In this document: piece by piece, positions 1 to 64,000 of the stretch
Position numbering within the stretch: the first letter of the stretch is position 1
Layout: each line of letters opens with the position of its first letter
Assembly: GCA_944322885.1 (NCBI GenBank)
Contig: CALUQH010000005.1
Coordinates: 1 to 64,000, forward strand
Direction: 5' to 3'
Source of the DNA: Candidatus Gastranaerophilales bacterium
GTDB lineage: Bacteria > Cyanobacteriota > Vampirovibrionia > Gastranaerophilales > Gastranaerophilaceae
DNA length: 64,000 bases
Made by a program: the position numbers and the translations under genes
The notes under the pieces: generated by a model
What the model saw: only the letters and a program-made list of their open reading frames with translations
What the model was told of the DNA's origin: nothing
The model's database searches: none

Positions 1-980
<980 letters not shown>

Positions 981-1024
981 GTAGGTATAGGCGTTTAAAA
1001 TATTAAGAAAAAGTTAATTTATTC

Positions 1025-1053
1025 TTGAAAATAAATTTCCTGCATGCGATTAT
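1025..1053 (+). promoter_or_regulatory. Putative leaderless promoter for the 1060 gene
   Basis: TTGAAA (1025-1030), a 17-base spacer and GATTAT (1048-1053) end six bases before the ATG at 1060. There is no SD. The -10 box matches only 4 of 6 positions, so this is one of the weaker members of the recurring class. Confidence 0.4.
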
Positions 1054-1059
1054 TATTAT

Positions 1060-1407
1060 ATGTTAGTGAGCAAGATATGTATAAATAATCATAAATATCC
1101 CGCATTCAGCAATGCTACACCGCAGGCAAAGAAAGAAACTTTTCTTGATAAGTTTCATTCCTGCACAAAGAATTCTGCAGATATGACAGATACAATTCTT
1201 GTTCCAAGGACAATATTCAAAGGCTATCTCGGAATTATGACAGGAACAACACTTGTTACCCTTGGCGGACTTATTAATAAGGCAAAGCATCCAAAACTTT
1301 TTAAAGGTACAATGGGGGCAGGCCTGTTAGCTTCTTTATACGGAACTTACGCTTTTGTAAGACCGTTCATAATCAAAGATACACCCGGGGTAGCAACAAA
1401 AAAATAA
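1060..1407 (+). CDS. Small hypothetical membrane protein (115 aa)
   Basis: Not recognised. The protein has a polar N-terminal half rich in Lys and Asn. It then has two apolar glycine-containing stretches, around residues 57-70 (YLGIMTGTTLVTLGGL) and 84-100 (GTMGAGLLASLYGTYAFV), which look like a short membrane hairpin. It is transcribed divergently from gap and converges on radA, whose stop lies three bases away. No SD precedes the ATG, but a promoter-like -35/-10 pair ends six bases upstream, which fits leaderless initiation. The opposite-strand reading frame of 75 codons has no supporting features and was set aside. It may be lineage-specific; no function can be assigned. Confidence 0.55.
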   Translation: MLVSKICINNHKYPAFSNATPQAKKETFLDKFHSCTKNSADMTDTILVPRTIFKGYLGIMTGTTLVTLGGLINKAKHPKLFKGTMGAGLLASLYGTYAFVRPFIIKDTPGVATKK

Positions 1408-1410
1408 AAT

Positions 1411-2772
1411 TTACTGTGCAGACACACAGGCAGTAATAGCGTCAATAAGACGTTTTACAGGCACAATTTCAATACGATTATCCGTAACTTTGTTGGCATA
1501 AGGGATAATTGCCTTTTTAAATCCTGTCATTACAGCTTCATTAAGGCGTTTTTCAATATTGTTAACTGGGTGAATTTCACCTGACAAACCGATTTCACCA
1601 ATTATAACCGTTTGCGGATCCACAACCACATCACGCGCACATGTTGCAACAGCAAGGGCAATCCCTAAATCAGCAGAAGGTTCATAGACATCAATTCCGC
1701 CCATAACATTCACATAAACATCCTGCTTTGAAAGATTTAACCCTACTCGTTTTTCCAGAACCGCAAGAATTTGCAAAACTCTGCTTGTGTCGACACCGTT
1801 TGCGACACGTCTGGGACTCGGATACGGAGTTGTTCCGACAAGCGCCTGTATTTCAACAAGCAGCGGTCTCGAGCCTTCATTGGTAACAACAATAGCACTT
1901 CCGGGCACCGCAACCTGAGAACGCTCGTTCAAAAATAATTCATTTGGATTTGTTACACATTTCAATCCGTCTGTGCACATTTCAAAAATGCCGACTTCCG
2001 AAGTATTTCCGAAACGGTTTTTCATCGCGCGCAACATTCTGTACGATTTATATTTATCACCCTCAAAATAAATTACAGTATCCACCATGTGCTCTAACAC
2101 CTTTGGACCTGCTATATTCCCGTCTTTTGTTACATGACCGATTACTATAATTGTTATATTCTTTGACTTTGCAATATGCATCAAAAGGTTTGTACATTCT
2201 CTAATCTGCGAAACACTTCCAGCAGAACTTGCCACATTCTGAGAATAAATAGCCTGAATACTGTCAACTACAACAACATCCGGCATAATTTCTTCTATCT
2301 GTGTTTTAATATTTTCCATTAATGTTTGCGGATAAACATAAAGATTATCAGAATTTACTAAAAGCCGCTGAGCCCTGAGTTTTAACTGGCTTGCGCTTTC
2401 TTCTGCCGAAACATACAAAACTTTTTTGTTATTTTTACAAAGCTCGCCGCTTGTCTGCAAAAGTATTGTAGATTTGCCTATACCGGGATCGCCCGCAATC
2501 AAAACAAGAGAACCCTGAACAAGACCGCCGCCTAAAATACGGTCAAATTCAGCAATATTAGTAGAAACCCTGACTTCCTCTCCAATATGAATATCTTTTA
2601 AAAGTTCCGGTTTTTCTTTATTTATAAACTCATCTTTCACTTGAGGTTTTAAAGCGAACTGAACTTCCTCTACTAAAGTTCCCCAAGCACCGCATTCAGG
2701 ACATTTACCAAGATACCCCGCCGTTTCATATCCGCATTCCGTACAAACCCATTTTGATTTAACTTTAGCCAT
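1411..2772 (-). CDS. radA: DNA repair protein RadA (Sms)
   Basis: A RecA-like ATPase that promotes branch migration of recombination intermediates in DNA repair. The 453-residue length is normal for the family. Domains in order: an N-terminal zinc finger with Cys 10, 13, 24 and 27; Walker A GDPGIGKST at 94-102; the RadA-specific KNRFG motif near residue 250; and a C-terminal Lon-like domain with ADLGIALAVAT. All key residues are present. No SD precedes the ATG at 2772, but a promoter (TTAAAA-17-TATAAT) ends exactly six bases before it, so the mRNA is probably leaderless. The gene is convergent with the small 1060 gene and lies downstream of the HD-GYP gene with its own promoter. Confidence 0.97.
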   Translation of the reverse strand: MAKVKSKWVCTECGYETAGYLGKCPECGAWGTLVEEVQFALKPQVKDEFINKEKPELLKDIHIGEEVRVSTNIAEFDRILGGGLVQGSLVLIAGDPGIGKSTILLQTSGELCKNNKKVLYVSAEESASQLKLRAQRLLVNSDNLYVYPQTLMENIKTQIEEIMPDVVVVDSIQAIYSQNVASSAGSVSQIRECTNLLMHIAKSKNITIIVIGHVTKDGNIAGPKVLEHMVDTVIYFEGDKYKSYRMLRAMKNRFGNTSEVGIFEMCTDGLKCVTNPNELFLNERSQVAVPGSAIVVTNEGSRPLLVEIQALVGTTPYPSPRRVANGVDTSRVLQILAVLEKRVGLNLSKQDVYVNVMGGIDVYEPSADLGIALAVATCARDVVVDPQTVIIGEIGLSGEIHPVNNIEKRLNEAVMTGFKKAIIPYANKVTDNRIEIVPVKRLIDAITACVSAQ

Positions 2773-2778
2773 AAACTT

Positions 2779-2807
2779 ATTATACTATAAAATTTTCTTT
2801 ATTTTAA
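2779..2807 (-). promoter_or_regulatory. Leaderless promoter of radA
   Basis: Minus strand: TTAAAA (2807-2802), 17-base spacer, perfect TATAAT (2784-2779), then AAGTTT and the ATG. Transcription would start at or next to the A of the start codon. Confidence 0.65.
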
Positions 2808-2813
2808 TATATT

Positions 2814-3590
2814 TTATGAGACTTTTGAAAGAGTGCTGTTGTTAACGTGATTTACAAGCGCTTTAAAGATAAACGGGTGAAGTTTTCCTTCTTTTACATC
2901 CTGATAGATTATTGTTAATGCCTGTTTTGGGGTTAGGGCTTCTTTATATACACGATTTTCCGTCAGCGCAGAGTACTTATCAGATGCGGAGAGAATTTGC
3001 AGATTTAAATCCGCATTGAAATCATTTCCGACCCATGGATACCCTGTTTTTTTCGCATTTTGATGATGGTTACGGACAATATTTAATGTTTCCGGATTAA
3101 TATCTGTTGTTTTAAGCATTTCATAGCCGATTTCCGAATGTGTATGCATAATTTTGATTTCATCATCTGTAAGTTTTCCTGCTTTGTTCAGGATATTTGC
3201 GGGGATTAAAACTTTTCCTATATCGTGCAGGTAAGCAGCATCATCTATTGCCTTAAGATTAACTTTATTTTTCAGCGAAAACGGTAAATTTTCAGCAATT
3301 CCCTGTGCAATTTTCTGAGTGTCCGATGCGTGATTATTTAACAGTTCTTTAAGTTCTTGGATATTTAATTGCATTTGCGGGTTAAAGTTTTTAACAATTT
3401 TTTTAATTTTTGGATTGGAGTTAATCATTCTGTTTATTGCAGCTTCCGTTGCGTAACGCTCAACGGATTGTCTTTCAAAGGTGTCTGAAACATTATTTTG
3501 ACCGAAACCTGTATTATATCTGTTCCGGTTAATATAAATATTTGAACTTATTCCGCCCACACCAAGCGATCTTGATATTTCCAGTCCCAT
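2814..3590 (-). CDS. HD-GYP domain protein (putative cyclic-di-nucleotide phosphodiesterase)
   Basis: HD-GYP proteins are metal-dependent phosphohydrolases, typically of cyclic di-GMP. This 258-residue protein has a low-complexity N-terminal ~55 residues, a helical region, then the catalytic core from about residue 110: HDIGK, VLIPANILNKAGKLTDDE, a second H-x3-G pair, NHHQNAKKTGYP (the GYP triplet intact) and DKYSALTENRVYKEAL, close to the family DxxDALTxxRPY motif. There is no receiver or other recognisable sensor domain. Its stop lies about 40 bases upstream of the radA start. No clear SD was found, so the 3590 start is the longest reasonable choice rather than proven. Activity on c-di-GMP is inferred from the family. 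Confidence 0.85.
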   Translation of the reverse strand: MGLEISRSLGVGGISSNIYINRNRYNTGFGQNNVSDTFERQSVERYATEAAINRMINSNPKIKKIVKNFNPQMQLNIQELKELLNNHASDTQKIAQGIAENLPFSLKNKVNLKAIDDAAYLHDIGKVLIPANILNKAGKLTDDEIKIMHTHSEIGYEMLKTTDINPETLNIVRNHHQNAKKTGYPWVGNDFNADLNLQILSASDKYSALTENRVYKEALTPKQALTIIYQDVKEGKLHPFIFKALVNHVNNSTLSKVS

Positions 3591-3731
3591 AAAAATTTCA
3601 CACTACAATTTATCTACACTACTATATATTTATAAAGTAATTATTTGATGCCGAAATTGCTTGAATACAAAAATATGTGTACAATTTTTAACATAATTTT
3701 TTATATTAATTTTATGTGTTAATATTTGAAT

Positions 3732-4676
3732 ATGAATATTATAAAAAATGTTTTGATATGCGGCATCGGTGCAATCGGAAGTATTTATGCAGATAAAATT
3801 CAGAGTTATGATAATGATTCATTAAGAGTTCTTGTTGATAAAGACAGGCTTCAGAGATATTTGGATAATCCTACTATATTTAACGACAGAGTTCTTAACT
3901 TTAACTACATTTTGCCTGATAATAATAATTTTAAGGCTGATTTAATTATTATTGCTACAAAATTTGAAGGTTTAAATGAAGCTTTAAATAATATAAAAAA
4001 TTTTGTCAAAGACGATACAATAATTTTGTCGCTTTTGAACGGAGTGACAAGCGAATGGCTGATTGCCGAAAAATATGGTAGAGAAAAACTCCTTTATTCT
4101 TATTTTATCGGGCACAGCGCAGTAAGAGAAGGACGAAAAATTATCCATGATGATGTAAACACTATTGTTTACGGTTCTGAAAATTCTGATGATATTGAAA
4201 ATGTTGAGCGATTAAAGGAATATTTTGAACGGGTTGGAATTAACTATTCAATACCTGACGATATACTCCATTCTCTATGGTTAAAATTTATGTTGAATGT
4301 TGCGGCCAATCAAACAACTGCAATTCTCAGGCTTACTTTCGGAGAGCTGCTTAAAAATTCAAAAGCAATGGAGTTTGTAAAACATATTTTAAAAGAGGTT
4401 CAATCTCTTGCAAAAGCTGAAGGTGTCAATAACACAGACGTGATGATTGATGAAACAATTGAACATCTTCATACTATGATTCCCGAAGGCAAAACATCAA
4501 TGCTTCAGGATGTTGAGGCCGGCAGAAAAACAGAGGTTGATATGTTTGCGGGAACAGTTATAGAACTGGGACGCAAACATAATATTGAAACACCTTACAA
4601 TAAAGTATTAAAAGAACTTATTGATATAATTTATGAAAAGCAACGGCTGGAAAAAGAACAATTGCTTGCGATTTAA
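3732..4676 (+). CDS. panE: 2-dehydropantoate 2-reductase family protein
   Basis: ApbA/PanE family NADPH-dependent reductase; the classical member converts ketopantoate to pantoate for coenzyme A synthesis. The N-terminal Rossmann motif VLICGIGAIGS is followed by LLNGVTSE and the C-terminal catalytic region, which includes the lysine of LHSLWLKFMLNVAANQ and the conserved SMLQDVEAGRKTEVD. The length of 314 residues is normal. The ATG at 3732 is preferred to an upstream TTG because it leads directly into the Rossmann strand. There is no SD; an extended -10 (TGTGTACAAT, about 3676-3690) lies roughly 45 bases upstream. The 3' end overlaps the convergent small gene by four bases. Because the family contains other 2-oxoacid reductases, the substrate is probable rather than certain. 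Confidence 0.85.
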   Translation: MNIIKNVLICGIGAIGSIYADKIQSYDNDSLRVLVDKDRLQRYLDNPTIFNDRVLNFNYILPDNNNFKADLIIIATKFEGLNEALNNIKNFVKDDTIILSLLNGVTSEWLIAEKYGREKLLYSYFIGHSAVREGRKIIHDDVNTIVYGSENSDDIENVERLKEYFERVGINYSIPDDILHSLWLKFMLNVAANQTTAILRLTFGELLKNSKAMEFVKHILKEVQSLAKAEGVNNTDVMIDETIEHLHTMIPEGKTSMLQDVEAGRKTEVDMFAGTVIELGRKHNIETPYNKVLKELIDIIYEKQRLEKEQLLAI

Positions 4677-4906
4677 TAATTTCCTTCAAGCATTTGTTTG
4701 TTATAGTCAATTGTTTGCTGACGCATATTTTCTATTTCATTTACAGTTTGGTCAACATGTTCCTGAACACTTTGCTGATTTACCGGAGAATCATTTATTT
4801 TTAAGGTAGAAACGCCTTTAAAGGCATTCATTCCTATAATAAATATAAATGATACAATTACAAGACCGATTAAAAGGTTAATAGCCCCAAATGCTTTGTA
4901 TTTCAT
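4673..4906 (-). CDS. Small single-pass membrane protein (77 aa)
   Basis: Not recognised. One hydrophobic helix at residues 9-28 (INLLIGLVIVSFIFIIGMNA) is followed by a polar Gln/Asn-rich tail predicted to be helical and to lie outside the membrane. An SD (AAGGGG) stands seven bases before the ATG. It follows the 96-residue membrane protein by 11 bases and so lies at the end of the operon that begins with the TIGR03960 radical SAM gene and rng. The N-terminal region superficially resembles a type IV pilin helix but lacks the G-F/E cleavage site. Confidence 0.7.
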   Translation of the reverse strand: MKYKAFGAINLLIGLVIVSFIFIIGMNAFKGVSTLKINDSPVNQQSVQEHVDQTVNEIENMRQQTIDYNKQMLEGNY

Positions 4907-4917
4907 TATTTACCCCT

Positions 4918-5208
4918 TTATGTCAATTTGTTTTTATGAATAAAAAATTGGATAGCTTCTTGTGCAGTTTTTGGAGTTTTTAATATTTCTTTTTCATTTG
5001 TATAATATTCTTTATTTATTCCAAGAAGTCTTTTATACATTGACAAGCCGAGAAAAATTACCAGTGCTGATAACAAAACTCCGCCCATAGCAAGCGCAAA
5101 TTTACCCGTTACATAATGCAAAACAGCAGTGCGGGTTTGCTCACACAATCCCGCATTTGCTGTTAATAATATAAAAGTAAGCAATGTATGAAATACTTTA
5201 TTCTTCAA
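4918..5208 (-). CDS. Small exported membrane protein (96 aa), TTG start
   Basis: Not recognised. The frame is open well into rng, but the likely start is the TTG at 5208. It lies six bases after an SD (AGAGG) inside the rng 3' end and leads directly into a signal-like hydrophobic stretch, KVFHTLLTFILLTANAGLCEQ. A second hydrophobic helix follows near residues 38-58 (FALAMGGVLLSALVIFLGLSM), then a basic cytoplasmic-looking tail. The start overlaps the rng stop by 11 bases, which implies translational coupling. The next gene, another small membrane protein, begins 11 bases downstream. The pair may form a lineage-specific envelope module carried with rng. Confidence 0.7.
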   Translation of the reverse strand: MKNKVFHTLLTFILLTANAGLCEQTRTAVLHYVTGKFALAMGGVLLSALVIFLGLSMYKRLLGINKEYYTNEKEILKTPKTAQEAIQFFIHKNKLT

Positions 5209-6955
5209 CTTTTTCCTCTTTAGCTTTTTTAGTTCTTGTTTTTCTTGTTTTGGAAGCTCCGCGGTTTGGTCTGCGTGTTTTTTTAGGTTTTTCTTCTCCA
5301 GAAGCTTCACTCTGAACATTTTCTGTTTGTTCTTCGTCCTTAACTTCTTCAACTTCCATAACAGGTTTTATTTCTTCATTCGGAGCCAGAACGGTTTCAG
5401 CAGTTTCTATTGTCTGTTCTACAGTTATTTCCTGCTCCGGTTTCTTTTCAAATTTGTTCTTTCTTCCGGCGCGTTTTTTCTTATTTTCTCTTTTTTCTGT
5501 TTCCTGAATTGCAACAGTTGACGGATTTTCGGTTTCTATTTCAACATTAGGAGTCTGCTGAATTTCTTCAACAACTTGTGTTTCAGGAGCCGGCTGATTT
5601 TGATTTTTGTTCTGGTTATTTTTGTTATTCTTTTTGAAATTATTAACCGGCAGTTTCATTTTTGCGGCTTTAGCTCTGTATTCACCTTCGGCAGTCGGTG
5701 TCGCAAAGTTAAATTCATTCATAAAATAACCTGTTCCCTGACAGTGCGGGCATTTTTTAGTAAATATTTCAGATAAAGACTGTCCCTGTCTGTGTCTTGT
5801 AAGTTCAACAAGACCTAAATCCGAAAGCTGACCTACCTGCGGTTTTGCTTTATCAGGTTCAAGTGCAATTTCAAGTTCTTCCATAATAGCAAGTTTGTCG
5901 GCGCGCGAAAGCATATCAATAAAGTCGATAATAATCATACCGCCTATATTTCTTAAGCGCAGCTGTCTTGCAATTTCATGTACTGCTTCAATATTTGTTT
6001 TCAGAATTGTTTCATCCTGAGTTGATGAACTTGTGAATTTACCGCTGTTTACATCAATTACCGTCAGCGCTTCTGTTGTCTGTATAAATAAGTATCCTCC
6101 TGATGGCATATTAACTTTTACATTTAATGCGGCTTTAATTTCTTTATGAACATCTGTTGCTATAAGGAGCGGTTCAGTCCCTTTGTATAAAGTTACCTGA
6201 ACATTTTTGTTCATGTGCCAGTTTTGTAAAATATTTTGGACTCTTTGGAGTGCAAAAGCCGTGTCAACTACTATTTCTTTTACATCTTCGGTGCATGCCT
6301 CCCTGATGGTTCTATACAGTAAGTCCTGATCTCTGTATAATAGGTTCGGCGGGGTTACGGTTTCCGCTGATGTAATAATGTTATTCCATTTTTCAAGCAG
6401 AATTTCCAAATCTTCCTGAATATCAGCTTCTGTCTGTCCTTCGGCTTCTGTTCTTATAATTACGCCGACTCCTACGGGTTTTATAAGACTTACTATAGCT
6501 TTTAGCCTTGCTCTTTCTTTAGAATTTTCAATTTTTTTACTGATGTTAATTCCGGGTTCATTCGGCATTAATACGAGAAATCTTCCCGGAAGACTGATTT
6601 CTGTAGTAACTCTAGGGCCTTTATGCCCTGTGGGTTCTTTAACAACCTGAACAATAAGTTTTTGTTTAGGAGAAAGTTTATCTTTTAAAGAACCTTTGCC
6701 CATAACATCCTGAGCGTGTAAAAAACCCATTTTATCAACGCCGACATTTACAAATGCCGCATCAATACTCGGTAAAATGTTGTCTACAGTTGCAAGATAT
6801 ACATCGCCCAGAATTACATCTCCTCTTGAAATGAAAAAATCTGTTACCTTTCCGTTTTCCATAACGGCAGCGATGTTGTCGCGTTCAGCAATAATAATTT
6901 TTTTGTCAACATGCATGTTTTGCTGAGAATTTTTGTTGTGTTTGTCGTTTGCCAT
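5198..6955 (-). CDS. rng: Ribonuclease E/G family endoribonuclease
   Basis: Endoribonuclease acting in mRNA decay and rRNA or tRNA processing. The S1 RNA-binding region (residues about 35-115) includes ILPSIDAAFVNVG. The RNase core carries the metal-binding DVNSGKF and IDFIDM motifs near 300-345, and the zinc-link CPHCQGTGYF lies near residue 400. A C-terminal tail of about 150 residues alternates acidic and very basic Lys/Arg/Asn-rich stretches, as in RNase E tails that bind RNA or partner proteins. The length of 585 lies between typical RNase G and RNase E. An SD (AAAGGA) precedes the ATG. It follows the TIGR03960 radical SAM gene by 13 bases, a widely conserved pairing. Confidence 0.95.
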   Translation of the reverse strand: MANDKHNKNSQQNMHVDKKIIIAERDNIAAVMENGKVTDFFISRGDVILGDVYLATVDNILPSIDAAFVNVGVDKMGFLHAQDVMGKGSLKDKLSPKQKLIVQVVKEPTGHKGPRVTTEISLPGRFLVLMPNEPGINISKKIENSKERARLKAIVSLIKPVGVGVIIRTEAEGQTEADIQEDLEILLEKWNNIITSAETVTPPNLLYRDQDLLYRTIREACTEDVKEIVVDTAFALQRVQNILQNWHMNKNVQVTLYKGTEPLLIATDVHKEIKAALNVKVNMPSGGYLFIQTTEALTVIDVNSGKFTSSSTQDETILKTNIEAVHEIARQLRLRNIGGMIIIDFIDMLSRADKLAIMEELEIALEPDKAKPQVGQLSDLGLVELTRHRQGQSLSEIFTKKCPHCQGTGYFMNEFNFATPTAEGEYRAKAAKMKLPVNNFKKNNKNNQNKNQNQPAPETQVVEEIQQTPNVEIETENPSTVAIQETEKRENKKKRAGRKNKFEKKPEQEITVEQTIETAETVLAPNEEIKPVMEVEEVKDEEQTENVQSEASGEEKPKKTRRPNRGASKTRKTRTKKAKEEKVEE

Positions 6956-6968
6956 AAAAAATCCTTTA

Positions 6969-9530
6969 CTATAATTCTTTTAATCTCTCGTCAAAGAACC
7001 GTGTTCGTTTAATGTTAAAAGTAACATCGGGTGCAATTAAATTCATTAAAACATCTGCTCTCAATGCAGGGATACCTGCCTGTACAGTACCGTCTTTGTT
7101 GTTAATTGCGGATTGACCGGTTTTTAGTACTATGAACATACTCTCATCTTCAAATCGGTATGATTTAATTGATGGTTTGATGTCTGTTTTTTTTGTTAAA
7201 CCTTTTTTGTTTTTCTTCTCAACAAATATTTCTTTGGAAGATAAAACTTTGTCTGTATTATAACGTAAAGTTTCAAAATCGTAAAGTGATTTATTGAAAA
7301 TATCAATCTTATATTCTGCCCATTGTGCAGTAACATCAATAGCGGGAGCGCTTTTTTCTATTTTTACAATACTTATAATTTTTGATTGTTCGGGCAGAAC
7401 TTTCTCTAACTTTAGTTTAAATTCTTCCGGTGAAATGTTGTTAAACAGTTCCACATCAACAAGTTCTGATTCACTCTCTGCAAACAGGGGAAGTGCAATT
7501 CCCATAGATACTTTCATCAGCGGGTTAAATCCGAGTGAATATACAACATCTAAATCAGTTCTTGCAAGGGCTTTTAAGAAAGTATTCTGCCAGTCAAGGT
7601 GCGAAAAATATTTTAATATTCCTGTTTTGGTAAGTTTAATCCTGTATCTGAAAATTTCTTTGTCATATCCCTGACATATTGCGGGATCTTTAATTTCTAT
7701 TTTCAAATTTTGAGCTTTGTCACTTGCTTTATAGGGTTTTGCAAGAACTTTACGCGTATTTAAATTTTTACATACTCCGCAGTTAACGCATTTTGTTTCG
7801 CAGGTAGGGGTAAAATTGTTTACTTCATTCTTATCGTGTAGTGTAATGGCATCCAAGTTCTCATTAACAAGCCATTGTTTATCAAGTCCGACGTTTATAA
7901 AATCCCACGGCAGAATTTCATCTGTTGAATATTGATGCCCTGCAAGCTCTGCAAGATTAATCCCGAGTTCTTCCGCTGTTTCATGCCAGATTTCTTTGTT
8001 GAAATATTCTCCCCAAGCATCTAAATAACAGCCCTTTTTATATAAAGCTTCCACATACTTGCATAAATCTCTGTCACCTCTTGTTAAAACTGCCTCAATT
8101 TGTGATGTTGCATCTTCGTGGTAGTTGATTTTTAATCCTTTTATGTGAGCAGTCTTTTCTTTTAAATAATGTATATGTTCACCGACTTTCTTTAAATCCA
8201 TCTGTCCGCACCATTGAAAAGGAGTGAATGGTTTAGGTACAAATATTGAAAGCGTGCAGGTTATATCAAGTCCGTGATTTAGTCCTTTTCCACGTTTTAT
8301 CTGCTTTGACAGATACTTAATTTTGCTAAGCAGACCTGCCATTTCATCCATATCTTCAAGAGTTTCCGTTGGAAGTCCGCATATAAAGTAAAACTTTAAT
8401 TTTGACCAGCTGTTTTCATACAGAGTCATAATTGCATTTAAAATTTGTTCCTCTGTTATATTTTTCTTAATAACATTTCTCAATCGCTGGCTGCCGGCTT
8501 CAGGTGCAAGTGTTATTGTGGACTTGCGGACGCTTTGCACAAGATTTGCAAGTTCAAGGTTAAAACCGTCAATACGCTGGCTTGGAAGTGATACGGAGAT
8601 TTTTTTATCATTGAAATCTACTGCAAGTTCTTTGATTACCTCATTTATATTTTTGTAATCGTTAGAAGATAGAGAAAGCAGCGAATACTCATCATAACCT
8701 GTATTTTTAACAAGTTCTTTGGTAATTTTTATGATATCTTCGGCTTCTCTTTCTCTTATTGGGAGTGTAACATGCCCCGGCTGACAGAAACGGCACATTC
8801 TTCCGCAGCCTCTTCTTATTTCAACAACGGCTCTGTCCTGAACAGAAGTCGAGAATGGTATCGGATAAGCTTTCAGTGCAGTTTCGTATTTTAATTGTGC
8901 AATTCTTTTCGTAACCGTGCCGCCCGTTAAAGCAGACCAGCGGCCTGAACTGTCTCCTGCACAAAGGGCTTTTATTCTTTCGTTTCTTGGCATTCCTTTT
9001 GTTCTTTTTAGAATTTCACAGACCTCAACAATACTGTCTTCGCCGTCGCCTATCATAAATACGTCTATAAAATCTGCAAGCGGCAAAGGATTAAACGCAC
9101 ATGGCCCGCCTGCAATTATAATCGGATCATTATCGCTTCTTAAATCATTGCGATAAGGAATCCCCGACATTTCAAGCATTTTTAAGACAGTCGGATAAGC
9201 CATTTCATACTGTAGAGAAAAACCTACTGCATCAAAATCTTTTATGTACCTTTTACTTTCCAGACCGTATAAAATTTCCGGTTTAAAATCAGGTTCCGGC
9301 GCATATACTCTGTCGCACATACAGCCGTCCTGCATGTTTATTAAATCGTATAAAATTCTGACACCGAGGTTGCTTATGCCTATTTCGTATTTATCGGGAA
9401 ATGCAAAAGCGAAACGCATCTCGGCATCATCAAAACTTTTATTGTAAGAAAGGAATTCCCCGCCTACGTATTGGTATGGCTTGCTGCAATTATGCAGGGC
9501 TTCATGATATTCTCTGAAAAAACATTCCAT
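6969..9530 (-). CDS. TIGR03960-type radical SAM protein fused to a TIGR03936 (DUF2344) domain
   Basis: A radical S-adenosylmethionine protein of unknown substrate, conserved in many bacteria next to rng and the L21/L27 genes. The radical SAM cluster motif is RRGCGRMCRFCQPG near residue 240 (Cys-x3-Cys-x2-Cys). A second cysteine group, CETKCVNCGVCKN, near residue 600 may bind another cluster. From about 650 the C-terminal TIGR03936 domain begins (FRYRIKLTKTGILKYFSHLD). The length of 853 agrees with the fused form. Its start abuts the stop of the 9531 gene, so the two are translated from one message. The link to ribosome or RNA metabolism is inferred from neighbours only. Confidence 0.92.
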   Translation of the reverse strand: MECFFREYHEALHNCSKPYQYVGGEFLSYNKSFDDAEMRFAFAFPDKYEIGISNLGVRILYDLINMQDGCMCDRVYAPEPDFKPEILYGLESKRYIKDFDAVGFSLQYEMAYPTVLKMLEMSGIPYRNDLRSDNDPIIIAGGPCAFNPLPLADFIDVFMIGDGEDSIVEVCEILKRTKGMPRNERIKALCAGDSSGRWSALTGGTVTKRIAQLKYETALKAYPIPFSTSVQDRAVVEIRRGCGRMCRFCQPGHVTLPIREREAEDIIKITKELVKNTGYDEYSLLSLSSNDYKNINEVIKELAVDFNDKKISVSLPSQRIDGFNLELANLVQSVRKSTITLAPEAGSQRLRNVIKKNITEEQILNAIMTLYENSWSKLKFYFICGLPTETLEDMDEMAGLLSKIKYLSKQIKRGKGLNHGLDITCTLSIFVPKPFTPFQWCGQMDLKKVGEHIHYLKEKTAHIKGLKINYHEDATSQIEAVLTRGDRDLCKYVEALYKKGCYLDAWGEYFNKEIWHETAEELGINLAELAGHQYSTDEILPWDFINVGLDKQWLVNENLDAITLHDKNEVNNFTPTCETKCVNCGVCKNLNTRKVLAKPYKASDKAQNLKIEIKDPAICQGYDKEIFRYRIKLTKTGILKYFSHLDWQNTFLKALARTDLDVVYSLGFNPLMKVSMGIALPLFAESESELVDVELFNNISPEEFKLKLEKVLPEQSKIISIVKIEKSAPAIDVTAQWAEYKIDIFNKSLYDFETLRYNTDKVLSSKEIFVEKKNKKGLTKKTDIKPSIKSYRFEDESMFIVLKTGQSAINNKDGTVQAGIPALRADVLMNLIAPDVTFNIKRTRFFDERLKEL

Positions 9531-9875
9531 TTAAGCTAAATCCTCTGGGAAATATTTGTCAATTTCAATAATAGTACCGTCAAGGGTATTTTCCTCAAAT
9601 GATTTCATAAATCTGAAAAGTTCGCTGTTCGGGACATCATAATTATAAAGAACCGTATCACCTTTATATTCCCGCATAACTCGTACGATATAATGACATT
9701 TCTGCGCATATTTTTTTAAATGTTCAGGATTAAATTTGTTGCCGTTATGATCTTTATCTATCCTTACGTAGTTAAAACCGGCATAATACTTTACTTTTTC
9801 TTTAATTTCCTGCGAAAATTCACTGTTATGCTTGGAGAATATATCAATAACTTTTTTATTTATTTCATCACTCAT
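9531..9875 (-). CDS. Hypothetical protein (114 aa), first gene of the rng operon
   Basis: Not recognised. The frame is open further upstream, but the ATG at 9875 is preferred because the sequence before it would encode an unrelated hydrophobic segment. The product is soluble, mixed alpha/beta in appearance and rich in aromatic residues (VKYYAGFNYVRID, HYIVRVMREYKGDTVLYNYD). No SD is visible. The stop codon directly abuts the start of the radical SAM gene, so it is co-transcribed with that gene and rng. It is divergent from the GT-D gene at 10005, with a 129-base shared upstream region. Confidence 0.65.
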   Translation of the reverse strand: MSDEINKKVIDIFSKHNSEFSQEIKEKVKYYAGFNYVRIDKDHNGNKFNPEHLKKYAQKCHYIVRVMREYKGDTVLYNYDVPNSELFRFMKSFEENTLDGTIIEIDKYFPEDLA

Positions 9876-10004
9876 AATTTTTATTAAACTATATTTTATT
9901 CGGGCATGTCTAAATATTAAGAAAAATATTACAAATTTGTTTACAACTGTATTGCAAAGGTTTTTTATTGTAAAATTTAAAACAGTTAAGGGGATTAAGA
10001 GCAA

Positions 10005-10949
10005 ATGTTTTATATAAAAAAAACAAAATCAACCGGAAGATATGAAGTTAATTTATTTGGTTTAAAAATGAAATTTCGGATAGGAAACGGACAGATTAAC
10101 GCGTATTGTTTTGAAAACCTTCTGTATGAACTTGCAGACCCTAGAACTTTGGAGAATGTAAAACTACCCAAAGTCATAAATAGTTATGATGCCCTGTATG
10201 AACTTAGTGTTTCTAATAAATCAATGGCAAGATTCGGAGACGGCGAGTTTAAACTAATAATGGGGGAAAACATCAGCTTTCAAAAATATAACCCTAAACT
10301 GGCAGAAAGATTAAAAAATATTCTGAAAAATCAAAATGATAACATATTAGTAGGTATACCCGATTGTTTCGGGTATTGCCCCGGAAGTTATATGAAAAAA
10401 GTTATGGTTCAGTGTCGTGAAACGCTTTACAAATACATTGATTTTACAAAAAATTACATAGATGCTGGTGTTACACGCAAACTAAAATTTCATAACAGGG
10501 AGCAGGGAAAAGATTACTATAACAAAATGAAAACTATATGGCACAATAAAAACATAGTTCTTGTTGAAGGTGCCGGAAGCAGAGTCGGAATTGGAAATGA
10601 TCTTTTAGACAATGCTTCTTCCGTCAAAAGAATTATTTGTCCGATAAAAGATGCATTTTCAAAGTATGATGAAATTGTGAGAATTTGCCTTGAACAGCCT
10701 AAAAATACTCTTTTTATAATGGCTTTAGGGCCTACTGCAACTGTTCTCGCTGAAGATTTAACCAATGCCGGATACAGGGCACTGGATATGGGACACGTTG
10801 ATACTTCTTATGAAGCTTTTTTGAGAAATTCCGAAAAATTTGTTCATGTGGAAGGTAAAATTGTATTTAATGAAGAACGTAATAAGAGTACTTTAAAACC
10901 TTGCACTGATAAAAAGTATTATGAGGAAATTATTTCCGTTGTAGAGTAA
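10005..10949 (+). CDS. GT-D fold glycosyltransferase (DUF1792 / SP_1767 family)
   Basis: This family transfers glucose or a related sugar onto glycans, first characterised on streptococcal serine-rich glycoproteins. The diagnostic segment is SMARFGDGEFKLIMG near residues 72-86, corresponding to the family R(Y/F)GDGE motif, followed by IPDCFGYCPG. Further conserved segments are IVLVEGAGSRVGIGNDLLDNA and LFIMALGPTATVLAEDL near 185-245. The length of 314 is normal. An AGGGG SD lies about 11 bases upstream. No signal peptide is seen, so it is cytoplasmic. It sits before an SGNH-type protein, which hints at surface glycan work, but the acceptor is unknown. Confidence 0.85.
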   Translation: MFYIKKTKSTGRYEVNLFGLKMKFRIGNGQINAYCFENLLYELADPRTLENVKLPKVINSYDALYELSVSNKSMARFGDGEFKLIMGENISFQKYNPKLAERLKNILKNQNDNILVGIPDCFGYCPGSYMKKVMVQCRETLYKYIDFTKNYIDAGVTRKLKFHNREQGKDYYNKMKTIWHNKNIVLVEGAGSRVGIGNDLLDNASSVKRIICPIKDAFSKYDEIVRICLEQPKNTLFIMALGPTATVLAEDLTNAGYRALDMGHVDTSYEAFLRNSEKFVHVEGKIVFNEERNKSTLKPCTDKKYYEEIISVVE

Positions 10950-11038
10950 GTTGAAATTAAATTATAGCTATATGGGTAATATCTTTGCCGGTAATTTTTT
11001 ATTAGTATCATAATAATTAGATTAGTACACTTTTTATT

Positions 11039-11794
11039 ATGTTAAAATTAAATTACTTACTTATATTGCTAATATTTTTTATTACTGCAACAGTGTGTGT
11101 TATTTTATATATAAAAAATTTCTCCAAACATATTAGAAAATCACAGACTATTATAGAGAATGAATTTGACGGCAGTATAAGTCATATAGGAGATTACAGT
11201 GCCGGAAGAGGTGCATCTGACAGCGGATTAAAGATTCTGGTAATCGGTAATTCTATTTCCAGCGGGGTAATTGTTCAAAATATTAAAGATGATTATATAA
11301 ATATTCTTATTCGTAAAATTTCTTCCGCTCAGGATAACAGAAAAGTCAGTGCAAAAGTATATAATACAGCTAATTTTGAAAGACACTATAAAAATTATGA
11401 CTACAGCGTTCTTAACCCATTAAAAGCTTACAAGCCTGATATAATCATATTTCAACTTGGAGACAACTATAAACGCGAAGACGATAAACTTTATCAAAGT
11501 CAGTTTATCAAACTGATTAATTTTTTCGGAAATCAAAACCTGAGAATAGTTACTTCTCCATACTGGGGACAACGCAGAAAAAATCGAATAAATGAAAAAG
11601 CAGCGCTTGCAACAAATTCTTTTTACGTTGATATATCAAATTTGTTTGCTTATGATCAAAAGACAAGAGCTGACTACAATAAAAAATTTGAAAATGAATT
11701 TCTCGGAATGCATCCAGGTGAATACGGAATGAAAAGAATTGCAGAAGAAATTTTTATATTAGTAAATGCCTGTATGCATAAAAATATTATTTAA
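11039..11794 (+). CDS. SGNH/GDSL-type hydrolase-like protein, membrane-anchored
   Basis: An N-terminal transmembrane helix (residues 4-24) is followed by an extracytoplasmic SGNH fold. Block I is KILVIGNSISSG, with the serine in GNS instead of GDS. A block III-like segment IIIFQLGDNY and the block V histidine in GMHPGEYG also appear. The Asp expected three residues before that His is replaced by Leu (FLGMH), so the catalytic triad is altered and activity is uncertain. Members act on acyl or acetyl esters of lipids and glycans; with a glycosyltransferase next door, glycan deacylation is possible but inferred. No SD was seen. The 3' end overlaps the convergent 11787 gene by eight bases. Confidence 0.7.
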   Translation: MLKLNYLLILLIFFITATVCVILYIKNFSKHIRKSQTIIENEFDGSISHIGDYSAGRGASDSGLKILVIGNSISSGVIVQNIKDDYINILIRKISSAQDNRKVSAKVYNTANFERHYKNYDYSVLNPLKAYKPDIIIFQLGDNYKREDDKLYQSQFIKLINFFGNQNLRIVTSPYWGQRRKNRINEKAALATNSFYVDISNLFAYDQKTRADYNKKFENEFLGMHPGEYGMKRIAEEIFILVNACMHKNII

Positions 11795-12101
11795 GTTTTT
11801 TTGCGTAATCAGTATATTCTTTTATAAAATCAATAATTTCAAGTGCAAGTTCTTTTCTAATATCATCAGGAGCATTTTTAAGGTATTCCATAGCATGAGA
11901 AACTTTGATGTTTTTATCATACCATCTGCGCATAATATAGTTGTACTGATCATCAAGCGACATTTCAATATTGAAATCAATATCTTTCAATTTTTCAATG
12001 ATAAAATCAGCACAACGAACCTGAATGTATTCCTCAGCTTTTTCAAGTTTTTCGACCGCCCTGCTTACAACAGGGTCAATATCATACCAACGCATTTTCA
12101 T
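11787..12101 (-). CDS. RWYD-repeat protein, copy 1 (104 aa)
   Basis: Not recognised as a known family. The protein consists of two similar units of about 50 residues, each opening with RWYD: MRWYDIDPVVSRAVEKLE near the start and RRWYDKNIKVSHAMEYLK near residue 58. Each unit continues as amphipathic helices (A-E-x-IQVRCADFIIEKLKD in the first). The neighbouring 12141 gene encodes a paralog with the same two-unit plan. The start at 12101 is set by a near-consensus promoter ending six bases before the ATG, so it is probably leaderless; an alternative ATG lies two codons inside. No membrane segment or catalytic motif is visible. A small helical adaptor or sensor is one guess. Confidence 0.7.
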   Translation of the reverse strand: MKMRWYDIDPVVSRAVEKLEKAEEYIQVRCADFIIEKLKDIDFNIEMSLDDQYNYIMRRWYDKNIKVSHAMEYLKNAPDDIRKELALEIIDFIKEYTDYAKKLK

Positions 12102-12107
12102 ACATTC

Positions 12108-12136
12108 ATAATACAGATTTTTTCAAAATATGTCAA
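12108..12136 (-). promoter_or_regulatory. Leaderless promoter of RWYD-repeat gene 1
   Basis: Minus strand: perfect TTGACA (12136-12131), 17-base spacer, TATTAT (12113-12108), then six bases to the ATG at 12101. This is the strongest -35 of the leaderless class in the window. Confidence 0.75.
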
Positions 12137-12140
12137 TATA

Positions 12141-12446
12141 TCAGGCCACAGCTTCTTTTTGATTTTTATAAGCAAGAACCGATAGTGAAACTTCTTTTTG
12201 TATTTCTTTTCTTGTTTCTTTCAGATAAGAAAATGCCCTTGAAATAGTCTCGTTGCGATCATACCATCTTGTATGTCTGTTCTCAAGATTGCTTTTTGTA
12301 GCATTTTGAATATAAAACATTTCAGTGTCCTTCTCTTTTATTAGACGAATAATATAGTTTGCATACTCAACTTGTGCATCGGGTGCAGCACACTCAATCA
12401 TACTAATTGCCATACAAACATCAGGTTCTATGTCGTACCAGCGCAT
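12141..12446 (-). CDS. RWYD-repeat protein, copy 2 (101 aa)
   Basis: Paralog of the 11787 gene with the same layout: unit 1 begins MRWYDIEPDVCMAISMIE and unit 2 begins TRWYDRNETISRAFSYLK near residue 59, each followed by a helical stretch (AQVEYANYIIRLIKEKD in unit 1). The frame is open to 12515, but the ATG at 12446 is chosen because a strong SD (GGAGG) stands eight bases before it and because it aligns with the start of copy 1. A promoter TTGACA-16-TAAAAT at 12488-12515 gives a leader of about 35 bases. The two copies are thus transcribed separately. Function is unknown. Confidence 0.72.
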   Translation of the reverse strand: MRWYDIEPDVCMAISMIECAAPDAQVEYANYIIRLIKEKDTEMFYIQNATKSNLENRHTRWYDRNETISRAFSYLKETRKEIQKEVSLSVLAYKNQKEAVA

Positions 12447-12487
12447 TACAGCTTCCTCCAATCTATGTACAAATTTAATATACCCAT

Positions 12488-12515
12488 ATTTTAATAAAAT
12501 AAAACACATTGTCAA
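12488..12515 (-). promoter_or_regulatory. Promoter of RWYD-repeat gene 2
   Basis: Minus strand: perfect TTGACA (12515-12510), 16-base spacer, TAAAAT (12493-12488), with a leader that contains the GGAGG SD. This is an ordinary leadered promoter. Confidence 0.6.
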
Positions 12516-12532
12516 AAATTTATTTACATTTT

Positions 12533-12561
12533 TTGAATTTGTTACATAACTATTGTATAAT
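12533..12561 (+). promoter_or_regulatory. Leaderless promoter of the 12568 envelope gene
   Basis: TTGAAT (12533-12538), 17-base spacer, perfect TATAAT (12556-12561), then six bases to the ATG at 12568. No SD is present. Confidence 0.75.
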
Positions 12562-12567
12562 TTTGAT

Positions 12568-13722
12568 ATGAAAGAATTTATTGCCTCATTAATCTTAACA
12601 GCTTTTATTTTTTCAAATACTGCAGTCTATGCTGAAGTTCTTGAAGGTCATGCTGAAAAAACTGACACCTATGAACAGCAGCTGCAAAAAGAACTTTTTA
12701 CGGGCGAAGTTGAACATCTTGAGCGTAAAGATATTATAAACATGACCGTTTCACAGGTTTTGGACAGTAATATAAATATAGAAGGCGATGAATTTTTTGC
12801 AGAAGTTACAGATGAAGTTAAAGGAGATAAAGGGGTAATTATTCCGAAGGGGACAATTGCTCACGGACGTATTACACAAACCGGCGATCCGCAAAGACTC
12901 GGACGACAGGGGTGGATTTCGCTGGATTTTGATTATCTGGTAACTCCGGATGGCCGTGAAATTCCGATAGAAGGCAAAATGTCCACCAAATTACATCCGG
13001 TTGCCGAGGCTTCAAAAATTGTTGCTCAAGATGTAGGTTATACGCTTGCGGGAGGTGCCGTAGGCGGTTTTCTTGCTTTGAACTGGCTTGGACTTGAAGC
13101 GGCAATTGCTTCTCAGGGTTATACCCTTGCAGGCGGAGCAGCTATAGGAGGAGCAATAGGCCTGGGTATGGCATTAATCAGAAAAGGCAGTGATGTATTA
13201 ATAGCTCCCGGCGATCAAATCAGAGTTAAAATCAATACATCTGTTCCGCTTCCTGTTTATAAAGAAACAGCACTTTTACAGCATGAACTGTTTTATCCGG
13301 GATTGGATATTCATATAAGCGATATAAGACATGAAAAAGATCCGTTTGGCGAAGTTAATACAATTACATTAACTGTAATGATTTCAAATATGTCCGATAA
13401 AACATTTTCAGGCTTGGATATGGGGCTTGTAAATGATTACAATGCCGTATTCCGTCCGTCAATTTTCGGCGATACAAAATTAATGTTTAAACAGATAAAA
13501 CCGGGGGATAAATTTGTAGGAAATGTATCTTTTTCCGTTGATAATATAGACAGAAAATTCTGGCTTACATTCTATGACAGAAGAACCGGTACTGCATTAA
13601 CAAAAATTTCTGTTGATAACGCTTACAGAAAAGTTTCTGACAGAACTAAAAAGAAAAATCTGCGTTTGCGCAAAAGAAAAACAAATTTCAAAAAAGAAGA
13701 AGATTTACTAGATATACAGTAA
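12568..13722 (+). CDS. Exported protein with a TrbI/VirB10-like region and glycine zipper
   Basis: A clear signal peptide (KEFIASLILTAFIFSNTAVYA) begins at the ATG at 12568, which the leaderless promoter also supports over a TTG five codons upstream. Residues about 80-140 resemble the beta region of TrbI/VirB10-type proteins (GVIIPKGTIAHGRITQTG, then ISLDFDYLVTPDGREIPIEG). Two glycine-rich apolar stretches (AGGAVGGFLALNWLG and AGGAAIGGAIGLGMAL) form a possible glycine zipper, followed by IAPGDQIRVKINTSVPLP. The C-terminal part is beta-rich and ends in a very basic tail. It is probably periplasmic or outer-membrane associated. No conjugation genes are nearby, so a transfer role is not implied. 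Confidence 0.7.
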   Translation: MKEFIASLILTAFIFSNTAVYAEVLEGHAEKTDTYEQQLQKELFTGEVEHLERKDIINMTVSQVLDSNINIEGDEFFAEVTDEVKGDKGVIIPKGTIAHGRITQTGDPQRLGRQGWISLDFDYLVTPDGREIPIEGKMSTKLHPVAEASKIVAQDVGYTLAGGAVGGFLALNWLGLEAAIASQGYTLAGGAAIGGAIGLGMALIRKGSDVLIAPGDQIRVKINTSVPLPVYKETALLQHELFYPGLDIHISDIRHEKDPFGEVNTITLTVMISNMSDKTFSGLDMGLVNDYNAVFRPSIFGDTKLMFKQIKPGDKFVGNVSFSVDNIDRKFWLTFYDRRTGTALTKISVDNAYRKVSDRTKKKNLRLRKRKTNFKKEEDLLDIQ

Positions 13723-13810
13723 TTGTAACGTTTTTTATATTATTATATTGAAATAAAAGTTTTTTATGTTACAATGTTAGTAATAGTAAAAAAAGAAAGT
13801 AGAGGAACGT

Positions 13811-14152
13811 ATGGTGTGCGGTAAACTTGAAATAGATATCTTAAACTCATTCTGGCAGCTGACAGAAAATGACGAAGACAGGGATATTTCTATTCAAGAT
13901 ATAGTTGACGATTTATCATCTAACGGTATTGAAAGAGCATATACAACAATAAAAACCGTTATGGACAGATTGACAACAAAATCTATTCTTGTGCGTTATA
14001 AAGTTGGTAAAAAATTCTTTTATAAAGCAGCTATGAGTAAAAAAGAAATGGCTTCAGAAGCTGTAAAAACTGTAGCCGAACAATTTTTCAACGGTGATTA
14101 TATCAAACTTATCAAGTTTGCAGAAAGAGAAGTTGAAGATTTGTTAGTATAA
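13811..14152 (+). CDS. BlaI/MecI/CopY-family transcriptional regulator
   Basis: A winged-helix repressor family whose best-known members control beta-lactamase or copper genes. The 113-residue protein shows the family order: LEIDILNSFWQL in helix 1, then YTTIKTVMDRLTTKSILVRYKVGKKFFYKA, which is the recognition helix and wing, and a C-terminal dimerisation helix. An SD (AGAGG) precedes the ATG. No BlaR-type protease gene is adjacent. It is followed two bases later by the 14154 gene and then by a secreted protein gene, which together look like an operon. The ligand or inducer is unknown. Confidence 0.85.
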   Translation: MVCGKLEIDILNSFWQLTENDEDRDISIQDIVDDLSSNGIERAYTTIKTVMDRLTTKSILVRYKVGKKFFYKAAMSKKEMASEAVKTVAEQFFNGDYIKLIKFAEREVEDLLV

Positions 14153-14153
14153 T

Positions 14154-14525
14154 ATGGGCGCTTTTGAAGACAGAGTTTTAGTTGCAAGCCTGATAAGACA
14201 GGTTTTGATTTCTCGTATGTGTGTAAGAGAAGCTGTTTTAAATTTTCCGCGTGATACAGAAGATAAAAGTATTCATGCGGCTTATCATGCTCTTGTGCAT
14301 TATGAAGCGGATGAAGATTTAAGAAAACGGGATAACCTGTATAAAGAAGAGCAGGATGATTATCTGGAGTTTATATCTAATCTTCTTGAACGCGGAGAAG
14401 ATTTACCCGAAAATATTATTCAGAATTATGAAAAATATTATGAGTGTGCTAATATTCCCCATGAGAAAAATACAAGAGGATTTTTAAAAGGATTTCTGAA
14501 ATTTTTGAATATTAAAGACAGCTAA
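14154..14525 (+). CDS. Hypothetical protein (123 aa) in the BlaI operon
   Basis: Not recognised. A soluble, strongly charged, helical protein (ASLIRQVLISRMCVREAV near the N-terminus; acidic middle; LLERGEDLPENIIQNYEKYYE near residue 85). It starts two bases after the stop of the BlaI-type gene, with its ATG inside TATAATATG and no separate SD, so translation is probably coupled. Eleven bases separate it from the secreted-protein gene. A role tied to that regulator or to the secreted product is inferred from arrangement only. Confidence 0.7.
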   Translation: MGAFEDRVLVASLIRQVLISRMCVREAVLNFPRDTEDKSIHAAYHALVHYEADEDLRKRDNLYKEEQDDYLEFISNLLERGEDLPENIIQNYEKYYECANIPHEKNTRGFLKGFLKFLNIKDS

Positions 14526-14536
14526 AAGGAGAGAAT

Positions 14537-15580
14537 ATGAAAAAATTATTAACATTATTGACAGTACTAATTTTAGCCGGCGGGTGCGCATTTGCAAAAA
14601 CTTCCCAAACACTTGATATTTTGCCTTTGTTTAACTCCAAATCAGTACAGGAAAACAGACTTTGGGTCGGCACATTTCAGCTTGTATGGAATGACTTGAT
14701 GGACGGAATTATTAAAGGCCCCGTAAAATTTGAGGATTACAAATCTCCTCTTGTAAAAGAACTGAATAAACAAACATTTAAAGCAGATCAGTTATCGGAA
14801 GATTCTTATTACAAAACATTCGGAGAAACATCTCCGGAATTAAAAACGGAAATAGAAAATGCTCTTAAAGAAAAATTCGGGGAAACAAGTGATATATTAA
14901 ATTCCTTTGACTGGACTCCGGCTAAAGGGAAATTCTTTATTTATGCAATGTTGAAAAAGGATTTTAAATTTCTCACCGCATTTGATAAATTGAAACCGGC
15001 AAGATTTGCACATTCATTTAAAAAAGTTGATTACTTTGGTATAGACGAAAACAGTGACAAAATTTTAGATAAAACAGTTCACGTGTTATTCTATAACTCC
15101 TCAAAAGACTTTGCCGTCGCGATTACAACGCAGGGAAAAGATATGCTGTATCTTTACAGAACAGATGACAACAAGAATTTCGAAAGATTATATGCTGACA
15201 TGTATATGAAAAAAGCTAAATATGAAGGCTCAAGAGAATTTTCAGAGAAGGATGAATTTAAAGTTCCCGACATAAATCTGTACAGTGAAAAATCCTTTGA
15301 CGAATTATGCAATCATCCTATTAAAAATACAGACATTACAATTGACAAGGCAATAGAAACTGTTGAATTTAAAATGAATAATGAAGGAGTAAAACTAAAA
15401 TCGGAAGCAGCTATTGCAACCACTATGTCAATGCCTGTGCCTGCCAAAAAGATAAAACCGAGAAAATTTTATTTTGATGATACCTTTGTTCTGTTCTTGC
15501 AGGAATCGGATAAAGATATGCCGTATTTTGCATTGAGAGTCGATGATGTTTCTTTGATTAACAAAACAGGAAGAAAATAA
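14537..15580 (+). CDS. Secreted protein with serpin-like C-terminal region (347 aa)
   Basis: A signal peptide (KKLLTLLTVLILAGGCAFA) follows an excellent SD (AAGGAGAG). From about residue 270 the sequence resembles the serpin core. There is a segment like the hinge (NNEGVKLKSEAAIATTMSMP, compare EEGTEAAAATA) and then a strand pair like the serpin C-terminus (KFYFDDTFVLFLQESD... ALRVDDV, compare RPFLFLIRD...FMGRV). The middle part (VHVLFYNSSKDFAVAIT) could match sheet B. The N-terminal serpin signature region is not obvious, so this is a divergent relative at best. If it is a serpin it would inhibit proteases outside the cytoplasm. A strong terminator follows. Confidence 0.6.
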   Translation: MKKLLTLLTVLILAGGCAFAKTSQTLDILPLFNSKSVQENRLWVGTFQLVWNDLMDGIIKGPVKFEDYKSPLVKELNKQTFKADQLSEDSYYKTFGETSPELKTEIENALKEKFGETSDILNSFDWTPAKGKFFIYAMLKKDFKFLTAFDKLKPARFAHSFKKVDYFGIDENSDKILDKTVHVLFYNSSKDFAVAITTQGKDMLYLYRTDDNKNFERLYADMYMKKAKYEGSREFSEKDEFKVPDINLYSEKSFDELCNHPIKNTDITIDKAIETVEFKMNNEGVKLKSEAAIATTMSMPVPAKKIKPRKFYFDDTFVLFLQESDKDMPYFALRVDDVSLINKTGRK

Positions 15581-15586
15581 CTGATA

Positions 15587-15619
15587 AAAGGCGGTTTAAA
15601 AACCGCCTTTAAATTTTTT
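15587..15619 (+). terminator. Rho-independent terminator
   Basis: Stem AAAGGCGGTTT / AAACCGCCTTT (15587-15597 and 15600-15610) with a two-base loop, followed by AAATTTTTT. It closes the operon 13811-15580. Confidence 0.85.
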
Positions 15620-15691
15620 AAATATCAGAATGCCATTAGTTGGTTTTCAGTATAGAATTAACATATTTGATATAACAAACTTTGTTTGTAG

Positions 15692-15697
15692 TATAAT
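15692..15697 (+). promoter_or_regulatory. -10 box of a leaderless promoter (AgcS gene)
   Basis: Extended -10 TAGTATAAT with TATAAT at 15692-15697 and seven bases to the ATG at 15705. The best -35 candidate, TTGATA at 15667-15672, has a long 19-base spacer. Confidence 0.55.
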
Positions 15698-15704
15698 TAA
15701 ATTG

Positions 15705-17213
15705 ATGAATTTAGACACAGCCATAGATACATTTTTATCTCCAATAGCCGATAAAATTTCAGGGATTATATTCAGTTCTATCACCATTCACGGAGTTAGA
15801 ATTGAGTTTCTCGTTGCACTTTTAATGATTGCTGCATTTTATTTTACAATTCGAACACGTTTTATCGGAATTTGGGGGTTTAAACACTCAATTAAGCTGA
15901 TTACCAAAAACTACGAACATAAAGAAATACGCGTTAAAAAGAAAAAAGGTGAAGTTTCATCATTTCAGGCTCTGACAGCAACGATATCTGCATCCGCAGG
16001 AATAGGCAATGTCGCCGGTTCTGCCGCTGCAGTATCAATAGGCGGCCCGGGAGTAATTTTCTGGATGATTATGGCCGGATTTTTCTCTATGGCATTAAAG
16101 TTTGCGGAAGTTCTTCTCGGATTGAAATTCCGAAAAGTTAACCCTGACGGAACAATTGCCGGAGGTCCGATGTATTATATTGAAGGTGCATTAAAAAATA
16201 ATAAATATATCGGCAAATTCGCACCGCATCTTTCAAAAATTTATGCAGTATGCTGTATTTTTGCAATGATAGGCGGATGGAATTTGTTCCAGATAAATGC
16301 TATGACAACACAAATTACGGAAGTTACCGGAGGAGAAAACAGCTTTTTTGCACATCAAAGCTGGCTTTTGGGGCTTATTGTGGCGGTTATAACTTATTTC
16401 ACCATAATCGGCGGAATAAAAGCCATAGGGAAATTTACTTCAAAAGTAACACCTGTTATGTGCACATTATATGTTCTCACAGCTTTTGCTGTTTGTCTGT
16501 ATAATATCGGACATGTCCCTCATACATTCAGTGTAATTTTAAAAGAGGCATTTCATCCAAAAGCATTAGCCGGCGGATGGATGATGTGTATGCTCTGGGG
16601 ATTTCGCCGTGCAATGTTCGCAAACGAGGCTGGACTAGGAACTGCGCCAATTGCATTCTCCGCGGTTAAGACAAATAACCCTGTTGCACAGGCATTTATT
16701 GCCATGCTTCAGCCTTTTGTCGATACAGTTATTGTAGGCTCTGCAACTGCTTTTGTCATAGTTGTTTCCGGTGAATATTTGAAAACAACGGGAATTGCAG
16801 GAATTGAACTGACCTCTAAAGCATTCGGAAGCGTATGTCCGTTTTTCCCCATTCTGTTAACATTTATGGCAAGCTGTTTTGTGCTGTCCACAATGCTTTG
16901 CGGCTCATACTACGGAATTAAGGCCTGGAATTATTTATTTGGTGATACAAAATTGACAACACGCGCTTTTCAGGTTATATATTGTATATTCATTATTATA
17001 GGTTCAGCCATGAACTTTAAAAGTATAATTAATCTATCTGATGCATTTACTTTATTTTTGGCTGTGCCAAACTTAATAGCAGTATTCATGTTATCAGATG
17101 TAATCATGAAAGAATTAAAAAGATATTGTAAAAAATATAATGTAGGATTATTTAAAGAGGAGAGAGACGAAAATGAAGAAAGATTGTCTGGAGATAGTAA
17201 GCTCAAAGTGTAA
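15705..17213 (+). CDS. Sodium:alanine/glycine symporter (AgcS family)
   Basis: Inner-membrane Na+-coupled amino-acid importer. The frame opens at 15630, but the ATG at 15705 fits the family N-terminus and lies seven bases after a -10 box. Family features: TIRTRFIGIWGFKHSIK, the signature stretch FQALTATISASAGIGNVAGSAAAVSIGGPG, GGPMYYIEGALKN, and MCMLWGFRRAMFANEAGLGTAPI. About ten transmembrane segments are visible in 502 residues, a normal length. Substrate (alanine, glycine or a related small amino acid) follows from the family. The 3' end overlaps the uracil-DNA glycosylase gene by 41 bases, with that gene's SD inside it. Confidence 0.92.
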   Translation: MNLDTAIDTFLSPIADKISGIIFSSITIHGVRIEFLVALLMIAAFYFTIRTRFIGIWGFKHSIKLITKNYEHKEIRVKKKKGEVSSFQALTATISASAGIGNVAGSAAAVSIGGPGVIFWMIMAGFFSMALKFAEVLLGLKFRKVNPDGTIAGGPMYYIEGALKNNKYIGKFAPHLSKIYAVCCIFAMIGGWNLFQINAMTTQITEVTGGENSFFAHQSWLLGLIVAVITYFTIIGGIKAIGKFTSKVTPVMCTLYVLTAFAVCLYNIGHVPHTFSVILKEAFHPKALAGGWMMCMLWGFRRAMFANEAGLGTAPIAFSAVKTNNPVAQAFIAMLQPFVDTVIVGSATAFVIVVSGEYLKTTGIAGIELTSKAFGSVCPFFPILLTFMASCFVLSTMLCGSYYGIKAWNYLFGDTKLTTRAFQVIYCIFIIIGSAMNFKSIINLSDAFTLFLAVPNLIAVFMLSDVIMKELKRYCKKYNVGLFKEERDENEERLSGDSKLKV

Positions 17214-17832
17214 CAAATGTATGGGGTGCGCACTTGGAAAAACACGTAAAAATGTTGTTTTTTCTGACGGAAATCCTTCTACTGCCAAAATCGTATTTAT
17301 AGGAGAAGCTCCGGGAGAAATGGAAGATGAATTGGGCAGACCATTTGTCGGCCGTGCCGGACAACTTTTGAATGAATTTCTTTCAGAAGCAGGAATTTCA
17401 AGAGAAGAAGATATTTATATGATAAATACGGTAAAATGCAGACCTCCTGAAAACAGAGTTCCTACAGATGAAGAAAAAGCAGCTTGCAGAAAATTTTTAA
17501 ACGCACAAATTGATATTATCAATCCGCGTGCAATTGTTTTATGTGGAGCAACAGCATTAAAATCTTTTGTAAACCTTGATAAAAAACAGACAATCTCAAA
17601 AGTAAGAGGTCAATGGATGACAATTAATGTTGACGGGAAAGACTACAAAGCAATAACAATCTTCCATCCTTCATACCTTTTAAGAAACCGTTCAATGGAA
17701 GAAGGTTCTCCGAGAAGATTAATGCAAATTGATTTAAAAAATATTAAAGACACTATTTTACCGGATGTTGATCATTTTAATGACGGAAATAACGTTGAGT
17801 TTATGGAATCTAAAGAATTGGCTTTAGTATAA
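17173..17832 (+). CDS. Type 4 uracil-DNA glycosylase (4Fe-4S)
   Basis: Removes uracil from DNA in base-excision repair. The cluster ligands begin with CNKCMGC at residues 13-18 and include later cysteines near KCRPPENR (Cys about 96) and EKAACRKF (Cys about 112). The uracil-binding motif is GEAPGEMEDELGRPFVGRAGQLL, here described in parts (GEAPGE near 47; GRPFVGRAG near 57), and HPSYLLRN lies near 172. The length of 219 is typical. The ATG at 17173 has a good SD (GAGGAGAG) and overlaps the AgcS gene by 41 bases, so the two are co-transcribed. A bidirectional terminator follows. Confidence 0.93.
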   Translation: MKKDCLEIVSSKCNKCMGCALGKTRKNVVFSDGNPSTAKIVFIGEAPGEMEDELGRPFVGRAGQLLNEFLSEAGISREEDIYMINTVKCRPPENRVPTDEEKAACRKFLNAQIDIINPRAIVLCGATALKSFVNLDKKQTISKVRGQWMTINVDGKDYKAITIFHPSYLLRNRSMEEGSPRRLMQIDLKNIKDTILPDVDHFNDGNNVEFMESKELALV

Positions 17833-17854
17833 TTCTTAATAGATAATTAATTAA

Positions 17855-17889
17855 TAAAAAATGGTTATTTAATAAATAACCATTTTTTA
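17855..17889. terminator. Bidirectional terminator
   Basis: The AAAAAATGGTTATTT / AAATAACCATTTTTT hairpin has A and T runs on both sides and separates the convergent uracil-DNA glycosylase and 17892 genes. Confidence 0.8.
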
Positions 17890-17891
17890 TT

Positions 17892-19607
17892 TTATGAGAA
17901 CGCCTTAAATGATCGTTCAACGTTTTTATCTATTACACTTTTTATTGAATCGTATTCTGTTTGTAATGCATTATGTTCGGTATCAAGTTTTTTCAAATCC
18001 TGATCGATTTTTTTATCTTCATTTTCAATTTCACGAACCGCATTTTCATATTCAACTTCTGCTTTGGCTATTGCGACTTCATCTTCCTGCGCAACGATAT
18101 CTGATGCGCTTGTATAAATAATTGAACTCCAGGTATAGCCTTCTGCAGACATGTCCGGTTGTTTGCCGCCATTTACTGAAGGATTATAATATGTAGCCTG
18201 GCTAAGTGTAACCAGTCCGTTAGTTAATGCAAATTGAAGCCATTCAGAACTTGTTAAAAGGTTTGCATCAATTTCTTTATAGTTAGAATTTGCTTCATTT
18301 TTCTCATTGTTAGCTATACCATAATAAGTTGTTCCATCATCGTTAGTTCCGGAACCTACTTTATTTGCACTTTCAGAACCATTCATCATGTACCAAAGAT
18401 TAATATACCATTGAGCTTTTTCTGAATCATTTACAATGATATCATAAGCAGGCTTTACAGGCTCTTCAACAACTTCCGGTTCAGGAACGACTTCCAGTTT
18501 AGGCGGTTCTTGCGGTGTTAATTTTCTCATATCACCATCTGTAAAATTAATAAGTGTTTCTTTAATTATTGTTGATTGATCTTCAGCTGATATATCTCCA
18601 TTAGTGACAAAATCATTAAGGTGCTGCAGAATATATAGTAAATCAATAGTCTTTTGTTTCAGAGTTTTTATACCAGTTACAGAATTCGTAGCTGCATCAT
18701 AAATATAATCACTTCTTAAAATCTCAAACTCAGTTGGGGTTCTGCCTGAATCAATAGCAGACTGAATTATATTTTCTTTAGAATCAAAATTAGCAGAATC
18801 ATCATCTCCGTCACACAAAATTGAAGTGTCATCAAGCATTTCTGAAATAGGTTGAAATTGTGCGCTCAACCCATCAGTATGTAAGGCGGATGACGTAATT
18901 TGACTATCAATAAGCGGAGTAGTTTGTTTACCATTACTTGCCGTGTAAGCTGTTTTACTTACAGTGTCCCCTCCTTCATAATCCAACAAATGAGCCAAAA
19001 CATGAATATAACATCCGTTAGCCCCGCTTAATGCATTACTATAGCAAGATTTTGGAGCATCACTTTTTCCTACAATATTGCTAAACTCTGCATACAAATC
19101 CGGGCGTGTTAATGCTGCCTCATAATCAGCATAGTCCTTTAGATATTGATTATAATCAGCTAAATATTCCAAATATTTTTCATACTCATCCAGGTATACA
19201 TTGTAGTTCTCCTTATCCTTTTCATATTGTTCATACAATGTATTATCTACAAGACCGTAACAATTTAAAAAATCATATAATGTATCAGATTGTTCATAAT
19301 TTTTTGCATCAGTACCAGAAACAAGGTACTGACCAGAAGCATTTCTGATAGCATATTGATTTTTCAATGACTGATATGTATACAAAAGAGCTGGGGTTAA
19401 ATTAGAATTAGTTACGGTTCCGTCTCCGCTATAAGATTTAAATGTCAATTTTTCAGAATTTAAAGCATCCATATATTTGCTGCTGGCTTCTGATGATTTG
19501 TCCGCAAGACGAAGTTTTGAATTAGTTAGCATCTGCGAACGTAATTCATTATCCGTTAGACGCGCTGTTACGCTTAATAATCTTGCTTGTCCTGCTGACA
19601 TTCCCAT
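17892..19607 (-). CDS. Large hypothetical protein with coiled-coil ends (571 aa)
   Basis: Not recognised. The N-terminus MGMSAGQARLLSVTARLTDN lacks a signal peptide and leads into a helical region. A Tyr/Glu-rich coiled stretch near residues 130-175 (YEQYEKDKENYNVYLDEY, then YLEYLADYNQYLKDYADYE) follows. The central part is acidic, and a proline/valine-rich linker lies near 385-405 (PPKLEVVPEPEVVEEPVKP). A C-terminal coiled coil (AKAEVEYENAVREIEN... KKLDTEHNALQTEYDSI) ends the protein. The N-terminal style recalls flagellin- or hook-associated proteins, but no flagellar gene is nearby. An AAAGGAA SD lies eight bases upstream. It is probably lineage-specific and structural; export by a dedicated pathway is possible but unsupported. 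Confidence 0.75.
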   Translation of the reverse strand: MGMSAGQARLLSVTARLTDNELRSQMLTNSKLRLADKSSEASSKYMDALNSEKLTFKSYSGDGTVTNSNLTPALLYTYQSLKNQYAIRNASGQYLVSGTDAKNYEQSDTLYDFLNCYGLVDNTLYEQYEKDKENYNVYLDEYEKYLEYLADYNQYLKDYADYEAALTRPDLYAEFSNIVGKSDAPKSCYSNALSGANGCYIHVLAHLLDYEGGDTVSKTAYTASNGKQTTPLIDSQITSSALHTDGLSAQFQPISEMLDDTSILCDGDDDSANFDSKENIIQSAIDSGRTPTEFEILRSDYIYDAATNSVTGIKTLKQKTIDLLYILQHLNDFVTNGDISAEDQSTIIKETLINFTDGDMRKLTPQEPPKLEVVPEPEVVEEPVKPAYDIIVNDSEKAQWYINLWYMMNGSESANKVGSGTNDDGTTYYGIANNEKNEANSNYKEIDANLLTSSEWLQFALTNGLVTLSQATYYNPSVNGGKQPDMSAEGYTWSSIIYTSASDIVAQEDEVAIAKAEVEYENAVREIENEDKKIDQDLKKLDTEHNALQTEYDSIKSVIDKNVERSFKAFS

Positions 19608-19761
19608 TGCTGAATTTCCTTTTGATTAATTATTATCATGTAGAATATCGGTATTAACACAAACTTTCTTTAATAATTTTATATAATTTGTTAAAAGTAC
19701 TTTACATTTTTTAATATTTATAAAATCGGAATAATAAAAACATATACAAAATTTAACTTAT

Positions 19762-19790
19762 TTGATGAATACAAACAAATTTGATAAAAT
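19762..19790 (+). promoter_or_regulatory. Leaderless promoter of the sensor kinase gene
   Basis: TTGATG (19762-19767), 17-base spacer, TAAAAT (19785-19790), then seven bases to the ATG at 19798. It overlaps the upstream in-frame codons that a naive start choice would include. Confidence 0.6.
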
Positions 19791-19797
19791 TTTAGAT

Positions 19798-21483
19798 ATG
19801 ATTAAAATTTTAGTTATTTCAGAGCGGAAAGAAAAATGCGATTACTTTAGTACGATTTTTAATAAAAATACGTACGAATTAACCTGTCTATCAGACGAAA
19901 ATTTAATATATGATATGGTAAGCGCAGACAATCCGGATGTTATTATTATTGATTCTCAAATCAATTCTCTGAAAAATCTTAACAAAAAAATTAAAAATAT
20001 ATGCAATAACACGATTATAATTTTTTTAGTCGCTTCAAAAATAGATAAAGAACTCATTAAATATGCAAATGCGTTTCTAACTGATGATATGTCCGATGAT
20101 TTCGTTATGTCCACTATAAACGTTAATCTCAGGATGAAAAATTCGCTTGAAATGCTTTCTAATTCAAACAAGGATTTAGCCGACAGTTTATACAGGTTAA
20201 ACGCGCTGTATTCAACAAGTTCACAATTTTCAGGGACTCTTGACAAAGCAAAGCTTATCCAATATATGCTTGAAGGGATGGACAGGGCACTAAGTTTTTC
20301 TCTAACCTGCACTCTGTCTTTTTGCAGTGAACAGGAGCCTGTATTAATTCTTAATTCCCTTTACGAATTATCAGATGAACTTATTGAAGCGTTAAAACTG
20401 CGTACTGTCTTAAATTATAATTCTCTGTTTGAAGGGAAAACGGCTCCGGCTGAAATTAGCACTGATAGTTTAAAAATTATAAAATATATAAAATATCCGG
20501 CCAGCAGATTTACATTTAGCCTGTTCAGATTTGATAATATGTTTGCGCCGATAAGTCTCGGTGAAAATTTCTTCGGGTGTGTTGAAATATTTAAAGAAGC
20601 TTCATTTACCCCTGATGATGCAACCTGTTTTCAAACAATTGCACAGCAGGTGTCACTTCCTTTGAAAAGTGCAACTCTTTATCAAGAAATAATTGAGGCA
20701 AATGCAAAACTTGCAAAACTTGAAAGACTAAAATCTGAATTTATATCAATTGTTTCACACGAACTCAGAACACCTCTAACATCTATTAAAAACTCACTTG
20801 ATATCCTAATGAGCGGGAGATGCGGAGAAATTACCGAATCTGCAGAAAAATTCCTCTCAATGGCTATGCGTAATGTCCAGAGGTTATCAGGAATTATTAA
20901 TGACCTGCTTGATTTGTCAAAAATAGAAGCAGGGAAAATGGACTTCAATTTTGCACCTACAAATATCAACACTGTTATTGATTATGTAAAATCGGCCTTG
21001 TCAGAAGTTGCAAAATCAAAAGGATTAACGATTATAACTGATCAGCAGACATCTTTACCCGATATAACAGCTGACGCACAAAGGTTAGAACAGGTTCTTA
21101 CAAATCTCGTTTCAAACGCGATAAAATTCACTCCGGAAAACAAAACCATCACAATATCGTCAAAACTTGTTAATTCTAAAAATATTCATATAAATGATTA
21201 CTTTAAAGATAGTATAAAACTTTCCGAGGGCGACTATGTTCTTGTTTGCGTAAAAGATGAGGGAATAGGTATCGCGGAAAAAGATTTGCTCCATGCATTT
21301 GATAAATTTGCGCAGATTGAAAATTCTCTTTCCAGAAAAGCAGGCGGAACAGGATTGGGCTTACCGATTGCAAAACAATTATTAGAAGCTCACCATGGCG
21401 CCATCTGGTGCGACAGTGAGCTTAATAAAGGTTCTGAATTCTATTTTGCAATCCCTGTTGAAAATGTTCTCAGCCCAGTTTAA
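19798..21483 (+). CDS. Sensor histidine kinase with N-terminal degenerate receiver and GAF-like region
   Basis: The N-terminal ~115 residues look like a receiver domain (IKILVISERKEK; DVIIIDSQ with Asp about 52). They lack the paired acidic residues after strand 1, so phosphorylation there is doubtful. A GAF-like sensing region follows (about 150-295), then a short coiled linker. The kinase core has the H box SHELRTPLTSIKNSL with His about 321, the N box NLVSNAIKFTPENK, and the G boxes DEGIGIAEKD and GGTGLGLPIAKQL. There is no membrane segment, so it is cytoplasmic. The start at 19798 rests on the leaderless promoter. The CheY-like regulator at 22474 is a plausible partner. Length is 561 residues. 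Confidence 0.92.
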   Translation: MIKILVISERKEKCDYFSTIFNKNTYELTCLSDENLIYDMVSADNPDVIIIDSQINSLKNLNKKIKNICNNTIIIFLVASKIDKELIKYANAFLTDDMSDDFVMSTINVNLRMKNSLEMLSNSNKDLADSLYRLNALYSTSSQFSGTLDKAKLIQYMLEGMDRALSFSLTCTLSFCSEQEPVLILNSLYELSDELIEALKLRTVLNYNSLFEGKTAPAEISTDSLKIIKYIKYPASRFTFSLFRFDNMFAPISLGENFFGCVEIFKEASFTPDDATCFQTIAQQVSLPLKSATLYQEIIEANAKLAKLERLKSEFISIVSHELRTPLTSIKNSLDILMSGRCGEITESAEKFLSMAMRNVQRLSGIINDLLDLSKIEAGKMDFNFAPTNINTVIDYVKSALSEVAKSKGLTIITDQQTSLPDITADAQRLEQVLTNLVSNAIKFTPENKTITISSKLVNSKNIHINDYFKDSIKLSEGDYVLVCVKDEGIGIAEKDLLHAFDKFAQIENSLSRKAGGTGLGLPIAKQLLEAHHGAIWCDSELNKGSEFYFAIPVENVLSPV

Positions 21484-22327
21484 CATTACCGTTCTTTATT
21501 GCTTCAATATCAATATTTTGCTTTGCTCTTGCAAAATTAACATTATGATTTACAAAACCTGTAATATTAAAAGTTTTTCCTTCCTTTGCAAACATTTCTG
21601 CAGCCTGCGGAAGAATCTTTAAATTTTCTTCAACCTGTTTTATTGGAGTATTGCTTTTGACAAAACTGTCAAGATATATAGCATTTTTCCCCGGAATTTT
21701 ATCTGCAGCTTTTGTCAATTTAGGAATAAGCGCAATTTTTTCAGGCTTTGCATTTGAATTTATCAATGTTGCAATAAGGTTCACAAAATTTTTCTCTTTT
21801 GAATAATCCATAAGGTAACCGCCGCTGAGTGTCTGTTCTGCAATATCTTTAACAAGAGGTCTTGCAGCAGCCAAATGTTTTGAAGCTTCAGGATGTTCAA
21901 AAAGTTCTACAATAGAGGCAAGAAAGTATTTTGATGCCGTACTGTCAGTTTGATTTATAACCTCTTGAGTAAAATTCAGCACTTCGGGATTTTCTTTTGA
22001 TGCTTTAGGCAGTTTCTCTATTAAAGCTGCAAATAAACTCTTGCCGTTTGCAACCAGTTTTTTCATATCAATATTAGTATTCAAAAGTTCATGCTTATTA
22101 GCTAATTCACATATATCGGATACTAAACCCAGATGTTTCGGATTCATGGATTTTAATTCATCCTTTAACCGTGCAACTTCCGGATTACTCTCAGCAAAAT
22201 ATTCTATATTTTCTAATAATTGTTCTGTTGTTCTTTTGTCAACGGGTTTTGTAGATGCTCCCATTGGCTGAAATCCGCCGAATCTAAATGTCGGGGTATG
22301 CTTAACTACGGAATTAAATAAAGACAT
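21470..22327 (-). CDS. Hypothetical helical protein (285 aa)
   Basis: Not recognised. After a short N-terminus containing TPTFRFGGFQPMG, the protein is almost entirely helical. Short repeated amphipathic units suggest an alpha-solenoid (for example LLENIEYFAESNPEVARLKD, LFAALIEKLPKASKENPE and FVNLIATLINSNAKPEKI). A good SD (GAAAGGAAG) precedes the ATG. The 3' end overlaps the sensor kinase gene by 14 bases in convergent orientation. The FRFGG motif near the start resembles IHFGAR in the 46447 protein; whether this is a shared signal cannot be told from two cases. Confidence 0.7.
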   Translation of the reverse strand: MSLFNSVVKHTPTFRFGGFQPMGASTKPVDKRTTEQLLENIEYFAESNPEVARLKDELKSMNPKHLGLVSDICELANKHELLNTNIDMKKLVANGKSLFAALIEKLPKASKENPEVLNFTQEVINQTDSTASKYFLASIVELFEHPEASKHLAAARPLVKDIAEQTLSGGYLMDYSKEKNFVNLIATLINSNAKPEKIALIPKLTKAADKIPGKNAIYLDSFVKSNTPIKQVEENLKILPQAAEMFAKEGKTFNITGFVNHNVNFARAKQNIDIEAIKNGNVKLG

Positions 22328-22437
22328 AATTAACTTCCTTTCATTGTTAAACTTAATAATAACGCTGAATATTTAATTTTGTCATAGCAACAACAATTTA
22401 TTACAAAAATTAACAATATAGAAGAAGATTTTGGATA

Positions 22438-22446
22438 TGTTATAAT
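22438..22446 (+). promoter_or_regulatory. Extended -10 promoter of the response regulator gene
   Basis: TGTTATAAT (TG at 22438-22439, TATAAT at 22441-22446) with no good -35. The leader of about 25 bases carries the SD AGGGGAA before the ATG at 22474. Confidence 0.55.
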
Positions 22447-22473
22447 ATTTTTAGATAAACTTAGGGGAATTGT

Positions 22474-22836
22474 ATGAAAAAGATTTTAATAGTTGACGAT
22501 GAACAGGATATAGTCGAAAGTTTAAAATTTGTTCTTGAAGCGGCTGATTTTACTTGCTACTGCGCATATAACGGAGAAGACGGATTGAGACTTGCAAAAG
22601 AAATTATTCCGGATTTAATCATTCTTGACGTTATGATGCCGAAAATTAACGGATATAAAATAAGCAGACTATTAAAATATGATGCAAAATACAAAAATAT
22701 TCCGATTTTAATGGTTACTGCACGCTCACAGGAAGAAGACAAACTCATAGGAGAAGAAACAGGCGCTGATGAATATATTACAAAGCCGTTTGAACTTAAT
22801 GAAGTAGTGAAGAAAGTAGAACAATATTTAAAATAA
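22474..22836 (+). CDS. CheY-like single-domain response regulator
   Basis: A stand-alone receiver of 120 residues with every key residue: acidic pair in ILIVDDEQD, phospho-acceptor Asp in LIILDVMMPKING, Thr in MVTAR, and Lys in YITKPFELNE. No output domain is present. It is followed one base later by the GspE/PilB-like ATPase gene, so the two are translated from one message. Control of pilus or secretion output by phosphorylation is a reasonable inference from this pairing. The sensor kinase at 19798 is the nearest candidate partner. Confidence 0.93.
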   Translation: MKKILIVDDEQDIVESLKFVLEAADFTCYCAYNGEDGLRLAKEIIPDLIILDVMMPKINGYKISRLLKYDAKYKNIPILMVTARSQEEDKLIGEETGADEYITKPFELNEVVKKVEQYLK

Positions 22837-22837
22837 T

Positions 22838-24220
22838 ATGGAAACAACAGTAACTAACAAAACTCTTGAAAAATTAAAATATGATATGGTCAGAGCAGGT
22901 CTTGTTCCTTATGAAACAATTGAGCAGGCCGAAGAAGTTGCTAATGCACAAAATATTAATATAGGACAAGCTCTTATAAATTCCGGCACCATATCCGAAG
23001 AAACCATTCTAAAATTTTTGGAATCAAAATTGCATATCCCATACGTCAATCTTGATGACTACACACTCGATACAAAATGCCTGAAATTTATAAATTTTTC
23101 GGATGCAAAAAAATACAGAATTATACCGCTTTTTAAAATAGAAGATACACTGACTGTTGCAATGGCTGACCCTCTGGATCTTTTTGCTATTGATAAAATT
23201 ATAGAAACTGCGGAATGCTCGATTGAACCTGTAATATCTTCCGAAAGCAGTATTTTAAAAAAAATTGATGAGTATTACAAACAGGACTCTTCCATAGGTG
23301 AAATTCACGTGGAAGACGGTATTGAATACGACTGGCGCGATGAACTTCACAGCGAAGATTTATCTGATAACCATATTCAAAAAATTATTACTGCAATTTT
23401 AAAACAGGCAATTCTTGAAGGAGTGCACGAAGTTACTTTTCAAAATGATGAAAACGGATTTGCGGTTAATTTCAAGAAAAACGGAGAACTTTTAAACAAG
23501 GGAAATATTCCTCAAGGTTTGACTTCGTCATTTACTGCTAAATTAAAAACACTTGCAGAACTTGACGCATCCGTAAGCGAAGTACCGCAGCTGGGGAAAA
23601 TATCTTTTAAAGTGGATGATATGAATGTTGTTACAAGCATATCAACTTTTCCTACTATTATGGGAGAAAGAATTTTTCTTAAAATTTATAAACCTCCAAA
23701 GCATTTGAATCAAATTATCAAGTCTGAAAAATCTTTAAATATAGTAAAATCAGCGCTTAATATCCCCGGAATTATTATTGTATGCGGGTCTCCATTGAGC
23801 GGAAAAACACATATTATTTATTCTTTGCTTCTGGAAGCTGCCGATAAAAACAAAAACATTATGACTCTTGAAAGCATTGCAAAATATAATCTGAAAAACG
23901 TTCATCAATGCGAGCTTAATGAAAATGTGGGATTTAATATGGATAAAGCTTCACGTTTTATAGAGTTTCAATCGCCTGATGTTATTTATCTGGAAGGAAT
24001 TAAAACAAAAGAATCATTTGACTATTTTGCAAGTCTTGTTTTTGATAACAAAACAATTATTATGGAATTCCTTGCAAATAATATGGATGATTTGAGATAT
24101 AAGCTATCATTCTCTGATTTTGAAACATTAAAATCACTGATAAGCTGTATGATATTTATCCACTCTCAGGATAGTATAGAAGTATTTTCAAAAGAAGCCG
24201 TCCAAAAATATTTGGCTTAA
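22838..24220 (+). CDS. Divergent GspE/PilB-type secretion or pilus ATPase
   Basis: The N-terminal T2SSE-N/MshEN-like domain (residues about 10-150; LINSGTISEETILKFLESKLHIPYV and AMADPLDLFAIDK) is well formed and in this family may bind c-di-GMP. The ATPase half is degraded relative to GspE. The start of the core lacks the ASDIHIEP motif (EGVHEVTFQ instead), though STFPTIMGERIFLKI and Walker A GSPLSGKTH (317-325) are kept. The Walker B region reads PDVIYLEGIKT instead of DxIMVGEIRD, and the zinc CxxC motif is absent. It may be a regulatory or weak ATPase rather than the main assembly motor. It is coupled to the CheY-like gene upstream. Confidence 0.82.
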   Translation: METTVTNKTLEKLKYDMVRAGLVPYETIEQAEEVANAQNINIGQALINSGTISEETILKFLESKLHIPYVNLDDYTLDTKCLKFINFSDAKKYRIIPLFKIEDTLTVAMADPLDLFAIDKIIETAECSIEPVISSESSILKKIDEYYKQDSSIGEIHVEDGIEYDWRDELHSEDLSDNHIQKIITAILKQAILEGVHEVTFQNDENGFAVNFKKNGELLNKGNIPQGLTSSFTAKLKTLAELDASVSEVPQLGKISFKVDDMNVVTSISTFPTIMGERIFLKIYKPPKHLNQIIKSEKSLNIVKSALNIPGIIIVCGSPLSGKTHIIYSLLLEAADKNKNIMTLESIAKYNLKNVHQCELNENVGFNMDKASRFIEFQSPDVIYLEGIKTKESFDYFASLVFDNKTIIMEFLANNMDDLRYKLSFSDFETLKSLISCMIFIHSQDSIEVFSKEAVQKYLA

Positions 24221-24222
24221 AC

Positions 24223-24945
24223 TTATTTCCAAAAAGCGTTATCATACAAAGCCCTATTTGTACATGCTATACCATTTTTATTGTTAGAAGCTCCTTTTGA
24301 ACAATAAGTTTCCTCGTCATAATCAGTACCATCAGCCCCCATTGGCAAAAGTTTACCATTATCCATTAATTGAAATGTAAATGTATCCTCTCCCCATTTG
24401 TTGGGAAGCTTACGATAACCGTTTACATCAACCGTAACATAAACTTCACCATGAAAAGCACTCGAGTTTGTGTTTTCAAACAGTAACATCGAACCGTCAG
24501 TTAATATAAGCTGTCCATCATCAAAAAAATCTTCATTTGCGGTATTTCCTGAATAAGTTTTGTATGTAAATTTACCGTCAGCAGTATAAGTACCATTTTG
24601 TAAACATAATACATTGCCGCTTATCCCCTGCTGTGCGCCACAGTCAACCAGAATTTTTAAATATGGCTTAAGATAAGAATAAAATGCGGACTGCCTACGA
24701 GAACAATCAGATTTTGTGAGCGCTTCACCGTTATCCTCTTTGTATCTATCCAGAGCCTGCAGCAAAACAGAATACCCCTTATTTAGACCGCTCTGAAATT
24801 GTTTTTTCCTATAATTCGCAACCAGAGAAGGTATTGTCATAGCAGCAACAATACCGATAATACCAAGGGTAATTAACACCTCAGCTAACGTAAAACCGTA
24901 TCGGGAGCCTAGAATCGCCCCCCCCCCGAAATTTCGGGCAAACAT
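24223..24945 (-). CDS. Orphan type II/IV pseudopilin A (frame broken at a G10 tract)
   Basis: Type IV pilin-like protein with the prepilin cleavage motif G|FTLAEVLITLGIIGIVAAMTI, a helical spine, and the family C-terminal signature VDVNGYRKLPNKWGEDTFTF near residue 170. It would be processed by the PilD-type peptidase at 59061. The ATG at 24945 lacks a usable SD. The properly spaced SD (AAAGGAG) and promoter serve an ATG at 24965. That frame runs through ten G and stops at TAG; with eleven G it would enter the pilin frame exactly. As written the gene is probably off, or is expressed through slippage. The coordinates give the longest pilin-frame reading; the true start is probably 24965. Confidence 0.85.
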   Translation of the reverse strand: MFARNFGGGAILGSRYGFTLAEVLITLGIIGIVAAMTIPSLVANYRKKQFQSGLNKGYSVLLQALDRYKEDNGEALTKSDCSRRQSAFYSYLKPYLKILVDCGAQQGISGNVLCLQNGTYTADGKFTYKTYSGNTANEDFFDDGQLILTDGSMLLFENTNSSAFHGEVYVTVDVNGYRKLPNKWGEDTFTFQLMDNGKLLPMGADGTDYDEETYCSKGASNNKNGIACTNRALYDNAFWK

Positions 24946-24965
24946 AAATCTTCAAAATTTTTCAT
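24909..24965 (-). other. SD-led short ORF blocking pseudopilin A
   Basis: From ATG 24965 (SD AAAGGAG, six-base spacer) the frame reads MKNFEDLCLPEISGGGRF and stops at 24911-24909, just past the G10 run. One extra G fuses it to pseudopilin A with a leader of about 24 residues. It could instead act as a regulatory upstream ORF. Confidence 0.7.
24918..24927. repeat. C10/G10 homopolymer in the pseudopilin A leader
   Basis: Ten consecutive C on the plus strand (G in the gene sense) inside AT-rich DNA. It is flanked by AGAATCG and GAAATTTC; part of the right flank forms the 14-base palindrome CCCGAAATTTCGGG. It is a near-copy of the tract at 55311-55320. Confidence 0.95.
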
Positions 24966-25002
24966 TAAGTACTCCTTTACCGATTTAAATATTCTTTTTA
25001 TT

Positions 25003-25031
25003 ATTATAGCATTATATAATATAAAAAACAA
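25003..25031 (-). promoter_or_regulatory. Promoter of pseudopilin A
   Basis: Minus strand: TTGTTT (25031-25026), 17-base spacer, perfect TATAAT (25008-25003). It lies across the 3' end of mlaE and gives a leader of about 35 bases that holds the SD for the ATG at 24965. Confidence 0.6.
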
Positions 25032-25740
25032 GGTTAATTAAGAAATCCGCACAAAGCATATAAACAGTGGAAAGAATAGCTGCCTGAGTTGTAGAAATAC
25101 CAACTTCCTTTGCTCCGCCCCTTGTTTCATAACCTTGAGTCGCACAAACCAGTGAAATCAATATTCCAAAAATAGAAGCTTTTAAAAGGCTTATATAAAT
25201 ATCTCTCGTAGACATCCAAAGCCACGCAGAATTCATATATCTTGCAGGATGTAAATCAATTGTAGCCTGTGCAACAAGCATTCCTCCGGCAATTCCGACA
25301 AACTCTGCAAGCAGAACAACCATAGGAACAGTTATGGCAGAAGCAAGAATTCTCGGGGTAAAATAATATCCGACAGGATCAACCTTTAGAGTTTTCATTG
25401 CATCAACCTGAGAAGTTACCTGCATATTTGCAATTTCAGCAGATATTGCGGTTCCTGCTCTTGCACCTATTGCTAAAGCGACAAAACCGGGAGCAATTTC
25501 TCTAATCATGACAACAGCAATTGTCCCGCCGATATAAGTATCTGCACCGCTCATTAAAAACTGCTTTGCCACCTGAATAGTAATTACCGCAGCAGCAATA
25601 AACGCAATTATTAAAGAAATAGGAAGCGAATCATAACTTATAGCGGCAGCCTGCGCCAAAACAGCAGAAAAACGAACCTGAAACAGGTACTTTATACTTC
25701 TTATTAAATTTTGAACACACAAGCCCAAAAATTCTATCAA
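25012..25740 (-). CDS. mlaE: MlaE/YrbE-family lipid ABC transporter permease
   Basis: Integral inner-membrane subunit of the Mla-type system that moves phospholipids between the inner and outer membrane of diderm bacteria. The 242-residue protein has about five hydrophobic helices and the family-conserved core VMIREIAPGFVALAIGARAGTAISAEIANMQVT (in parts: REIAPGF near 98 and GARAGTAISAE near 110), followed by MKTLKVDPVGYYFTPR. The start is the TTG at 25740, five bases after an SD (TGAGG). The partner ATPase and MCE subunits are not adjacent. A strong hairpin separates it from ilvE upstream. It supports an outer membrane in this organism. Confidence 0.9.
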   Translation of the reverse strand: MIEFLGLCVQNLIRSIKYLFQVRFSAVLAQAAAISYDSLPISLIIAFIAAAVITIQVAKQFLMSGADTYIGGTIAVVMIREIAPGFVALAIGARAGTAISAEIANMQVTSQVDAMKTLKVDPVGYYFTPRILASAITVPMVVLLAEFVGIAGGMLVAQATIDLHPARYMNSAWLWMSTRDIYISLLKASIFGILISLVCATQGYETRGGAKEVGISTTQAAILSTVYMLCADFLINLVFYII

Positions 25741-25756
25741 CTAGACCTCACAATTA

Positions 25757-25797
25757 ATAATATCTACCCTTACCCGCAAGGTAAGGGTAGATATTAT
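25757..25797. terminator. Perfect 18-bp stem-loop between ilvE and mlaE
   Basis: Arms 25757-25774 and 25780-25797 are perfectly complementary (core TCTACCCTTACC / GGTAAGGGTAGA) with a five-base loop CGCAA. The following sequence is only weakly T-rich on either strand, so it could be a terminator for ilvE, an mRNA-stabilising hairpin, or an operator. Confidence 0.6.
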
Positions 25798-25802
25798 ATT
25801 AT

Positions 25803-26717
25803 TTAATAAACCGGCATACACCATTTTTTATATTTAGGAACTCTACCTTTAACTACATCAAAGTATAATTTTTGAAGTTCTTTGGATACAGGCCCGACCT
25901 GTCCATCTCCAAGAGTTCTGTTATCAATACTTACAATCGGGCTGATTTGAGCTCCTGTTCCGCAATAAAATGCTTCATTTGAAATATAAAGTTCTGTTCT
26001 GTCAATCGGTCGTTCTTCTGTCTCAATACCTAGAACATCTTTTGCAAGTTCCATAATAGTATTTCTTGTGACACCTACGAGAATATTATCAGTTTTCATA
26101 GTTGTAACAAGTTTACCGTTTTGGACAAGGAACAAATTCATTGCAGAACCTTCCGTAACCTGTCCAGCTTCATCAAGAACAATTGCATCATCAAATCCCA
26201 TATTGTGAGCATCGGTTTTAATCAAAGCAGCATTCGCATAAGAACCTGCAACTTTTGCACGAGGAGGAATAGCATTGTCGCTGTTTCTTCTCCAGCTTGA
26301 TACGCATACTCGCAATCCCTTTGATGTGTCAATATAATCACCCATTCTATTGGTAATTAATGCATAAGAATCAGTATTGTCGTATAAACCAGGCCCTACC
26401 TTTTGAGCAGATTTATACAAAGTCGGACGCATATAGCAGTCTTCTTTATAATTATTTTTAGCAAGTAATTTTTTAGTAATTTCGCAGTGTTCTTCAACAG
26501 TGTAAGGACTTTTCATACACATAATTTTTGCACTTCTTAAAAGTCTTTCATAGTGTTCCGGAACCCTGAATGCATACAATTGTTTTTCTTCTTCGTTCCA
26601 GTAAGCTCTAATACCTTCAAAAACAGCAGTTCCGTAAAGAAAAGCATGTGTGCGGATAGGAATCATTGCTTTTGAAGCTTCAACATATTCTCCATCCATA
26701 AAATAAAACTCTGTCAT
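25803..26717 (-). CDS. ilvE: Branched-chain amino-acid aminotransferase
   Basis: PLP-dependent class IV aminotransferase for the last step of Leu, Ile and Val synthesis. Key segments: IRTHAFLYGTAVFEGIRAYW, the PLP-lysine region GSYANAALIKTDAHNMGFDDAI (Lys near residue 157), and LDEAGQVTEGSAMNLFLV with the cofactor-binding Glu. The length of 304 is normal. An excellent SD (AAGGAGG) precedes the ATG. ilvC of the same pathway lies 20 kb away at 47179, so the pathway is not clustered here. Confidence 0.95.
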   Translation of the reverse strand: MTEFYFMDGEYVEASKAMIPIRTHAFLYGTAVFEGIRAYWNEEEKQLYAFRVPEHYERLLRSAKIMCMKSPYTVEEHCEITKKLLAKNNYKEDCYMRPTLYKSAQKVGPGLYDNTDSYALITNRMGDYIDTSKGLRVCVSSWRRNSDNAIPPRAKVAGSYANAALIKTDAHNMGFDDAIVLDEAGQVTEGSAMNLFLVQNGKLVTTMKTDNILVGVTRNTIMELAKDVLGIETEERPIDRTELYISNEAFYCGTGAQISPIVSIDNRTLGDGQVGPVSKELQKLYFDVVKGRVPKYKKWCMPVY

Positions 26718-26788
26718 AATCCCTCCTTAGTTTTATACAAATTACTATACCACGAAAGAAATTAAACAGAGTTAAATTTTATAAAAAT

Positions 26789-27493
26789 TTACTTATTTAT
26801 TGCAAAACGTTTCTTATTTGTTAATGGAGTATCATCAAGATTTGCCGTTTCAATAAACTTTTTGGCGTCATTAACAGGAATAGCAAAACCAATGCCGATA
26901 TTTGAAATATTATTATCAGGATTATAAATTGACTGAGAAATTCCGATAACTTCTCCGCGGGAATTTAAAAGAGGCCCGCCCGAACAGCCCGGATTTATTG
27001 CAGCATCAGTCTGAATCCGGCCTTTTGTATAATCAATCCGCGATACAATTCCGGATGTTAATGTGCCGGCAAAACCGAAAGGGTTGCCTATCGCAAGGAC
27101 TTTTTGTCCGACTTTTACTTCTTCCGAGTCACCGAAAGAAATAGTTTTTAAAGGTGTTTTAGCATCAATTTTTAATAAGGCCAAGTCTTTGTTTTTACCC
27201 ATTTTAGCAAGGACTTTAGCCTTATAAACTTTACCGTTATAAGTTGTCACATCAATATCCGTTGCATCTTCTATAACATGAGAACCTGTTAAAATTACTC
27301 CGTCAGACCTTATAATACAGCCCGTACCTGCTGAAAAACCGTCGTCAAGATTTGCATCAATAGCAACTATTGCAGGATTAATTTTTTCGTATACGCTTAT
27401 ATTGACCATCTCGTCAGGAGAAAAACTTTGCGCATGGACAGGCATACTTAAGAAAAATATAAAACAACAATATTGTATTATTTTTTTTATCAT
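26789..27493 (-). CDS. Secreted HtrA/DegP-like serine protease lacking a PDZ domain
   Basis: A signal peptide (KKIIQYCCFIFFLSMPVHAQ) leads to a trypsin-like S1C domain with the triad intact: His in ILTGSHVIEDA (residue about 72), Asp in NKDLALLKID (about 103) and Ser in INPGCSGGPLLNSRGEVIG (about 178). The usual Asn before Ser is Cys. The 234-residue chain ends after the protease domain, so there is no PDZ, unlike DegP or DegS. An SD (AAAGGGG) precedes the ATG. It is probably periplasmic and acts on misfolded proteins. It stands alone between ilvE and ycf23 and is divergent from ycf23. Confidence 0.9.
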   Translation of the reverse strand: MIKKIIQYCCFIFFLSMPVHAQSFSPDEMVNISVYEKINPAIVAIDANLDDGFSAGTGCIIRSDGVILTGSHVIEDATDIDVTTYNGKVYKAKVLAKMGKNKDLALLKIDAKTPLKTISFGDSEEVKVGQKVLAIGNPFGFAGTLTSGIVSRIDYTKGRIQTDAAINPGCSGGPLLNSRGEVIGISQSIYNPDNNISNIGIGFAIPVNDAKKFIETANLDDTPLTNKKRFAINK

Positions 27494-27573
27494 AATAGTT
27501 CCCCTTTGTTATAATATTATTTTTCTTTCAAGCATTTATTCATCGGTCCGTAAAAAAAATTTGGGGTTAGTTA

Positions 27574-27602
27574 TTGTAATTATTAGAATTTTAATGTATA
27601 AT
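27574..27602 (+). promoter_or_regulatory. Promoter of the ycf23 gene
   Basis: TTGTAA (27574-27579), 17-base spacer, perfect TATAAT (27597-27602). It gives a leader of about 30 bases with the SD AGAAAGGA. Confidence 0.65.
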
Positions 27603-27642
27603 TCAGAAAAAAAGTTAATTATAATAAGAAAGGAATTACAAA

Positions 27643-28401
27643 ATGAGCAGAATTGACTTATTCAGACAACACCTAACAGAAAAAAGAGCAGTGAAAATTA
27701 TTGCAGGTATTGATAACTTTGATATCGAAAATATTAAAAAAGTAGTTTCATCAGCAGAAAATGCAGGAGCATCAGCAGTTGATATCTGCGCTAAACCTGA
27801 AATTATTTCAGAAATCAGAGAAATGACAGACATACCGATTTTTGTATCTTCAATTGTTCCTTCAGAACTTGCTAAAGCGGTTGAACTCGGTGCTGATGCA
27901 ATTGAACTCGGCAACTTTGATGTTCTTTACAAAAAAGGAATGTCTTTCTCTTCAGAACAAATCTTATCACTTGTTAATGAAACATTAAATCTTTTAGGCG
28001 ATACAAGAACTTTCTTCTGTGTAACAATCCCCGGAGAATTATCTATTGCTGATCAAATCGAATTAGCAAGAAAATTGGAAACTATGGGTATTGATTTAAT
28101 TCAAACAGAAGGTCACTTCTCTGCTGACCATATCTCAGAAGGAGCAAGAGGCTTGATGGAAAGAGCAGAATTAACGCTTTCTAACACAATTGAACTTTCC
28201 AGAAACATTGACCTTCCGATTATGACAGCAACGGCAATCAACCCGACAACTGCTCCGTTTGCATTTGCAGCGGGTGCTTCAGCTATCGGATGCGGTTCTT
28301 GCATTAACAAGCTTGATTCTGAACTTTCTATGATGGCAACAGCAGCAAATCTTGTTGAAATTGCTTCAAGAAATGCTTTAAAAGTTGTTGAACTTGTATA
28401 G
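27643..28401 (+). CDS. ycf23: Ycf23/DUF561 family protein
   Basis: A conserved protein of cyanobacteria and plastids with a predicted TIM-barrel fold and no established function. The 252-residue protein has the family start (KIIAGIDNFDIENIKKVV), then AGASAVDICAKPEI, PIFVSSIVPSELAKAVELGADAIELGNFD, VTIPGELSIADQIELARKL, GIDLIQTEGH and FAAGASAIGCGSCINKL (each cited in part). This is one of the better taxonomic markers in the window. A promoter and SD lie upstream and a strong terminator follows, so it is monocistronic. Confidence 0.9.
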   Translation: MSRIDLFRQHLTEKRAVKIIAGIDNFDIENIKKVVSSAENAGASAVDICAKPEIISEIREMTDIPIFVSSIVPSELAKAVELGADAIELGNFDVLYKKGMSFSSEQILSLVNETLNLLGDTRTFFCVTIPGELSIADQIELARKLETMGIDLIQTEGHFSADHISEGARGLMERAELTLSNTIELSRNIDLPIMTATAINPTTAPFAFAAGASAIGCGSCINKLDSELSMMATAANLVEIASRNALKVVELV

Positions 28402-28423
28402 TTGAATTTAAAATTTAAATAAT

Positions 28424-28451
28424 AAAAAGCTCCTCAAAAGAGGAGCTTTTT
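28424..28451. terminator. Bidirectional terminator after ycf23 and pseudopilin B
   Basis: AAAAAGCTCCTC / GAGGAGCTTTTT with a four-A loop and A/T runs on both sides. It serves the convergent ycf23 and pseudopilin B genes. Confidence 0.9.
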
Positions 28452-28467
28452 ATTATTTATCAATCTT

Positions 28468-29298
28468 TTAATAATTCATTTCCCAATTGTTATTTAATAT
28501 CTCGTCAAAACAGTATGATGCATCTCCTTGTCGACCTATACTTGTTGCAGATTGACACTTTTCAAGATTTGATTTCTGAACCTGAGGCTTAATATTAGGA
28601 GATACTAATTCTCCTTCAGTAATCGGATAACGACCTGCAACTAATTCGCCACCCACAACCGGATAACGCTCTAAATATTGGTTCAGACTTAAAAGAGGAC
28701 TTCTCAGAGCAGAAGAAATTGTTCCGTCAGAATATATTCCTGCTATAAACAAATCCCTGCCAACAGTATTTGGGCCCTTCTTCCCATTAACATCAATTAT
28801 CAAATCCCCAATTAAACCTTCTATATAATTAAGGTTCATTGCCTGAATGGGACGTGAACTACTAAAATATTTTAAGGATACATTATACTTTGCACAAATA
28901 GCAGCACCGCTTGAAAGAGCAAAACAAGAAGCCGTTGTATCTGCATAAGCCGTAACTGCACCGCCGCTAATATTTTTATAGCTGTCTGCCAAACAGTCTG
29001 ACGGAGTTCCTGTACAATCTTTTACAACATTAAACTGGCTTTGTATAAATGTCCTCATAGCATCATCACTACGAACACCAGCCTCCAATAAATTTATAGC
29101 ATTTCGTGAATTTATTTGAGATATTGCGGCCTGCTGAAATTCCGAATAAACTTTTTTTAATTGTGTTACATAAACTTTTCTTTGATGGTTAGAAACTAAC
29201 GTCGGCATTGTCACAGCAGCTACGACCCCGATTACACCAAGAGTTACCAATACCTCAGCGAGAGTAAATCCTGAACTTAACTTACTAAATTCCCCCAA
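28468..29298 (-). CDS. Orphan pseudopilin B (SD-led start out of frame)
   Basis: Pilin-like N-terminus SSG|FTLAEVLVTLGVIGVVAAVT, basic helix (HQRKVYVTQLKKVYSEFQQAA), a Cys-containing globular part and the family signature IDVNGKKGPNTVGRDLFIAG near residue 190. It ends in the family tail FDEILNNNWEMNY. The listed start is a TTG at 29298 without an SD. The real SD (GGAGG) and promoter serve ATG 29308, whose frame meets TAG after seven codons because of the GGGGG run at 29292-29296. Losing one G would give the leader MNIFGEFSKLSSG joined to the pilin. The gene is therefore off, recoded, or decayed as written. Confidence 0.82.
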   Translation of the reverse strand: MGEFSKLSSGFTLAEVLVTLGVIGVVAAVTMPTLVSNHQRKVYVTQLKKVYSEFQQAAISQINSRNAINLLEAGVRSDDAMRTFIQSQFNVVKDCTGTPSDCLADSYKNISGGAVTAYADTTASCFALSSGAAICAKYNVSLKYFSSSRPIQAMNLNYIEGLIGDLIIDVNGKKGPNTVGRDLFIAGIYSDGTISSALRSPLLSLNQYLERYPVVGGELVAGRYPITEGELVSPNIKPQVQKSNLEKCQSATSIGRQGDASYCFDEILNNNWEMNY

Positions 29299-29308
29299 AA
29301 ATATTCAT
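29285..29308 (-). other. SD-led short ORF overlapping pseudopilin B start
   Basis: ATG at 29308, four bases after GGAGG, reads MNIFGGI and stops. Another in-frame ATG lies at 29332 behind a second SD-like site. Both are in the wrong frame for the pilin by one base. Confidence 0.6.
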
Positions 29309-29345
29309 TTTTCCTCCACCAATATATATCATTAACTCCTAATCC

Positions 29346-29375
29346 ATTATAACATATTTTTGGTATTAAACTCAA
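29346..29375 (-). promoter_or_regulatory. Promoter of pseudopilin B
   Basis: Minus strand: TTGAGT (29375-29370), 18-base spacer, perfect TATAAT (29351-29346). The leader contains two SD-like sites. Confidence 0.5.
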
Positions 29376-29460
29376 AAATTATATTGTTAAATTACATTTA
29401 TTAACATGTAATGGATTTTTATTAAAGTTTAAAATAGAATGTTGTTGTGAAAGGATGATT

Positions 29461-31026
29461 ATGGAACTGATTTTAGATATTTTATACATATACGTTGCAG
29501 TATACTCTTTATATTTCTTGGCACTTGCTATCAGAAACCTCAATGATAAGCCGTTTAAAATAGAAAAAAGATATGCACAGTATGCTGACAAAAAAAATCT
29601 TGCCATTGTAATTTATGCAAGAAATAACAAACTCACACTTGAAAACCTTATTAAAGAATTAAAAATGCAGGATTACCCTATTAACAATTTCAGGGTTTTT
29701 GTTATCTTAGACAACAGTTCCGACGGTTCCGAAAGTATATTTTTAACAGAAAGATTTGTAAACCTTATAAATATAAAAGATGTCGGAACTGTAGGCAAAG
29801 ATCAGGCAGTATCAATGCTTGTTGAAAGACTGTCAAAAGACAGCAGCATTGATGCTTACGTATTTTTGGATGCAGACAGAAGTATCCCCGCAAACTTTTT
29901 AACAACAGTCAATTCCGCACTCGTTAATAACAGCGCACTGAGCGGAGAAACATTAATTTTAACTGACAATCTCGGTCCTGTTGATAAAATTAAAGCGGCT
30001 TATCAAAAATATCACATGAATTTTATGAGAAAAGCTCGCTCACTGTTTGGTCTTGCGGCAAGCGCAGATTCCGGCGTATTCGTAATAAAAAAGGCAATTG
30101 TTGATGAAATAGGATGTGTTGATTTTAAAGATATTAATGCTGAATTAAAATACAGCATGCTCCTTTCAAAAATTAAATGTCCGTGCACTTTCAACCCTAA
30201 CATCCAAACATACGTTGACACTGCTAATTATGAGTTCAGGAAACCCAGATTATCTGCAAGATTAGATTTATTTAAAAATTGTTTTTCGCAAATCTGGTCA
30301 AAAAACTTCATTTTTGCGGAACATACATTTTCACTGCTTAATCCGAATATATGGATGGTGTTAATTATATATGCCGTCATAATGAAACATTCATACAGAT
30401 ATTATTTCTTTGTCGACTTCAAAATCGTACTTTTAACGTTTTTAATTCTTGTTGCAGGTTTTGGCATAAGTCTGATAAATTCTAAATTAAGATTTAAAGA
30501 AATAGTGCTTTTATGCTTGTACCCTATATATTCACTCTGTCATATAATTAAAAATCTTCCGCCGATAAGAGTTATAAGAAACAAAATTACTCAAAGGGAA
30601 GAAGCAACGGAAGGGACAGAAAAACTTACCGTTGAAGCATTTGTAATGAATAATGCAGGAAGAGAACTTCCGTGTAAACTTGAATTTATTTCTGATTCAG
30701 GGCTTGCTAAAATCAAATTCATGTACAAAAAGAGAAAATTTGTTACATCAAAGCATTTGAGAATGATTGACTCTCTTCAGGAACTTAGAGAAAAATTGAA
30801 CGATTACGGTTTTGTTTTAAAAATATGCAGCTGCTGCAAATATTTTACATCTAATGTTGACGGAACAACTAATATGCTGAAAGGTTTCTGCCACAGCGAT
30901 TATCCGAGTCCGTCACTTAAAGAACCCAAACCGACTTTAATTTGGAATTCCTGCACGGATTTTGAACCCGCACCTTTCAACAACTTGATAGAAGAAATGG
31001 CTAAAGAACAAGATTCTCAGGTATAA
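29461..31026 (+). CDS. Membrane glycosyltransferase family 2 protein with Cys-rich C-terminus
   Basis: A processive-type GT2 resembling cellulose or hyaluronan synthases. An N-terminal membrane helix (residues 2-24) is followed by the GT-A domain, with NLAIVIYARNNKLTLENLI, VILDNSSDGSE, the metal-binding AYVFLDADRS near 140, and SADSGVFVIKKAI. Three membrane helices follow near 290-370. The soluble tail ends in a cysteine group (CSCCKYF ... GFCHSDYPSP ... NSCTDF) that may bind metal, an unusual addition. The ATG at 29461 is preferred to 29455 because of SD spacing (AAAGGA). The canonical QxxRW motif is not visible, so activity and product are uncertain. It overlaps folC (convergent) by 26 bases. 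Confidence 0.8.
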   Translation: MELILDILYIYVAVYSLYFLALAIRNLNDKPFKIEKRYAQYADKKNLAIVIYARNNKLTLENLIKELKMQDYPINNFRVFVILDNSSDGSESIFLTERFVNLINIKDVGTVGKDQAVSMLVERLSKDSSIDAYVFLDADRSIPANFLTTVNSALVNNSALSGETLILTDNLGPVDKIKAAYQKYHMNFMRKARSLFGLAASADSGVFVIKKAIVDEIGCVDFKDINAELKYSMLLSKIKCPCTFNPNIQTYVDTANYEFRKPRLSARLDLFKNCFSQIWSKNFIFAEHTFSLLNPNIWMVLIIYAVIMKHSYRYYFFVDFKIVLLTFLILVAGFGISLINSKLRFKEIVLLCLYPIYSLCHIIKNLPPIRVIRNKITQREEATEGTEKLTVEAFVMNNAGRELPCKLEFISDSGLAKIKFMYKKRKFVTSKHLRMIDSLQELREKLNDYGFVLKICSCCKYFTSNVDGTTNMLKGFCHSDYPSPSLKEPKPTLIWNSCTDFEPAPFNNLIEEMAKEQDSQV

Positions 31027-32161
31027 TCTCATTCAGCATATAAAAAGAACCGCAGACAATTTTTAAATAATCTTTAGGTAGTTCATCTAAAGATTTAAAG
31101 ATATTGGAAGGATACTGACAGGCGGACTGCAATTCTTCAACTGTACAGGAATTCTTGTTATTAAAATGGTAAAAATAAATATTATCACCTTTTGAAAACA
31201 GAATTTCCATCATTGTTTTGTAATCTTTATTTTTTAAACACCCGAAAACAAAACAGCGTTTTTTGTCCGGAAAATACCGGTCCAGACTTTCTCTTAAAGC
31301 CATTGCACCGTTCGGGTTATGAGAACCGTCTACAATTAAATCCTCTCTGCAAAGCTGAAATCTGCATGGATTTTTAACTTCCTTTAGTGCCTCCTGAATA
31401 GTATTTTCAGGAATTTTCGGGAACAAAAATCTTACGGCACTGAGAACGAGCGACAAATTTTCCTGCTGGCAGGAACCTTTAAGCGATAGATTAGTCGTAT
31501 CTTCAAAAGGAGTAACAAGAACAAATAAGGAATTACATTCATCTGCTTTATCTTTAATTTCTTCATAACCTTCACAGGTAAAAACAGGACTATTTGGTTT
31601 TATTATACCTGCTTTTTCAAAAGCAATTTTTGATCGGGTATTTCCAAGACGCTCGGTATGATCCAAATCAATATGAGTAATAATTGAACAAAGATTTGAT
31701 TTTATAACGTTTGTTGCATCAAATCTCCCGCCCAAACCTGTTTCTAATACAACAACTTCAACAGAATTATCAGCAAAATATTTGAACATTACGGCTGTCA
31801 AAATTTCAAATTCAGTAAGATGAATATCATTATCATCAGCCAATTTACAAATTTCAAAAATATAATCCGCGAAATCATCCTTTGTTATATCATGGCCGTT
31901 AATTTTAATACGTTCAGTATATTCGTAAATATGAGGACTTGTATATAAGCCCGTTTTTATTCCGGCTTTGGCAAGAATTGTTGCAATGATTGTACAGACT
32001 GAACCTTTACCGTTAGTTCCGGCTACATGAATACATTTTAACTTATCCTGCGGATTGCCGAGCAAAGCCAGTACTGAAGAAATTCGTTCCAGTCCCAAAT
32101 TTATATAAAATTTTCCTTGAGATGTTAAAAGACTTACGGCTTTTTGATAGGAATTATTCAT
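31001..32161 (-). CDS. folC: Folylpolyglutamate synthase / dihydrofolate synthase
   Basis: Mur-ligase-fold enzyme that adds glutamate to dihydropteroate and to folates. The P-loop HVAGTNGKGSVCTI lies near residue 45, followed by GLYTSPHIYEYTERIKING, ETGLGGRFDATNVI and the C-terminal VDGSHNPNGAMAL. The length of 386 is slightly short, as in many FolC proteins. There is no SD; a TATAAT ends eight bases before the ATG with TTGATT 16 bases further up, so the mRNA probably has almost no leader. The pseudopilin C gene lies upstream on the same strand. Confidence 0.93.
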   Translation of the reverse strand: MNNSYQKAVSLLTSQGKFYINLGLERISSVLALLGNPQDKLKCIHVAGTNGKGSVCTIIATILAKAGIKTGLYTSPHIYEYTERIKINGHDITKDDFADYIFEICKLADDNDIHLTEFEILTAVMFKYFADNSVEVVVLETGLGGRFDATNVIKSNLCSIITHIDLDHTERLGNTRSKIAFEKAGIIKPNSPVFTCEGYEEIKDKADECNSLFVLVTPFEDTTNLSLKGSCQQENLSLVLSAVRFLFPKIPENTIQEALKEVKNPCRFQLCREDLIVDGSHNPNGAMALRESLDRYFPDKKRCFVFGCLKNKDYKTMMEILFSKGDNIYFYHFNNKNSCTVEELQSACQYPSNIFKSLDELPKDYLKIVCGSFYMLNEIIPENLVL

Positions 32162-32169
32162 AACACAAG

Positions 32170-32197
32170 ATTATATTCAATGAAAAAATATAATCAA
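32170..32197 (-). promoter_or_regulatory. Near-leaderless promoter of folC
   Basis: Minus strand: TTGATT (32197-32192), 16-base spacer, perfect TATAAT (32175-32170), then eight bases to the ATG at 32161. Confidence 0.5.
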
Positions 32198-32198
32198 G

Positions 32199-32931
32199 TT
32201 ACCAGGGATAATCGCCTTTTATTTCCCAACCGTCAGCCATAATCAGTGCAGCACACCACATCCCGCGTCCCTGCTTGTTACATTGATAAGCATACGCGCT
32301 GGGTCCGTCTCTAAATTCATCTCGAGCTCTAACAACATCAGTAGATTCACTATCATCATGAGAATGAGCTATTACTCCCTTTTCAGTAACAGAAAACATA
32401 AATAAATCTCTTCCGAATTTATTAGGCCTTTTAAAACCGTTTAAATCCACAGCAAAACCTTTTCTTTTAATTGAAGTAGCTGTAGAAGCTGTCTTAGACA
32501 GAAAAATTTGAGTACCTGAGGGTAAAGTTACAATATCAGCATTATCATACATCTGAATAAGAGATTTTTCTACTGATCCTGATGTTCCGTAATATATTAT
32601 TCCTTGTTGTCGCGCATTACCTACTGTTATACTAGATATTTCCATATAAGAAGATAAATATTTTTTAAAAAAGTCTGAACCGCTTATTGAATAATCCCAT
32701 AAAGAAGGATCCCCATATTCCAATTTAGCCATTTCTGCAGCTTGTGCTAACTCTGAATAAACTTTCTTTAACCGGGTAACTGTTTGTTTTTTTCTGGTAA
32801 TTTACAATTAATAAAGGTAAAGTCATTGCGGCAACAACGCCGATTATCCCCAGAGTAATTAATACTTCCGCAAGCGTAAATCCTTTAAAGGAGCCTAGAC
32901 CGAAGCTGTTGGATTTGATTTTATATTCCAT
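32199..32931 (-). pseudogene. Orphan pseudopilin C split by a frameshift at an A7 run
   Basis: The first frame (32931 to 32725) starts at an ATG with a good SD (AAAGGAG) and encodes KG|FTLAEVLITLGIIGVVAAMTL, then goes out of frame. The second frame (to 32199) carries the rest, including the signature VDLNGFKRPNKFGRDLFMF and the tail IMADGWEIKGDYPW. The break is at seven A (plus-strand T run 32787-32793). With six A the junction becomes NYQKKQTVTRLKKVYSELAQ, matching the intact pseudopilin E. Everything else is in order. It may be a recent pseudogene, a phase-off allele, or rescued by polymerase slippage on the A run. Confidence 0.85.
32787..32793. repeat. A7/T7 run at the pseudopilin C frameshift
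   Basis: Seven T on the plus strand (A in the gene sense) at exactly the place where the two pseudopilin reading frames must join. One base fewer restores the frame. Confidence 0.85.
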
Positions 32932-32968
32932 AAAATGAACTCCTTTCTACATATTTTTATATTATAAA

Positions 32969-34063
32969 TTATTTTTTTATATTTAGCAACTGAATGACAA
33001 TCTGTTCTGCACCGTCAAATTTCGCAAGAGAAAGTGAATTCTTTTGTATTTCTGCCAGCCTGCCACTGTCCTCTATTAGACTCTTTAACACCTCTAAAAG
33101 CTTGTTTGGCGTAAGTTCTTCATCTTCAATATAAAGTCCTGCTCCTTTTTCTACCATATATTTTGCATTTTTTCGCTGATGGTCCGCAGCAGCATAAGGA
33201 TATGGAACAAATATCGGAGCTATTCCTGAAGCACATATCTCCGATATACTCAATGAGCCCGAACGGGATATTGCAATATCTGATGCCTTCAAAACAGTCA
33301 CCATATCATCAAAATAAGGCTTGATAATAATATTTCTATCCGCATCGTATTCCGGGTAAACTTTAAGTAGCTGCTCTATCACATAGCCTATATTTTTTTT
33401 GCCCGTTTGAAAAATTATCTGCAAATTATACTCTTTAGAAAGCTGTTTTAAAATACTAAAAGATGCATCATTGATTGATCTTGCCCCCTGTGAACCTCCC
33501 ATAATACATAAGGTAAGCCTGTTTTCAAGATTTAATCTTTTTCTTGCTTCTTCTTTGGATAATGTCTTAAATTCTGCTCTTATAGGGTTTCCGTTAATCT
33601 TACAATTTTTATTATTTACATAATTTTTAGCGCATTCAAATGCAAGAGACACACAAGAAGCATGCGGACCAATTTTTCTTGTTACAAGTCCAGGCTTTGC
33701 ATCGCAATCATGCATCATGTAAGGAATCTTCATAATCCCCGCAGCAATAAGTGCAGGAGCTGAAACATAACCGCCTGTTCCAAAAACTGCATCCGGTTTA
33801 TATTTTAATATATAATAACAGCATTTAAAAACTGCAAGCCATAACTGAAATGCCCATTTTATAAGATTCACTCCGAAAGACCTCGGCATACCGTAAACAT
33901 TTACACCTAAAAATTTGTATCCCTTCTGCCTGACAATATCAAATTCAAGATTTTTAGGATTTCCGATATAAAATATTTCATTTCCAACTAAGGCATCCGC
34001 CACCGCTATTGCAGGATATATATGACCGCCTGTGCCTCCTCCGGTTATAAAAAATCTCTTCAT
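32969..34063 (-). CDS. murG: UDP-GlcNAc:lipid II-forming transferase MurG
   Basis: Adds N-acetylglucosamine to lipid I to make lipid II at the cytoplasmic face of the membrane. The N-terminal GTGGHIYPAIAVADAL motif, MMHDCDAKPGLV, GGSQGARSIND and the C-terminal donor site SRSGSLSISEI are all present. The length of 364 is normal. Its ATG overlaps the ftsW stop by one base (TAATG), so translation is coupled. It is the last gene of the cell-wall block on this strand. Confidence 0.96.
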   Translation of the reverse strand: MKRFFITGGGTGGHIYPAIAVADALVGNEIFYIGNPKNLEFDIVRQKGYKFLGVNVYGMPRSFGVNLIKWAFQLWLAVFKCCYYILKYKPDAVFGTGGYVSAPALIAAGIMKIPYMMHDCDAKPGLVTRKIGPHASCVSLAFECAKNYVNNKNCKINGNPIRAEFKTLSKEEARKRLNLENRLTLCIMGGSQGARSINDASFSILKQLSKEYNLQIIFQTGKKNIGYVIEQLLKVYPEYDADRNIIIKPYFDDMVTVLKASDIAISRSGSLSISEICASGIAPIFVPYPYAAADHQRKNAKYMVEKGAGLYIEDEELTPNKLLEVLKSLIEDSGRLAEIQKNSLSLAKFDGAEQIVIQLLNIKK

Positions 34064-35241
34064 TAATATCTGTTCCTTATCTTTTTAATACGTTTTTTAG
34101 AAATGTTCAAAAGTATCCCAACCATTATAAGCGAAACAATTAAAGATGAACCGCCGTAACTTATGAATGGAAGAGGAACACCAGTTGTAGGAAGGAATGA
34201 ACTTGCAACACTCATATTCATAAACGCCTGAAAAACTATTGAAAAGGTTATTCCGACCGCCAGCAGTTTCCCGTACATATCGGGACATCTTGCTGCTATT
34301 AAAAAGCCTCGCTGCATAAATGTGAAAAACAAACCTATTACAAGAACACACCCGACAAATCCAAGTTCTTCCGCAATAATCGCAAATATAAAGTCAGTAT
34401 GACATTCAGGCAAATATGACAATTTTTGAATAGAGCCGCCGTACCCGACACCGCTAAAACCGCCAGACGCAAAGGCTATCAAGGATTGAATAATATTATA
34501 ACCTGCACCCAGAGGATCTAAATCAGGATTTCGCCAAGTTTTAATACGCTGAAGCTGATAAGGTTTAATAATTGTTGTCAAACCGATAATAATTGTTGCA
34601 ACCATTGCCCCGACACAGCTCAAAAATAATTTTAAAGAGCCACCTGCAGCCATGTACATTACAATCGTTGTCATCCCGAGCAAGATTACCATTGACAAGT
34701 TCGGTTGAATAAAAATCAGCCCCGCCATAGCGATAATCGGGAAAAATGCCCAGACCCATTTATTCTGATCAAAAAGTTCCGCATCTTTTCTAAAAGCATT
34801 TGCAAGCAACAGAACAACGGCAGGTTTTGCAAATTCTGACGGCTGCAGTTGAAATCCTGCGATATTTATCCATCTTTTTGCACCATTTACCGTAACCCCT
34901 AGAGGCGTAAAATCAACAAGAAATAACGCAATCAAAATTGATGCCATTATTATGACATTCCAGTCCGCAAGCTTTTTATAATCATAATTCATAAAAAACT
35001 TTAACCCGAAAAAGCCGACAACAAAACATATCAACTGTTTTATGAGAAATTGGGCAGGGTTTCCGCCCTCATCCAGACATTTCGGCGCCGTTGCGGAAAA
35101 TATAGCCAAAAAGCCTATAATTACAAGAAAGGCAACAACTATTAATAATGTTTTATCAGGAGATGATATGATAACACTCTGAATAGCCTGTTCTTCCCTG
35201 CCGTCACGCGGATTTCTTCTAGTTGATCTTTGATAAGACAT
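34063..35241 (-). CDS. ftsW: FtsW-type SEDS peptidoglycan glycosyltransferase
   Basis: Polymerises lipid II at the division septum. About ten membrane helices follow a basic N-terminus (SYQRSTRRNPRDGREEQ). Family motifs include GAKRWINIAGFQLQPSEFAKPA, the long loop LPECHTDFIFAIIAEELGF and GVPLPFISYGGSSLIVSL (cited in part). The frame opens at 35322, but the ATG at 35241 is preferred because the upstream extension would be translated murD sequence. No strong SD was seen. It overlaps murD by 23 bases and lies between murD and murG, which argues for FtsW over RodA. Length is 392 residues. Confidence 0.93.
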   Translation of the reverse strand: MSYQRSTRRNPRDGREEQAIQSVIISSPDKTLLIVVAFLVIIGFLAIFSATAPKCLDEGGNPAQFLIKQLICFVVGFFGLKFFMNYDYKKLADWNVIIMASILIALFLVDFTPLGVTVNGAKRWINIAGFQLQPSEFAKPAVVLLLANAFRKDAELFDQNKWVWAFFPIIAMAGLIFIQPNLSMVILLGMTTIVMYMAAGGSLKLFLSCVGAMVATIIIGLTTIIKPYQLQRIKTWRNPDLDPLGAGYNIIQSLIAFASGGFSGVGYGGSIQKLSYLPECHTDFIFAIIAEELGFVGCVLVIGLFFTFMQRGFLIAARCPDMYGKLLAVGITFSIVFQAFMNMSVASSFLPTTGVPLPFISYGGSSLIVSLIMVGILLNISKKRIKKIRNRY

Positions 35242-36586
35242 ACTCTTTGAACACCCTTCCTCTTTCTTCATATCCGCTAAACATATCAAAACTTGCACAG
35301 GCCGGAGATAATAAAACAACATCAGAATTCAGTTCAATTGATTTATCAACAGCATCTTCCATTGAATTCTCTCTTATAATATTATTAAATCCTTCTTTTC
35401 GCAAATTTTCATCAAATCTGTCTGCCGCTTCTCCGATTAAAACAACAGTTTTAATGTGCTTTTTTATAGCGTCGCAAAATTCTTTTAAATCCGTATTTTT
35501 ATCTCTGCCGCCTGCAATAAGAACTACATCGCAGTTGTTAAATGAGTTGATAGCAACAAGACTTGCCTCCGGATTTGTAGCTTTAGAGTCATTGTAAAAT
35601 ACTGTTTTACCGCTTTGAGCAAATTTTTCAAGCCTGTGCTCAGGAATTTTAAATGACATAATTGAAGATTTTATATCCTCGTTAGAAATCCCTTCGATTT
35701 TTGCAACGATAACAGCACACATTACATTTTGATAATTATGATTGCCTATTAACGGACAAGCACTTAAATCTATAATTTTTTCTTCTTTTCCGTTTCTTTT
35801 AAAATAAATGGCTTCTTCTTTTATATAAGAACAATTTTCTCCAATATCTCCGTCAAAAAGAAAAACTGTGCCGCCGCATTCTTTTGAGAATTCAAAAAGT
35901 CTTTCATCCTTTGCGTTTAAAACTGAAAATTGCGGAGCCTGAGGACCTTTGAATATCTTTGCCTTAGCTTTAAAATAATTTTCTAAATTACCATGCCAAT
36001 TGATATGATCAGGTGTGAAATTTGTAAAAACAGAAATCTGAGGTTGAAAAGAATTACTGTATTCCAACTGAAATGAACTGCATTCGCAAACCATAAAATC
36101 AATATCTTTATCCAACAAATCACACGGAGGAACACCGTAATTGCCGCATGGTTCAGCCTTATACTCGCTTGATAATATATGAGCTATCAATGCTGTTGTT
36201 GTTGTCTTACCGTTAGTTCCGGTTATAGCAATAAAAGGAACCCCCGTTTGAGAATATGCAAGCTCAATTTCTGATATAACTTTAATTTTCAAATCTTTAA
36301 GTTTTTGCATAAGAGGCGAATTAGGCGGAATTCCCGGACTTGTAACAGCAATGTAAGCATCTTTTATAAAATCATCACTATGACCGCCCATTTCAATTTT
36401 TATACCGGAAGCTCTAAGTTCTTTTAATATTTCCGCATCTTCCGGCTTTTCTTCACGAAACTCTGTCAAATATACATCCGCACCGGTTTTGTTTAAATAT
36501 TTAGCGGCAGAAATTCCACTTTTAGATAAGCCTAAAACAAGAACTTTTTTATCAAATAATTTTAAACTCGGACAAATTGATTTCAT
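35219..36586 (-). CDS. murD: UDP-N-acetylmuramoylalanine--D-glutamate ligase
   Basis: Cytoplasmic Mur ligase adding D-glutamate to UDP-MurNAc-Ala. The N-terminal Rossmann-like segment KVLVLGLSKSGISAAKYL, P-loop ITGTNGKTTTTALI near residue 115, the HRLEKF motif near 320, and NDSKATNPEA are present. The length of 455 is normal. An SD (GAGG) lies nine bases upstream inside mraY, and the ATG overlaps the mraY stop by one base (TAATG). Confidence 0.96.
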   Translation of the reverse strand: MKSICPSLKLFDKKVLVLGLSKSGISAAKYLNKTGADVYLTEFREEKPEDAEILKELRASGIKIEMGGHSDDFIKDAYIAVTSPGIPPNSPLMQKLKDLKIKVISEIELAYSQTGVPFIAITGTNGKTTTTALIAHILSSEYKAEPCGNYGVPPCDLLDKDIDFMVCECSSFQLEYSNSFQPQISVFTNFTPDHINWHGNLENYFKAKAKIFKGPQAPQFSVLNAKDERLFEFSKECGGTVFLFDGDIGENCSYIKEEAIYFKRNGKEEKIIDLSACPLIGNHNYQNVMCAVIVAKIEGISNEDIKSSIMSFKIPEHRLEKFAQSGKTVFYNDSKATNPEASLVAINSFNNCDVVLIAGGRDKNTDLKEFCDAIKKHIKTVVLIGEAADRFDENLRKEGFNNIIRENSMEDAVDKSIELNSDVVLLSPACASFDMFSGYEERGRVFKEYVLSKIN

Positions 36587-37566
36587 TATAAAATACCTCT
36601 ATTTAAGAAAAAATATAAAATAATTGCTGCAACAGAAAGAATTGCCGAAACTGTTGCAAACACGCATACAACTTTTTTCTCGCTCCAGTTGCAAAGTTCA
36701 AAATGATGATGAATAGGAGCCATTTTAAAAACCCTTTTTCCGGTAGTTTTAAAGCTCGTTACCTGGATAATTACAGAAAGAGTTTCCATTACAAAAACTC
36801 CCGCTATGATAACAAGCAAAATTTCAAATTTTCCCATAACAGCCACTGTTCCGAGTAATCCGCCTATTGCAAGAGAACCCGTATCTCCCATAAAAACTTC
36901 TGCTTTGGGTCTGTTATATTTCAAAAATCCCGCTAATGCGCCTGCAACACAAGCTGAAATAATCGCTCCTTCAGGACATCCTGAAAATAATGAAATAATC
37001 GCACAAGCAATAAAAGCAAATATACCCGTTGAAGCAGCGAGTCCGTCAAGCCCGTCAGTTAAATTATAAGCATTCGATGCCCCGGTAATTACAAATACCG
37101 CAAAAACAGGATAAAACCAGCCTAAATTCAGAACATATTGGCCGAAATAAACATCCGATGCGTTTGTTTTTGTCATCATAAGGTAAAGAGTAGGTAGCAG
37201 CGCAATTGCAATCTGTCTGAGCAATTTACCTCTGGGAGTAAGCCCGTCATTACCCTTACCCTTTAATTTTATATAATCATCCTGAAATCCTGCAAAAGTA
37301 TAGAACAATAATGTTAACAATATGATAAATGCTGTTGTATTTAGTCTTTGGGCCATTGCAAGGGCTATTACGGCACCCAGTATTACTGCAACTATGATAA
37401 ATACACCACCCGTTGTCGGTGTTCCCTGTTTTTTTGCATGAGCTTCGGGCGCACAATCCTTTACATACTGACCTATCATATGTTTACGTAAAAAATCTAT
37501 ATATGGTACTCCGAAAAGCAAACATAATATCATTCCCAGTAAAAATGCAACTGCAAGCATTATCAT
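36586..37566 (-). CDS. mraY: Phospho-N-acetylmuramoyl-pentapeptide-transferase
   Basis: Integral membrane enzyme that makes lipid I from UDP-MurNAc-pentapeptide and undecaprenyl phosphate. Motifs: KKQGTPTTGGVFI near residue 45, DDYIKLKGKGNDGL near 95 with catalytic Asp pair, NLTDGLDGLAAS near 165, and the HHHFE signature in PIHHHFEL near 290. About ten helices are visible and the length of 326 is normal. The start at 37566 lies eight bases after AAAGGG; an in-frame ATG two codons later is also possible. It is preceded by murF 34 bases upstream. Confidence 0.96.
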   Translation of the reverse strand: MIMLAVAFLLGMILCLLFGVPYIDFLRKHMIGQYVKDCAPEAHAKKQGTPTTGGVFIIVAVILGAVIALAMAQRLNTTAFIILLTLLFYTFAGFQDDYIKLKGKGNDGLTPRGKLLRQIAIALLPTLYLMMTKTNASDVYFGQYVLNLGWFYPVFAVFVITGASNAYNLTDGLDGLAASTGIFAFIACAIISLFSGCPEGAIISACVAGALAGFLKYNRPKAEVFMGDTGSLAIGGLLGTVAVMGKFEILLVIIAGVFVMETLSVIIQVTSFKTTGKRVFKMAPIHHHFELCNWSEKKVVCVFATVSAILSVAAIILYFFLNRGIL

Positions 37567-37600
37567 TTTTTATACCCTTTCCGTAGATGTTCATCTGATT

Positions 37601-38956
37601 TTATTCATTACCGTCAGGCACTTTGTGCCCGTTTTTACCCTTCCGTAAATGTTTTAAATTCTCTATTATTTCTTCAAACTTCATAGACCTCGAGGCCTTT
37701 AAAAATATTGTAATATCCTCATGTAAATTATCAAGAATGTAACGAGATGTTTCAAGATTGTTTTGAAAATGTTCCACCTTAAAACCATACTTCAATAATT
37801 CATCGCCAATATATTTTGCAAGATTTCCTACTGTTATAAATAATCCTGATTTACCCTGAAATTTTTTACCGATAAATTCTCCGACCTCTTTATGAAATTC
37901 AATCTCATTTTCACCCAGTTCTCCCATATCACCAAGAATAACAACAGGATTTTTATACAATTCCAAAAAAGTTGAAACAGAAGCTTTCATAGACTCTGGA
38001 TTTGCATTGTAACTGTCATTTATTATATCAAATCCGTTAACTTTTTGAATTTCCCATCGTTTTTCTATCGGATGATATTTACCAAAACCTTTGTATATTT
38101 CCTCGTAAGACATCCCGAGCTTATAACCAAGCTCTATAGCTGAAAGAGAATTTTCTATATTATAATCCCCTTCAACATTCAGCTCATACTCACGATTTTT
38201 ATAAACAAATTTAGAATAACCTTCACGTTTTTCTAAAATTCTTACATCACTTATTGAATAAAAAATATTCTCCCCGTTAAAATTAGCAAATTTTTTAATT
38301 CTTTCATTATCATTTGCGATAAGTGTCTGTTTTAAATATTTAGTAATTTCACATTTTGCCTTTGCAATGTTATCAAGGCTTCCCAGACGTCCGATATGCG
38401 CAGAACCTGCATTTGTAATAATTGCGTAATCAGGTTCCGCGTATTTGCATATAAGCTCAATTTCGCCAAAACCTCTCATACCCATCTCAACAATCAAAAC
38501 TTGCGTATCTTCAGACATTGAAAGAACGGTCTGGCAAAATCCTATTTCGTTATTGTGATTTGAATACGTTTTATGAGTCCTGAATTTTTCAGACAAAACC
38601 GAATAAACCATTTCTTTAGTAGTCGTTTTACCCGAGCTTCCCGTAATTGCAACAATCACAGGATTATATTTTTTTCTTGCAAAATTAGCTAACTGTAAAT
38701 ATGCAGTTAAAGTATCGCTGACTTTCAGAGAAAAATCGGCAGGGCAGTTATCTTTAGTGCAAAAACATCCAATCGCACCAGCTTCAAGCGCCTTATCACA
38801 AAAATTTTCCCCGTCAAAATTTGCCCCCTTCAATGGCAGATACAAATCACCTTTTTTTAAAGTCCTCGTATCAGTGGAAATTTCAAAGCTCCCGTCTTTA
38901 CCATTCTTAATTTCGGCATCTGTAGCTTTTCTCAACTCATCAACTGTAAATTTCAT
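37601..38956 (-). CDS. murF: UDP-N-acetylmuramoyl-tripeptide--D-alanyl-D-alanine ligase
   Basis: Adds D-Ala-D-Ala to complete the peptidoglycan precursor in the cytoplasm. The P-loop is ITGSSGKTTTKEMV near residue 105, followed by YSNHNNEIGFCQTVL, ILVVEMGMRGFGEI-type segment (VEMGMRGFGEI) and NDSYNANPESMKAS. The length of 451 is normal. It heads the murF-mraY-murD-ftsW-murG block; murE and murC are not in the window. Confidence 0.95.
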   Translation of the reverse strand: MKFTVDELRKATDAEIKNGKDGSFEISTDTRTLKKGDLYLPLKGANFDGENFCDKALEAGAIGCFCTKDNCPADFSLKVSDTLTAYLQLANFARKKYNPVIVAITGSSGKTTTKEMVYSVLSEKFRTHKTYSNHNNEIGFCQTVLSMSEDTQVLIVEMGMRGFGEIELICKYAEPDYAIITNAGSAHIGRLGSLDNIAKAKCEITKYLKQTLIANDNERIKKFANFNGENIFYSISDVRILEKREGYSKFVYKNREYELNVEGDYNIENSLSAIELGYKLGMSYEEIYKGFGKYHPIEKRWEIQKVNGFDIINDSYNANPESMKASVSTFLELYKNPVVILGDMGELGENEIEFHKEVGEFIGKKFQGKSGLFITVGNLAKYIGDELLKYGFKVEHFQNNLETSRYILDNLHEDITIFLKASRSMKFEEIIENLKHLRKGKNGHKVPDGNE

Positions 38957-39039
38957 CTCTAAATCTTAATCTCCCTCACAAAATAATTTTACCGCAAACA
39001 AACCGCCAGAAACGTAAAGTTAATAAATGTTAATAGAGC

Positions 39040-39068
39040 TTGACAAGCGGTTTTGAGCAGGCGATAAT
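39040..39068 (+). promoter_or_regulatory. Strong promoter of rplU
   Basis: Perfect TTGACA (39040-39045), 17-base spacer, GATAAT (39063-39068). The predicted leader of about 85 bases is long compared with other genes here and contains a stem-loop. Confidence 0.8.
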
Positions 39069-39105
39069 AAATAATGTATTAGTAGGCGGTCAATCGTTTA
39101 TAAAT

Positions 39106-39137
39106 ATCTTTGCAAACACTAGCATTACCGCAAAGAT
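39106..39137 (+). ncRNA. Putative rplU leader stem-loop
   Basis: ATCTTTGC (39106-39113) pairs with GCAAAGAT (39130-39137) around a 16-base loop, in the rplU 5' leader just before the SD. Ribosomal protein leaders often bind their own product. It is not matched to a known L21 leader family; this rests on pairing and position only. Confidence 0.35.
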
Positions 39138-39160
39138 TACGATACCAGAAAGGATGTATA

Positions 39161-39511
39161 ATGTACGCAATTGTAGAAACAGGCGGAAAACAATATCAGG
39201 TTGAAGAAGGAAGATACCTTGATGTTGAATTATTAGACGGCGAAAAAGATTCAAAAGTAGTTTTTGACAAAGTCGTCATGATTGTAAACGGTAAAAAATC
39301 TAAAGTAGGACAGCCCTACGTTGCAGGCGCTTCTGCTGAAGGTACTATCGTAAAACACGATAAAGACAAAAAAATCATCGTTTACAAACAAAGACCTAAA
39401 AAAGGTTACAGAAGAAAACAAGGACACAGACAAGGCTTCACAAGAGTAATGATTTCTAAAATCAGAACTTCTGCTCAGAAAAAAGCAGCCGAAGCTACTG
39501 AAGAAGCTTAA
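39161..39511 (+). CDS. rplU: 50S ribosomal protein L21
   Basis: Large-subunit ribosomal protein that binds 23S rRNA. The 116-residue product starts MYAIVETGGKQYQVEEG, the family N-terminus, and contains the conserved YKQRPKKGYRRKQGHRQ-type segment (cited as KRPKKGYRRKQGHR in essence) near residue 75 and FTRVMISKI. The ATG at 39161 has an SD (AAAGGA) at seven bases; the open frame upstream to 39110 is leader. rpmA follows after 215 bases with a structured intergenic region. Confidence 0.97.
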   Translation: MYAIVETGGKQYQVEEGRYLDVELLDGEKDSKVVFDKVVMIVNGKKSKVGQPYVAGASAEGTIVKHDKDKKIIVYKQRPKKGYRRKQGHRQGFTRVMISKIRTSAQKKAAEATEEA

Positions 39512-39516
39512 ACTTC

Positions 39517-39562
39517 TTATCCTCCTTCTCACAATGGGAGAAAAACAGATGCGAGAGGATAA
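39517..39562 (+). other. Nested inverted repeats between rplU and rpmA
   Basis: Outer arms TTATCCTC (39517-39524) and GAGGATAA (39555-39562) enclose inner arms TTCTC (39526-39530) and GAGAA (39538-39542). Right after the rplU stop, this could be a processing site, attenuator or mRNA-stabilising structure. Confidence 0.45.
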
Positions 39563-39696
39563 ATTTAAAAATAATAGTAAAAATTTTTGAAAATACCTCG
39601 AGTGCATTAATCAATTAAAGCCGATAATAAAACAATCGGGAAAGTAATACAAAAAATCGTGCAGAGGCGATACTTAATTAATTGTAAGTTACGGCT

Positions 39697-39708
39697 ACGT
39701 ACGTAGTA
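39697..39708. repeat. 12-base perfect palindrome upstream of rpmA
   Basis: CTACGTACGTAG lies about 20 bases before the rpmA start, close to its SD (AAGGAG at 39713-39718). It could be a protein-binding site or a small hairpin; no further evidence. Confidence 0.5.
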
Positions 39709-39726
39709 CATAAGGAGAATATAAAA

Positions 39727-39981
39727 ATGGCACATAAGAAAGGTATGGGATCTACCCGTAACGGACGTGATTCGGAAGCGAAACGATTAGGCGTTAAAAA
39801 ATTCGGCGGTGAAATCGTTAAAGCCGGTAATATCCTTGTTCGTCAAAGAGGAACTAAAGTTCATCCCGGTAACAATGTAGGTATCGGTTCAGATGATACA
39901 TTATATGCTTTGATTGACGGTCAGGTAAAATTTGAAGCACACAGACGCGATAGAAAACAGGTCAGTGTATACGCAGTGTAA
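39727..39981 (+). CDS. rpmA: 50S ribosomal protein L27
   Basis: Ribosomal protein whose N-terminus reaches the peptidyl transferase centre. The 84-residue product starts [20 protein letters not shown] and contains [19 protein letters not shown] and [14 protein letters not shown] (in part). There is no N-terminal extension needing proteolysis, unlike Firmicutes L27. A strong SD (AAGGAG) precedes the ATG. A bidirectional terminator follows. Confidence 0.97.
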
Positions 39982-39996
39982 TAAAGTTAAAAAATA

Positions 39997-40030
39997 AAAA
40001 ATAACCCTTTTTGACAAAGGGTTATTTTTT
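39997..40030. terminator. Bidirectional terminator after rpmA
   Basis: AAAAATAACCCTTT / AAAGGGTTATTTTT hairpin with flanking A and T runs, between the convergent rpmA and 40054 genes. Confidence 0.85.
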
Positions 40031-40053
40031 TATACTGTTCATGCCCTAATATA

Positions 40054-40878
40054 TTATTTTTGAACATCCGAATAATCTTCGAATATTTTCTCGCCTTCAC
40101 GATTGTATTTAATAATAGAACCATCTGTATTAATTATTGTCACATACCCTTTAGTACTTCCACCTGCTTTGTTATCATGATAGATTTCTGTACCGTCTTT
40201 CAATATATACATACGTGAACCGCCGTCTCTATATGTTTGAACTTCTTTTAACTGTCCTTTAAACAAAGCAGAAGTTGCACTTTCATATATCTGCATTCCT
40301 TCGGCATTTCCAACACTGCAATTTTGCCTCAATGTATTAAGAGCTTTAGTCAAGTCACTGGGATTTGAAATATCATATTCAGATACCAGCTCATTCAAGT
40401 ATGTAAGCTGTTGTGACATCTCTTTTTGTTTTTTTATCTCGTCTGCCTGCATTTCTGCACGAGTCTTTGTATTTTGGTACACATTCTGAACTTCTTCCTC
40501 AGTTGCCTGATAAATACCGTTTGAGGGTTTAACATCAACTTCTTCATTCATTAAAAACGCCTCTTTTCCATTGTAGGGATATTCGTCAACCTTTTGTAAA
40601 TCTGCATCAAGCAAAGTAAGAAGTGTTTTTAATTCTTTTTCACTTACATTTTTATTATCACCGTCAAGACTTAAAATTCGGTTTAGCTTCTCCTGTCCTG
40701 TTTTATCCAACTGAGTATATATTTTGCTAAATACAGGAGTTTTCTTTAAATCTGCGAGTGATATACTTGTTTTATCACCAAGAATTGAAGTTGTACGTTC
40801 ATTTAGATTTTTTTGATACTCAGCATCTTTAACAGCATTTCCCATACCTACAAGGGAACCATTAACATATAAGCCCAT
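40054..40878 (-). CDS. Hypothetical protein with EF-hand-like loop (274 aa)
   Basis: Not recognised. The N-terminus MGLYVNGSLVGMGNAVKDAE has no signal peptide. Residues near 65-90 contain LSLDGDNKNVSEKELKTLL, similar to a calcium-binding EF-hand or dockerin loop but one residue short of the canonical spacing. A helical middle (MQADEIKKQKEMSQQLTYLN) is followed by a beta-rich C-terminus with RMYILKDGTEIYHDN and YVTIINTDGSIIKYNREG, like the tail of RHS or hook-type proteins. An SD (GAAAGGA) precedes the ATG. The next gene on the same strand (41120) has a similar beta tail, so the two may be related in role. Export is possible but unsupported. Confidence 0.7.
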   Translation of the reverse strand: MGLYVNGSLVGMGNAVKDAEYQKNLNERTTSILGDKTSISLADLKKTPVFSKIYTQLDKTGQEKLNRILSLDGDNKNVSEKELKTLLTLLDADLQKVDEYPYNGKEAFLMNEEVDVKPSNGIYQATEEEVQNVYQNTKTRAEMQADEIKKQKEMSQQLTYLNELVSEYDISNPSDLTKALNTLRQNCSVGNAEGMQIYESATSALFKGQLKEVQTYRDGGSRMYILKDGTEIYHDNKAGGSTKGYVTIINTDGSIIKYNREGEKIFEDYSDVQK

Positions 40879-41119
40879 AATAATATCCTTTCTTTTATTT
40901 ATACTCTTTAAAACATTATATAATTAATTAAAGTTATAAATTATATAAAAATTGCGTAAAAAAGAATATTATACTATACTAAAACCCGCTGCACATCAAA
41001 GTTACAGACATTAAAAAACTTTAGTTTACATTTATTTACAGCAGCAATTTCTTTATATTTCTTAATAATTTTAGAAATAGCTGTTTGACATACACTACTA
41101 TAGCTGCACCAAGTATAGA

Positions 41120-41905
41120 CTACTGTTTTAAGGAATCTTCATACTCGGTATAACTTGTAAATGAATCTGTAAAATGAATCATAGACTTAACATTACCGTC
41201 ATCACCTAAAACTGATTTTGAAACATAAAGCGGTTTTCCTTCAAGATTTTCATCAAAATTATATCTTAATACCTGATTATTCTTTTGATCAAAAACCGTA
41301 AAACTTTGAGTTAATATATCACCATTAACATCTATATCAGCTGCATATTTCAACTTATTTTCATTCAAATATTTTCTAAAGTCATTAGCCTTTGTTTCAG
41401 CATTAACTAACTCATTTTTATAAGGCGACTTATCCGGTTCATAACAAGATGTCCTAAAACGGAATTGTCCGTCAGCACCGTATGTAGTTTCTACTGACTG
41501 TAATCCGCCAGATTCATTAAGAGGATAGTGAATTTCTCTATAATGAGTCAATTTTCCCTTAGAATCTCCTTCATTGCTGAACATTAAAATTTTTACAGGT
41601 TTGCCATTTTCAAGTAATTTCAGTTCCGAAGTATGTTCCAACTGAAACATTGTAAAGTCTTTTCCTTCTGTCTTACCCTCTTTTTGAAGTTCTGTTTTAT
41701 ATTCATCAAATGTTTTGTTTTCCGGTATTTGTTTTTTAGCCGGATTAATAAGCGCATAAGCTTTATAGGCATCGGCCGTCTCTTTTTTTACTATATCAGG
41801 AGCAACCGTAACATCCGAGCAGTTTTTTTCTGCCGTTTTTTCCGCCGGAGCAGGCTGTTTATAATTTGCCAACAAGTTTGTACTAACAGAACTAATTCCT
41901 TCCAT
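41120..41905 (-). CDS. Hypothetical protein (261 aa)
   Basis: Not recognised. The start is the ATG at 41905, seven bases after an SD (AAAGGA), not the upstream codon at 41920. The N-terminus MEGISSVSTNLLANYKQPAP is followed by a Lys/Glu-rich linker. The rest is beta-rich with repeated turns (SELKLLENGKPVKILMFSN, ETTYGADGQFRFRT, LTQSFTVFDQKNNQVLRYNF), recalling MORN/YD-type antiparallel hairpins. No cysteines point to disulfides (two only). It lies 241 bases upstream of the 40054 gene on the same strand. Confidence 0.7.
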   Translation of the reverse strand: MEGISSVSTNLLANYKQPAPAEKTAEKNCSDVTVAPDIVKKETADAYKAYALINPAKKQIPENKTFDEYKTELQKEGKTEGKDFTMFQLEHTSELKLLENGKPVKILMFSNEGDSKGKLTHYREIHYPLNESGGLQSVETTYGADGQFRFRTSCYEPDKSPYKNELVNAETKANDFRKYLNENKLKYAADIDVNGDILTQSFTVFDQKNNQVLRYNFDENLEGKPLYVSKSVLGDDGNVKSMIHFTDSFTSYTEYEDSLKQ

Positions 41906-42082
41906 ATAAATCCTTTCCACACTTTAATCAATTATATTAATTTAAAGTTATCGGATAACATAAAATTGCCTTAATAATGCCTTATGTTACAAAATATTAA
42001 ACTTATTTATAAAATTCTAAAGATTTACAACTCCAAAGCCGATATAAAAAATGTAATTATAAGACAATGGAGATTAAACAAT

Positions 42083-42238
42083 ATGCTAAAAAAAATTGTA
42101 ACACCTTCGTGTAATGTATGCGACAGTGTGGAATTTATATTAAGAGGAGCGAGAAAACGCCGAAATTTGGCGTTAACATCCGCAAAGATGATTAATGCGG
42201 ATGCGGGTATTCAAACTGGACTGCGTGCAGTCAAGTAG
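42083..42238 (+). CDS. Putative small basic protein (51 aa)
   Basis: Not recognised. MLKKIVTPSCNVCDSVEFIL is followed by a basic middle (RGARKRRNLALTSAKM) and a short tail. A weak SD (TGGAG) lies about ten bases upstream, and a strong terminator follows 36 bases after the stop, so the unit looks like a complete small gene. The CxxC pair may bind metal or form a disulfide. The open frame extends upstream to 41984 without support. It could be a chance ORF inside a small RNA. Confidence 0.45.
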   Translation: MLKKIVTPSCNVCDSVEFILRGARKRRNLALTSAKMINADAGIQTGLRAVK

Positions 42239-42273
42239 TGCTTATTGTTTAGTAAGAATGAGAGTTTATAGTA

Positions 42274-42304
42274 AAAGACCGGATATAACCGGTCTTTATT
42301 TTTT
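42274..42304. terminator. Rho-independent terminator
   Basis: AAAGACCGG / CCGGTCTTT around a six-base loop, then ATTTTTT. It follows the 51-aa ORF and abuts the end of the decayed HTH gene on the other strand. Confidence 0.85.
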
Positions 42305-42530
42305 AGTAAAAATTATTGTTACCAATATCAACAAACTTTATTTTGTAACCCAATATCTAGGCAATTAATTTAACTTCTTTATAGGATATAGTCTCATTTC
42401 TAAGCTTTTGTGACAGACTGGCAAGTGAATAATTTCTCTTTTGAAATTTACCAATCTCTGCCGCCAGCTCTTTTTATGTCATATCTCTATCATTAGTCAG
42501 ATTTTTTATTTCATTTACAATTTTACCCAT
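42303..42530 (-). pseudogene. Decayed small HTH-type gene with two in-frame stops
   Basis: Reading leftward from the ATG at 42530, the frame gives MGKIVNEIKNLTNDRDMT, stop (TAA at 42476-42474), KELAAEIGKFQKRNYSLAS LSQKLRNETISYKEVKLIA, stop (TAG at 42359-42357), ILGYKIKF and a final stop at 42303. It aligns along its length with the intact 81-residue protein at 52079 (LRKLLQKL, FYNKLKNQTIKFNEINDITSILGYEIIF). Both stops are one base from Gln or Glu codons. A TATAAT ends six bases before the ATG, the same leaderless layout as its paralog. The rest of the frame is undamaged, so decay is recent or the stops are read through. Confidence 0.7.
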
Positions 42531-42536
42531 TTTATA

Positions 42537-42542
42537 ATTATA
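42537..42542 (-). promoter_or_regulatory. -10 box of the decayed HTH gene
   Basis: Perfect TATAAT on the minus strand, six bases before the ATG at 42530; the -35 is poor. Confidence 0.4.
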
Positions 42543-42602
42543 ATATTTTTTAAATATATTTACGGCAAATTAAATATATATATTAATAAATATATAAATA
42601 TA

Positions 42603-43340
42603 TTGAATAATAGAAAGCAGAGAGGTTTATTAATAAAAAGAGGATTTACGCTTGCAGAGGTGCTTGTTACATTAGGAATTATAGGAGTAGTTTGTGCGCT
42701 TACCTTACCATCACTGGTTGAAAAACATCAAAAACAGGCGACAATTACAAAGTTAAAGAAAATATATTCAGTTCTATCTCAGCAAATTATGCTTGCTAAT
42801 TCTCAAACTACACCGGCAAATGAATTTTTAACTGCAGGGAATGAAGTTGAAGCAGATAAGACCGAAGAATTTTTTCAAACATACTGGGTTCCATACTTTA
42901 AAGGAGTAACCATCTTAAATAGCAGACCGTATAGTACACAATTTCCGTATAAATATATGAATGGAGATATGTTAGAAATTACAATAAAAACCGGATTTTC
43001 CGAGGGACGAATTACTTTTTCTACTTCGGACGGATTTATATTTTTTATATGTGTGATGAAGTGGAAAAATAAAGACGAAAACGGTAATTTAAGTGATCCA
43101 ATATATTCATCTGAAATGAATGTTTATATTGATATAAACGGGTTAAAACATCCAAATACACTTGGGAAAGATATCTTTAGAGTCACAATGAATTACGACA
43201 AAAATAATGTTATGCCATACGGCATTGACAAAAGTTCCAGTGCTATAGATCGCAACTGCAATAAAACAGGCTCCGGAGATTATTGTTTTGCCAAAATTAT
43301 AAAAGACGGCTGGAAAATAACTGATGATTATCCCTGGTAA
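42603..43340 (+). CDS. Orphan pseudopilin D (no ATG start)
   Basis: Pilin-like protein with RG|FTLAEVLVTLGIIGVVCALTL, basic helix, signature IDINGLKHPNTLGKDIFRV and tail IIKDGWKITDDYPW, matching the other five pseudopilins. No ATG lies near the start. The listed TTG at 42603 would give a leader MNNRKQRGLLIKRG without an SD. A clear SD-like AGAGAGG at 42619-42625 is followed seven bases later by ATA (42633-42635), which would give the short leader xKRG. The original ATG may have mutated to ATA. It overlaps the alcohol dehydrogenase gene at its 3' end by 13 bases (convergent). Confidence 0.8.
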   Translation: MNNRKQRGLLIKRGFTLAEVLVTLGIIGVVCALTLPSLVEKHQKQATITKLKKIYSVLSQQIMLANSQTTPANEFLTAGNEVEADKTEEFFQTYWVPYFKGVTILNSRPYSTQFPYKYMNGDMLEITIKTGFSEGRITFSTSDGFIFFICVMKWKNKDENGNLSDPIYSSEMNVYIDINGLKHPNTLGKDIFRVTMNYDKNNVMPYGIDKSSSAIDRNCNKTGSGDYCFAKIIKDGWKITDDYPW

Positions 43341-44371
43341 AAAGGTTTAATTAAAAACTTCAGTGCCTTACCATCAATATGCTGCTGCATAGCCCATTCG
43401 ACCTTTTCTAGAGGAATTGTATCAGTAATAAGTTTTTCAACTTCCAATTCTCCCGACGCAATATAATCAAGCGCCATTCTAAAGTATTTTGGGGTATGGT
43501 GGAAAACACTCATCAGCTTTATATCACCATAATGCATTTTTGTTGTATCAAAAGTCACAGTAGAACCTGACTTACAACCGCCAAAAAAGTGAACTGTCCC
43601 CCCTGGCCTAACACAGGAAAATACTCGTTCCCAAATTTCCGGCAACCCCACACACTCAACCGCAACATCCAAACCTTTATGTTCATCACTATATTCTTTA
43701 AATATTTTTTCCGGATTAGGATATTTAATTAGGTCTATTATTTCATCAGCATGAGCAAATTCTTCTGCGGCTTTAAGCTTTATCGGATTTCTACCCGCAA
43801 CAATGACATTTGCACCTTTAAGTTTGGCCAGCCGTGCGAACATTAAACCAATCGGCCCGATACCGATAATTCCGACTGTTTGCCCCCTTTTTATTTCCGT
43901 TCTTTCCACTCCATGAACAACATTTGCAAGCGGTTCACAAAATGCAGCTTTATCAAAACTTAAATCATCAGGCAATAAAAGCATATTTTTTTCTACAATT
44001 CTTGCAGGAACAGTAATATATTGAGCATACGCACCATTGAGCAAATCTAAATTTTCACAAAGATTATATTCTTCTCTTTTACAAAAAAAACAATGACCGC
44101 AGGGGGCAGAATTTGCAGCAACAACCCTGTCTCCCGGTTTAAATTTTTCAACGCCTTTCCCGACTTTTTCAACAATTCCGGCAAATTCATGCCCGAAACC
44201 TGACGGAATTGATTTTATTAACACAGGATGACCTCGTCTGAAAGTTTTAACATCCGTTCCACAGGTAAGAGCAGACATTACTTTTACTACAACTTCACCT
44301 TCCTTCGGGCTTTTTACCATAACCTCTTCCAGTTTTATATTTTTAGGTCCGTAGTATTGTATAGCACGCAT
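43328..44371 (-). CDS. Zinc-dependent medium-chain dehydrogenase (second of pair)
   Basis: NAD(P)-dependent alcohol, polyol or threonine-type dehydrogenase. Catalytic zinc region: TCGTDVKTFRRGHP near residue 37 and GHEFAGIVEKVG near 60. The structural zinc cysteines are in PCGHCFFCKREEYNLCE (residues about 92-107). The Rossmann motif is GIIGIGPIGLMFARLAK near 165. The length of 347 is normal. It begins 11 bases after the stop of a related dehydrogenase, so the two form an operon. Substrate is unknown; sorbitol- or threonine-dehydrogenase-like. Confidence 0.88.
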   Translation of the reverse strand: MRAIQYYGPKNIKLEEVMVKSPKEGEVVVKVMSALTCGTDVKTFRRGHPVLIKSIPSGFGHEFAGIVEKVGKGVEKFKPGDRVVAANSAPCGHCFFCKREEYNLCENLDLLNGAYAQYITVPARIVEKNMLLLPDDLSFDKAAFCEPLANVVHGVERTEIKRGQTVGIIGIGPIGLMFARLAKLKGANVIVAGRNPIKLKAAEEFAHADEIIDLIKYPNPEKIFKEYSDEHKGLDVAVECVGLPEIWERVFSCVRPGGTVHFFGGCKSGSTVTFDTTKMHYGDIKLMSVFHHTPKYFRMALDYIASGELEVEKLITDTIPLEKVEWAMQQHIDGKALKFLIKPFYQG

Positions 44372-44382
44372 AAATTATCTCA

Positions 44383-45393
44383 CTAATCCTTTACATTATA
44401 ATCATCATCACTCTTTACTTTAATATAAGCTTTCATCACTTTATTAGACATGGTATCTTCAAAAGCCTGCTGAATATCATCAAACTTGTACTCTGTTGAA
44501 ATTCCCTTAACTTTTACACGGCCGTTTTTCAATAATTCCAAAGAATCCGCAAGATCAACAGGCGAAGGCGAATAGCTGCCGAGAACCGTCAATTCTCTGT
44601 AATATATCTCATTATTAGGATAAGCAGACAAATCAGACGGAGTACTTGAAAATACAAGAATTTTACCGCCGTTTCTTACATATTTTAAAGCCGTATCAAT
44701 AGCTTTATCAGCTCCTGACGTCATAAAAATTCCGTCAGCCCTAAAATTTTCGGGCAATTTTCTCACATCATAAGCCTCTATATCCAAGGATTTTAAAAAT
44801 TCAATACGCTCCTCTAACAAATCACATCCAATAACCTTATAACCGTAAGCCCTTAAAGCCTGTGCAGTTAAAACCCCGATAGAACCTAAACCGATAACCA
44901 GAGTTGTATCATCTTTCAGCAGATTAGCCCGTTTTACCGCCCTTACAATACAACCCAGAGGTTCATAAAAAGAGGCCTCTGTTACAGACAAATTTTCAGG
45001 TTTTAAGTGTGCAACATTTTTCAAATGTTCCTCACTTAAAAAAACATATTCAGAAAAACCACCAGGAATAAGATTTGTTTCTTTAAAATGTTTGCACATA
45101 GAAACATTTCCATGCTTGCAATAAACACATTCCCCGCATGGGATATGATGTGAAGTAACAATTACATCACCGGCTTTAAAAGCCGTATCAGAATTGATTT
45201 CAATAATCTTTGCAACAATTTCATGGCCCAGAACAGTACCGTCTTTTGAAATTTTATGCACAAACTTTACAATATCCGAACCGCATAACCCACATCCCAA
45301 AACCTGTACAAGAGCACCTTTTCTGTTATCCAATTTCAAATTTTCTACATTTTTTAAAGCTATTTTATTATTTTCAATAACAGCTATCTTCAT
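44383..45393 (-). CDS. Zinc-dependent medium-chain dehydrogenase (first of pair)
   Basis: Same superfamily as the downstream gene but clearly diverged. GCGLCGSDIVKFVHK near residue 33 and GHEIVAKIIEI near 58 give the catalytic zinc site; PCGECVYCKHGNVSMCK near 85 gives the structural zinc; LVIGLGSIGVLTAQALRAYG near 165 binds the nucleotide. An SD (GAGG) lies six bases before the ATG. It is divergent from the GNAT-type gene at 45461 with only 67 bases between. A two-step sugar or alcohol conversion by the pair is a guess. Length is 336. Confidence 0.87.
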   Translation of the reverse strand: MKIAVIENNKIALKNVENLKLDNRKGALVQVLGCGLCGSDIVKFVHKISKDGTVLGHEIVAKIIEINSDTAFKAGDVIVTSHHIPCGECVYCKHGNVSMCKHFKETNLIPGGFSEYVFLSEEHLKNVAHLKPENLSVTEASFYEPLGCIVRAVKRANLLKDDTTLVIGLGSIGVLTAQALRAYGYKVIGCDLLEERIEFLKSLDIEAYDVRKLPENFRADGIFMTSGADKAIDTALKYVRNGGKILVFSSTPSDLSAYPNNEIYYRELTVLGSYSPSPVDLADSLELLKNGRVKVKGISTEYKFDDIQQAFEDTMSNKVMKAYIKVKSDDDYNVKD

Positions 45394-45425
45394 CTTCAGC
45401 CTCGCACAAAAATTTTAACACAAAC

Positions 45426-45454
45426 TTGAAAAGAAGGAAAATAAATTATATAAT
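45426..45454 (+). promoter_or_regulatory. Leaderless promoter of the 45461 gene
   Basis: TTGAAA (45426-45431), 17-base spacer, perfect TATAAT (45449-45454), then six bases to the ATG. There is no SD; a GGAA at the spacer lies upstream of the transcription start. Confidence 0.75.
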
Positions 45455-45460
45455 ACATAT

Positions 45461-46450
45461 ATGACAGTCATTAGAAGATTAAATTGTTTTGATGCACCTA
45501 AAATAAAGAAAATGATTTCATATCTCGGAAATGACAGCGGAGAGAAGTTTTCTAAAGCTTTAACTCATGAAGCTTTTATAATGCTCCAAAATCTTTTGCC
45601 CTTAAAATACAAATTCATGCCGGTTTCGTATATTTTGCTTGAAAATAAAGAGATTCTCGGGCTTATTACTGTTGTCCCGACGAACGGAAATCCTTATAAA
45701 ATAGATATTACAAGATTAATCTTTCAACAAAATTTGTACGATGTCGGGAAACGTCTTATTGATTTTGTGATAGCAAGACTCGGCGCAAAAGGCGCAACTT
45801 CATTTCATGTAACTGTCGACCAGTCGCATGATGAGTTACTGGATTTATTTATGAAGGGATGCGGTTTTAGACAGTGCAGTTATGAAAATTTATGGAAACT
45901 TGAAAATTTTTCTCCTGCAACTGATAAAAAAGCAGATTTCAGATACTTTCAAAACAGTGATGCCCTCAAAGTCGCCGCATTATATAACAGCGAGCTCAAT
46001 AACCTTTACAAGCCGTCGCTGGAAAGGTCAAAAAATGAGTATAAAGAACCCGTCTTTGCAGGTATGACAAATTTCTACAAAAATCGATACGTGCTCGAAG
46101 AACCTTCTAATCATAAAATCATTGCATACCTTTCAATTACAACGAGTGATAACTTTAATTTCATAATTGATATGTCTTTAAACGACGGATACAATATCCC
46201 TTATGATGAAATTTTAAACTTTGCACTCGGAGAAATTTCCCGTAGAAAAACAACTTTCTATGCTTTCTTAAAACACAGGCAATACACCAAGACGGCTGAC
46301 ACTTTAGAAAAATACTTACACGAAAGGAATTTAAACTGTATTCAAACACAATGTGTGCTTGTTAAAGATTTTTATAAACAACTAAGCCAGCCGGAAAATG
46401 TTTTACAGATTTTCCAATTCGGCGAAGAAAGTATATTCACTTCAAATTAA
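45461..46450 (+). CDS. GNAT-like N-acetyltransferase, double-domain (329 aa)
   Basis: Resembles GNAT acetyltransferases: an N-terminal half with RRLNCFDAPKIKKMI, SYILLENKEILGLITVVP (strands 4-5 region), and a helix with VGKRLIDFVIARLGAKG where acetyl-CoA usually binds, then MKGCGFRQCSYENLWKL. The second half repeats a similar pattern less clearly (HKIIAYLSITTSDNFNFII). The canonical Q/RxxGxG/A motif is not conserved, so activity is uncertain. It is transcribed from a leaderless promoter and overlaps the convergent 46447 gene by four bases. Confidence 0.65.
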   Translation: MTVIRRLNCFDAPKIKKMISYLGNDSGEKFSKALTHEAFIMLQNLLPLKYKFMPVSYILLENKEILGLITVVPTNGNPYKIDITRLIFQQNLYDVGKRLIDFVIARLGAKGATSFHVTVDQSHDELLDLFMKGCGFRQCSYENLWKLENFSPATDKKADFRYFQNSDALKVAALYNSELNNLYKPSLERSKNEYKEPVFAGMTNFYKNRYVLEEPSNHKIIAYLSITTSDNFNFIIDMSLNDGYNIPYDEILNFALGEISRRKTTFYAFLKHRQYTKTADTLEKYLHERNLNCIQTQCVLVKDFYKQLSQPENVLQIFQFGEESIFTSN

Positions 46451-47076
46451 TACCAGTAATTATCCTTATTTCTGACAAATGATAATTTTCCGGATTTTCC
46501 TTTCATATAATACATCCCCCTTTTATAAGCCACAAGTTCGGGATTATCACTAACCGTATAATAAAATGTTTTCTCCGCTCCGGGATTAATTTCATTAACA
46601 GCATCCAATATTCTGCTCATTGTATAAACTGTTTGATACTGACTTCCGCCGACAATATTTACACGGTTGAAATGAGGGAATTTCGAAGCTATAAATTCTA
46701 TAATTCGGTTAATGTTCGTATTATGGAAAACATGATAAAGCGTATGCATATTTGTTTTGTCATCAACCAGATTTAAAACGGCACAGGTTCTGACTCCTGT
46801 TGTACTCAAAGGGGTATTTACGTCAGATATTAACCAGCCGCCGCCTAAATCAGGTTCTTCAGTTGAAATACCGCATTTTGTATCTTTAGGCCCCGTATAA
46901 GGTTCTATTCTTTTAGCATTGGAACTATCACAGTAATTAAAGATATATTTTTCAAAATTACCTGTTCTTTCAAAACTGTCAGGTCCGTATATAATTTTTC
47001 TGGGCGGAATTACCCGTGCACCAAAATGAATATTATTATTTACCGGATTTTTAAAAGTTAACACGTTAATCATCAT
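46447..47076 (-). CDS. Hypothetical protein (209 aa)
   Basis: Not recognised. MMINVLTFKNPVNNNIHFGAR opens the protein, followed by a mixed alpha/beta domain with GGGWLISDVNTPLSTTGVRTCAVLNLVD, HTLYHVFHNTNINRIIEF, FNRVNIVGGSQYQTVYTM and FYYTVSDNPELVAYKRGMYY (each in part). The pattern of TCAVLNLVD..HTLYHV resembles the catalytic region of CheD-type or other amidases (Cys followed later by His), but this is only an impression. No SD precedes the double ATG. It overlaps the GNAT gene by four bases (convergent). Confidence 0.65.
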   Translation of the reverse strand: MMINVLTFKNPVNNNIHFGARVIPPRKIIYGPDSFERTGNFEKYIFNYCDSSNAKRIEPYTGPKDTKCGISTEEPDLGGGWLISDVNTPLSTTGVRTCAVLNLVDDKTNMHTLYHVFHNTNINRIIEFIASKFPHFNRVNIVGGSQYQTVYTMSRILDAVNEINPGAEKTFYYTVSDNPELVAYKRGMYYMKGKSGKLSFVRNKDNYWY

Positions 47077-47082
47077 TGATGA

Positions 47083-48204
<1,122 letters not shown>

Positions 48205-48208
48205 ATAT

Positions 48209-49051
48209 ATGTTAAATAAAGATGTTGACTATGAGGTCATAGTATTTTCAATAGGAGATACAAAAGCAGGAACAAAAATGGGAAAACTTCAACTAAAAAA
48301 TCTTGAAGATGATTCTGTTTTAAACTGTATTTTGTGGGAAGAAACCTTAAACCGCTATGACAGTAAAATTTTCAGAACAGGAAATATTGTCAGAATTGTA
48401 ACGGCATCATTCAATGAACGTTACAATAACTGTCTTGTATCCTCTCTTGAACTGATAAAAGAGGCCAAGACAGGCCTTGATGAGGCTGAACGGGAAAAAG
48501 TTTATGCGGAATTAATTTCTTATATAGATACAATTAAAAATGAAAAATTAAATGCGTTTCTTGCAAGTTATTTTGCCGAACATAAAGACAGAATTAAAAT
48601 AATGCCGGCAGCCAAGCTTATGCACCACAATTATATCGGAGGTCTTATGGTTCATACTCTTGAATGCCTGCGCTATGCCGAAACAAATATGGAATTGTCC
48701 GACTACAAATTTAACCGCGACAATATAATAGCAGCCTGTATGCTTCATGATATCGGCAAAATTTTTGAATACACTATTGATACAGAATCCGGTCTGATTG
48801 ATTATGATGAAAATTTTAGAAAAGAATGGCTTACACATTCCCAGTACGGATTTTCTATATGTATGACTCACGGTTTTAAAGAAATTGCAAAAATGATTGC
48901 TGCACACCACGGAAGAAGCGACTGGGGGGCAATTATAGACCTTGATCAAAAAGATTTGGATCCAGAACTTTACTTTATACATTTGATAGATAATCTGTCA
49001 GCAAAATTCGGAAAAATTAATGTACACCTGTTAGAAGAAAAAGGAGTGTAA
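48209..49051 (+). CDS. YhaM-like 3'-5' exoribonuclease (OB + HD domains)
   Basis: An N-terminal OB-fold domain (residues about 8-85: KMGKLQLKNLEDDSVLNCILWE and FRTGNIVRIVTASFNERY) is followed by an HD domain with HHNYIGGLMVHTLECL near 145, CMLHDIGKIFEY near 187 and IAAHHGRSDWG near 240. This is the layout of Bacillus YhaM/Cbf1, which trims RNA or DNA from the 3' end. The length of 280 is slightly shorter than YhaM. It follows ilvC by four bases and precedes the thymidylate-kinase pair by three, so the four genes form one operon. A role in RNA rather than DNA is inferred from the family. Confidence 0.88.
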   Translation: MLNKDVDYEVIVFSIGDTKAGTKMGKLQLKNLEDDSVLNCILWEETLNRYDSKIFRTGNIVRIVTASFNERYNNCLVSSLELIKEAKTGLDEAEREKVYAELISYIDTIKNEKLNAFLASYFAEHKDRIKIMPAAKLMHHNYIGGLMVHTLECLRYAETNMELSDYKFNRDNIIAACMLHDIGKIFEYTIDTESGLIDYDENFRKEWLTHSQYGFSICMTHGFKEIAKMIAAHHGRSDWGAIIDLDQKDLDPELYFIHLIDNLSAKFGKINVHLLEEKGV

Positions 49052-49054
49052 AAC

Positions 49055-49729
49055 GTGTCCAAGTTAACTGAACAGCATAATTATAAAGGCACTTTAGTCT
49101 GTGTGGAGGGGATTGACGGTTCCGGAAAATCTACACAGTTAGCTCTTTTACGTGACTGGCTAAAATCTACAGGGCACGATGTTATTTTTACCGAATGGAA
49201 CTCCTCGGAATTAATATCCCAGACAACAAAACTTGCAAAAAAGAAAAATATGTTATCCCCGCGGACTTTTTCTCTCCTGCACGCTGTCGATTTTGCTGAC
49301 AGATTGAAACAGGTTATTGATCCTGCTTTGAAAGCAGGCTTTATAGTTTTGGCCGACAGATATGCCTATACAGCTTTTGCAAGAGATGTTGCAAGAGGCG
49401 TCGACCCGCAATGGGTTAGAAATGTTTATAATTTTGCAATAAAACCAGATTTAGCTATTTATTTTGATATTAATCCGCAAGATGCTATGGAAAGAATTTG
49501 CTCAAATCGTGCGCCAAAATTTTATGAAGCAGGTATGGATTTAAAATTAAGCAATGATCCTTATGAGAGTTATATAATTTTTCAAAGCAGAGTTATAAAT
49601 GAATATCAAAAAATGGTAGATGAATTCGGACTGGTAAAACTTGATGCAATGGATTCAATACATTCCAAACAGGTAAGAATAAGAGAAATGCTTAAAAGTG
49701 TTCTAAATAACAAAGGAGTAAACATATAA
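49055..49729 (+). CDS. Thymidylate kinase-like protein, copy 1 (GTG start)
   Basis: P-loop nucleoside monophosphate kinase fold: CVEGIDGSGKSTQLALLRDWL near residue 14; DRYAYTAFARDVARG near 103, corresponding to the DR(Y/H) motif of Tmk but ending in ARD; and a lid region with ICSNRAPKFYEAG. The start is GTG at 49055, eight bases after GGAG. The length of 224 is normal for Tmk. The second copy starts within its stop codon (TAATG). Bona fide Tmk function is likely for one of the two; the ARD variant is also seen in other Tmk-like kinases whose substrate is not established. Confidence 0.82.
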   Translation: MSKLTEQHNYKGTLVCVEGIDGSGKSTQLALLRDWLKSTGHDVIFTEWNSSELISQTTKLAKKKNMLSPRTFSLLHAVDFADRLKQVIDPALKAGFIVLADRYAYTAFARDVARGVDPQWVRNVYNFAIKPDLAIYFDINPQDAMERICSNRAPKFYEAGMDLKLSNDPYESYIIFQSRVINEYQKMVDEFGLVKLDAMDSIHSKQVRIREMLKSVLNNKGVNI

Positions 49730-50400
49730 TGACACAATTTAAAACAAAACACGGATATGAAGGTTTGCTTATTGTTATAGAAGGAACTGACGGTTCGGGC
49801 AAATCCACACAGCTTCAGCTTTTAAAGAAATCTATCCAGGCACAGTCTTACGGCGTCATAATATCCGAGTGGAAAACATCCCGTTTGATAGCAAATGTTA
49901 TTGATGATGCAAAAGAAAGAAACTTACTTAATGCCACAACTTACAGTCTGCTGTATGCCGCAGATTTTGCAGACAGACTTGAAAACACAATTATTCCTGC
50001 GTTAAAATCGGGATTCATAGTACTTTTAGACAGGTATTACTATACAGCTCTTGCCCGCGATGTTGTAAGAGGGCAGGATATTGAATGGGTAAAGAATCTA
50101 TACGATTATGCTCCTGAACCAGATCTGGTATTTTACCTTGATATGCCGGTTGATGTGCTTTTGAAAAGAATTATCGGTACAACAGGCTTAAATTATTATG
50201 AAAGCGGGCGTGATGTCGGATTTTCATCAGATTTTTACAAAAGTTTTGAAATATACCAGAATAAATGTCTTGAACAATATGAAAGAATGAAATCCGAGTA
50301 CAATTTTATCAGCATTGACGGCACCAAATCAATAGATGAAATACATTCGATTATGAACCATGAAGTTCAGAAAATTCTTGATTCAGGAGTGCTATATTAG
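49729..50400 (+). CDS. Thymidylate kinase-like protein, copy 2
   Basis: Paralog of the previous gene: VIEGTDGSGKSTQLQLLKKS near residue 16, LDRYYYTALARDVVRG near 103, and a lid region IIGTTGLNYYESGRD. The two proteins align over their whole length and arose by tandem duplication. The ATG overlaps the upstream TAA by one base. The pair could act as a heterodimer, or the second copy could have gained a new substrate. Length is 223. Confidence 0.82.
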   Translation: MTQFKTKHGYEGLLIVIEGTDGSGKSTQLQLLKKSIQAQSYGVIISEWKTSRLIANVIDDAKERNLLNATTYSLLYAADFADRLENTIIPALKSGFIVLLDRYYYTALARDVVRGQDIEWVKNLYDYAPEPDLVFYLDMPVDVLLKRIIGTTGLNYYESGRDVGFSSDFYKSFEIYQNKCLEQYERMKSEYNFISIDGTKSIDEIHSIMNHEVQKILDSGVLY

Positions 50401-50543
50401 TACATATCCTGTTTATATCCCCGAATTGTTACGTAAATAAATAAAAATTTACTTTATGAAACATTTTGCTCCACAAGTCATGGTTTATGCTACATTAGAA
50501 AATGTAAAGAGACAAATATATATAGTTTATAGGAGATTAATGA

Positions 50544-51173
50544 ATGTCTGAATATCTGAGCAAGGAAGAGATTAAGCAATGGAGAAGTTCATTAGAAAAG
50601 ATTACATTAGAAGAATACGCTGCCAGATTAGGGAAAAAAATAGAAGAGGCTAAGCCTACAAATGATTTAATAGATATAGTTTTAAAAGGAAAACCTGTTG
50701 TTTCTTCAGAAGATGAATGGAAACAGCCTCACGCTGAAAGACTCAGCGCAATTGCAGAACGCGGTTATGAAAGAGAAAGAGAAATTGCCCCGAGTCCCTT
50801 TTCAATACATAAATTTATAGCTGATGACACTCAGGAAAAGCCTCAAAAACAAGAAAAAGCTCAACCGAAAAAGAAATCTGCTTCTAAAAAAACTACAACA
50901 GCAAAAACTGCTAAAAAAACTCAAGCTCAAGAAACTTCTGCTTCTTTGAGAGATGAAGTAAGAGTTGTATTCAAAAAAGCTCTAACTGACAGAGAACAAA
51001 AAGTTTTTGATCATTTTGCGGCTAATAAAGGTAAAATCGTATATGCAAAAGACCTTGCAGCCTTACTTGACTTGCCAAGAGACTATGTATACAAATACAT
51101 AAAAAATCTCAGGGCCAAAATTGAAGGTGATAAATTAGAAAACGCTGATAAAGGCGGGTTTATTCTAAAATAA
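50544..51173 (+). CDS. Hypothetical protein with C-terminal winged-helix-like domain
   Basis: Three parts: a charged N-terminal ~110 residues with EEIKQWRSSLEKITLEEYAARLG; a low-complexity Lys/Thr/Gln linker (KPQKQEKAQPKKKSASKK... TTTAKTAKKTQ) of about 45 residues; and a C-terminal domain (about 140-209) with LTDREQKVFDHFAANKGKIV and LAALLDLPRDYVYKYIKNLRAKI that looks like a DNA-binding winged helix. The SD (GGAG) lies eight bases before the ATG. A strong terminator follows. A regulator of unknown target; the lysine-rich linker may add nonspecific DNA binding. Confidence 0.75.
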   Translation: MSEYLSKEEIKQWRSSLEKITLEEYAARLGKKIEEAKPTNDLIDIVLKGKPVVSSEDEWKQPHAERLSAIAERGYEREREIAPSPFSIHKFIADDTQEKPQKQEKAQPKKKSASKKTTTAKTAKKTQAQETSASLRDEVRVVFKKALTDREQKVFDHFAANKGKIVYAKDLAALLDLPRDYVYKYIKNLRAKIEGDKLENADKGGFILK

Positions 51174-51194
51174 AATAATATTTAAATAATATTT

Positions 51195-51235
51195 AACAGA
51201 ACCTTCTCTAAAATATTTTGAGAGGGTTCTGTTTT
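51195..51235 (+). terminator. Terminator after the 50544 gene
   Basis: AACAGAACCtTCTC pairs with GAGAgGGTTCTGTT (one G-T wobble) around a loop of AT, followed by TTTT. Confidence 0.8.
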
Positions 51236-51263
51236 CTATGTATCTCCATTTATTACCTAATAC

Positions 51264-51971
51264 TTAATAATTCATCTGCCAGCCATCAGCCATAATCTTT
51301 CCAAATAACCCGTTATCAGGATGATTTGCTTCCAAATCAGCTTCTTCCCCATTTGCAATATAAAATTTATCAAAAATTTGTCCGTTTTTATCTATTTGAA
51401 ATGAAAAATAATCTCTTCCAAAAACATTAGGTCCCTGCTTACCATTTATATCTACTTCAAATGCAACTACATCACCGCCATTGCCCACATGGTTTGAACT
51501 GGTAATTGAGCTATCATCGTCAGGATCATCATTTTCTACATCTGACATAGCAGAAGCATCTGCACATAGGACAGCCCCGCTTGCCAAAGCTACAACAACA
51601 TTACATTGTCCGTTTTTTGAACTTATAGTAGCACCTGATAAAGATGAATACTCATCCGCAAAACATGGTCTATATCGCGTTCCGCAATCGTTTACAACTT
51701 TAAAATAATTGGTCATAAAATTTCTCAATTCAGTTGAATTATTCCTAATTCTTGATTCTCCAAAATTAAGATAATTATTATCAGTTACATACATTTTAGC
51801 GGCCTGCATAACTTCGTTATATACTTTATGCAATTGTGTCACATAAACTTTACGCTGATAATTTTGTACCAGAGTGGGTATGGTCATTGCAGAAACAACT
51901 CCGATTATACCAAGAGTAACCAAAACTTCAGCCAAAGTAAAACCCGTTTTAATATGTTTAAGTAAAATCAT
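51264..51971 (-). CDS. Orphan pseudopilin E (intact)
   Basis: The only one of the six pseudopilins here that is complete from an SD-led ATG. SD AAAGGAAG precedes MILLKHIKTG|FTLAEVLVTLGIIGVVSAMTI, a short leader typical of prepilins. A basic helix (QRKVYVTQLHKVYNEVMQAA), a globular part with four cysteines, an acidic loop (DDPDDDSSI), the family signature VDINGKQGPNVFGRDYFSF and the tail IMADGWQMNY follow. It would be cleaved by PilD and assembled into a pilus or secretion pseudopilus. It is monocistronic, next to the HTH gene at 52079. No minor-pilin or GspF genes are adjacent. Confidence 0.92.
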   Translation of the reverse strand: MILLKHIKTGFTLAEVLVTLGIIGVVSAMTIPTLVQNYQRKVYVTQLHKVYNEVMQAAKMYVTDNNYLNFGESRIRNNSTELRNFMTNYFKVVNDCGTRYRPCFADEYSSLSGATISSKNGQCNVVVALASGAVLCADASAMSDVENDDPDDDSSITSSNHVGNGGDVVAFEVDINGKQGPNVFGRDYFSFQIDKNGQIFDKFYIANGEEADLEANHPDNGLFGKIMADGWQMNY

Positions 51972-52043
51972 ACTCTTCCTTTCTATAAATTATATTTATA
52001 TACATATTAATTATATCATACTAAGTATAATTTATCAATATAA

Positions 52044-52072
52044 TTGTATAAATTGAAATATATTTATAAAAT
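52044..52072 (+). promoter_or_regulatory. Leaderless promoter of the 52079 HTH gene
   Basis: TTGTAT (52044-52049), 17-base spacer, TAAAAT (52067-52072), then six A to the ATG at 52079. No SD. Confidence 0.55.
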
Positions 52073-52078
52073 AAAAAA

Positions 52079-52324
52079 ATGGACTATAAATATGAAAACA
52101 TAGCTCTTTTGGATTTTATAAAAACCTTAACAATATATCGTGGTTTAACACTAAGAAAACTACTCCAAAAACTCCATGATGAAAAGGGATACAGCAATTC
52201 ATACGCAGGTTTTTATAATAAGCTAAAAAATCAAACAATTAAATTCAATGAAATAAATGATATTACCAGTATACTAGGTTACGAAATTATCTTCAAAGAT
52301 ATAAAAAATAAGCAATCAAAATAG
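52079..52324 (+). CDS. Small HTH-type putative regulator (81 aa)
   Basis: Small helical protein with a likely helix-turn-helix of the LLQKLHDEKGYSNSYAGFYNKLKNQ type (second half LTLRKLLQKL, then FYNKLKNQTIKFNEINDI), ending ITSILGYEIIFKD. It lacks extra domains. It is the intact paralog of the decayed gene at 42303-42530. A leaderless promoter sets the start. It sits between pseudopilin E and the radical SAM gene and is divergent from the pilin, with about 100 bases between. Regulation of the neighbouring pilin is a possibility from position only; the decayed copy likewise adjoins pseudopilin D. Confidence 0.7.
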   Translation: MDYKYENIALLDFIKTLTIYRGLTLRKLLQKLHDEKGYSNSYAGFYNKLKNQTIKFNEINDITSILGYEIIFKDIKNKQSK

Positions 52325-52351
52325 CTCAAATATCCATAATAATTTAAAACA

Positions 52352-53755
52352 TTATTTTCTTAAAATCACGTTCATTCCGGCAGTAAAATAATTTTTTACT
52401 TCTTCAAACGAACGAATTCTTGACAACATTCTTAGAATATACAGAGGTCTGAGATAAAATCTTTTAATTGCAGACTTATGAAGTTCAAAAACTCTTTCAC
52501 GGCTGAGATAATGGGTATTTACAGCGGGATAATAGTAAGCATTTTCAAAAGAAGTATCTTTATCAAAAAGATTATGTTCTTCTGCATAATCATAAAATCT
52601 TGAACCCGGAAGCGGAGTTGCCGTATAAAAACTTATAAAATCACTGTCAAGTTCTATTGCAAATTTAATAGTTTCCTCAACAGTCTGTTCGGTTTCCCAC
52701 GGAAGACCTATTACAAAATAGTTATAAATTCTGATTTTAGCTTTCTTAAATACTTTTACGGTACGGCGTACATCATCCAGTGTTATGTGTTTTCCCATTT
52801 TATCGAGCATATCTTGGGAACCGCTTTCAACACCGATACTTACCAGACGGCAGCCGGATTTGTACATCATTTCTGCCATCTCTAAATCAGCCGTATCTGC
52901 TCTGGTGTTTGCAGACCAGGTAATATGTAAACCGCTTTCTATTATCTTACGGCACAAATCCATTGTCCACTCTTTATCAAGATTAAATATATCAGACCAG
53001 AATAAAAAATTTTTTATCTTATATTTTTCAACACATTCTTTTATTTCTGCAACAATATTTTCAGGGCTTCTGCGTCTAACCTTAGCACCTGAAACAGGAG
53101 TTGCCAGACAGAAAAAGCAATGAAACGGACAGCCTCTGGCAACCTTAATTGTAGCCTGAACTTTATTATTATCAGGGCGTCTGTAAATATTATTATCAAC
53201 AAGGTGACGTGCAGGAAACGGTAAAGAATCCAAATCTTCAACAAACGGCCTTTCACCCGTAAATTTTACTTCTCCGTCTTCTTTATAATAAATTCCTAGT
53301 AAATGTTCTTTTGGGATTCCCCTTAAAAGTTCACGCAGAGTTATTTCTGCTTCACCCAAAATACCATAATCCAGTTCATCATGCTCTGATATTATTCGTT
53401 TAGCCAGAGCCAGAAATGCGGCACCTTTGGCGATTGTAACAATATTCGGACAAATTTCTTTTGCTTTTTTTACTGCTTCCAGATCATGTTCAAGAGTCGG
53501 CGTCGCAATATTTACAACCAAATAATCCGGCTTGAAATTTTTTAAATCAGCTTTATAATCTCCACCCTGGCTGTAATCCTGAATTTTTGCTTCCAAACCT
53601 TCCTGCTCAGCGATTGAGGCAAGATACATCAAATCCGTAGGAGGTAAAGGAGGGATTACAATCAAATCTCTTGTAGGCTGCTGGCAGCGATCTTCCCTGT
53701 TTAAAACAGGAGATGGGGGATATATAAGCAAAATTTTCTTTTTATTTTCCGACAT
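52352..53755 (-). CDS. B12-binding-domain radical SAM protein
   Basis: N-terminal cobalamin-binding-like domain (KILLIYPPSPVLN... LPPTDLMYLASIAEQEG) without the DxHxxG cobalamin ligand, then a radical SAM core with ARGCPFHCFFCLATPVSG near residue 210 (Cys-x3-Cys-x2-Cys). Conserved strand ends include FLFWSDIFNLD and SIGVESGSQDMLDKMGK and FVIGLPWETEQTVEET. The length of 467 is typical. It follows the MFS gene by three bases on the same strand. The substrate is unknown; relatives modify lipids, hopanoids or antibiotics, and the MFS partner hints at a small exported or imported molecule. Confidence 0.88.
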   Translation of the reverse strand: MSENKKKILLIYPPSPVLNREDRCQQPTRDLIVIPPLPPTDLMYLASIAEQEGLEAKIQDYSQGGDYKADLKNFKPDYLVVNIATPTLEHDLEAVKKAKEICPNIVTIAKGAAFLALAKRIISEHDELDYGILGEAEITLRELLRGIPKEHLLGIYYKEDGEVKFTGERPFVEDLDSLPFPARHLVDNNIYRRPDNNKVQATIKVARGCPFHCFFCLATPVSGAKVRRRSPENIVAEIKECVEKYKIKNFLFWSDIFNLDKEWTMDLCRKIIESGLHITWSANTRADTADLEMAEMMYKSGCRLVSIGVESGSQDMLDKMGKHITLDDVRRTVKVFKKAKIRIYNYFVIGLPWETEQTVEETIKFAIELDSDFISFYTATPLPGSRFYDYAEEHNLFDKDTSFENAYYYPAVNTHYLSRERVFELHKSAIKRFYLRPLYILRMLSRIRSFEEVKNYFTAGMNVILRK

Positions 53756-53758
53756 AAT

Positions 53759-55144
53759 TTAAACCTTTTCATTAACTGTTTTTGCAACAATAGCTGCTAT
53801 TGCAAGACAAATCGCGCCGATTAAAAAAGCATATTCCCAATGATAGTTTATATAATCCGACCCCATTGTGAAAGAACATTTTGAAATTATCCATGCAACA
53901 AGCGTACATACAAACACCTGCGGACCTGCGATAAATATGTTGAAAATTCCCATAACAGAACCTTCCGTACCCTTTTTAATAAATTGGGAAAGCATTGCAA
54001 AAGGCAAAGCACAAATACTTGCCCAGCCAATACCGGCAACGCCCATTAAAACAGCAACAGCTTTCGGCTGCTTTGTTAAAAGCATTCCCAAATAGGCTAA
54101 AATCATTGTTATTAAAGATATAATATGCACTTTTTTGTTTGTATATTTTGCGGATAGAACGCCAATAGGAATTGCGACAAGAAAACATACAAGATTAAAT
54201 ATCGCAAAACAAACAGATGAAAAATTTGTTCCGGTTAAAACAGCCTGAGAAAATGTTGCCTTTGAAAATTCATCAACAGTTGTCAAATCTGGAACGGAAT
54301 AAATAGTATGAACCGCATACTGCGTAAAAAATATCATCATACACATAGTACCAATCCAGGTAAAAAACTGCATAGTACAAATTTTTGAAACCTCGGGCGA
54401 CATAGCAAAAAAGTTCTTTAAAGAATCCCAGAAAGTAGGTTCTATTTTATCTGCAGCTGCAACATCTTTTATAATCTCTTTTCTTGTTTGTCTTTCTTTA
54501 ATTGTTATACAAGTCCAAATCATCCCGAGAGTAAATGCAAGAGCAGCCATAATAAATTGTGCCGTAATTGACATTTGATAACCGAACGCCCATTTCAAAA
54601 GCGGAGCGGTACCTGCAGCAATTACAGAGCCCAAACCAATCGCAAGGCTTATATAAGAATTAGCTATTGAATATTGTTCTTCTGGAACAACATCAGGTAC
54701 AAGCGCTCTATATGGACCCTGAGCGACATTAACACAGGCATCAATAATCCAAATCATTATTGCGGCAATAAAGAGTGCTGTCAAAGGCGGAAGATTAATA
54801 CCCGTAAAGTTATGCAAAAATTCAGCAACTGTAGAAGAGTTAGGGAAAATCCATAATGCAACAGATGCCAAAAGAGCCCCTCCCAAAAGATAAGGTCTGC
54901 GTCTGCCGAAAGGAGAAACTGTTTTATCACTCAAAGCCCCGACAATAGGTTGTACAACCATTCCCGTAAACGGACCGGCAAGCCAAATTAAGCCATACAG
55001 AAACGGAGACGCACCCAGACCTTCCGTAACAGGTCCCGACAAAATAATTCTCATCTGCCATGCAAATTGTAAACCAAAAAATCCAAGTGCAAAATTTAAA
55101 AATTGAGCGGTCGTAAATTTTTTTAATACATTATTCTCTTCCAT
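53759..55144 (-). CDS. MFS transporter, SLC45/sucrose-symporter-like
   Basis: Twelve-helix permease of 461 residues. The loop 2-3 motif GALSDKTVSPFGRRRPYLLGG near residue 68 has the RRRPYLL form of plant sucrose and SLC45 transporters rather than general MFS. The N-terminus FALGFFGLQFAWQMRIIL fits that group. The protein probably moves a sugar or glycoside with protons; other substrates are possible. It is the first gene of a two-gene operon with the radical SAM protein. Its start is divergent from the pseudopilin F region. Confidence 0.86.
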   Translation of the reverse strand: MEENNVLKKFTTAQFLNFALGFFGLQFAWQMRIILSGPVTEGLGASPFLYGLIWLAGPFTGMVVQPIVGALSDKTVSPFGRRRPYLLGGALLASVALWIFPNSSTVAEFLHNFTGINLPPLTALFIAAIMIWIIDACVNVAQGPYRALVPDVVPEEQYSIANSYISLAIGLGSVIAAGTAPLLKWAFGYQMSITAQFIMAALAFTLGMIWTCITIKERQTRKEIIKDVAAADKIEPTFWDSLKNFFAMSPEVSKICTMQFFTWIGTMCMMIFFTQYAVHTIYSVPDLTTVDEFSKATFSQAVLTGTNFSSVCFAIFNLVCFLVAIPIGVLSAKYTNKKVHIISLITMILAYLGMLLTKQPKAVAVLMGVAGIGWASICALPFAMLSQFIKKGTEGSVMGIFNIFIAGPQVFVCTLVAWIISKCSFTMGSDYINYHWEYAFLIGAICLAIAAIVAKTVNEKV

Positions 55145-55221
55145 TAATTATCTCCCCCAAAAAGTATCCGTATATACTAAAATACAAGGAACAAAATAAG
55201 TAGTCAAGTAATTTAACCATC

Positions 55222-55250
55222 TTGACTTTTAATAAAAAATCGTAAATAAT
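55222..55250 (+). promoter_or_regulatory. Promoter of pseudopilin F unit
   Basis: TTGACT (55222-55227), 17-base spacer, AATAAT (55245-55250). The leader carries a perfect SD (AGGAGG, 55274-55279) for the ATG at 55286. This shows that the upstream ORF containing the C10 tract, not the pilin-frame ATG, is the designed start. Confidence 0.65.
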
Positions 55251-55285
55251 AAAAACATAAATTTTTTAAATTTAGGAGGAAAACA

Positions 55286-55336
55286 ATGATATTAAGAGAG
55301 CTGAGAATTGCCCCCCCCCCGAAAATTCAAGTATAG
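55286..55336 (+). other. SD-led short ORF blocking pseudopilin F
   Basis: From ATG 55286 the frame reads MILRELRIAPPPKIQV and stops at TAG 55334-55336, just past the C10 tract. With eleven C it stays open for 36 codons and joins the pseudopilin F frame at 55393 without a stop. Confidence 0.7.
55311..55320. repeat. C10 homopolymer upstream of pseudopilin F
   Basis: Ten C on the plus strand flanked by AGAATTG and GAAAATTC, near-identical to the flanks of the tract at 24918-24927, and also in a pseudopilin leader. Only these two runs of eight or more G/C were noticed in the window. Confidence 0.95.
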
Positions 55337-55392
55337 CAAGAGATTTAGTCAAACATATTTACTTAAAAAAAAATGTATGCAATAATAGTGAT

Positions 55393-56151
55393 ATGATACA
55401 TCATATAAATAAACCTGGTTTTACTCTTGCGGAAGTTTTAATTACCTTAGGTATTATCGGAGTCGTTGCAGCAATGACTATGCCGGCATTGATTACCAAT
55501 CATAAATATATGGTTCTGCAAAATCAATTTAAAGCAGCATATTCTGATTTAAATCAGGCCGCTAAACTTTTTCAGGTACATAATGACATGTACGTAGGTG
55601 AATATGCCGCAAGCTATACTTCGAAAGATGCTTTAAATGAATTTTCGAAAGAATTTAAAACAGTTTTAAAAACTTCTAATCTAATGTACGATTCTACTGA
55701 TGACGAGGGTACCAGTATTGGTGCAAGACCATGGCATTGGAGATCAATAAGTGGAAGCACTTCCGGCGGCACAGTATCAGCTTGTGATGTAAGCGGTTTT
55801 TTCTGGGATCCTCAAGGTCGGGTAATATCATTTGACGATCCTCCACTTTCAGGAGACAACGGGCCTAAAATTTGTATTGATATAAACGGAGAAAAAGCAC
55901 CTAATCGATACGGGGCAGATTTTTTTATCTTTATGTTTACAACAGACGGATATGTTATTCCATGGGGACAGGAGCACAAAGATAATCCAGAAAAGACCAG
56001 CGGGAATGGGAACTATACCGTTTCAAAAACAATATGCAAATATACTTCATCCATAACTGATCAGCTGGCCTGTTCAAACTATGCTCTTATTAACCGGCAC
56101 CCGACAGATTCAGGTAAAGATTACTGGCATGATTTTGTCAGAGGAAGATAA
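55393..56151 (+). CDS. Orphan pseudopilin F (C10 tract upstream keeps it out of frame)
   Basis: Prepilin motif KPG|FTLAEVLITLGIIGVVAAMTM, helix with QNQFKAAYSDLNQAAKLF, signature IDINGEKAPNRYGADFFIF near residue 165, and a Cys-containing C-terminus. The ATG at 55393 gives a typical nine-residue leader but has no SD. A weak -35/-10 (TTTACT-17-AATAAT) six bases upstream could make a leaderless message from it. The stronger promoter and SD belong to the ATG at 55286, which is one base out of frame because of the C10 tract. Expression may therefore switch with tract length. It converges on pyrG with nine bases between. Confidence 0.83.
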   Translation: MIHHINKPGFTLAEVLITLGIIGVVAAMTMPALITNHKYMVLQNQFKAAYSDLNQAAKLFQVHNDMYVGEYAASYTSKDALNEFSKEFKTVLKTSNLMYDSTDDEGTSIGARPWHWRSISGSTSGGTVSACDVSGFFWDPQGRVISFDDPPLSGDNGPKICIDINGEKAPNRYGADFFIFMFTTDGYVIPWGQEHKDNPEKTSGNGNYTVSKTICKYTSSITDQLACSNYALINRHPTDSGKDYWHDFVRGR

Positions 56152-56160
56152 AAGTTGTAT

Positions 56161-57759
<1,599 letters not shown>

Positions 57760-57852
57760 TTATCCCTTTCCAACAATACAGAAACAGTCATTCTGAACTA
57801 ATTTCAGAAAATAAAACCCCGCTGTTTTGATTTATGTAGTTACCCCTTTGAT

Positions 57853-58134
57853 TTAATTAATTTTCGGGACTTTAAAGAAGCCGTTTTCTTCTTCAGGAGC
57901 ATTTGCCATCAAATCTTCTTTGCTGATTTCCTGAACAACTTTGTCCTCACGCATTACGTTATAGAAATCAATAACCTGACACATAGGTTTAACATTGGAT
58001 GTATCGACTTCATTCATTTGATCAACATATTTTAAAACATCACCTAACTGTTTTGTATAAAGCTCTTTTTCCTCTTCAGTTAATTCCAATCTTGCTAATT
58101 TTGCAACATGTTCTACATCTTTAATTGTAATCAT
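57853..58134 (-). CDS. gatC: Glutamyl-tRNA(Gln)/Asp-tRNA(Asn) amidotransferase subunit C
   Basis: Small subunit that stabilises the GatCAB transamidosome. The 93-residue protein begins ITIKDVEHVAKLARLELTEEE, the family N-terminus, and has the conserved YVDQMNEVDTSNVKPM segment and a C-terminal NGFFKVPKIN. An SD (GGAG) precedes the ATG. gatA and gatB are not nearby. It is divergent from the sigma-factor gene. Confidence 0.94.
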   Translation of the reverse strand: MITIKDVEHVAKLARLELTEEEKELYTKQLGDVLKYVDQMNEVDTSNVKPMCQVIDFYNVMREDKVVQEISKEDLMANAPEEENGFFKVPKIN

Positions 58135-58229
58135 ATTCTCTACTCCATTATTTTATAATGGTAACACAAAAATTTTTCATGCCTGTAAATTATTACATAA
58201 ATTTAATGATTTTTTTAATAAAAAAGTTA

Positions 58230-58238
58230 TGATATAAT
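58230..58238 (+). promoter_or_regulatory. Extended -10 promoter of the sigma-factor gene
   Basis: TGATATAAT with TATAAT at 58233-58238 and no good -35. The leader is about 20 bases and holds GGAG at 58253-58256 before the TTG start. Confidence 0.55.
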
Positions 58239-58262
58239 ATCAAATAATGATTGGAGATAAAT

Positions 58263-59048
58263 TTGTTGGATAGCAGAGAAAAACTTGAAGATAATTTGGA
58301 TGCGCAGATTCTTGCCTATAAGGACTGTAGGGACGAAAAGAAAAAAAGAATGCTGCATATCTCAATTGTTGAAAATGCAATGCATCTTGTAAAAAAAATT
58401 GCAGGAAGCATTTCTGCGCAATCAGGAATTTCTAATGAAGACTTAATTCAGGTCGGTTCAATAGGTTTGATTAAGGCTATAGAATTCTTTAAACCCAACA
58501 AAAATGCAAAATTTAAAACTTATGCTTCATATTTTATACGCGGAGAAATTAAGCACTATCTGAGGGATAAAGCCTCAATGATAAAAGCCCCCAGAGAATT
58601 GCAGGAACTTGTATTTAAAATAAGCTCTGCTGTTAAACACCTGAAAAACAAGGGGATTGAAGATCCGTCAGAAGACCAGATTGCTGATATTGTAGGCATT
58701 CCTGTTGAAAAAATCCATGAAGTTATGGAAATTGAACTTTGTAAAAGTACTTTGTCGCTTGATCAGGCAATTTCATCAGTTGACGATGACGATTTGACTC
58801 TGATTGATAAAATTCCATCCGGCGACTATCAGGATTTTATGAATTCTTATGAGAACAAAATTATGCTTGCGGAAGCGATAAAAAAACTCCCGCCTGATCT
58901 GCAAAAAATTATAGAATTGAGTTACTATCAGGATTTAAATCAGAGGGAAATTTCCGAAAAACTGAATATATCGCAAATGCAGGTTTCAAGAAGGCTTAAA
59001 AAAGCAATAAGCAAAATGTATCAGATAATAAAAAAAGACGAAAACTAG
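58263..59048 (+). CDS. SigF/SigB-type (group 3) RNA polymerase sigma factor, TTG start
   Basis: Sigma-70 family factor with region 2 (EDLIQVGSIGLIKAIEFF, FKTYASYFIRGEIKHYLRD), region 3 (PRELQELVFKISSAVKHL) and region 4 (LPPDLQKIIELSYYQ, QREISEKLNISQMQVSRRLKKA); region 1.1 is absent. This is the SigF/SigB/FliA class; in cyanobacteria SigF controls pilus genes. The start is the TTG at 58263 or 58266, six or nine bases after GGAG. The pilD gene follows 12 bases later, consistent with a pilus regulon. No anti-sigma gene is adjacent. Length is about 261. Confidence 0.92.
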   Translation: MLDSREKLEDNLDAQILAYKDCRDEKKKRMLHISIVENAMHLVKKIAGSISAQSGISNEDLIQVGSIGLIKAIEFFKPNKNAKFKTYASYFIRGEIKHYLRDKASMIKAPRELQELVFKISSAVKHLKNKGIEDPSEDQIADIVGIPVEKIHEVMEIELCKSTLSLDQAISSVDDDDLTLIDKIPSGDYQDFMNSYENKIMLAEAIKKLPPDLQKIIELSYYQDLNQREISEKLNISQMQVSRRLKKAISKMYQIIKKDEN

Positions 59049-59060
59049 AGGAGATGTCAA

Positions 59061-60056
59061 ATGGGAGCATTAATCGCAATATTAGCCCTCGTATTTATAA
59101 CGGGATTATGTATTGGAAGTTTTTTAAACGTAGTAATTTTGAGGACTCTGAGCGAAGAATCCATTGTATTTCCGGCTTCCAAATGTCCTAAATGCCAGAC
59201 ACCTCTAAAATGGTGGCATAATATTCCGGTGCTTTCATATATCTTTTTAAGAGGGAAATGTGCTTTTTGCAAAGAGCATATAAGCATTCAGTACCCGATT
59301 GTAGAACTTTTTACAGGTATAATATTTGTCCTGTTATTTTTAAAATTCGGAATAAGTTTTCAAACTTTATTTGTATGGATAATTGCATCGCTTTTTATTG
59401 TGATTTCAGGGACGGATATAAAAGAAAAAGTTGTCTATGACCTTCACACATATATACTTGTCGGACTTGGTCTGCTTTATGCTGTTGTAGTAACAATAAT
59501 TGCAGTAACACAAATGCATTATGCAGGAACTCCTCTTGAATTTACCAAATATGTTTTATTAAATAATCCGATAACAAATTCACTGCTCGGTATTATTGCA
59601 GGTGTGCTTATTCTTGAAATATGCGCCCGTGCAGGGTATCTTGTTGCCGGAACAAGAGCTTTCGGAGAAGGCGACACATTTATCGCAGCCGGTCTGGGTG
59701 CAATATTCGGGTGGAAAACATTAATTATTATTTTAGGCTTAGGGGTTCTAATTCAGGTTGTAATCTTTCTTCCGATATTTATTAAAGGACTCGTAAAAAG
59801 TAAAGACTGGAAAACACTGGCATCATTTACAGTCTTTGTATTGTTTGCAATAACATTCTTTACATTACAACACTACAGAGTAATAACTCCTGATACAATG
59901 GTTATTTATGCAATTTGTTCATTTGTTCTTGCTATACTCGGTATTGCTTCCTGCATATTTATATTTAAAGGGCTAAGAGAGCATCCGGAAAACAGGACAT
60001 ATATGCCGTTCGGGCCGGCAATGGTTGCAGCTGCTTTTATTGCACTGCTTATATAA
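59061..60056 (+). CDS. pilD: Type IV prepilin leader peptidase / N-methyltransferase
   Basis: Membrane aspartyl protease that cleaves prepilins before the conserved Phe/Met and methylates the new N-terminus; it should process the pseudopilins in this window. GSFLNVVILR near residue 15, the zinc group CPKCQTPL ... CAFCKEHI (about 40-75), and the two catalytic Asp in ISGTDIKEKVVYD (about 117) and GEGDTFIAAGLGA (about 205). About eight helices are present. The length of 331 is longer than usual because of C-terminal helices. A strong SD (GAGGAG) precedes the ATG. It is in an operon with the sigma factor. Confidence 0.95.
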   Translation: MGALIAILALVFITGLCIGSFLNVVILRTLSEESIVFPASKCPKCQTPLKWWHNIPVLSYIFLRGKCAFCKEHISIQYPIVELFTGIIFVLLFLKFGISFQTLFVWIIASLFIVISGTDIKEKVVYDLHTYILVGLGLLYAVVVTIIAVTQMHYAGTPLEFTKYVLLNNPITNSLLGIIAGVLILEICARAGYLVAGTRAFGEGDTFIAAGLGAIFGWKTLIIILGLGVLIQVVIFLPIFIKGLVKSKDWKTLASFTVFVLFAITFFTLQHYRVITPDTMVIYAICSFVLAILGIASCIFIFKGLREHPENRTYMPFGPAMVAAAFIALLI

Positions 60057-60101
60057 AATTGCATGATAAATCCGCAATGACAAAATGTTTAAAGGTGTTG
60101 A

Positions 60102-60719
60102 CTAAATAGAAAGTATCTTCAATGCTTCCTTTAAGATTTCTTCAGCAGATGCCTTTTCTCCTAATTGAGAAAGCGCCTTTGATATCGCATCTTGAATTTC
60201 CTTGCGCTCGTAACCCAGAGATACAAGAACCATTTGCGCATCCTCAACAGCCTTATCATCAACCTTTGCAGGGGTAACAGATGTTATTTTTATCGGCTCT
60301 TTGGTCTGATAATTCATTAATTTATCCTTTAATTCCAGAATAATTTTCTGCGCAAGCTTAGGCCCCACACCTTTTGCACGGGTAAGTTCTTTATAGTTGC
60401 CTTCAATTACAAATCCAATCAATTCCGAAGACTCAAATTCATCAAGCAGTGTAAGCGCCATTTTAGAACCCACACCGGACACAGACGTAAGAATATTAAA
60501 TATATCCCTGTCCTCTTTATGAAGAAAGCCGCAAAGACTCATCTTATCTTCTCTGTGCAAAAGAACTGTATAAATTTTTATATCTCCGTCAGGAATTTGC
60601 GAAAAATCACGCGTTGTAACCTCTAAAAGATAGCCTATACCTGCTGTTTCCACAGTAACAAAAGTACCTTTCGATGAATTTGACTTGTTTGCTAAAATCC
60701 CCTTTATGTAATCGTACAT
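60102..60719 (-). CDS. ruvA: Holliday junction branch-migration subunit RuvA
   Basis: Binds Holliday junctions and targets the RuvB motor. The N-terminal OB-like domain (MYDYIKGILANKSNSSKGTF), two helix-hairpin-helix motifs (TSVSGVGSKMALTLL and RAKGVGPKLAQKIILEL) and the C-terminal RuvB-binding domain (LVSLGYERKEIQDAISKAL) are present. The length of 205 is normal. An SD (GAGGG) lies inside dnaA, whose stop overlaps the ATG. It is co-transcribed with dnaA. Confidence 0.96.
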   Translation of the reverse strand: MYDYIKGILANKSNSSKGTFVTVETAGIGYLLEVTTRDFSQIPDGDIKIYTVLLHREDKMSLCGFLHKEDRDIFNILTSVSGVGSKMALTLLDEFESSELIGFVIEGNYKELTRAKGVGPKLAQKIILELKDKLMNYQTKEPIKITSVTPAKVDDKAVEDAQMVLVSLGYERKEIQDAISKALSQLGEKASAEEILKEALKILSI

Positions 60720-62116
60720 TAATTTTCCCTCAAAGTGCGTCTTATAACGGCAATATCCTGATCAAGATTTTTATTCGTTTTTAAATCATCCCTTATTTTT
60801 TCATAAGAATAAAGCATAGTTGTATGTTTTTTCTTGAAAAATTCCGCGATATTTTCAAAACTTTTCTGAGTAAGCTCACGAGCCATATAAACGGCAACAT
60901 GACGCGCAGAAGATACCCTCTGATTTCTGGCAGCGCTTAAAAAATCATTCAAAGACACTCCGTAATACTCGCCGACTGCACGCGCAACCTTTTCTATTGT
61001 TAATTCTTCGCGCATTGCTTCACAATTCAAAACTTTTTTAGCAAAAGCAAGAGTCAGCTCCGTTTTTTCAATATCTGCATACGCACTAACCTTGTTAAAA
61101 GCACCCTCCAACTCCCTTACATTATTTACAAAATTCTTGGCAATATATTCAAAAACATCAAAATCAGCTTTAACATTAGCCTGTTCCGCTAGATTTTTCA
61201 ATATAGCCACTCTTGTTTCAAAATCCGGCGGGGTAATATCAACCATTAACCCCATTTCAAAACGTGTCCTTAGCCTGTCAGGAAGTGTCGGAATATCTTT
61301 TGGCAGTCTATCTGATGTAATTACAATCTGCTTATTTTTGTTATGCAGACTGTCAAAGGTATGGAAAATTTCTTCCATAGTATACGTCTTGCTCTCAAGG
61401 AATTGAATATCATCAATCAACAGTACATCGACGTTTCTGTATTTCTGGCGGAATTTATCCATACGGCTGTTTCTATCATTGCCGCCGCATTGGATATTTT
61501 TTATCAATTCATTAACATATTCTTCCGTTTTAATATATTTGACCTTCAATTTCGGCTTATTAAATATGATATAGTGCCCGATTGCCTGCATAAGATGGGT
61601 TTTACCCAAACCGGATGCGCCGTAAATAAACAAAGGATTATATTTTTTAGCAGGATTTTGAGCTACTGCAAAAGCAGCTGCATGGGCAAAACGGCTGTTT
61701 TCGCCCACTACAAAATTTGAAAATTTATATTTCAAATTCAAATTGGCGGAAGACTGCATCTGCGCAAGATTATCCATAATTTTTGATTCTTCGGTTTCAG
61801 GCAGTGCTCTTTTAGCTTTTTGAAGTTCTCTTTTCTTTTCTTTCTGGTACCGGTCAGCAAGTTCCGCATCAAATGTAATTTGATAACCAACATTTTTACC
61901 CGTAATTTTTTTCAAAGCGTCCAAAATCTGGTTGTCATAATTAGCCTTGATAACCTGCGGTGCGAGAGAATGAACAGTTAACAGAGAAAAAATATTCCCG
62001 TCAAAATCAGCAGGTTCCAGAGCATCCATCCACATCTGGAAAGCAGGGGCGGGAACATTTTCCCTTAAATCGTTTTTAACTTCACTCCAGAGATTTTTAA
62101 CTTCCAAAATATCCAT
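60719..62116 (-). CDS. dnaA: Chromosomal replication initiator DnaA
   Basis: AAA+ protein that melts the origin. Domain I (1-85), a short linker, Walker A GASGLGKTH at 166-174, Walker B VDVLLIDDIQFL near 230, sensor-I RLRTRFEMGLM-type region, and the C-terminal DNA-binding helix-turn-helix with ARELTQKSFENIAEFFKKKH near 430. The length of 465 is normal. It is not beside dnaN or an obvious origin: only 12 bases separate it from the upstream methyltransferase gene, and no cluster of DnaA boxes was seen. There is no SD, but TAAAAT ends six bases before the ATG, so a leaderless promoter is likely. ruvA overlaps its end. Confidence 0.96.
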   Translation of the reverse strand: MDILEVKNLWSEVKNDLRENVPAPAFQMWMDALEPADFDGNIFSLLTVHSLAPQVIKANYDNQILDALKKITGKNVGYQITFDAELADRYQKEKKRELQKAKRALPETEESKIMDNLAQMQSSANLNLKYKFSNFVVGENSRFAHAAAFAVAQNPAKKYNPLFIYGASGLGKTHLMQAIGHYIIFNKPKLKVKYIKTEEYVNELIKNIQCGGNDRNSRMDKFRQKYRNVDVLLIDDIQFLESKTYTMEEIFHTFDSLHNKNKQIVITSDRLPKDIPTLPDRLRTRFEMGLMVDITPPDFETRVAILKNLAEQANVKADFDVFEYIAKNFVNNVRELEGAFNKVSAYADIEKTELTLAFAKKVLNCEAMREELTIEKVARAVGEYYGVSLNDFLSAARNQRVSSARHVAVYMARELTQKSFENIAEFFKKKHTTMLYSYEKIRDDLKTNKNLDQDIAVIRRTLREN

Positions 62117-62122
62117 ATAATA

Positions 62123-62128
62123 ATTTTA
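62123..62128 (-). promoter_or_regulatory. Possible -10 box of a leaderless dnaA promoter
   Basis: TAAAAT on the minus strand (62128-62123), six bases before the ATG at 62116. The -35 region is poor, so the call rests on position and the lack of an SD. Confidence 0.35.
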
Positions 62129-62875
62129 CTATAAAAATAATTTGTACAACACAACCGCACAAGAAACTGACAAATTTAATGATTCAACAGAAGACGCCAT
62201 TTCTATTTTAACATTTTTTGTTGAAAAATTTATAAGTTCATCTGAAAGCCCGTCAGCCTCTGATCCAAACATAACAACAACGGGTTCTTTAACCTCAAAA
62301 TTTTTCAAAAATTCTTTTGCCCTCGGCAGTGTTGCGACACGCTCATAATCTTTAAAAACAGATTGAAGATTTTCAAAATTATCAATATAAACAACAGGAA
62401 CTTTCCACAGGTTTCCAACAGATGAACGGACGCATTTAGGATTATAAATATCCGCACACTCATACCCGTAAAGAATAACAGCATCAACGCCGAAGGCAGT
62501 TGATGTTCTCAATATCGTTCCAAGATTGCCCAAATCTTTTATGTTTTCCAGAAGCACAACTTTTTTCGCATTTTTCAAATCAGAAACCGCATAATTTTTC
62601 TTAAATGCAACAGCAACTGCATCAGGGGCTGTATCTGTTGTCGAAATTTTTTTCAATACTGGTTCAGTTGTGAGAATTGCTTTTTCGCCGAGAAAACCGT
62701 ATTTTTTTTCATCAGAAACAAAAGCATACTCAATATCAATACCGGCATTAAAAGCTTCCGAAATACATTTAAAACCTTCTAGCAAAAATTTATTTTCGTT
62801 GTCGCGGTATTTTTTCTGCTGAAGTTTTACGGTTTCTTTTACCAGATTATTATTTACACTTGTAATTTCCTGCAT
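62129..62875 (-). CDS. SpoU/TrmH-family RNA 2'-O-methyltransferase
   Basis: SAM-dependent methyltransferase of rRNA or tRNA ribose (RlmB/TrmH type). The N-terminal substrate-binding domain (YRDNENKFLLEGFKCISEA) precedes the SpoU knot fold: LLENIKDLGNLGTILRTSTAFGVDAVIL (motif 1, cited in part), VMFGSEADGLSDELINF (motif 2) and ASSVESLNLSVSCAVVLY (motif 3). The length of 248 is normal. The ATG at 62875 is preferred because GAGG lies nine bases upstream; it is one base after the pepP stop. Specific site (23S G2251 or other) cannot be told. Confidence 0.92.
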   Translation of the reverse strand: MQEITSVNNNLVKETVKLQQKKYRDNENKFLLEGFKCISEAFNAGIDIEYAFVSDEKKYGFLGEKAILTTEPVLKKISTTDTAPDAVAVAFKKNYAVSDLKNAKKVVLLENIKDLGNLGTILRTSTAFGVDAVILYGYECADIYNPKCVRSSVGNLWKVPVVYIDNFENLQSVFKDYERVATLPRAKEFLKNFEVKEPVVVMFGSEADGLSDELINFSTKNVKIEMASSVESLNLSVSCAVVLYKLFL

Positions 62876-62876
62876 T

Positions 62877-64000
62877 TTACAAAACCTCAAATTCTTTCAG
62901 CCATTCTTTTTCCTGCTCGGTTAAAAGAGAAAAATCAATGAGTTTTTTCTCGTAATTCATATTTACAAAAGAATGAATTTTACCGTCTTTCATATAGCAG
63001 GAATTTTCAAGTCTTACCCCGAAATGATTTTCGTTATAAAGTCCGGGTTCAATTGTAAAACACATATTGTCTTTAATTTCAACTTTTGCCATCTCGTTTT
63101 TACTCAAATTCGGCGGATATTCATGAACGCTTATACCGATTCCATGCCCGAGCCCGTGGTTAAATACAAAACCGTCAATCTCGTTTTCTGAATATATTTT
63201 CCGCGCAAGAGAATCTATCTCATAACCGTTTTTAAAATCCGAATGGTAAGCATTCAAAAACATCTTCAATACCGTTGTATAAACTCTTTTTTGAAGTTTT
63301 GAGGGTTCTCCTTTTACAAAAACTCTTGTAATATCAGTTGCAAGCCCCTGTTCATAATACGCACCGCAGTCAATTAATACAAGGCTTCCGTCTTTTAATA
63401 TTTCATCCTTTGAACATTTTGAATAATGAGCGAGGGCGGAGTTTTTGTCTTTAGCAACAATGGACTTAAAACTCAAACTCTTTGCCCCGAAACGCTTAAA
63501 TTCTTTTTCAAGCTGTTCTGCGATATCATATTCTGAAATATTATCATTATTTTCAATATAATCTCTTATAGCTTTTACGGCCATGTCCGTTCTTTTAAAA
63601 GCTTCTTTATAATGCGCAATTTCCTCTTCGGTTTTAACTGACTTCATAAGCTTTATCGGGCTGTCATCAAGAATTTTCGCTTTATCGCCTATTAGAGAGA
63701 AATCATAAGCATTAACGGAAGATTTGTCCACATAGATATTTCCGTTATAACTTGCAACGAAATCATCTATTTCATCAAGAAGCCGCGCCCTGCCGTTTAT
63801 AATTACAGCCTTACCTCTGATTTTACTTGAATAATTAGCAGAAAAATCTCTCAGGTTGAATAAATAAGACACCTCTTCAAGATTTGTTACAAGCACAGCC
63901 CCGTCATAATCAATATTTTTAAGTTTTTCTTCAACAGGAACACCATCAACCTTTACAACATTAGAATTGTCATAAACCGGCTCCGCAGAGATAAAATCAT
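62877..64000 (-). CDS. pepP: Xaa-Pro aminopeptidase, M24 family (5' end outside window)
   Basis: Metallopeptidase that releases an N-terminal residue before proline. The frame is open to the window edge, so the start is not seen; a GTG at 63896 is internal. Catalytic domain: LVLIDCGAYYEQGLATDITR with the first metal Asp pair, GHGIGISVHEYP with metal His, FTIEPGLY with Glu, and VRLENSCYM with the last Glu. The N-terminal creatinase-like domain is incomplete. It overlaps nothing downstream and precedes the methyltransferase by one base. About 374 residues are present. Confidence 0.93.
   Translation of the reverse strand, partial: DFISAEPVYDNSNVVKVDGVPVEEKLKNIDYDGAVLVTNLEEVSYLFNLRDFSANYSSKIRGKAVIINGRARLLDEIDDFVASYNGNIYVDKSSVNAYDFSLIGDKAKILDDSPIKLMKSVKTEEEIAHYKEAFKRTDMAVKAIRDYIENNDNISEYDIAEQLEKEFKRFGAKSLSFKSIVAKDKNSALAHYSKCSKDEILKDGSLVLIDCGAYYEQGLATDITRVFVKGEPSKLQKRVYTTVLKMFLNAYHSDFKNGYEIDSLARKIYSENEIDGFVFNHGLGHGIGISVHEYPPNLSKNEMAKVEIKDNMCFTIEPGLYNENHFGVRLENSCYMKDGKIHSFVNMNYEKKLIDFSLLTEQEKEWLKEFEVL

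Follow-up and report, generated by a model that had tools for sequence, protein, structure and literature searches.

Poly-G tracts of length ten in the leaders of type IV pilin-like genes of a Gastranaerophilales bacterium: a probable genome-wide set of contingency switches oriented with replication

The described system closest to the one considered here is the pilus of the gut commensal B. breve, in which G10/G11 tracts lie near the pilus gene start, the annotated length is off-frame and slippage by one base fuses two open reading frames (ORFs); its G10 tract, although of a single length in 93% of cases, is still a switch (PMC9187656). Intragenic G/C runs in surface genes, including those for sugar-modifying enzymes, also characterize Campylobacter jejuni NCTC11168, with 29 poly-G/C loci bearing tracts of seven or more (PMC4965091), and Neisseria meningitidis, with 115 phase-variable genes (PMC5084427). 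The tracts of a Gastranaerophilales genome analysed here resemble all of these, and differ from them in several respects. Whereas B. breve has two loci, with unrelated pilins, that are turned on by the loss of one base, genomes of the present genus carry up to 176 tracts each, which are oriented with replication and would be turned on by the gain of one base. Likewise, the repertoires of C. jejuni and N. meningitidis span mixed gene classes, whereas the present one is mostly confined to one pilin family, one length, one frame offset and a replichore-tied orientation. A search of the open-access literature returned no report of phase variation in the Gastranaerophilales; the poly-G contingency locus is a known kind of element, but the scale, the shared off-by-one relation, the sharp length and the lock to replication are new to us.

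The whole stretch of DNA analysed, 64,000 nucleotides and hereafter the window, would be expected to contain a run of eight or more G only 0.2 times; its six G8 matches come from only two runs, each exactly 10 long. The features of the two loci are:

25003..25031, minus strand: promoter-like TTGTTT-17-TATAAT (TTGTTT at 25031-25026, then 17 nt, then TATAAT at 25008-25003), lying partly within the end of the MlaE-type permease gene upstream; read directly
24972..24978, minus strand: Shine-Dalgarno sequence (SD) AAAGGAG, 6 nt before the ATG; read directly
24963..24965, minus strand: start codon ATG of the leader ORF, at a position conserved in genome G003
24918..24927, minus strand: G10 tract (C-G10-C) in the leader, also G10 in the G003 ortholog
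24909..24911, minus strand: TAG closing the leader ORF at G10, with CGATTC between tract and TAG
24223..24945, minus strand: type IV pilin-like gene (N_methyl/TIGR02532), read from ATG 24965 only at a tract length of 2 mod 3
55274..55279, plus strand: SD AGGAGG of the second tract gene; read directly
55286..55288, plus strand: ATG starting the second leader ORF, with the tract 25 nt further on
55311..55320, plus strand: C10 tract of the second leader, reading as G10 on the minus strand
55334..55336, plus strand: TAG closing the second leader ORF at C10; read directly
55393..56151, plus strand: pilin-like gene of the second locus, continuous with ATG 55286 only at a tract length of 2 mod 3

The promoter, SD, ATG 24965, G10 run and TAG that the original prediction placed at the first locus are all present on the minus strand, and the TATAAT region is found again in the G003 ortholog (86% identical). 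Its central claim, that a single added G would join the leader ORF to the pilin frame, is borne out by the frame reading: with one extra G the frame from ATG 24965 reads MKNFEDLCLPEISGGGAILGSRYGFTLAEVLITL and continues into the pilin with no other change. A further start codon that it had passed over, ATG 24945, lies in the pilin frame at G10 and opens an ORF of 240 aa; its SD is weak and the G003 ortholog has ACG at the same place, and we accordingly rejected it as improbable. At the second locus, too, a single base is missing for the leader to run into the pilin, which begins near 55393. The G's of both tracts are on the minus strand, yet the two genes point in opposite directions.

Both encoded proteins match PF07963 (E values of 1.3e-5 and 1.1e-5) and score above the cut-off of TIGR02532, in keeping with a prepilin cleavage/N-methylation motif; they could not be assigned to a named pilin such as GspG, ComGC or PilA, as every equivalog model fell under its cut-off. 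More pilin-like genes, these without a tract, are found in the window at 28468-29298, 32821-32886, 42636-42701 and 51264-51971, some with a start codon just ahead of the GFTLAEV motif.

The two loci belong to a genome-wide set. The source assembly (1.86 Mb in 40 contigs) has 70 G runs of at least 8, of which 58 are of 10, 5 of 11, 3 of 9 and 4 of 8, and 66 of at least 9; a C precedes nearly all runs of at least 8. PF07963 recovers 80 pilin N-termini, and for 50 of the 80 a tract lies at most 450 nt upstream, giving about 50 tract-bearing pilins; the G10 tract is usually found 25-35 nt downstream of an SD-ATG. The few carriers other than pilins include glycosyltransferases and others with surface or surface-modifying roles (GT2, polysaccharide pyruvyl transferase). 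Across the order, relatives of the genus have 0-6 runs per genome. Contig ends or gaps often fall exactly at tracts (G004, G014, G030, G010 and others, with an N gap after the tract in L203), so that tract counts per genome are probably underestimates.

Loci were classified by the tract length at which an SD-bearing start and the pilin motif are joined in one open frame. In the window's genome 58 loci could be placed; 53 need a length of 2 mod 3, and 46 of these 53 are G10, hence off by one. The same need is seen in 52 of 53 G10 loci of G007 and in 39 of 42 sampled from other genomes of the genus, which brings the G10 pilin loci with this one-base deficit to 137 of the 144 classified. The stretch between tract and pilin motif is open in the pilin frame, with 5 stops in 1800 codons versus 177 in 1779 and 128 in 1755 in the other two, and even leaders of more than 100 codons remain open in it; this argues that the fused protein is selected for and made at least sometimes. 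The off-frame stop at G10 follows the tract by 4-13 nt in 64 of 66 sense loci; for the antisense loci the distance is 7-14 nt in 27 of 32. All assemblies examined have the majority of their pilins off, and on-phase genes occur among the G11 and G8 loci of the window's genome. Shifted frames are commoner at G11 (17 of 52, compared with 7 of 144 at G10; p about 1e-6, for sampled loci that are not fully independent and of which one was possibly counted twice), and there are pilins with a frame set for 10, for which storage at 11 is relatively more frequent. The stored states lean to off, while a length of 10 is preferred even where 10 is on.

In many leaders (L043, L073, L094, L180 and others), an apparent former pilin promoter and start lie between the tract and the pilin motif (CYNSDMKHH = TGCTATAATAGTGATATG...), an SD-ATG standing before FTLAEV and after the promoter; to judge from these sequences, it looks as if the tract module had been inserted upstream of an older gene start. 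Those of L033, L066, L127 and L170 consist partly of dispersed repeat text (RTYSPIDLFTYSLKK, HCEGVKRPWQSQN) and sometimes hold the pilin motif a second time, as a decoy (AFTLAEGATHVA), with the pilin frame open throughout.

The orientation of the tracts follows the replichore and not the gene. On contigs with several tracts, neighbours have the G's on the same strand in 38 of 39 pairs, with one switch, while the strands of the pilin genes are the same in 13 and switched in 14. In both G026 (5 contigs) and G007 (8 contigs) the tracts are arranged as two long, oppositely oriented blocks between which the orientation changes once in each direction; a few tracts of G026 depart from this. The sign of the GC skew in G007 matches the G strand in 27 of 28 tract-bearing stretches of 20 kb, and the skew flips where the orientation flips; the G run thus lies on the leading, G-rich strand, which is to say in the lagging-strand template. 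Leader codons are accordingly GGG in genes on the G strand and CCC in genes on the other. Oriented chromosomal motifs whose strand bias switches at the origin and terminus are familiar from KOPS and Chi. Those motifs are short and occur very frequently across all genes, whereas the present tracts number about 60 and lie nearly all in pilin leaders.

As to tract length, in 32 genomes of the genus, G002 excluded, 1609 of 1945 runs of at least 9 (83%) are exactly 10 and 135 are 11; the share of exact tens rises to 95-96% in G007 and G027. Over loci and species the range is 8-11, the exceptions being G002, a member of the genus, and G033, of a sister genus, in which pilin-leader tracts are 9-16 long, have differing flanks and show no block orientation. 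The original prediction had left the length in related genomes to be checked: it is mostly 10 there too, the G003 ortholog included, but varies in these two. All their classified examples are sense, and some tracts lie mid-way in ordinary genes (among L216-L245 in G002 and L356-L385 in G033); the pair looks like a more classical phase-variable set within the same family. The sharp length of 10 thus goes together with the lock to replication, and variable tracts exist nearby. Loss of mismatch repair was rejected as a cause, since 32 of 33 genomes, among them G002 with its variable tracts, have MutS1; given MutS1, slippage need not be extreme. The C-G10-C context occurs in both gene orientations, and TC-G10-CA is conserved; in pilins a CTNAGCT-like stretch follows, and beyond TC-G10-CA the flanks are weak outside pilins. 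These flanks may reflect descent of the leaders, selection for a prompt stop or a bound factor. A scan of IMG/VR with the sense motif returned no match.

We consider it probable that the G10 tract belongs to a set of poly-G contingency switches spanning the genome, off at 10 and turned on at 11 (or 8) by replication slippage. With the tract past the start codon of the leader ORF, translation at length 10 stops a few codons later, and at 11 or 8 continues into the intact pilin, alike for about 50 pilins. Slippage by one base in a minority of cells would then leave each cell expressing a small, random and heritable subset of pilins, with most off at the resting length of 10; the few non-pilin carriers, such as glycosyltransferases, are set the opposite way, on at the stored length. 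The original prediction, in proposing a contingency locus, gains strength from the same one-base deficit in dozens of pilin genes here and in most genomes of the genus, but what it took for a single locus is a genome-wide, replication-locked system. Against the switch stand the length peak at 10, which is unusually sharp for freely slipping tracts, the near-universal presence of MutS1 and the off state of most pilins in all assemblies, and plain slippage does not account for the conserved flanks or the replication lock.

The principal rival is programmed recoding, by which the DNA would be fixed at 10 and a little of each pilin made in every cell, either through RNA polymerase slippage that adds one G or C to the RNA, the main form of this rival, or through a -1 ribosomal frameshift. 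The uniform one-base deficit, the sharp length, the presence of MutS and the suitability of all-G or all-C runs as a -1 slippery pattern all speak for it, yet we regard it as distinctly unlikely: because orientation tracks replication, the mRNA has G10 in some genes and C10 in others, about a third of the sampled G11 loci need 10 or 9/12, which a fixed -1 shift generally would not express, and in-frame glycosyltransferases could only lose by it. The ribosomal form was rejected, as no structure after the tract (mean z of 0.02 and -0.34) and no SD-like stimulator was seen at 98 loci and the frame relation is inconsistent, with G11 loci showing needs of 0, 1 and 2. As the stored states lean to off and 10 is preferred even where it is on, a resting length at the level of DNA fits better than fixed recoding. 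Strict replication orientation and the C-G10-C context with common flanks in both gene orientations would also suit a DNA element with another job, such as a replication-oriented binding or recombination site that swaps pilin 5' ends, the frame effect being secondary. This we hold quite improbable, given that pilin leaders and a few surface-glycan genes account for almost all tracts, which nearly always lie inside a reading frame, that the off-by-one is common to 95%, and that the flanks past TC-G10-CA are weak outside pilins.

The non-pilin carriers bear on a further rival, which the original prediction had named as its main alternative: an assembly or basecalling error, with a true length of 11 called as 10. 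G runs are indeed poorly handled by Illumina reads (PMC9187656), and contigs sometimes stop at tracts. However, the stored C-G10-C run is in frame in two GT2 genes, a hydrogenase-beta/pyruvyl-transferase fusion, an RHS-like protein and one more gene, as is a stored G8 in a radical-SAM gene; length 10 is therefore not dictated by the pilin frame, and a miscalled 11 would leave these genes disrupted. Some pilins, too, are in frame at 10. Independent loci moreover share the length of 10, and so do genomes obtained in several studies and with several assemblers, while tracts as long as G16 are reported in G002 and G033. Such an error is thus very unlikely, to the point of being scarcely credible, and a frameshift private to one locus was rejected as very unlikely in view of the genome-wide pattern and the in-frame carriers. 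In another carrier, L088 (G000:C31:44012), the leader frame at G10 ends in a TAA that overlaps the ATG of a GT2 glycosyltransferase (AATGCCTAA), an arrangement that suggests translational coupling rather than fusion.

More speculatively, a dedicated replication-coupled system might keep the leading-strand C-G10-C at exactly 10 across dozens to more than 100 pilins per genome, with a controlled +1 event, in DNA or RNA, and not free slippage giving expression. We put this forward tentatively, as somewhat unlikely; if it were true, one factor could open the whole pilin repertoire or pick its members.

On the preferred reading of slippage switches, the tracts look like a genome-wide off/on control of surface fibres. 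In metagenome-assembled genomes, the genes concerned have probably been annotated as fragments or with incorrect starts, which would hide the system. The link of tract orientation with replication direction and a fixed length provides a natural setting in which to test how slippage depends on the direction of the fork. The set would be among the largest single-family contingency repertoires known to us, found in gut bacteria of an uncultured lineage within the cyanobacterial phylum.

Follow-up and report, generated by a model that had tools for sequence, protein, structure and literature searches.

We find that an element built around a run of ten C or G residues recurs throughout the genome of a Candidatus Gastranaerophilales bacterium, mostly in the leaders of type IV pilin-like genes, where the run lies between the ribosome-binding start and the pilin body. 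The element is, with a probability of roughly 0.8, a slipped-strand phase-variation switch, and it apparently provides a genome-wide on/off control over dozens of surface-fibre genes. Two copies occur in the window (the whole stretch of DNA that was analysed, 64 kb in length), in the following setting:

22838 to 24220, plus strand: PilB/MshE-type assembly ATPase (T2SSE + MshEN), convergent with gene A and adjoining it
24223 to 24945, minus strand: gene A, type IV pilin-like protein, ORF of 240 aa with an N_methyl (prepilin) motif
24911 to 24935, plus strand: element copy A, AGAATCG-C10-GAAATTTC, C10 tract at 24918-24927, antisense to gene A
24963 to 24965, minus strand: start codon of gene A, with Shine-Dalgarno AAAGGAG; the pilin frame is reached only at tract length 11
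55286 to 55288, plus strand: start codon of gene F, with Shine-Dalgarno AGGAGG at 55274-55279
55304 to 55328, plus strand: element copy F, AGAATTG-C10-GAAAATTC, C10 tract at 55311-55320, sense to gene F
55393 to 56151, plus strand: body of gene F, type IV pilin-like protein, ORF of 252 aa with an N_methyl motif, opening at an internal ATG without a clear Shine-Dalgarno

The two copies (AGAATCGCCCCCCCCCCGAAATTTC at 24911-24935 and AGAATTGCCCCCCCCCCGAAAATTC at 55304-55328) are identical at 23 of 25 positions and differ at positions 6 and 22. The first-pass annotation had described a 25-bp element shared by two pseudopilin leaders, antisense in A and sense in F, and this description holds, with gene A encoded on the minus strand and F on the plus strand. 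Both proteins score above the cut-off for PF07963 (N_methyl). The class III leader with its G/A-F-T-L-x-E motif and the long N-terminal helix that define type IV pilins are present. The predicted structure of protein F has an N-terminal helix of ~53 residues (12-64) followed by a beta-rich head (mean pLDDT 82); a Foldseek search of this model against solved structures in the PDB gave no match at E ≤ 0.001. All six overlapping C8 matches in the window fall within the two C10 tracts, compared with 0.16 expected from dinucleotide shuffles, none of which (0 of 100) reached six, and the 64-kb window holds no other C/G run of at least 8. Read from its Shine-Dalgarno start, gene A ends after 18 codons at C10 and extends to 247 at C11; at C10 the sole readable entry is the internal ATG at 24945, which has no Shine-Dalgarno. 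Gene F likewise meets a stop after 16 codons at C10 and reads through at 11 (288 aa).

Searching for further copies and for the genes downstream of them, as the first-pass annotation had suggested, showed the element to be neither confined to these two genes nor scattered without relation to surface genes. The window's genome (1.86 Mb, 40 contigs, ~35% GC) contains 70 C/G tracts of at least 8, comprising 58 C10, 5 C11, 3 C9 and 4 C8. A pilin motif lies downstream of 60 of these 70, and of 74 of the 75 tracts in G031, a relative with large contigs; the window's genome has 92 N_methyl motif matches overall. Among 29 genomes of the genus, summing over the genome tables gives 64 GC9G, 1,276 GC10G and 81 GC11G, so that ~90% of tracts are exactly 10 and ~5-6% are 11, with a maximum of 165 GC10G in G043 (~2.2 Mb). 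Ordinary C/G runs become scarcer as they lengthen, and there are hardly any of 6-8; C10 thus forms a peak of its own, distinct from the tail end of a distribution. Tract length differs among the related genomes, as slipped-strand variation would require, these lengths being consensus calls from draft genomes with one genome per species. Across ~85,000 species genomes, the pattern AGARYG-C10-GAA was found mostly in Candidatus Gastranaerophilales / Melainabacteria gut MAGs, together with a few apparent chance matches. Elsewhere in the family some genera carry tracts (59 GC10G in G036) and most carry none.

Pilin-like matches number from 10 to at least 150 per genome of the genus, in genomes of ~1.6-2.2 Mb that include G031 and G043. 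Two members of the genus, G155 and G029, have more than 100 pilin matches each, yet almost no GC10G; G029 has 15 C11 tracts instead, many of them edged by A or T on one side. These genomes may represent a lineage with a different set length, or one in which the system was lost. Furthermore, a C8 copy at G000:C30:22961 (L073:5562) lacks the right flanking G, and its direction is opposite to that of the contig's other tract; it seems to be an element that has decayed.

In the pilin genes the tract lies inside the leader, ~20-40 bases past a start codon, in most cases one preceded by a Shine-Dalgarno, and hence within the coding frame between the SD/ATG and the pilin body, the position expected for a slipped-strand switch. 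Reading from the start to the FTLAEVL motif, the frame is closed at 10 and open at 11 (or 8), for either orientation of the gene. Across three sets of C10 pilins, 123 of the 133 that could be scored need +1 (or -2) to reach the pilin body, 7 are open and 3 need -1, with 13 further C10 pilins not scorable and outside this total; start codons were picked by a simple SD score, and individual frame calls may err. Pilins with C11 tracts behave differently (21 of 28 open; Fisher p = 9e-15 versus C10). Most of these come from 40 GC11G loci taken from 13 other genomes, among which 22 pilins could be scored and 18 of them have an open frame at 11, the total of 28 being reached with the C11 pilins of G000 and G031. 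The distances from start to tract and from tract to motif vary, and the remainder of their sum is constant, which points to selection for a frame that is open at 11.

We considered whether internal starts could make the tract irrelevant. This was ruled out, as 97 of the 123 closed pilins have no in-frame ATG downstream of the tract. The remaining 26 do have one, with an SD-like sequence before the internal start in 13, thus OFF may be partial for those genes. A TATAAT-like sequence precedes the post-tract ATG in a number of closed pilins, for example ATGTTATAATTGT (window 55365-55400, with similar leaders elsewhere), and this could be an internal promoter with a leaderless start.

Genes other than pilins provide a control for the frame. 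All five non-pilin C10 genes of the window's genome (two glycosyltransferase-like genes, one for an iron-sulfur protein, one frame of 916 codons and one that is EF-hand-like, identities that were read from sequence) are in frame at the called length of 10. Conversely, 5 of 6 scorable non-pilin C11 genes from the 13 other genomes are broken at 11 and intact at 10. A change of one unit therefore flips the frame in both groups, in opposite directions in pilins (7 of 133 open at C10, 21 of 28 at C11) and in enzymes. The carriers are surface-related in that they are N_methyl pilins and, as read from their sequences, GT2-like and related enzymes. The same control bears on a possible assembly artefact, in which a true length of 11 was called as 10 and the pilins are really open. 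Closure of almost all pilins by exactly one base is what such an undercount would produce, but it has next to no probability: non-pilin genes are in frame at the called 10, the same assemblies report C11 elsewhere, and the result repeats over many independent assemblies. The called length of 10 is thus very likely correct and the pilins very likely truly closed in the DNA.

The tracts are strictly oriented with respect to replication. In G031, the tract strand switches twice in 70 neighbour pairs and the gene strand 29 times, and the two tract switches bracket the minimum (~315-332 kb, contig 1) and the maximum (~617-625 kb, contig 2) of the cumulative GC skew. Assuming the usual G-rich leading strand, it is this strand that carries G10, and the lagging strand carries C10. 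In sampled stretches of the window's genome, the sign agrees in 21 of 26 contigs with uniformly pointing tracts, including the contig of the window, and the replichore pattern is repeated in G043, G018, G036 and G147. A general strand bias of G runs was ruled out, as runs of 4-5 are unoriented in G000 and only moderately oriented in G031 (231:239 and 214:148, respectively, for runs of 4). The first-pass annotation had raised the possibility of a recombination or binding site. The sense/antisense difference between the two copies in the window does not point to inversion or to a recombination site, because all copies point alike relative to the fork. The element is sense in F and antisense in A because its direction is set by the replication fork and not by the gene, and inversion of a gene or of an invertible segment was ruled out on the same grounds. 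A tree of 131 pilin bodies requires at least 28 changes between the sense and antisense classes (30-43 with shuffled labels), a rough count given a quick tree and divergent bodies, so the orientation relative to the gene has changed often while the fork rule was kept.

The sequence next to the tract is also conserved. In the C orientation the consensus is rAGCTYTARANYTG-C10-GA, common to the sense and antisense classes. The flank is coding before the tract in sense genes and after it in antisense genes, thus coding constraint cannot explain its conservation. Under a PWM built from antisense copies only, 71% of sense copies score at p < 0.05 on this flank and 0% on the opposite flank. Furthermore, the pilin matrix gives high scores to 11 non-pilin copies as well (combined p = 6e-7), the 12-bp flank recurring in unrelated genes with its orientation kept. 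Together with the orientation, this implies that the behaviour of slippage, or the stability of the tract, may depend on fork direction and local sequence. The first-pass annotation had set a defined, perhaps mobile or copied, cassette against chance slippage. Its cassette is borne out as a repeated module with conserved, oriented flanks, which may have originated by copying or mobility. The contrast with slippage is not, since tract length sets the frame (11 for pilins, 10 for enzymes) and length variants occur, so that the element behaves as a slippage tract.

We propose that slippage during replication from 10 to 11 would open the pilin frame, closed at 10, and that the reverse step would close it again, while glycosyltransferase-like and other carriers, open at 10, would be switched off by slippage. 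The tract would have an attractor at 10; pilins, set one step above it, would be mostly OFF and enzymes, set on it, mostly ON. With dozens of such genes and ~5-6% of tracts at 11, few pilins would be made per cell, and cells would differ. Slippage within a strain is inferred from the length differences between species; switching in living populations, a role for fork direction and flank, and the biological use are likewise proposed. A reason for the attractor may possibly lie in a bias of the C. jejuni type: according to a passage in PMC4085013 that cites earlier work, polyG tracts in that species show an insertion bias at G8-9 and a deletion bias at G10-11. G10 on the leading strand may be needed for the stability of the tract or for the right kind of slippage; mutation of G tracts depends on the leading strand, where GnT extension is far stronger (PMC12344412). 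As a speculation, ten Gs are just below the eleven required for a two-layer quadruplex with one-base loops, and tracts of at least 11 could be prone to deletion.

Classical phase-variable tracts commonly have lengths of 8-12 (PMC4965091, PMC5135748). The length of 10 is held more tightly here, thus simple neutral slippage may not explain everything. Loss of mismatch repair as the cause was ruled out, as MutS1 was found in nearly all these genomes; hence there is no easy mutator background. We tentatively suggest, with considerable doubt, that the 24-bp module serves specifically as a slippage site directed by the fork. Its flank and leading-strand G10 would be recognised by the replication machinery, or by a protein dedicated to this task, which would keep the tract at 10 and generate rare +1 events (yielding a sparse repertoire of few pilins per cell); in another form of this suggestion, the module would be copied strand-specifically into new genes.

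Poly-G/C contingency loci of Campylobacter jejuni and Helicobacter resemble this system in having a C/G tract in the coding frame, a mode near 10, one-base ON/OFF switching and surface-related genes. In C. jejuni there are 12-29 tracts per genome, and the lengths spread over 8-12 (G8 257, G9 214, G10 431, G11 77, G12 9; PMC4965091), whereas here a genome has up to 165 GC10G and ~90% of tracts are exactly 10. In contrast to the Campylobacter and Helicobacter loci, the tracts described here have fixed G..G flanks, a conserved and oriented 12-bp flank and a strict replichore orientation, and the pilins are OFF at the common length. In one H. equorum genome there are 67 tracts, 9-15 in length, whose flanking bases are mixed and whose orientation switches 8 times among 38 neighbours; the difference from the switches in G031 (p = 0.003) argues that contingency loci do not in general show a strict fork orientation or fixed flanks. 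We regard the system as a new version of homopolymer phase variation, unusually large and orderly; among the open-access papers searched, none was found that links Gastranaerophilales to pilin phase variation.

Other explanations fit part of the data. Programmed frameshifting would leave the DNA fixed at C10, and slippage of RNA polymerase or a -1 shift of the ribosome would give a set share of full-length pilin from each copy. The length near 10 is indeed fixed, the shift needed is almost always +1/-2 in both orientations, and runs of C or G are slippery on either strand. We nevertheless consider it quite unlikely, because orientation tracks replication and not transcription, enzymes carry the element in frame at 10, where a shift only harms, and C11 alleles exist and are mostly in frame. 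Also unlikely is a site for recombination or gene conversion, at which the leading-strand G-run, Chi-like or G-quadruplex-like, would exchange pilin 5' modules or bodies as at gonococcal pilE. The pilins do form one large paralogous family with a common 5' module, the 28 or more class changes mean that leader and body recombined or that the element was regained many times, and polarity with respect to replication is a trait of Chi. In Neisseria, a single expressed pilE locus is converted from silent copies via an upstream G4, and the two systems have in common variation of a type IV pilin and a G-rich DNA element near a pilin gene. Here, in contrast, the tract lies within the leaders of dozens of separate genes, each with a start; since almost all pilin copies possess an SD and a start of their own, they are not silent cassettes of the promoterless or startless pilE type. 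Copies also lie within unrelated enzymes, and a recombination signal would not need an exact length with a frame logic. Chi and KOPS motifs are spread genome-wide independently of gene type. They too give a G-rich leading strand and flip in orientation at origin and terminus, as we observe, whereas the present element is found mainly in pilin leaders and some surface-biosynthesis-like genes, has a role in the frame, and lacks such a genome-wide spread.

Two further explanations concern the origin of the tract. A tiny mobile or copied insert could target one strand at the fork, with phase variation as a side effect or a use acquired afterwards. Such an insert would suit the strict fork orientation, the acceptance of other inserted repeats by pilin leaders and the recurrence of the oriented 12-bp flank in genes that are unrelated, but we saw no target duplication, terminal repeat or mobilising gene, and in enzymes the tract seems, by eye, to sit in loops with no obvious increase in length, which makes this improbable. 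Tract-less pilins of outlier genomes have short leaders (M-x5-8-G^FTLAEV); these are non-orthologous and thus do not form empty-site pairs. The tracts could also be scars without selected function, grown as leading-strand G tracts by the GnT hotspot, whose strand preference (PMC12344412) agrees with their orientation. This is highly improbable, as GnT mutation substitutes bases and leaves the frame unshifted, whereas the tracts are concentrated in pilin leaders, have a consistently set frame and conserved flanks, and runs of 6-8 are nearly absent.

If the phase-variation reading is correct, these uncultured gut relatives of cyanobacteria hold a very large phase-variable set of surface genes, with most pilins off by default. 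Cells of a single population would display differing small subsets of pilins, which would bear on encounters with the host, phages and neighbours. The fork-linked orientation and the recurring flank also open an old question to direct test, namely which features in cis determine how fast and in which direction homopolymers slip. There is also a risk for annotation, in that dozens of real pilin genes could be called broken or started at wrong internal codons.

Finally, several pilin leaders (L186, L203, L206, L208 and L057 near 9712) have long inserted repeats between the tract and the cleavage site. These read VIPNLFRDL / VILNLFQDL or GGKDAxRxKDAKRRRCKA, and such leaders can be very long. Inserted repetitive DNA thus seems to be tolerated by the cleaved pilin leader.

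Follow-up and report, generated by a model that had tools for sequence, protein, structure and literature searches.

The pseudopilin F locus

The window, which is the whole 64-kb stretch of DNA analyzed here, carries several pilin genes, and in two of them, pseudopilins F and A, a run of ten C or ten G lies between a start codon preceded by a Shine-Dalgarno (SD) sequence and the pilin frame. The features are as follows, with both F promoters predicted by consensus match.

55222..55250, + strand: promoter P1, TTGACT-17-AATAAT, matching 10 of 12 consensus positions
55274..55279, + strand: SD sequence AGGAGG, 6 nt 5' of ATG 55286; the SD-ATG-tract layout is found at about 50 loci
55286..55336, + strand: out-of-frame leader ORF of F, 16 aa, from ATG 55286 to TAG 55334-55336
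55311..55320, + strand: C10 tract of F; 11 C would join the leader to the pilin frame
55358..55386, + strand: possible second promoter P2, TTTACT-17-AATAAT, with TG before the -10 box
55393..55395, + strand: internal ATG without an SD sequence, possible leaderless start of a short prepilin, MIHHINKPG/FTLAEV
55393..56151, + strand: pseudopilin F body, 252 aa, with the prepilin N-methylation motif (Pfam PF07963; TIGR02532 above cut-off)
59061..60056, + strand: prepilin peptidase (Pfam PF06750 and PF01478)
24963..24977, - strand: SD sequence AAGGAG (24977-24972) and ATG (24965-24963) of pilin A; the out-of-frame ORF ends at TAG 24911-24909
24918..24927, - strand: G10 tract (coding strand) of pilin A, predicted to be on at 11
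24223..24945, - strand: pseudopilin A as called from the in-frame internal ATG 24945 (PF07963)
28468..29308, - strand: pilin with a short T5G5 run after SD-ATG 29308; the SD-ATG frame is off by one base and needs -1
32199..32931, - strand: pilin with the tract flanks (AGCTTCGG-TCTAGGCTCC) still present in its leader and a G-run of only GG, in frame by its sequence

All elements that the initial annotation had assigned to F were recovered where it placed them: TTGACT-17-AATAAT (TTGACT at 55222-55227, a 17-nt spacer, and AATAAT at 55245-55250), AGGAGG, the ATG at 55286, C10 at 55311-55320, and the TAG at 55334. At C10, the tract is one base out of frame with the pilin. Translation with 11 C gave 36 codons up to the ATG at 55393 and then an open frame to the pilin end (MILRELRIAPPPENSS...NNSDMIHHINKPG/FTLAEV), confirming the claim that an eleventh C opens the leader into the pilin. 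Both F and A have the GFTLxE methylation/cleavage motif and the hydrophobic segment of type IV prepilins or pseudopilins (PF07963, TIGR02532 above cut-off), and all equivalog models for a named pilin type (GspG, ComGC, PilA) scored below cut-off for the two proteins. The prepilin peptidase, the processing enzyme that such pilins need, is encoded 3 kb from F. A tRNA scan of the window returned no tRNA genes.

The two C10 runs of the window (six overlapping hits of C8 or longer) compare with 0.16 runs of C8 or longer expected, and were matched in 0 of 100 shuffles. From its SD-preceded ATG at 24965, pilin A needs 11 G to be joined, while its internal ATG at 24945 lacks an SD sequence and is already in the pilin frame. 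A and F had been described as having the same tract, length, and deficit; the length and the deficit do agree, but the coding strand reads G10 in A and C10 in F. The common element is therefore the DNA tract, with C on the lagging strand, and not the leader peptide. Elsewhere in the window, a frameshift farther along the gene, close to an A7 run, disrupts the body of the pilin at 32199..32931.

Tract length and reading frame across the genus

The genome to which the window belongs (1.86 Mb in 40 contigs) has 66 tracts of C9 or longer. Its 70 runs of eight or more, taken from a survey of the stretches around tracts, include 58 that are exactly 10 long and 57 that are linked to pilins, with glycosyltransferases among the others, a concentration in surface genes. 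Most lie about 20 to 40 nt 3' of an SD-preceded ATG and 5' of a prepilin ORF, in keeping with the description of a contingency locus as a G/C homopolymer of about eight bases or more in the coding region near the 5' end. The genes may point either way, so that the coding strand reads C10 in some and G10 in others, and about 50 pilin genes of this genome carry a ten-base run with the same deficit as F. The view of A and F as an isolated, independent pair is ruled out by this genome-wide set, of which both are part. The argument for a shared switch that had been built on the pair is strengthened by the same result: because the tract and its deficit recur in about 50 pilin genes and throughout the genus, a shared kind of switch is much more likely.

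In 24 genomes of the genus we counted 1 to 150 runs each, with dozens in most, compared with 0 to 6 in other genera of the order. Run number correlated with pilin family size (Spearman 0.64; 0.82 without the outlier G022), where pilins were counted among the matches listed and the largest families therefore stand at 82 or more. The outlier, with at least 82 pilin matches yet only four long C-runs, offers a natural comparison as a pilin family that is large but ungated. Of the records that carry the motif, those with a name were nearly all Candidatus Gastranaerophilales or Melainabacteria gut assemblies, a search of IMG/VR for the motif gave only three chance-like matches, and in the literature searched we found no paper on phase variation in Gastranaerophilales. 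The F tract is one case of a genus-wide feature of uncultured Ca. Gastranaerophilales gut genomes.

A mobile element, considered for a 26-nt motif present in both orientations, was weakened as a candidate by flanks that are loosely conserved beyond G-C10-GA. In the leaders of L033, L036, L056, L063, L076, L105, and others, the stretch from run to pilin is often dispersed repeat sequence (ARGQAVISEQSSRKNMFLPLIGKVRMGFNQSNNRRLLPTLSPSLI-like), which stays open in the joined frame. This genome (L061:6559-7368) and another species of the genus (L227) share a C10-bearing glycosyltransferase locus at 99.9% identity, which indicates a recent transfer.

To each run we assigned the best upstream SD-ATG and a downstream prepilin motif, and computed the run length that joins the two. 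Among all pilin-linked runs, 162 of 183 are 10 long, and of these 151 need one base more, nine are in frame, and two need one base less, class counts that could move by a few since the SD and motif picks were automatic. The same picture emerged from a sample not chosen by tract length, which omits records retrieved by a ten-C search pattern: here 137 of 158 pilin-linked tracts are exactly 10 long, 129 of them needing +1, six in frame, and two needing -1. Against an expectation of one third, 129 of 137 corresponds to a binomial p of about 3e-51, a value that ignores shared descent; when the tracts were grouped by downstream leader cluster, 59 of the 62 clusters needed +1, two were in frame, and one needed -1. 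The distance from start to run takes all three phases, in C-type and G-type genes alike, with matching compensation on the 3' side. Coding base (C or G) and tract phase give six combinations, every one of which is represented and follows the +1 rule. No stop interrupts the joined frame between tract and pilin at 151 of 152 loci of any length (median 25 codons), while the frame read at 10 meets a stop at a median of 3 codons past the tract (range 2-5 codons), so one base separates an early stop at 10 from a frame open to the pilin end at 11.

Between the run and the pilin there is no ATG at 111 of 151 loci by tally (110 by a stricter reading), and at about 80 of the 151 there is no ATG, GTG, or TTG. 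A leaderless start is therefore not the family's escape from the off state. For F itself, a weaker leaderless promoter had been proposed at 55393, and the site is indeed present: P2, with its TG before the -10 box, ends 7 nt 5' of the ATG, and a related box (AATAGTGATATGATACATCA or TATAATAGTGAT) lies 5' of the pilin in about 17 homologues, one of which, the syntenic homologue of F at L088, has TTGACA-17-CATAAT in this place. The TATAATAGTGAT-type box is found at about 25 of the 151 loci, a minority at which a leaderless start is plausible as well. The P2 site and the related boxes make a tract-independent start of F possible and a nearly leaderless start at 55393 plausible, in which case the off state of F may be incomplete. 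P2 is a weaker match than P1, however, with only 9 of 12 positions, and shuffled versions of the region yield 2.1 such matches. A stronger version of this idea, in which the pilin is made from P2 as a (nearly) leaderless message and the P1-tract part is an accessory or a relic, so that the F tract matters little, strikes us as improbable: the +1 frame is still kept open across the P2 stretch, and most of the family lacks an ATG to use in this way.

Among non-pilin genes with the tract inside the reading frame, after foreign records and pilin variants missed by the motif had been set aside, ten are in frame at 10 and three need +1; some of the non-pilin tract genes are glycosyltransferases, and some have a polysaccharide pyruvyltransferase domain. 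Ten is therefore not a universal off length, since at this length the pilins would be off and these ten genes on.

Tract length ranges from 8 to 13 between species and paralogues and is 10 in about 87%. In-frame variants include C11 at L032, L056:5140, and L069:9529 and G8 at L052:5838 and L072:5562, and other in-frame alleles arise through a gained flank base. Homologous loci differ by one or two bases in the run, as in L047 (C9) and L143 (C10), which are 89% identical. At F, no length variation was seen among the syntenic homologues in two other species, both C10; consensus assemblies show the major allele only. Nor did contig ends, checked for tract-length bubbles, contain a pair of alternative lengths.

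We also asked whether the true length might be 11 and the reported 10 an error of assembly, the pilins being simply on. G-runs are hard to sequence and annotated lengths can err (PMC9187656), and several contigs end at or right beside a tract. Yet the same assemblies give 8, 9, 11, 12, and 13, Illumina controls on C11/G11 oligonucleotides returned mostly the correct length (about 94% for C11; PMC9187656), the pattern recurs across genomes of different studies, and a true 11 would put the ten non-pilin genes wrongly out of frame. We give this reading very little credence.

Two observations concern contig ends at the runs. In G004, G014, and G015, several contigs begin in the run or a few bases before it, on the pilin side (L238-L240, L243, L244, L247, L248), which suggests that reads fail or branch at the G-run. 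In G022, contigs C71 and C72 (L236 and L237, positions 1-86) are identical around C10 and then diverge upstream of the start codon, consistent with either a single leader with two upstream regions or two strains.

The pilin bodies that are out of frame at 10 are under purifying selection, with dN/dS of 0.07-0.19 in the closest pairs (median 0.18), including 0.13 in a pair with dS 0.21 and 0.12 in a pair with dS 0.62. For F against its homologues, dN/dS was 0.07-0.12 with dS near saturation.

Orientation of the tracts relative to replication

The strand rule was derived from GC skew, a stand-in for mapped origins. Over stretches of at least 15 kb, 98 of 106 runs had their C on the strand of negative skew. 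With an absolute skew of 0.015 or above, this held for 88 of 88 tracts, which places the G-run on the leading strand. In the genome of F, 40 of 42 neighboring runs agree in orientation. G007, the best assembled relative searched, has long one-orientation blocks of runs that flip only where GC skew flips, and 2 of 72 neighboring pairs differ. Since the G-run is on the leading strand, the coding base (C or G) is set by gene direction. The nearest homologue of F, in G017, is 81% identical, not syntenic, and on the opposite strand relative to replication; it has G10 where F has C10, with an identical deficit. Immediately 3' of the G-run, about 93-98% of the runs have a C. One rare run opposite in orientation to its neighbor, at L072:5562, is 8 long and in frame.

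As a control genome we used Helicobacter equorum, which has a similar number of poly-C/G tracts in a genome of similar size (76 tracts of C8/G8 or longer in 1.7 Mb). In contrast to the two genomes above, 10 of its 44 neighboring pairs differ in orientation (34 of 44 agree), and the base flanking the tract is mixed. The short-range flips and the mixed flank indicate that the strand rule is not general for such tracts. In the part of PMC12344412 drawn on here, which cites Cherry 2023, leading-strand G-runs are the mutable orientation at the GnT hotspot, and the effect is substitution. The tracts resemble this hotspot in having the G-run on the leading strand, and it could explain the origin of leading-strand G-runs; they differ from the hotspot as described in that part in that the 3' base is C instead of T and a length step is proposed in place of a substitution.

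The orientation rule bears on a reading in which C10/G10 is a fixed slippery recoding site. The ribosome would slip -1, or RNA polymerase would add one base, with the DNA unchanged; a set share of translation would enter the pilin frame, and ten would be the working length. This would account for the uniform length and +1 need (129 of 137 loci in many species), for flanks that vary on both sides yet compensate to keep the phase, for the strong purifying selection seen in genes whose consensus is out of frame, and for the 110 loci without another ATG. The +1 need equals a -1 shift, so the shift direction is conserved as in a programmed -1 frameshift. A stimulatory RNA structure 3' of the tract was not found, the mean fold z being close to 0 (-0.16 for C-type and +0.08 for G-type genes), although such a structure is not needed at every known frameshift site. 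C-run and G-run mRNAs would also have to slip alike, neither translation nor transcription gives a reason for the coding base to follow the replication strand, non-pilin genes carry the same tract in frame at 10, and intact pilins occur at loci of 8, 9, 11, and 12. A survey of transcript slippage covers A and T runs, in the portion relevant here (PMC1088944). We regard recoding as unlikely. Slightly less likely again is its extension to a genus-wide code, by which every gated pilin would pass C10/G10 through the same one-base shift during expression, the repertoire would be dosed jointly by frameshift efficiency, and the replication strand would pick the base only to hold the run at ten.

Probable replication slippage and related switches

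A G-run on the leading strand whatever the gene direction places the process at replication, not at the ribosome. We hypothesize that the tract is a contingency (simple-sequence-repeat) switch that works by DNA replication slippage, with the pilins off by default, and consider this the probable explanation. What the sequences show directly is the layout, the lengths and phases, the strand rule, and purifying selection acting on the pilins. Ten C (or G) would be the common, stable length, at which the stop 2-5 codons past the tract keeps the pilin off; slippage in the living population, by adding one base (11) or removing two (8), would give a fused prepilin with a long leader, which the prepilin peptidase would cut ahead of F-T-L-A-E. 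Because about 50 pilin genes per genome share the default-off setting, we infer a population that is mostly off for each pilin, in which single cells draw one or a few random pilins, a lottery-like outcome.

Several findings count against slippage, namely that F and its syntenic homologues in two species are all C10, that length 10 is uniform and the phase far from random, and that MutS is present in the genome; MutS usually damps slippage. A one-directional recoding event would also yield the one-sided +1 need directly, whereas slippage requires the added argument of a slip bias. If that bias is as in Bifidobacterium breve, loss of a base would be the commoner slip, and a requirement for gain would keep the pilin tightly off because the commoner loss, to 9, would be off as well.

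The best explanation likens these tracts to the sortase-pilus G-tracts of B. breve, spread here over a family of about 75 genes. In B. breve UCC2003, the loci bbr_0113 and bbr_1889 have a short ORF, G10/G11, and an out-of-frame pilin, with a 24-nt ORF ahead of the tract in one of the two operons; slippage was measured in DNA, where the G10 locus was 93.4% G10, 6.5% G9, and 0.1% G11, and on-lengths were enriched in mice (PMC9187656). Both cases involve a gut commensal with a short ORF, then a run, then an out-of-frame pilin that is off at the annotated length. B. breve has two such loci per genome and sortase pilins, whereas here there are about 50, the pilins are type IV-type prepilins, the coding strand may read either C or G, the replication-strand rule is strict, and slippage is predicted from sequence.

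The phasome of Campylobacter is alike in its many G/C homopolymers in surface genes, its AT-rich genome, and its use of frame as an on/off state. Its phase-variable poly-G/C tracts are spread in length (53% at length 9 and 26% at length 10), with an ON share near neutral drift in a large set (PMC6321876), whereas here about 87% of tracts are 10 long, and of the pilin tracts about 8% are in frame and almost all the rest need +1. Neisseria, in the portion of PMC3547852 used here, shares a large pilin repertoire and guanine-rich DNA near the pilin gene (the G4 of pilE, with silent pilin copies), but there one expressed locus is rewritten by gene conversion, while here every gene is equipped with a start and a tract of its own.

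If slippage is the mechanism, these uncultured relatives of cyanobacteria in the gut possess a surface repertoire that is very large and off by default, in which about 50 type IV-type pilins each stand behind an identical ten-base gate and are under selection though out of frame at the consensus. It could then be tested whether a given cell expresses a single, randomly chosen pilin at any moment, whether alleles of 11 bases become enriched on passage through a host, as on-lengths do in B. breve, and why the runs have G only on the leading strand. Automated gene calling will leave these pilins with truncated or missing starts in all such genomes. For most of a large surface-protein repertoire, off thus appears to be the default state, with the genes switchable one by one.
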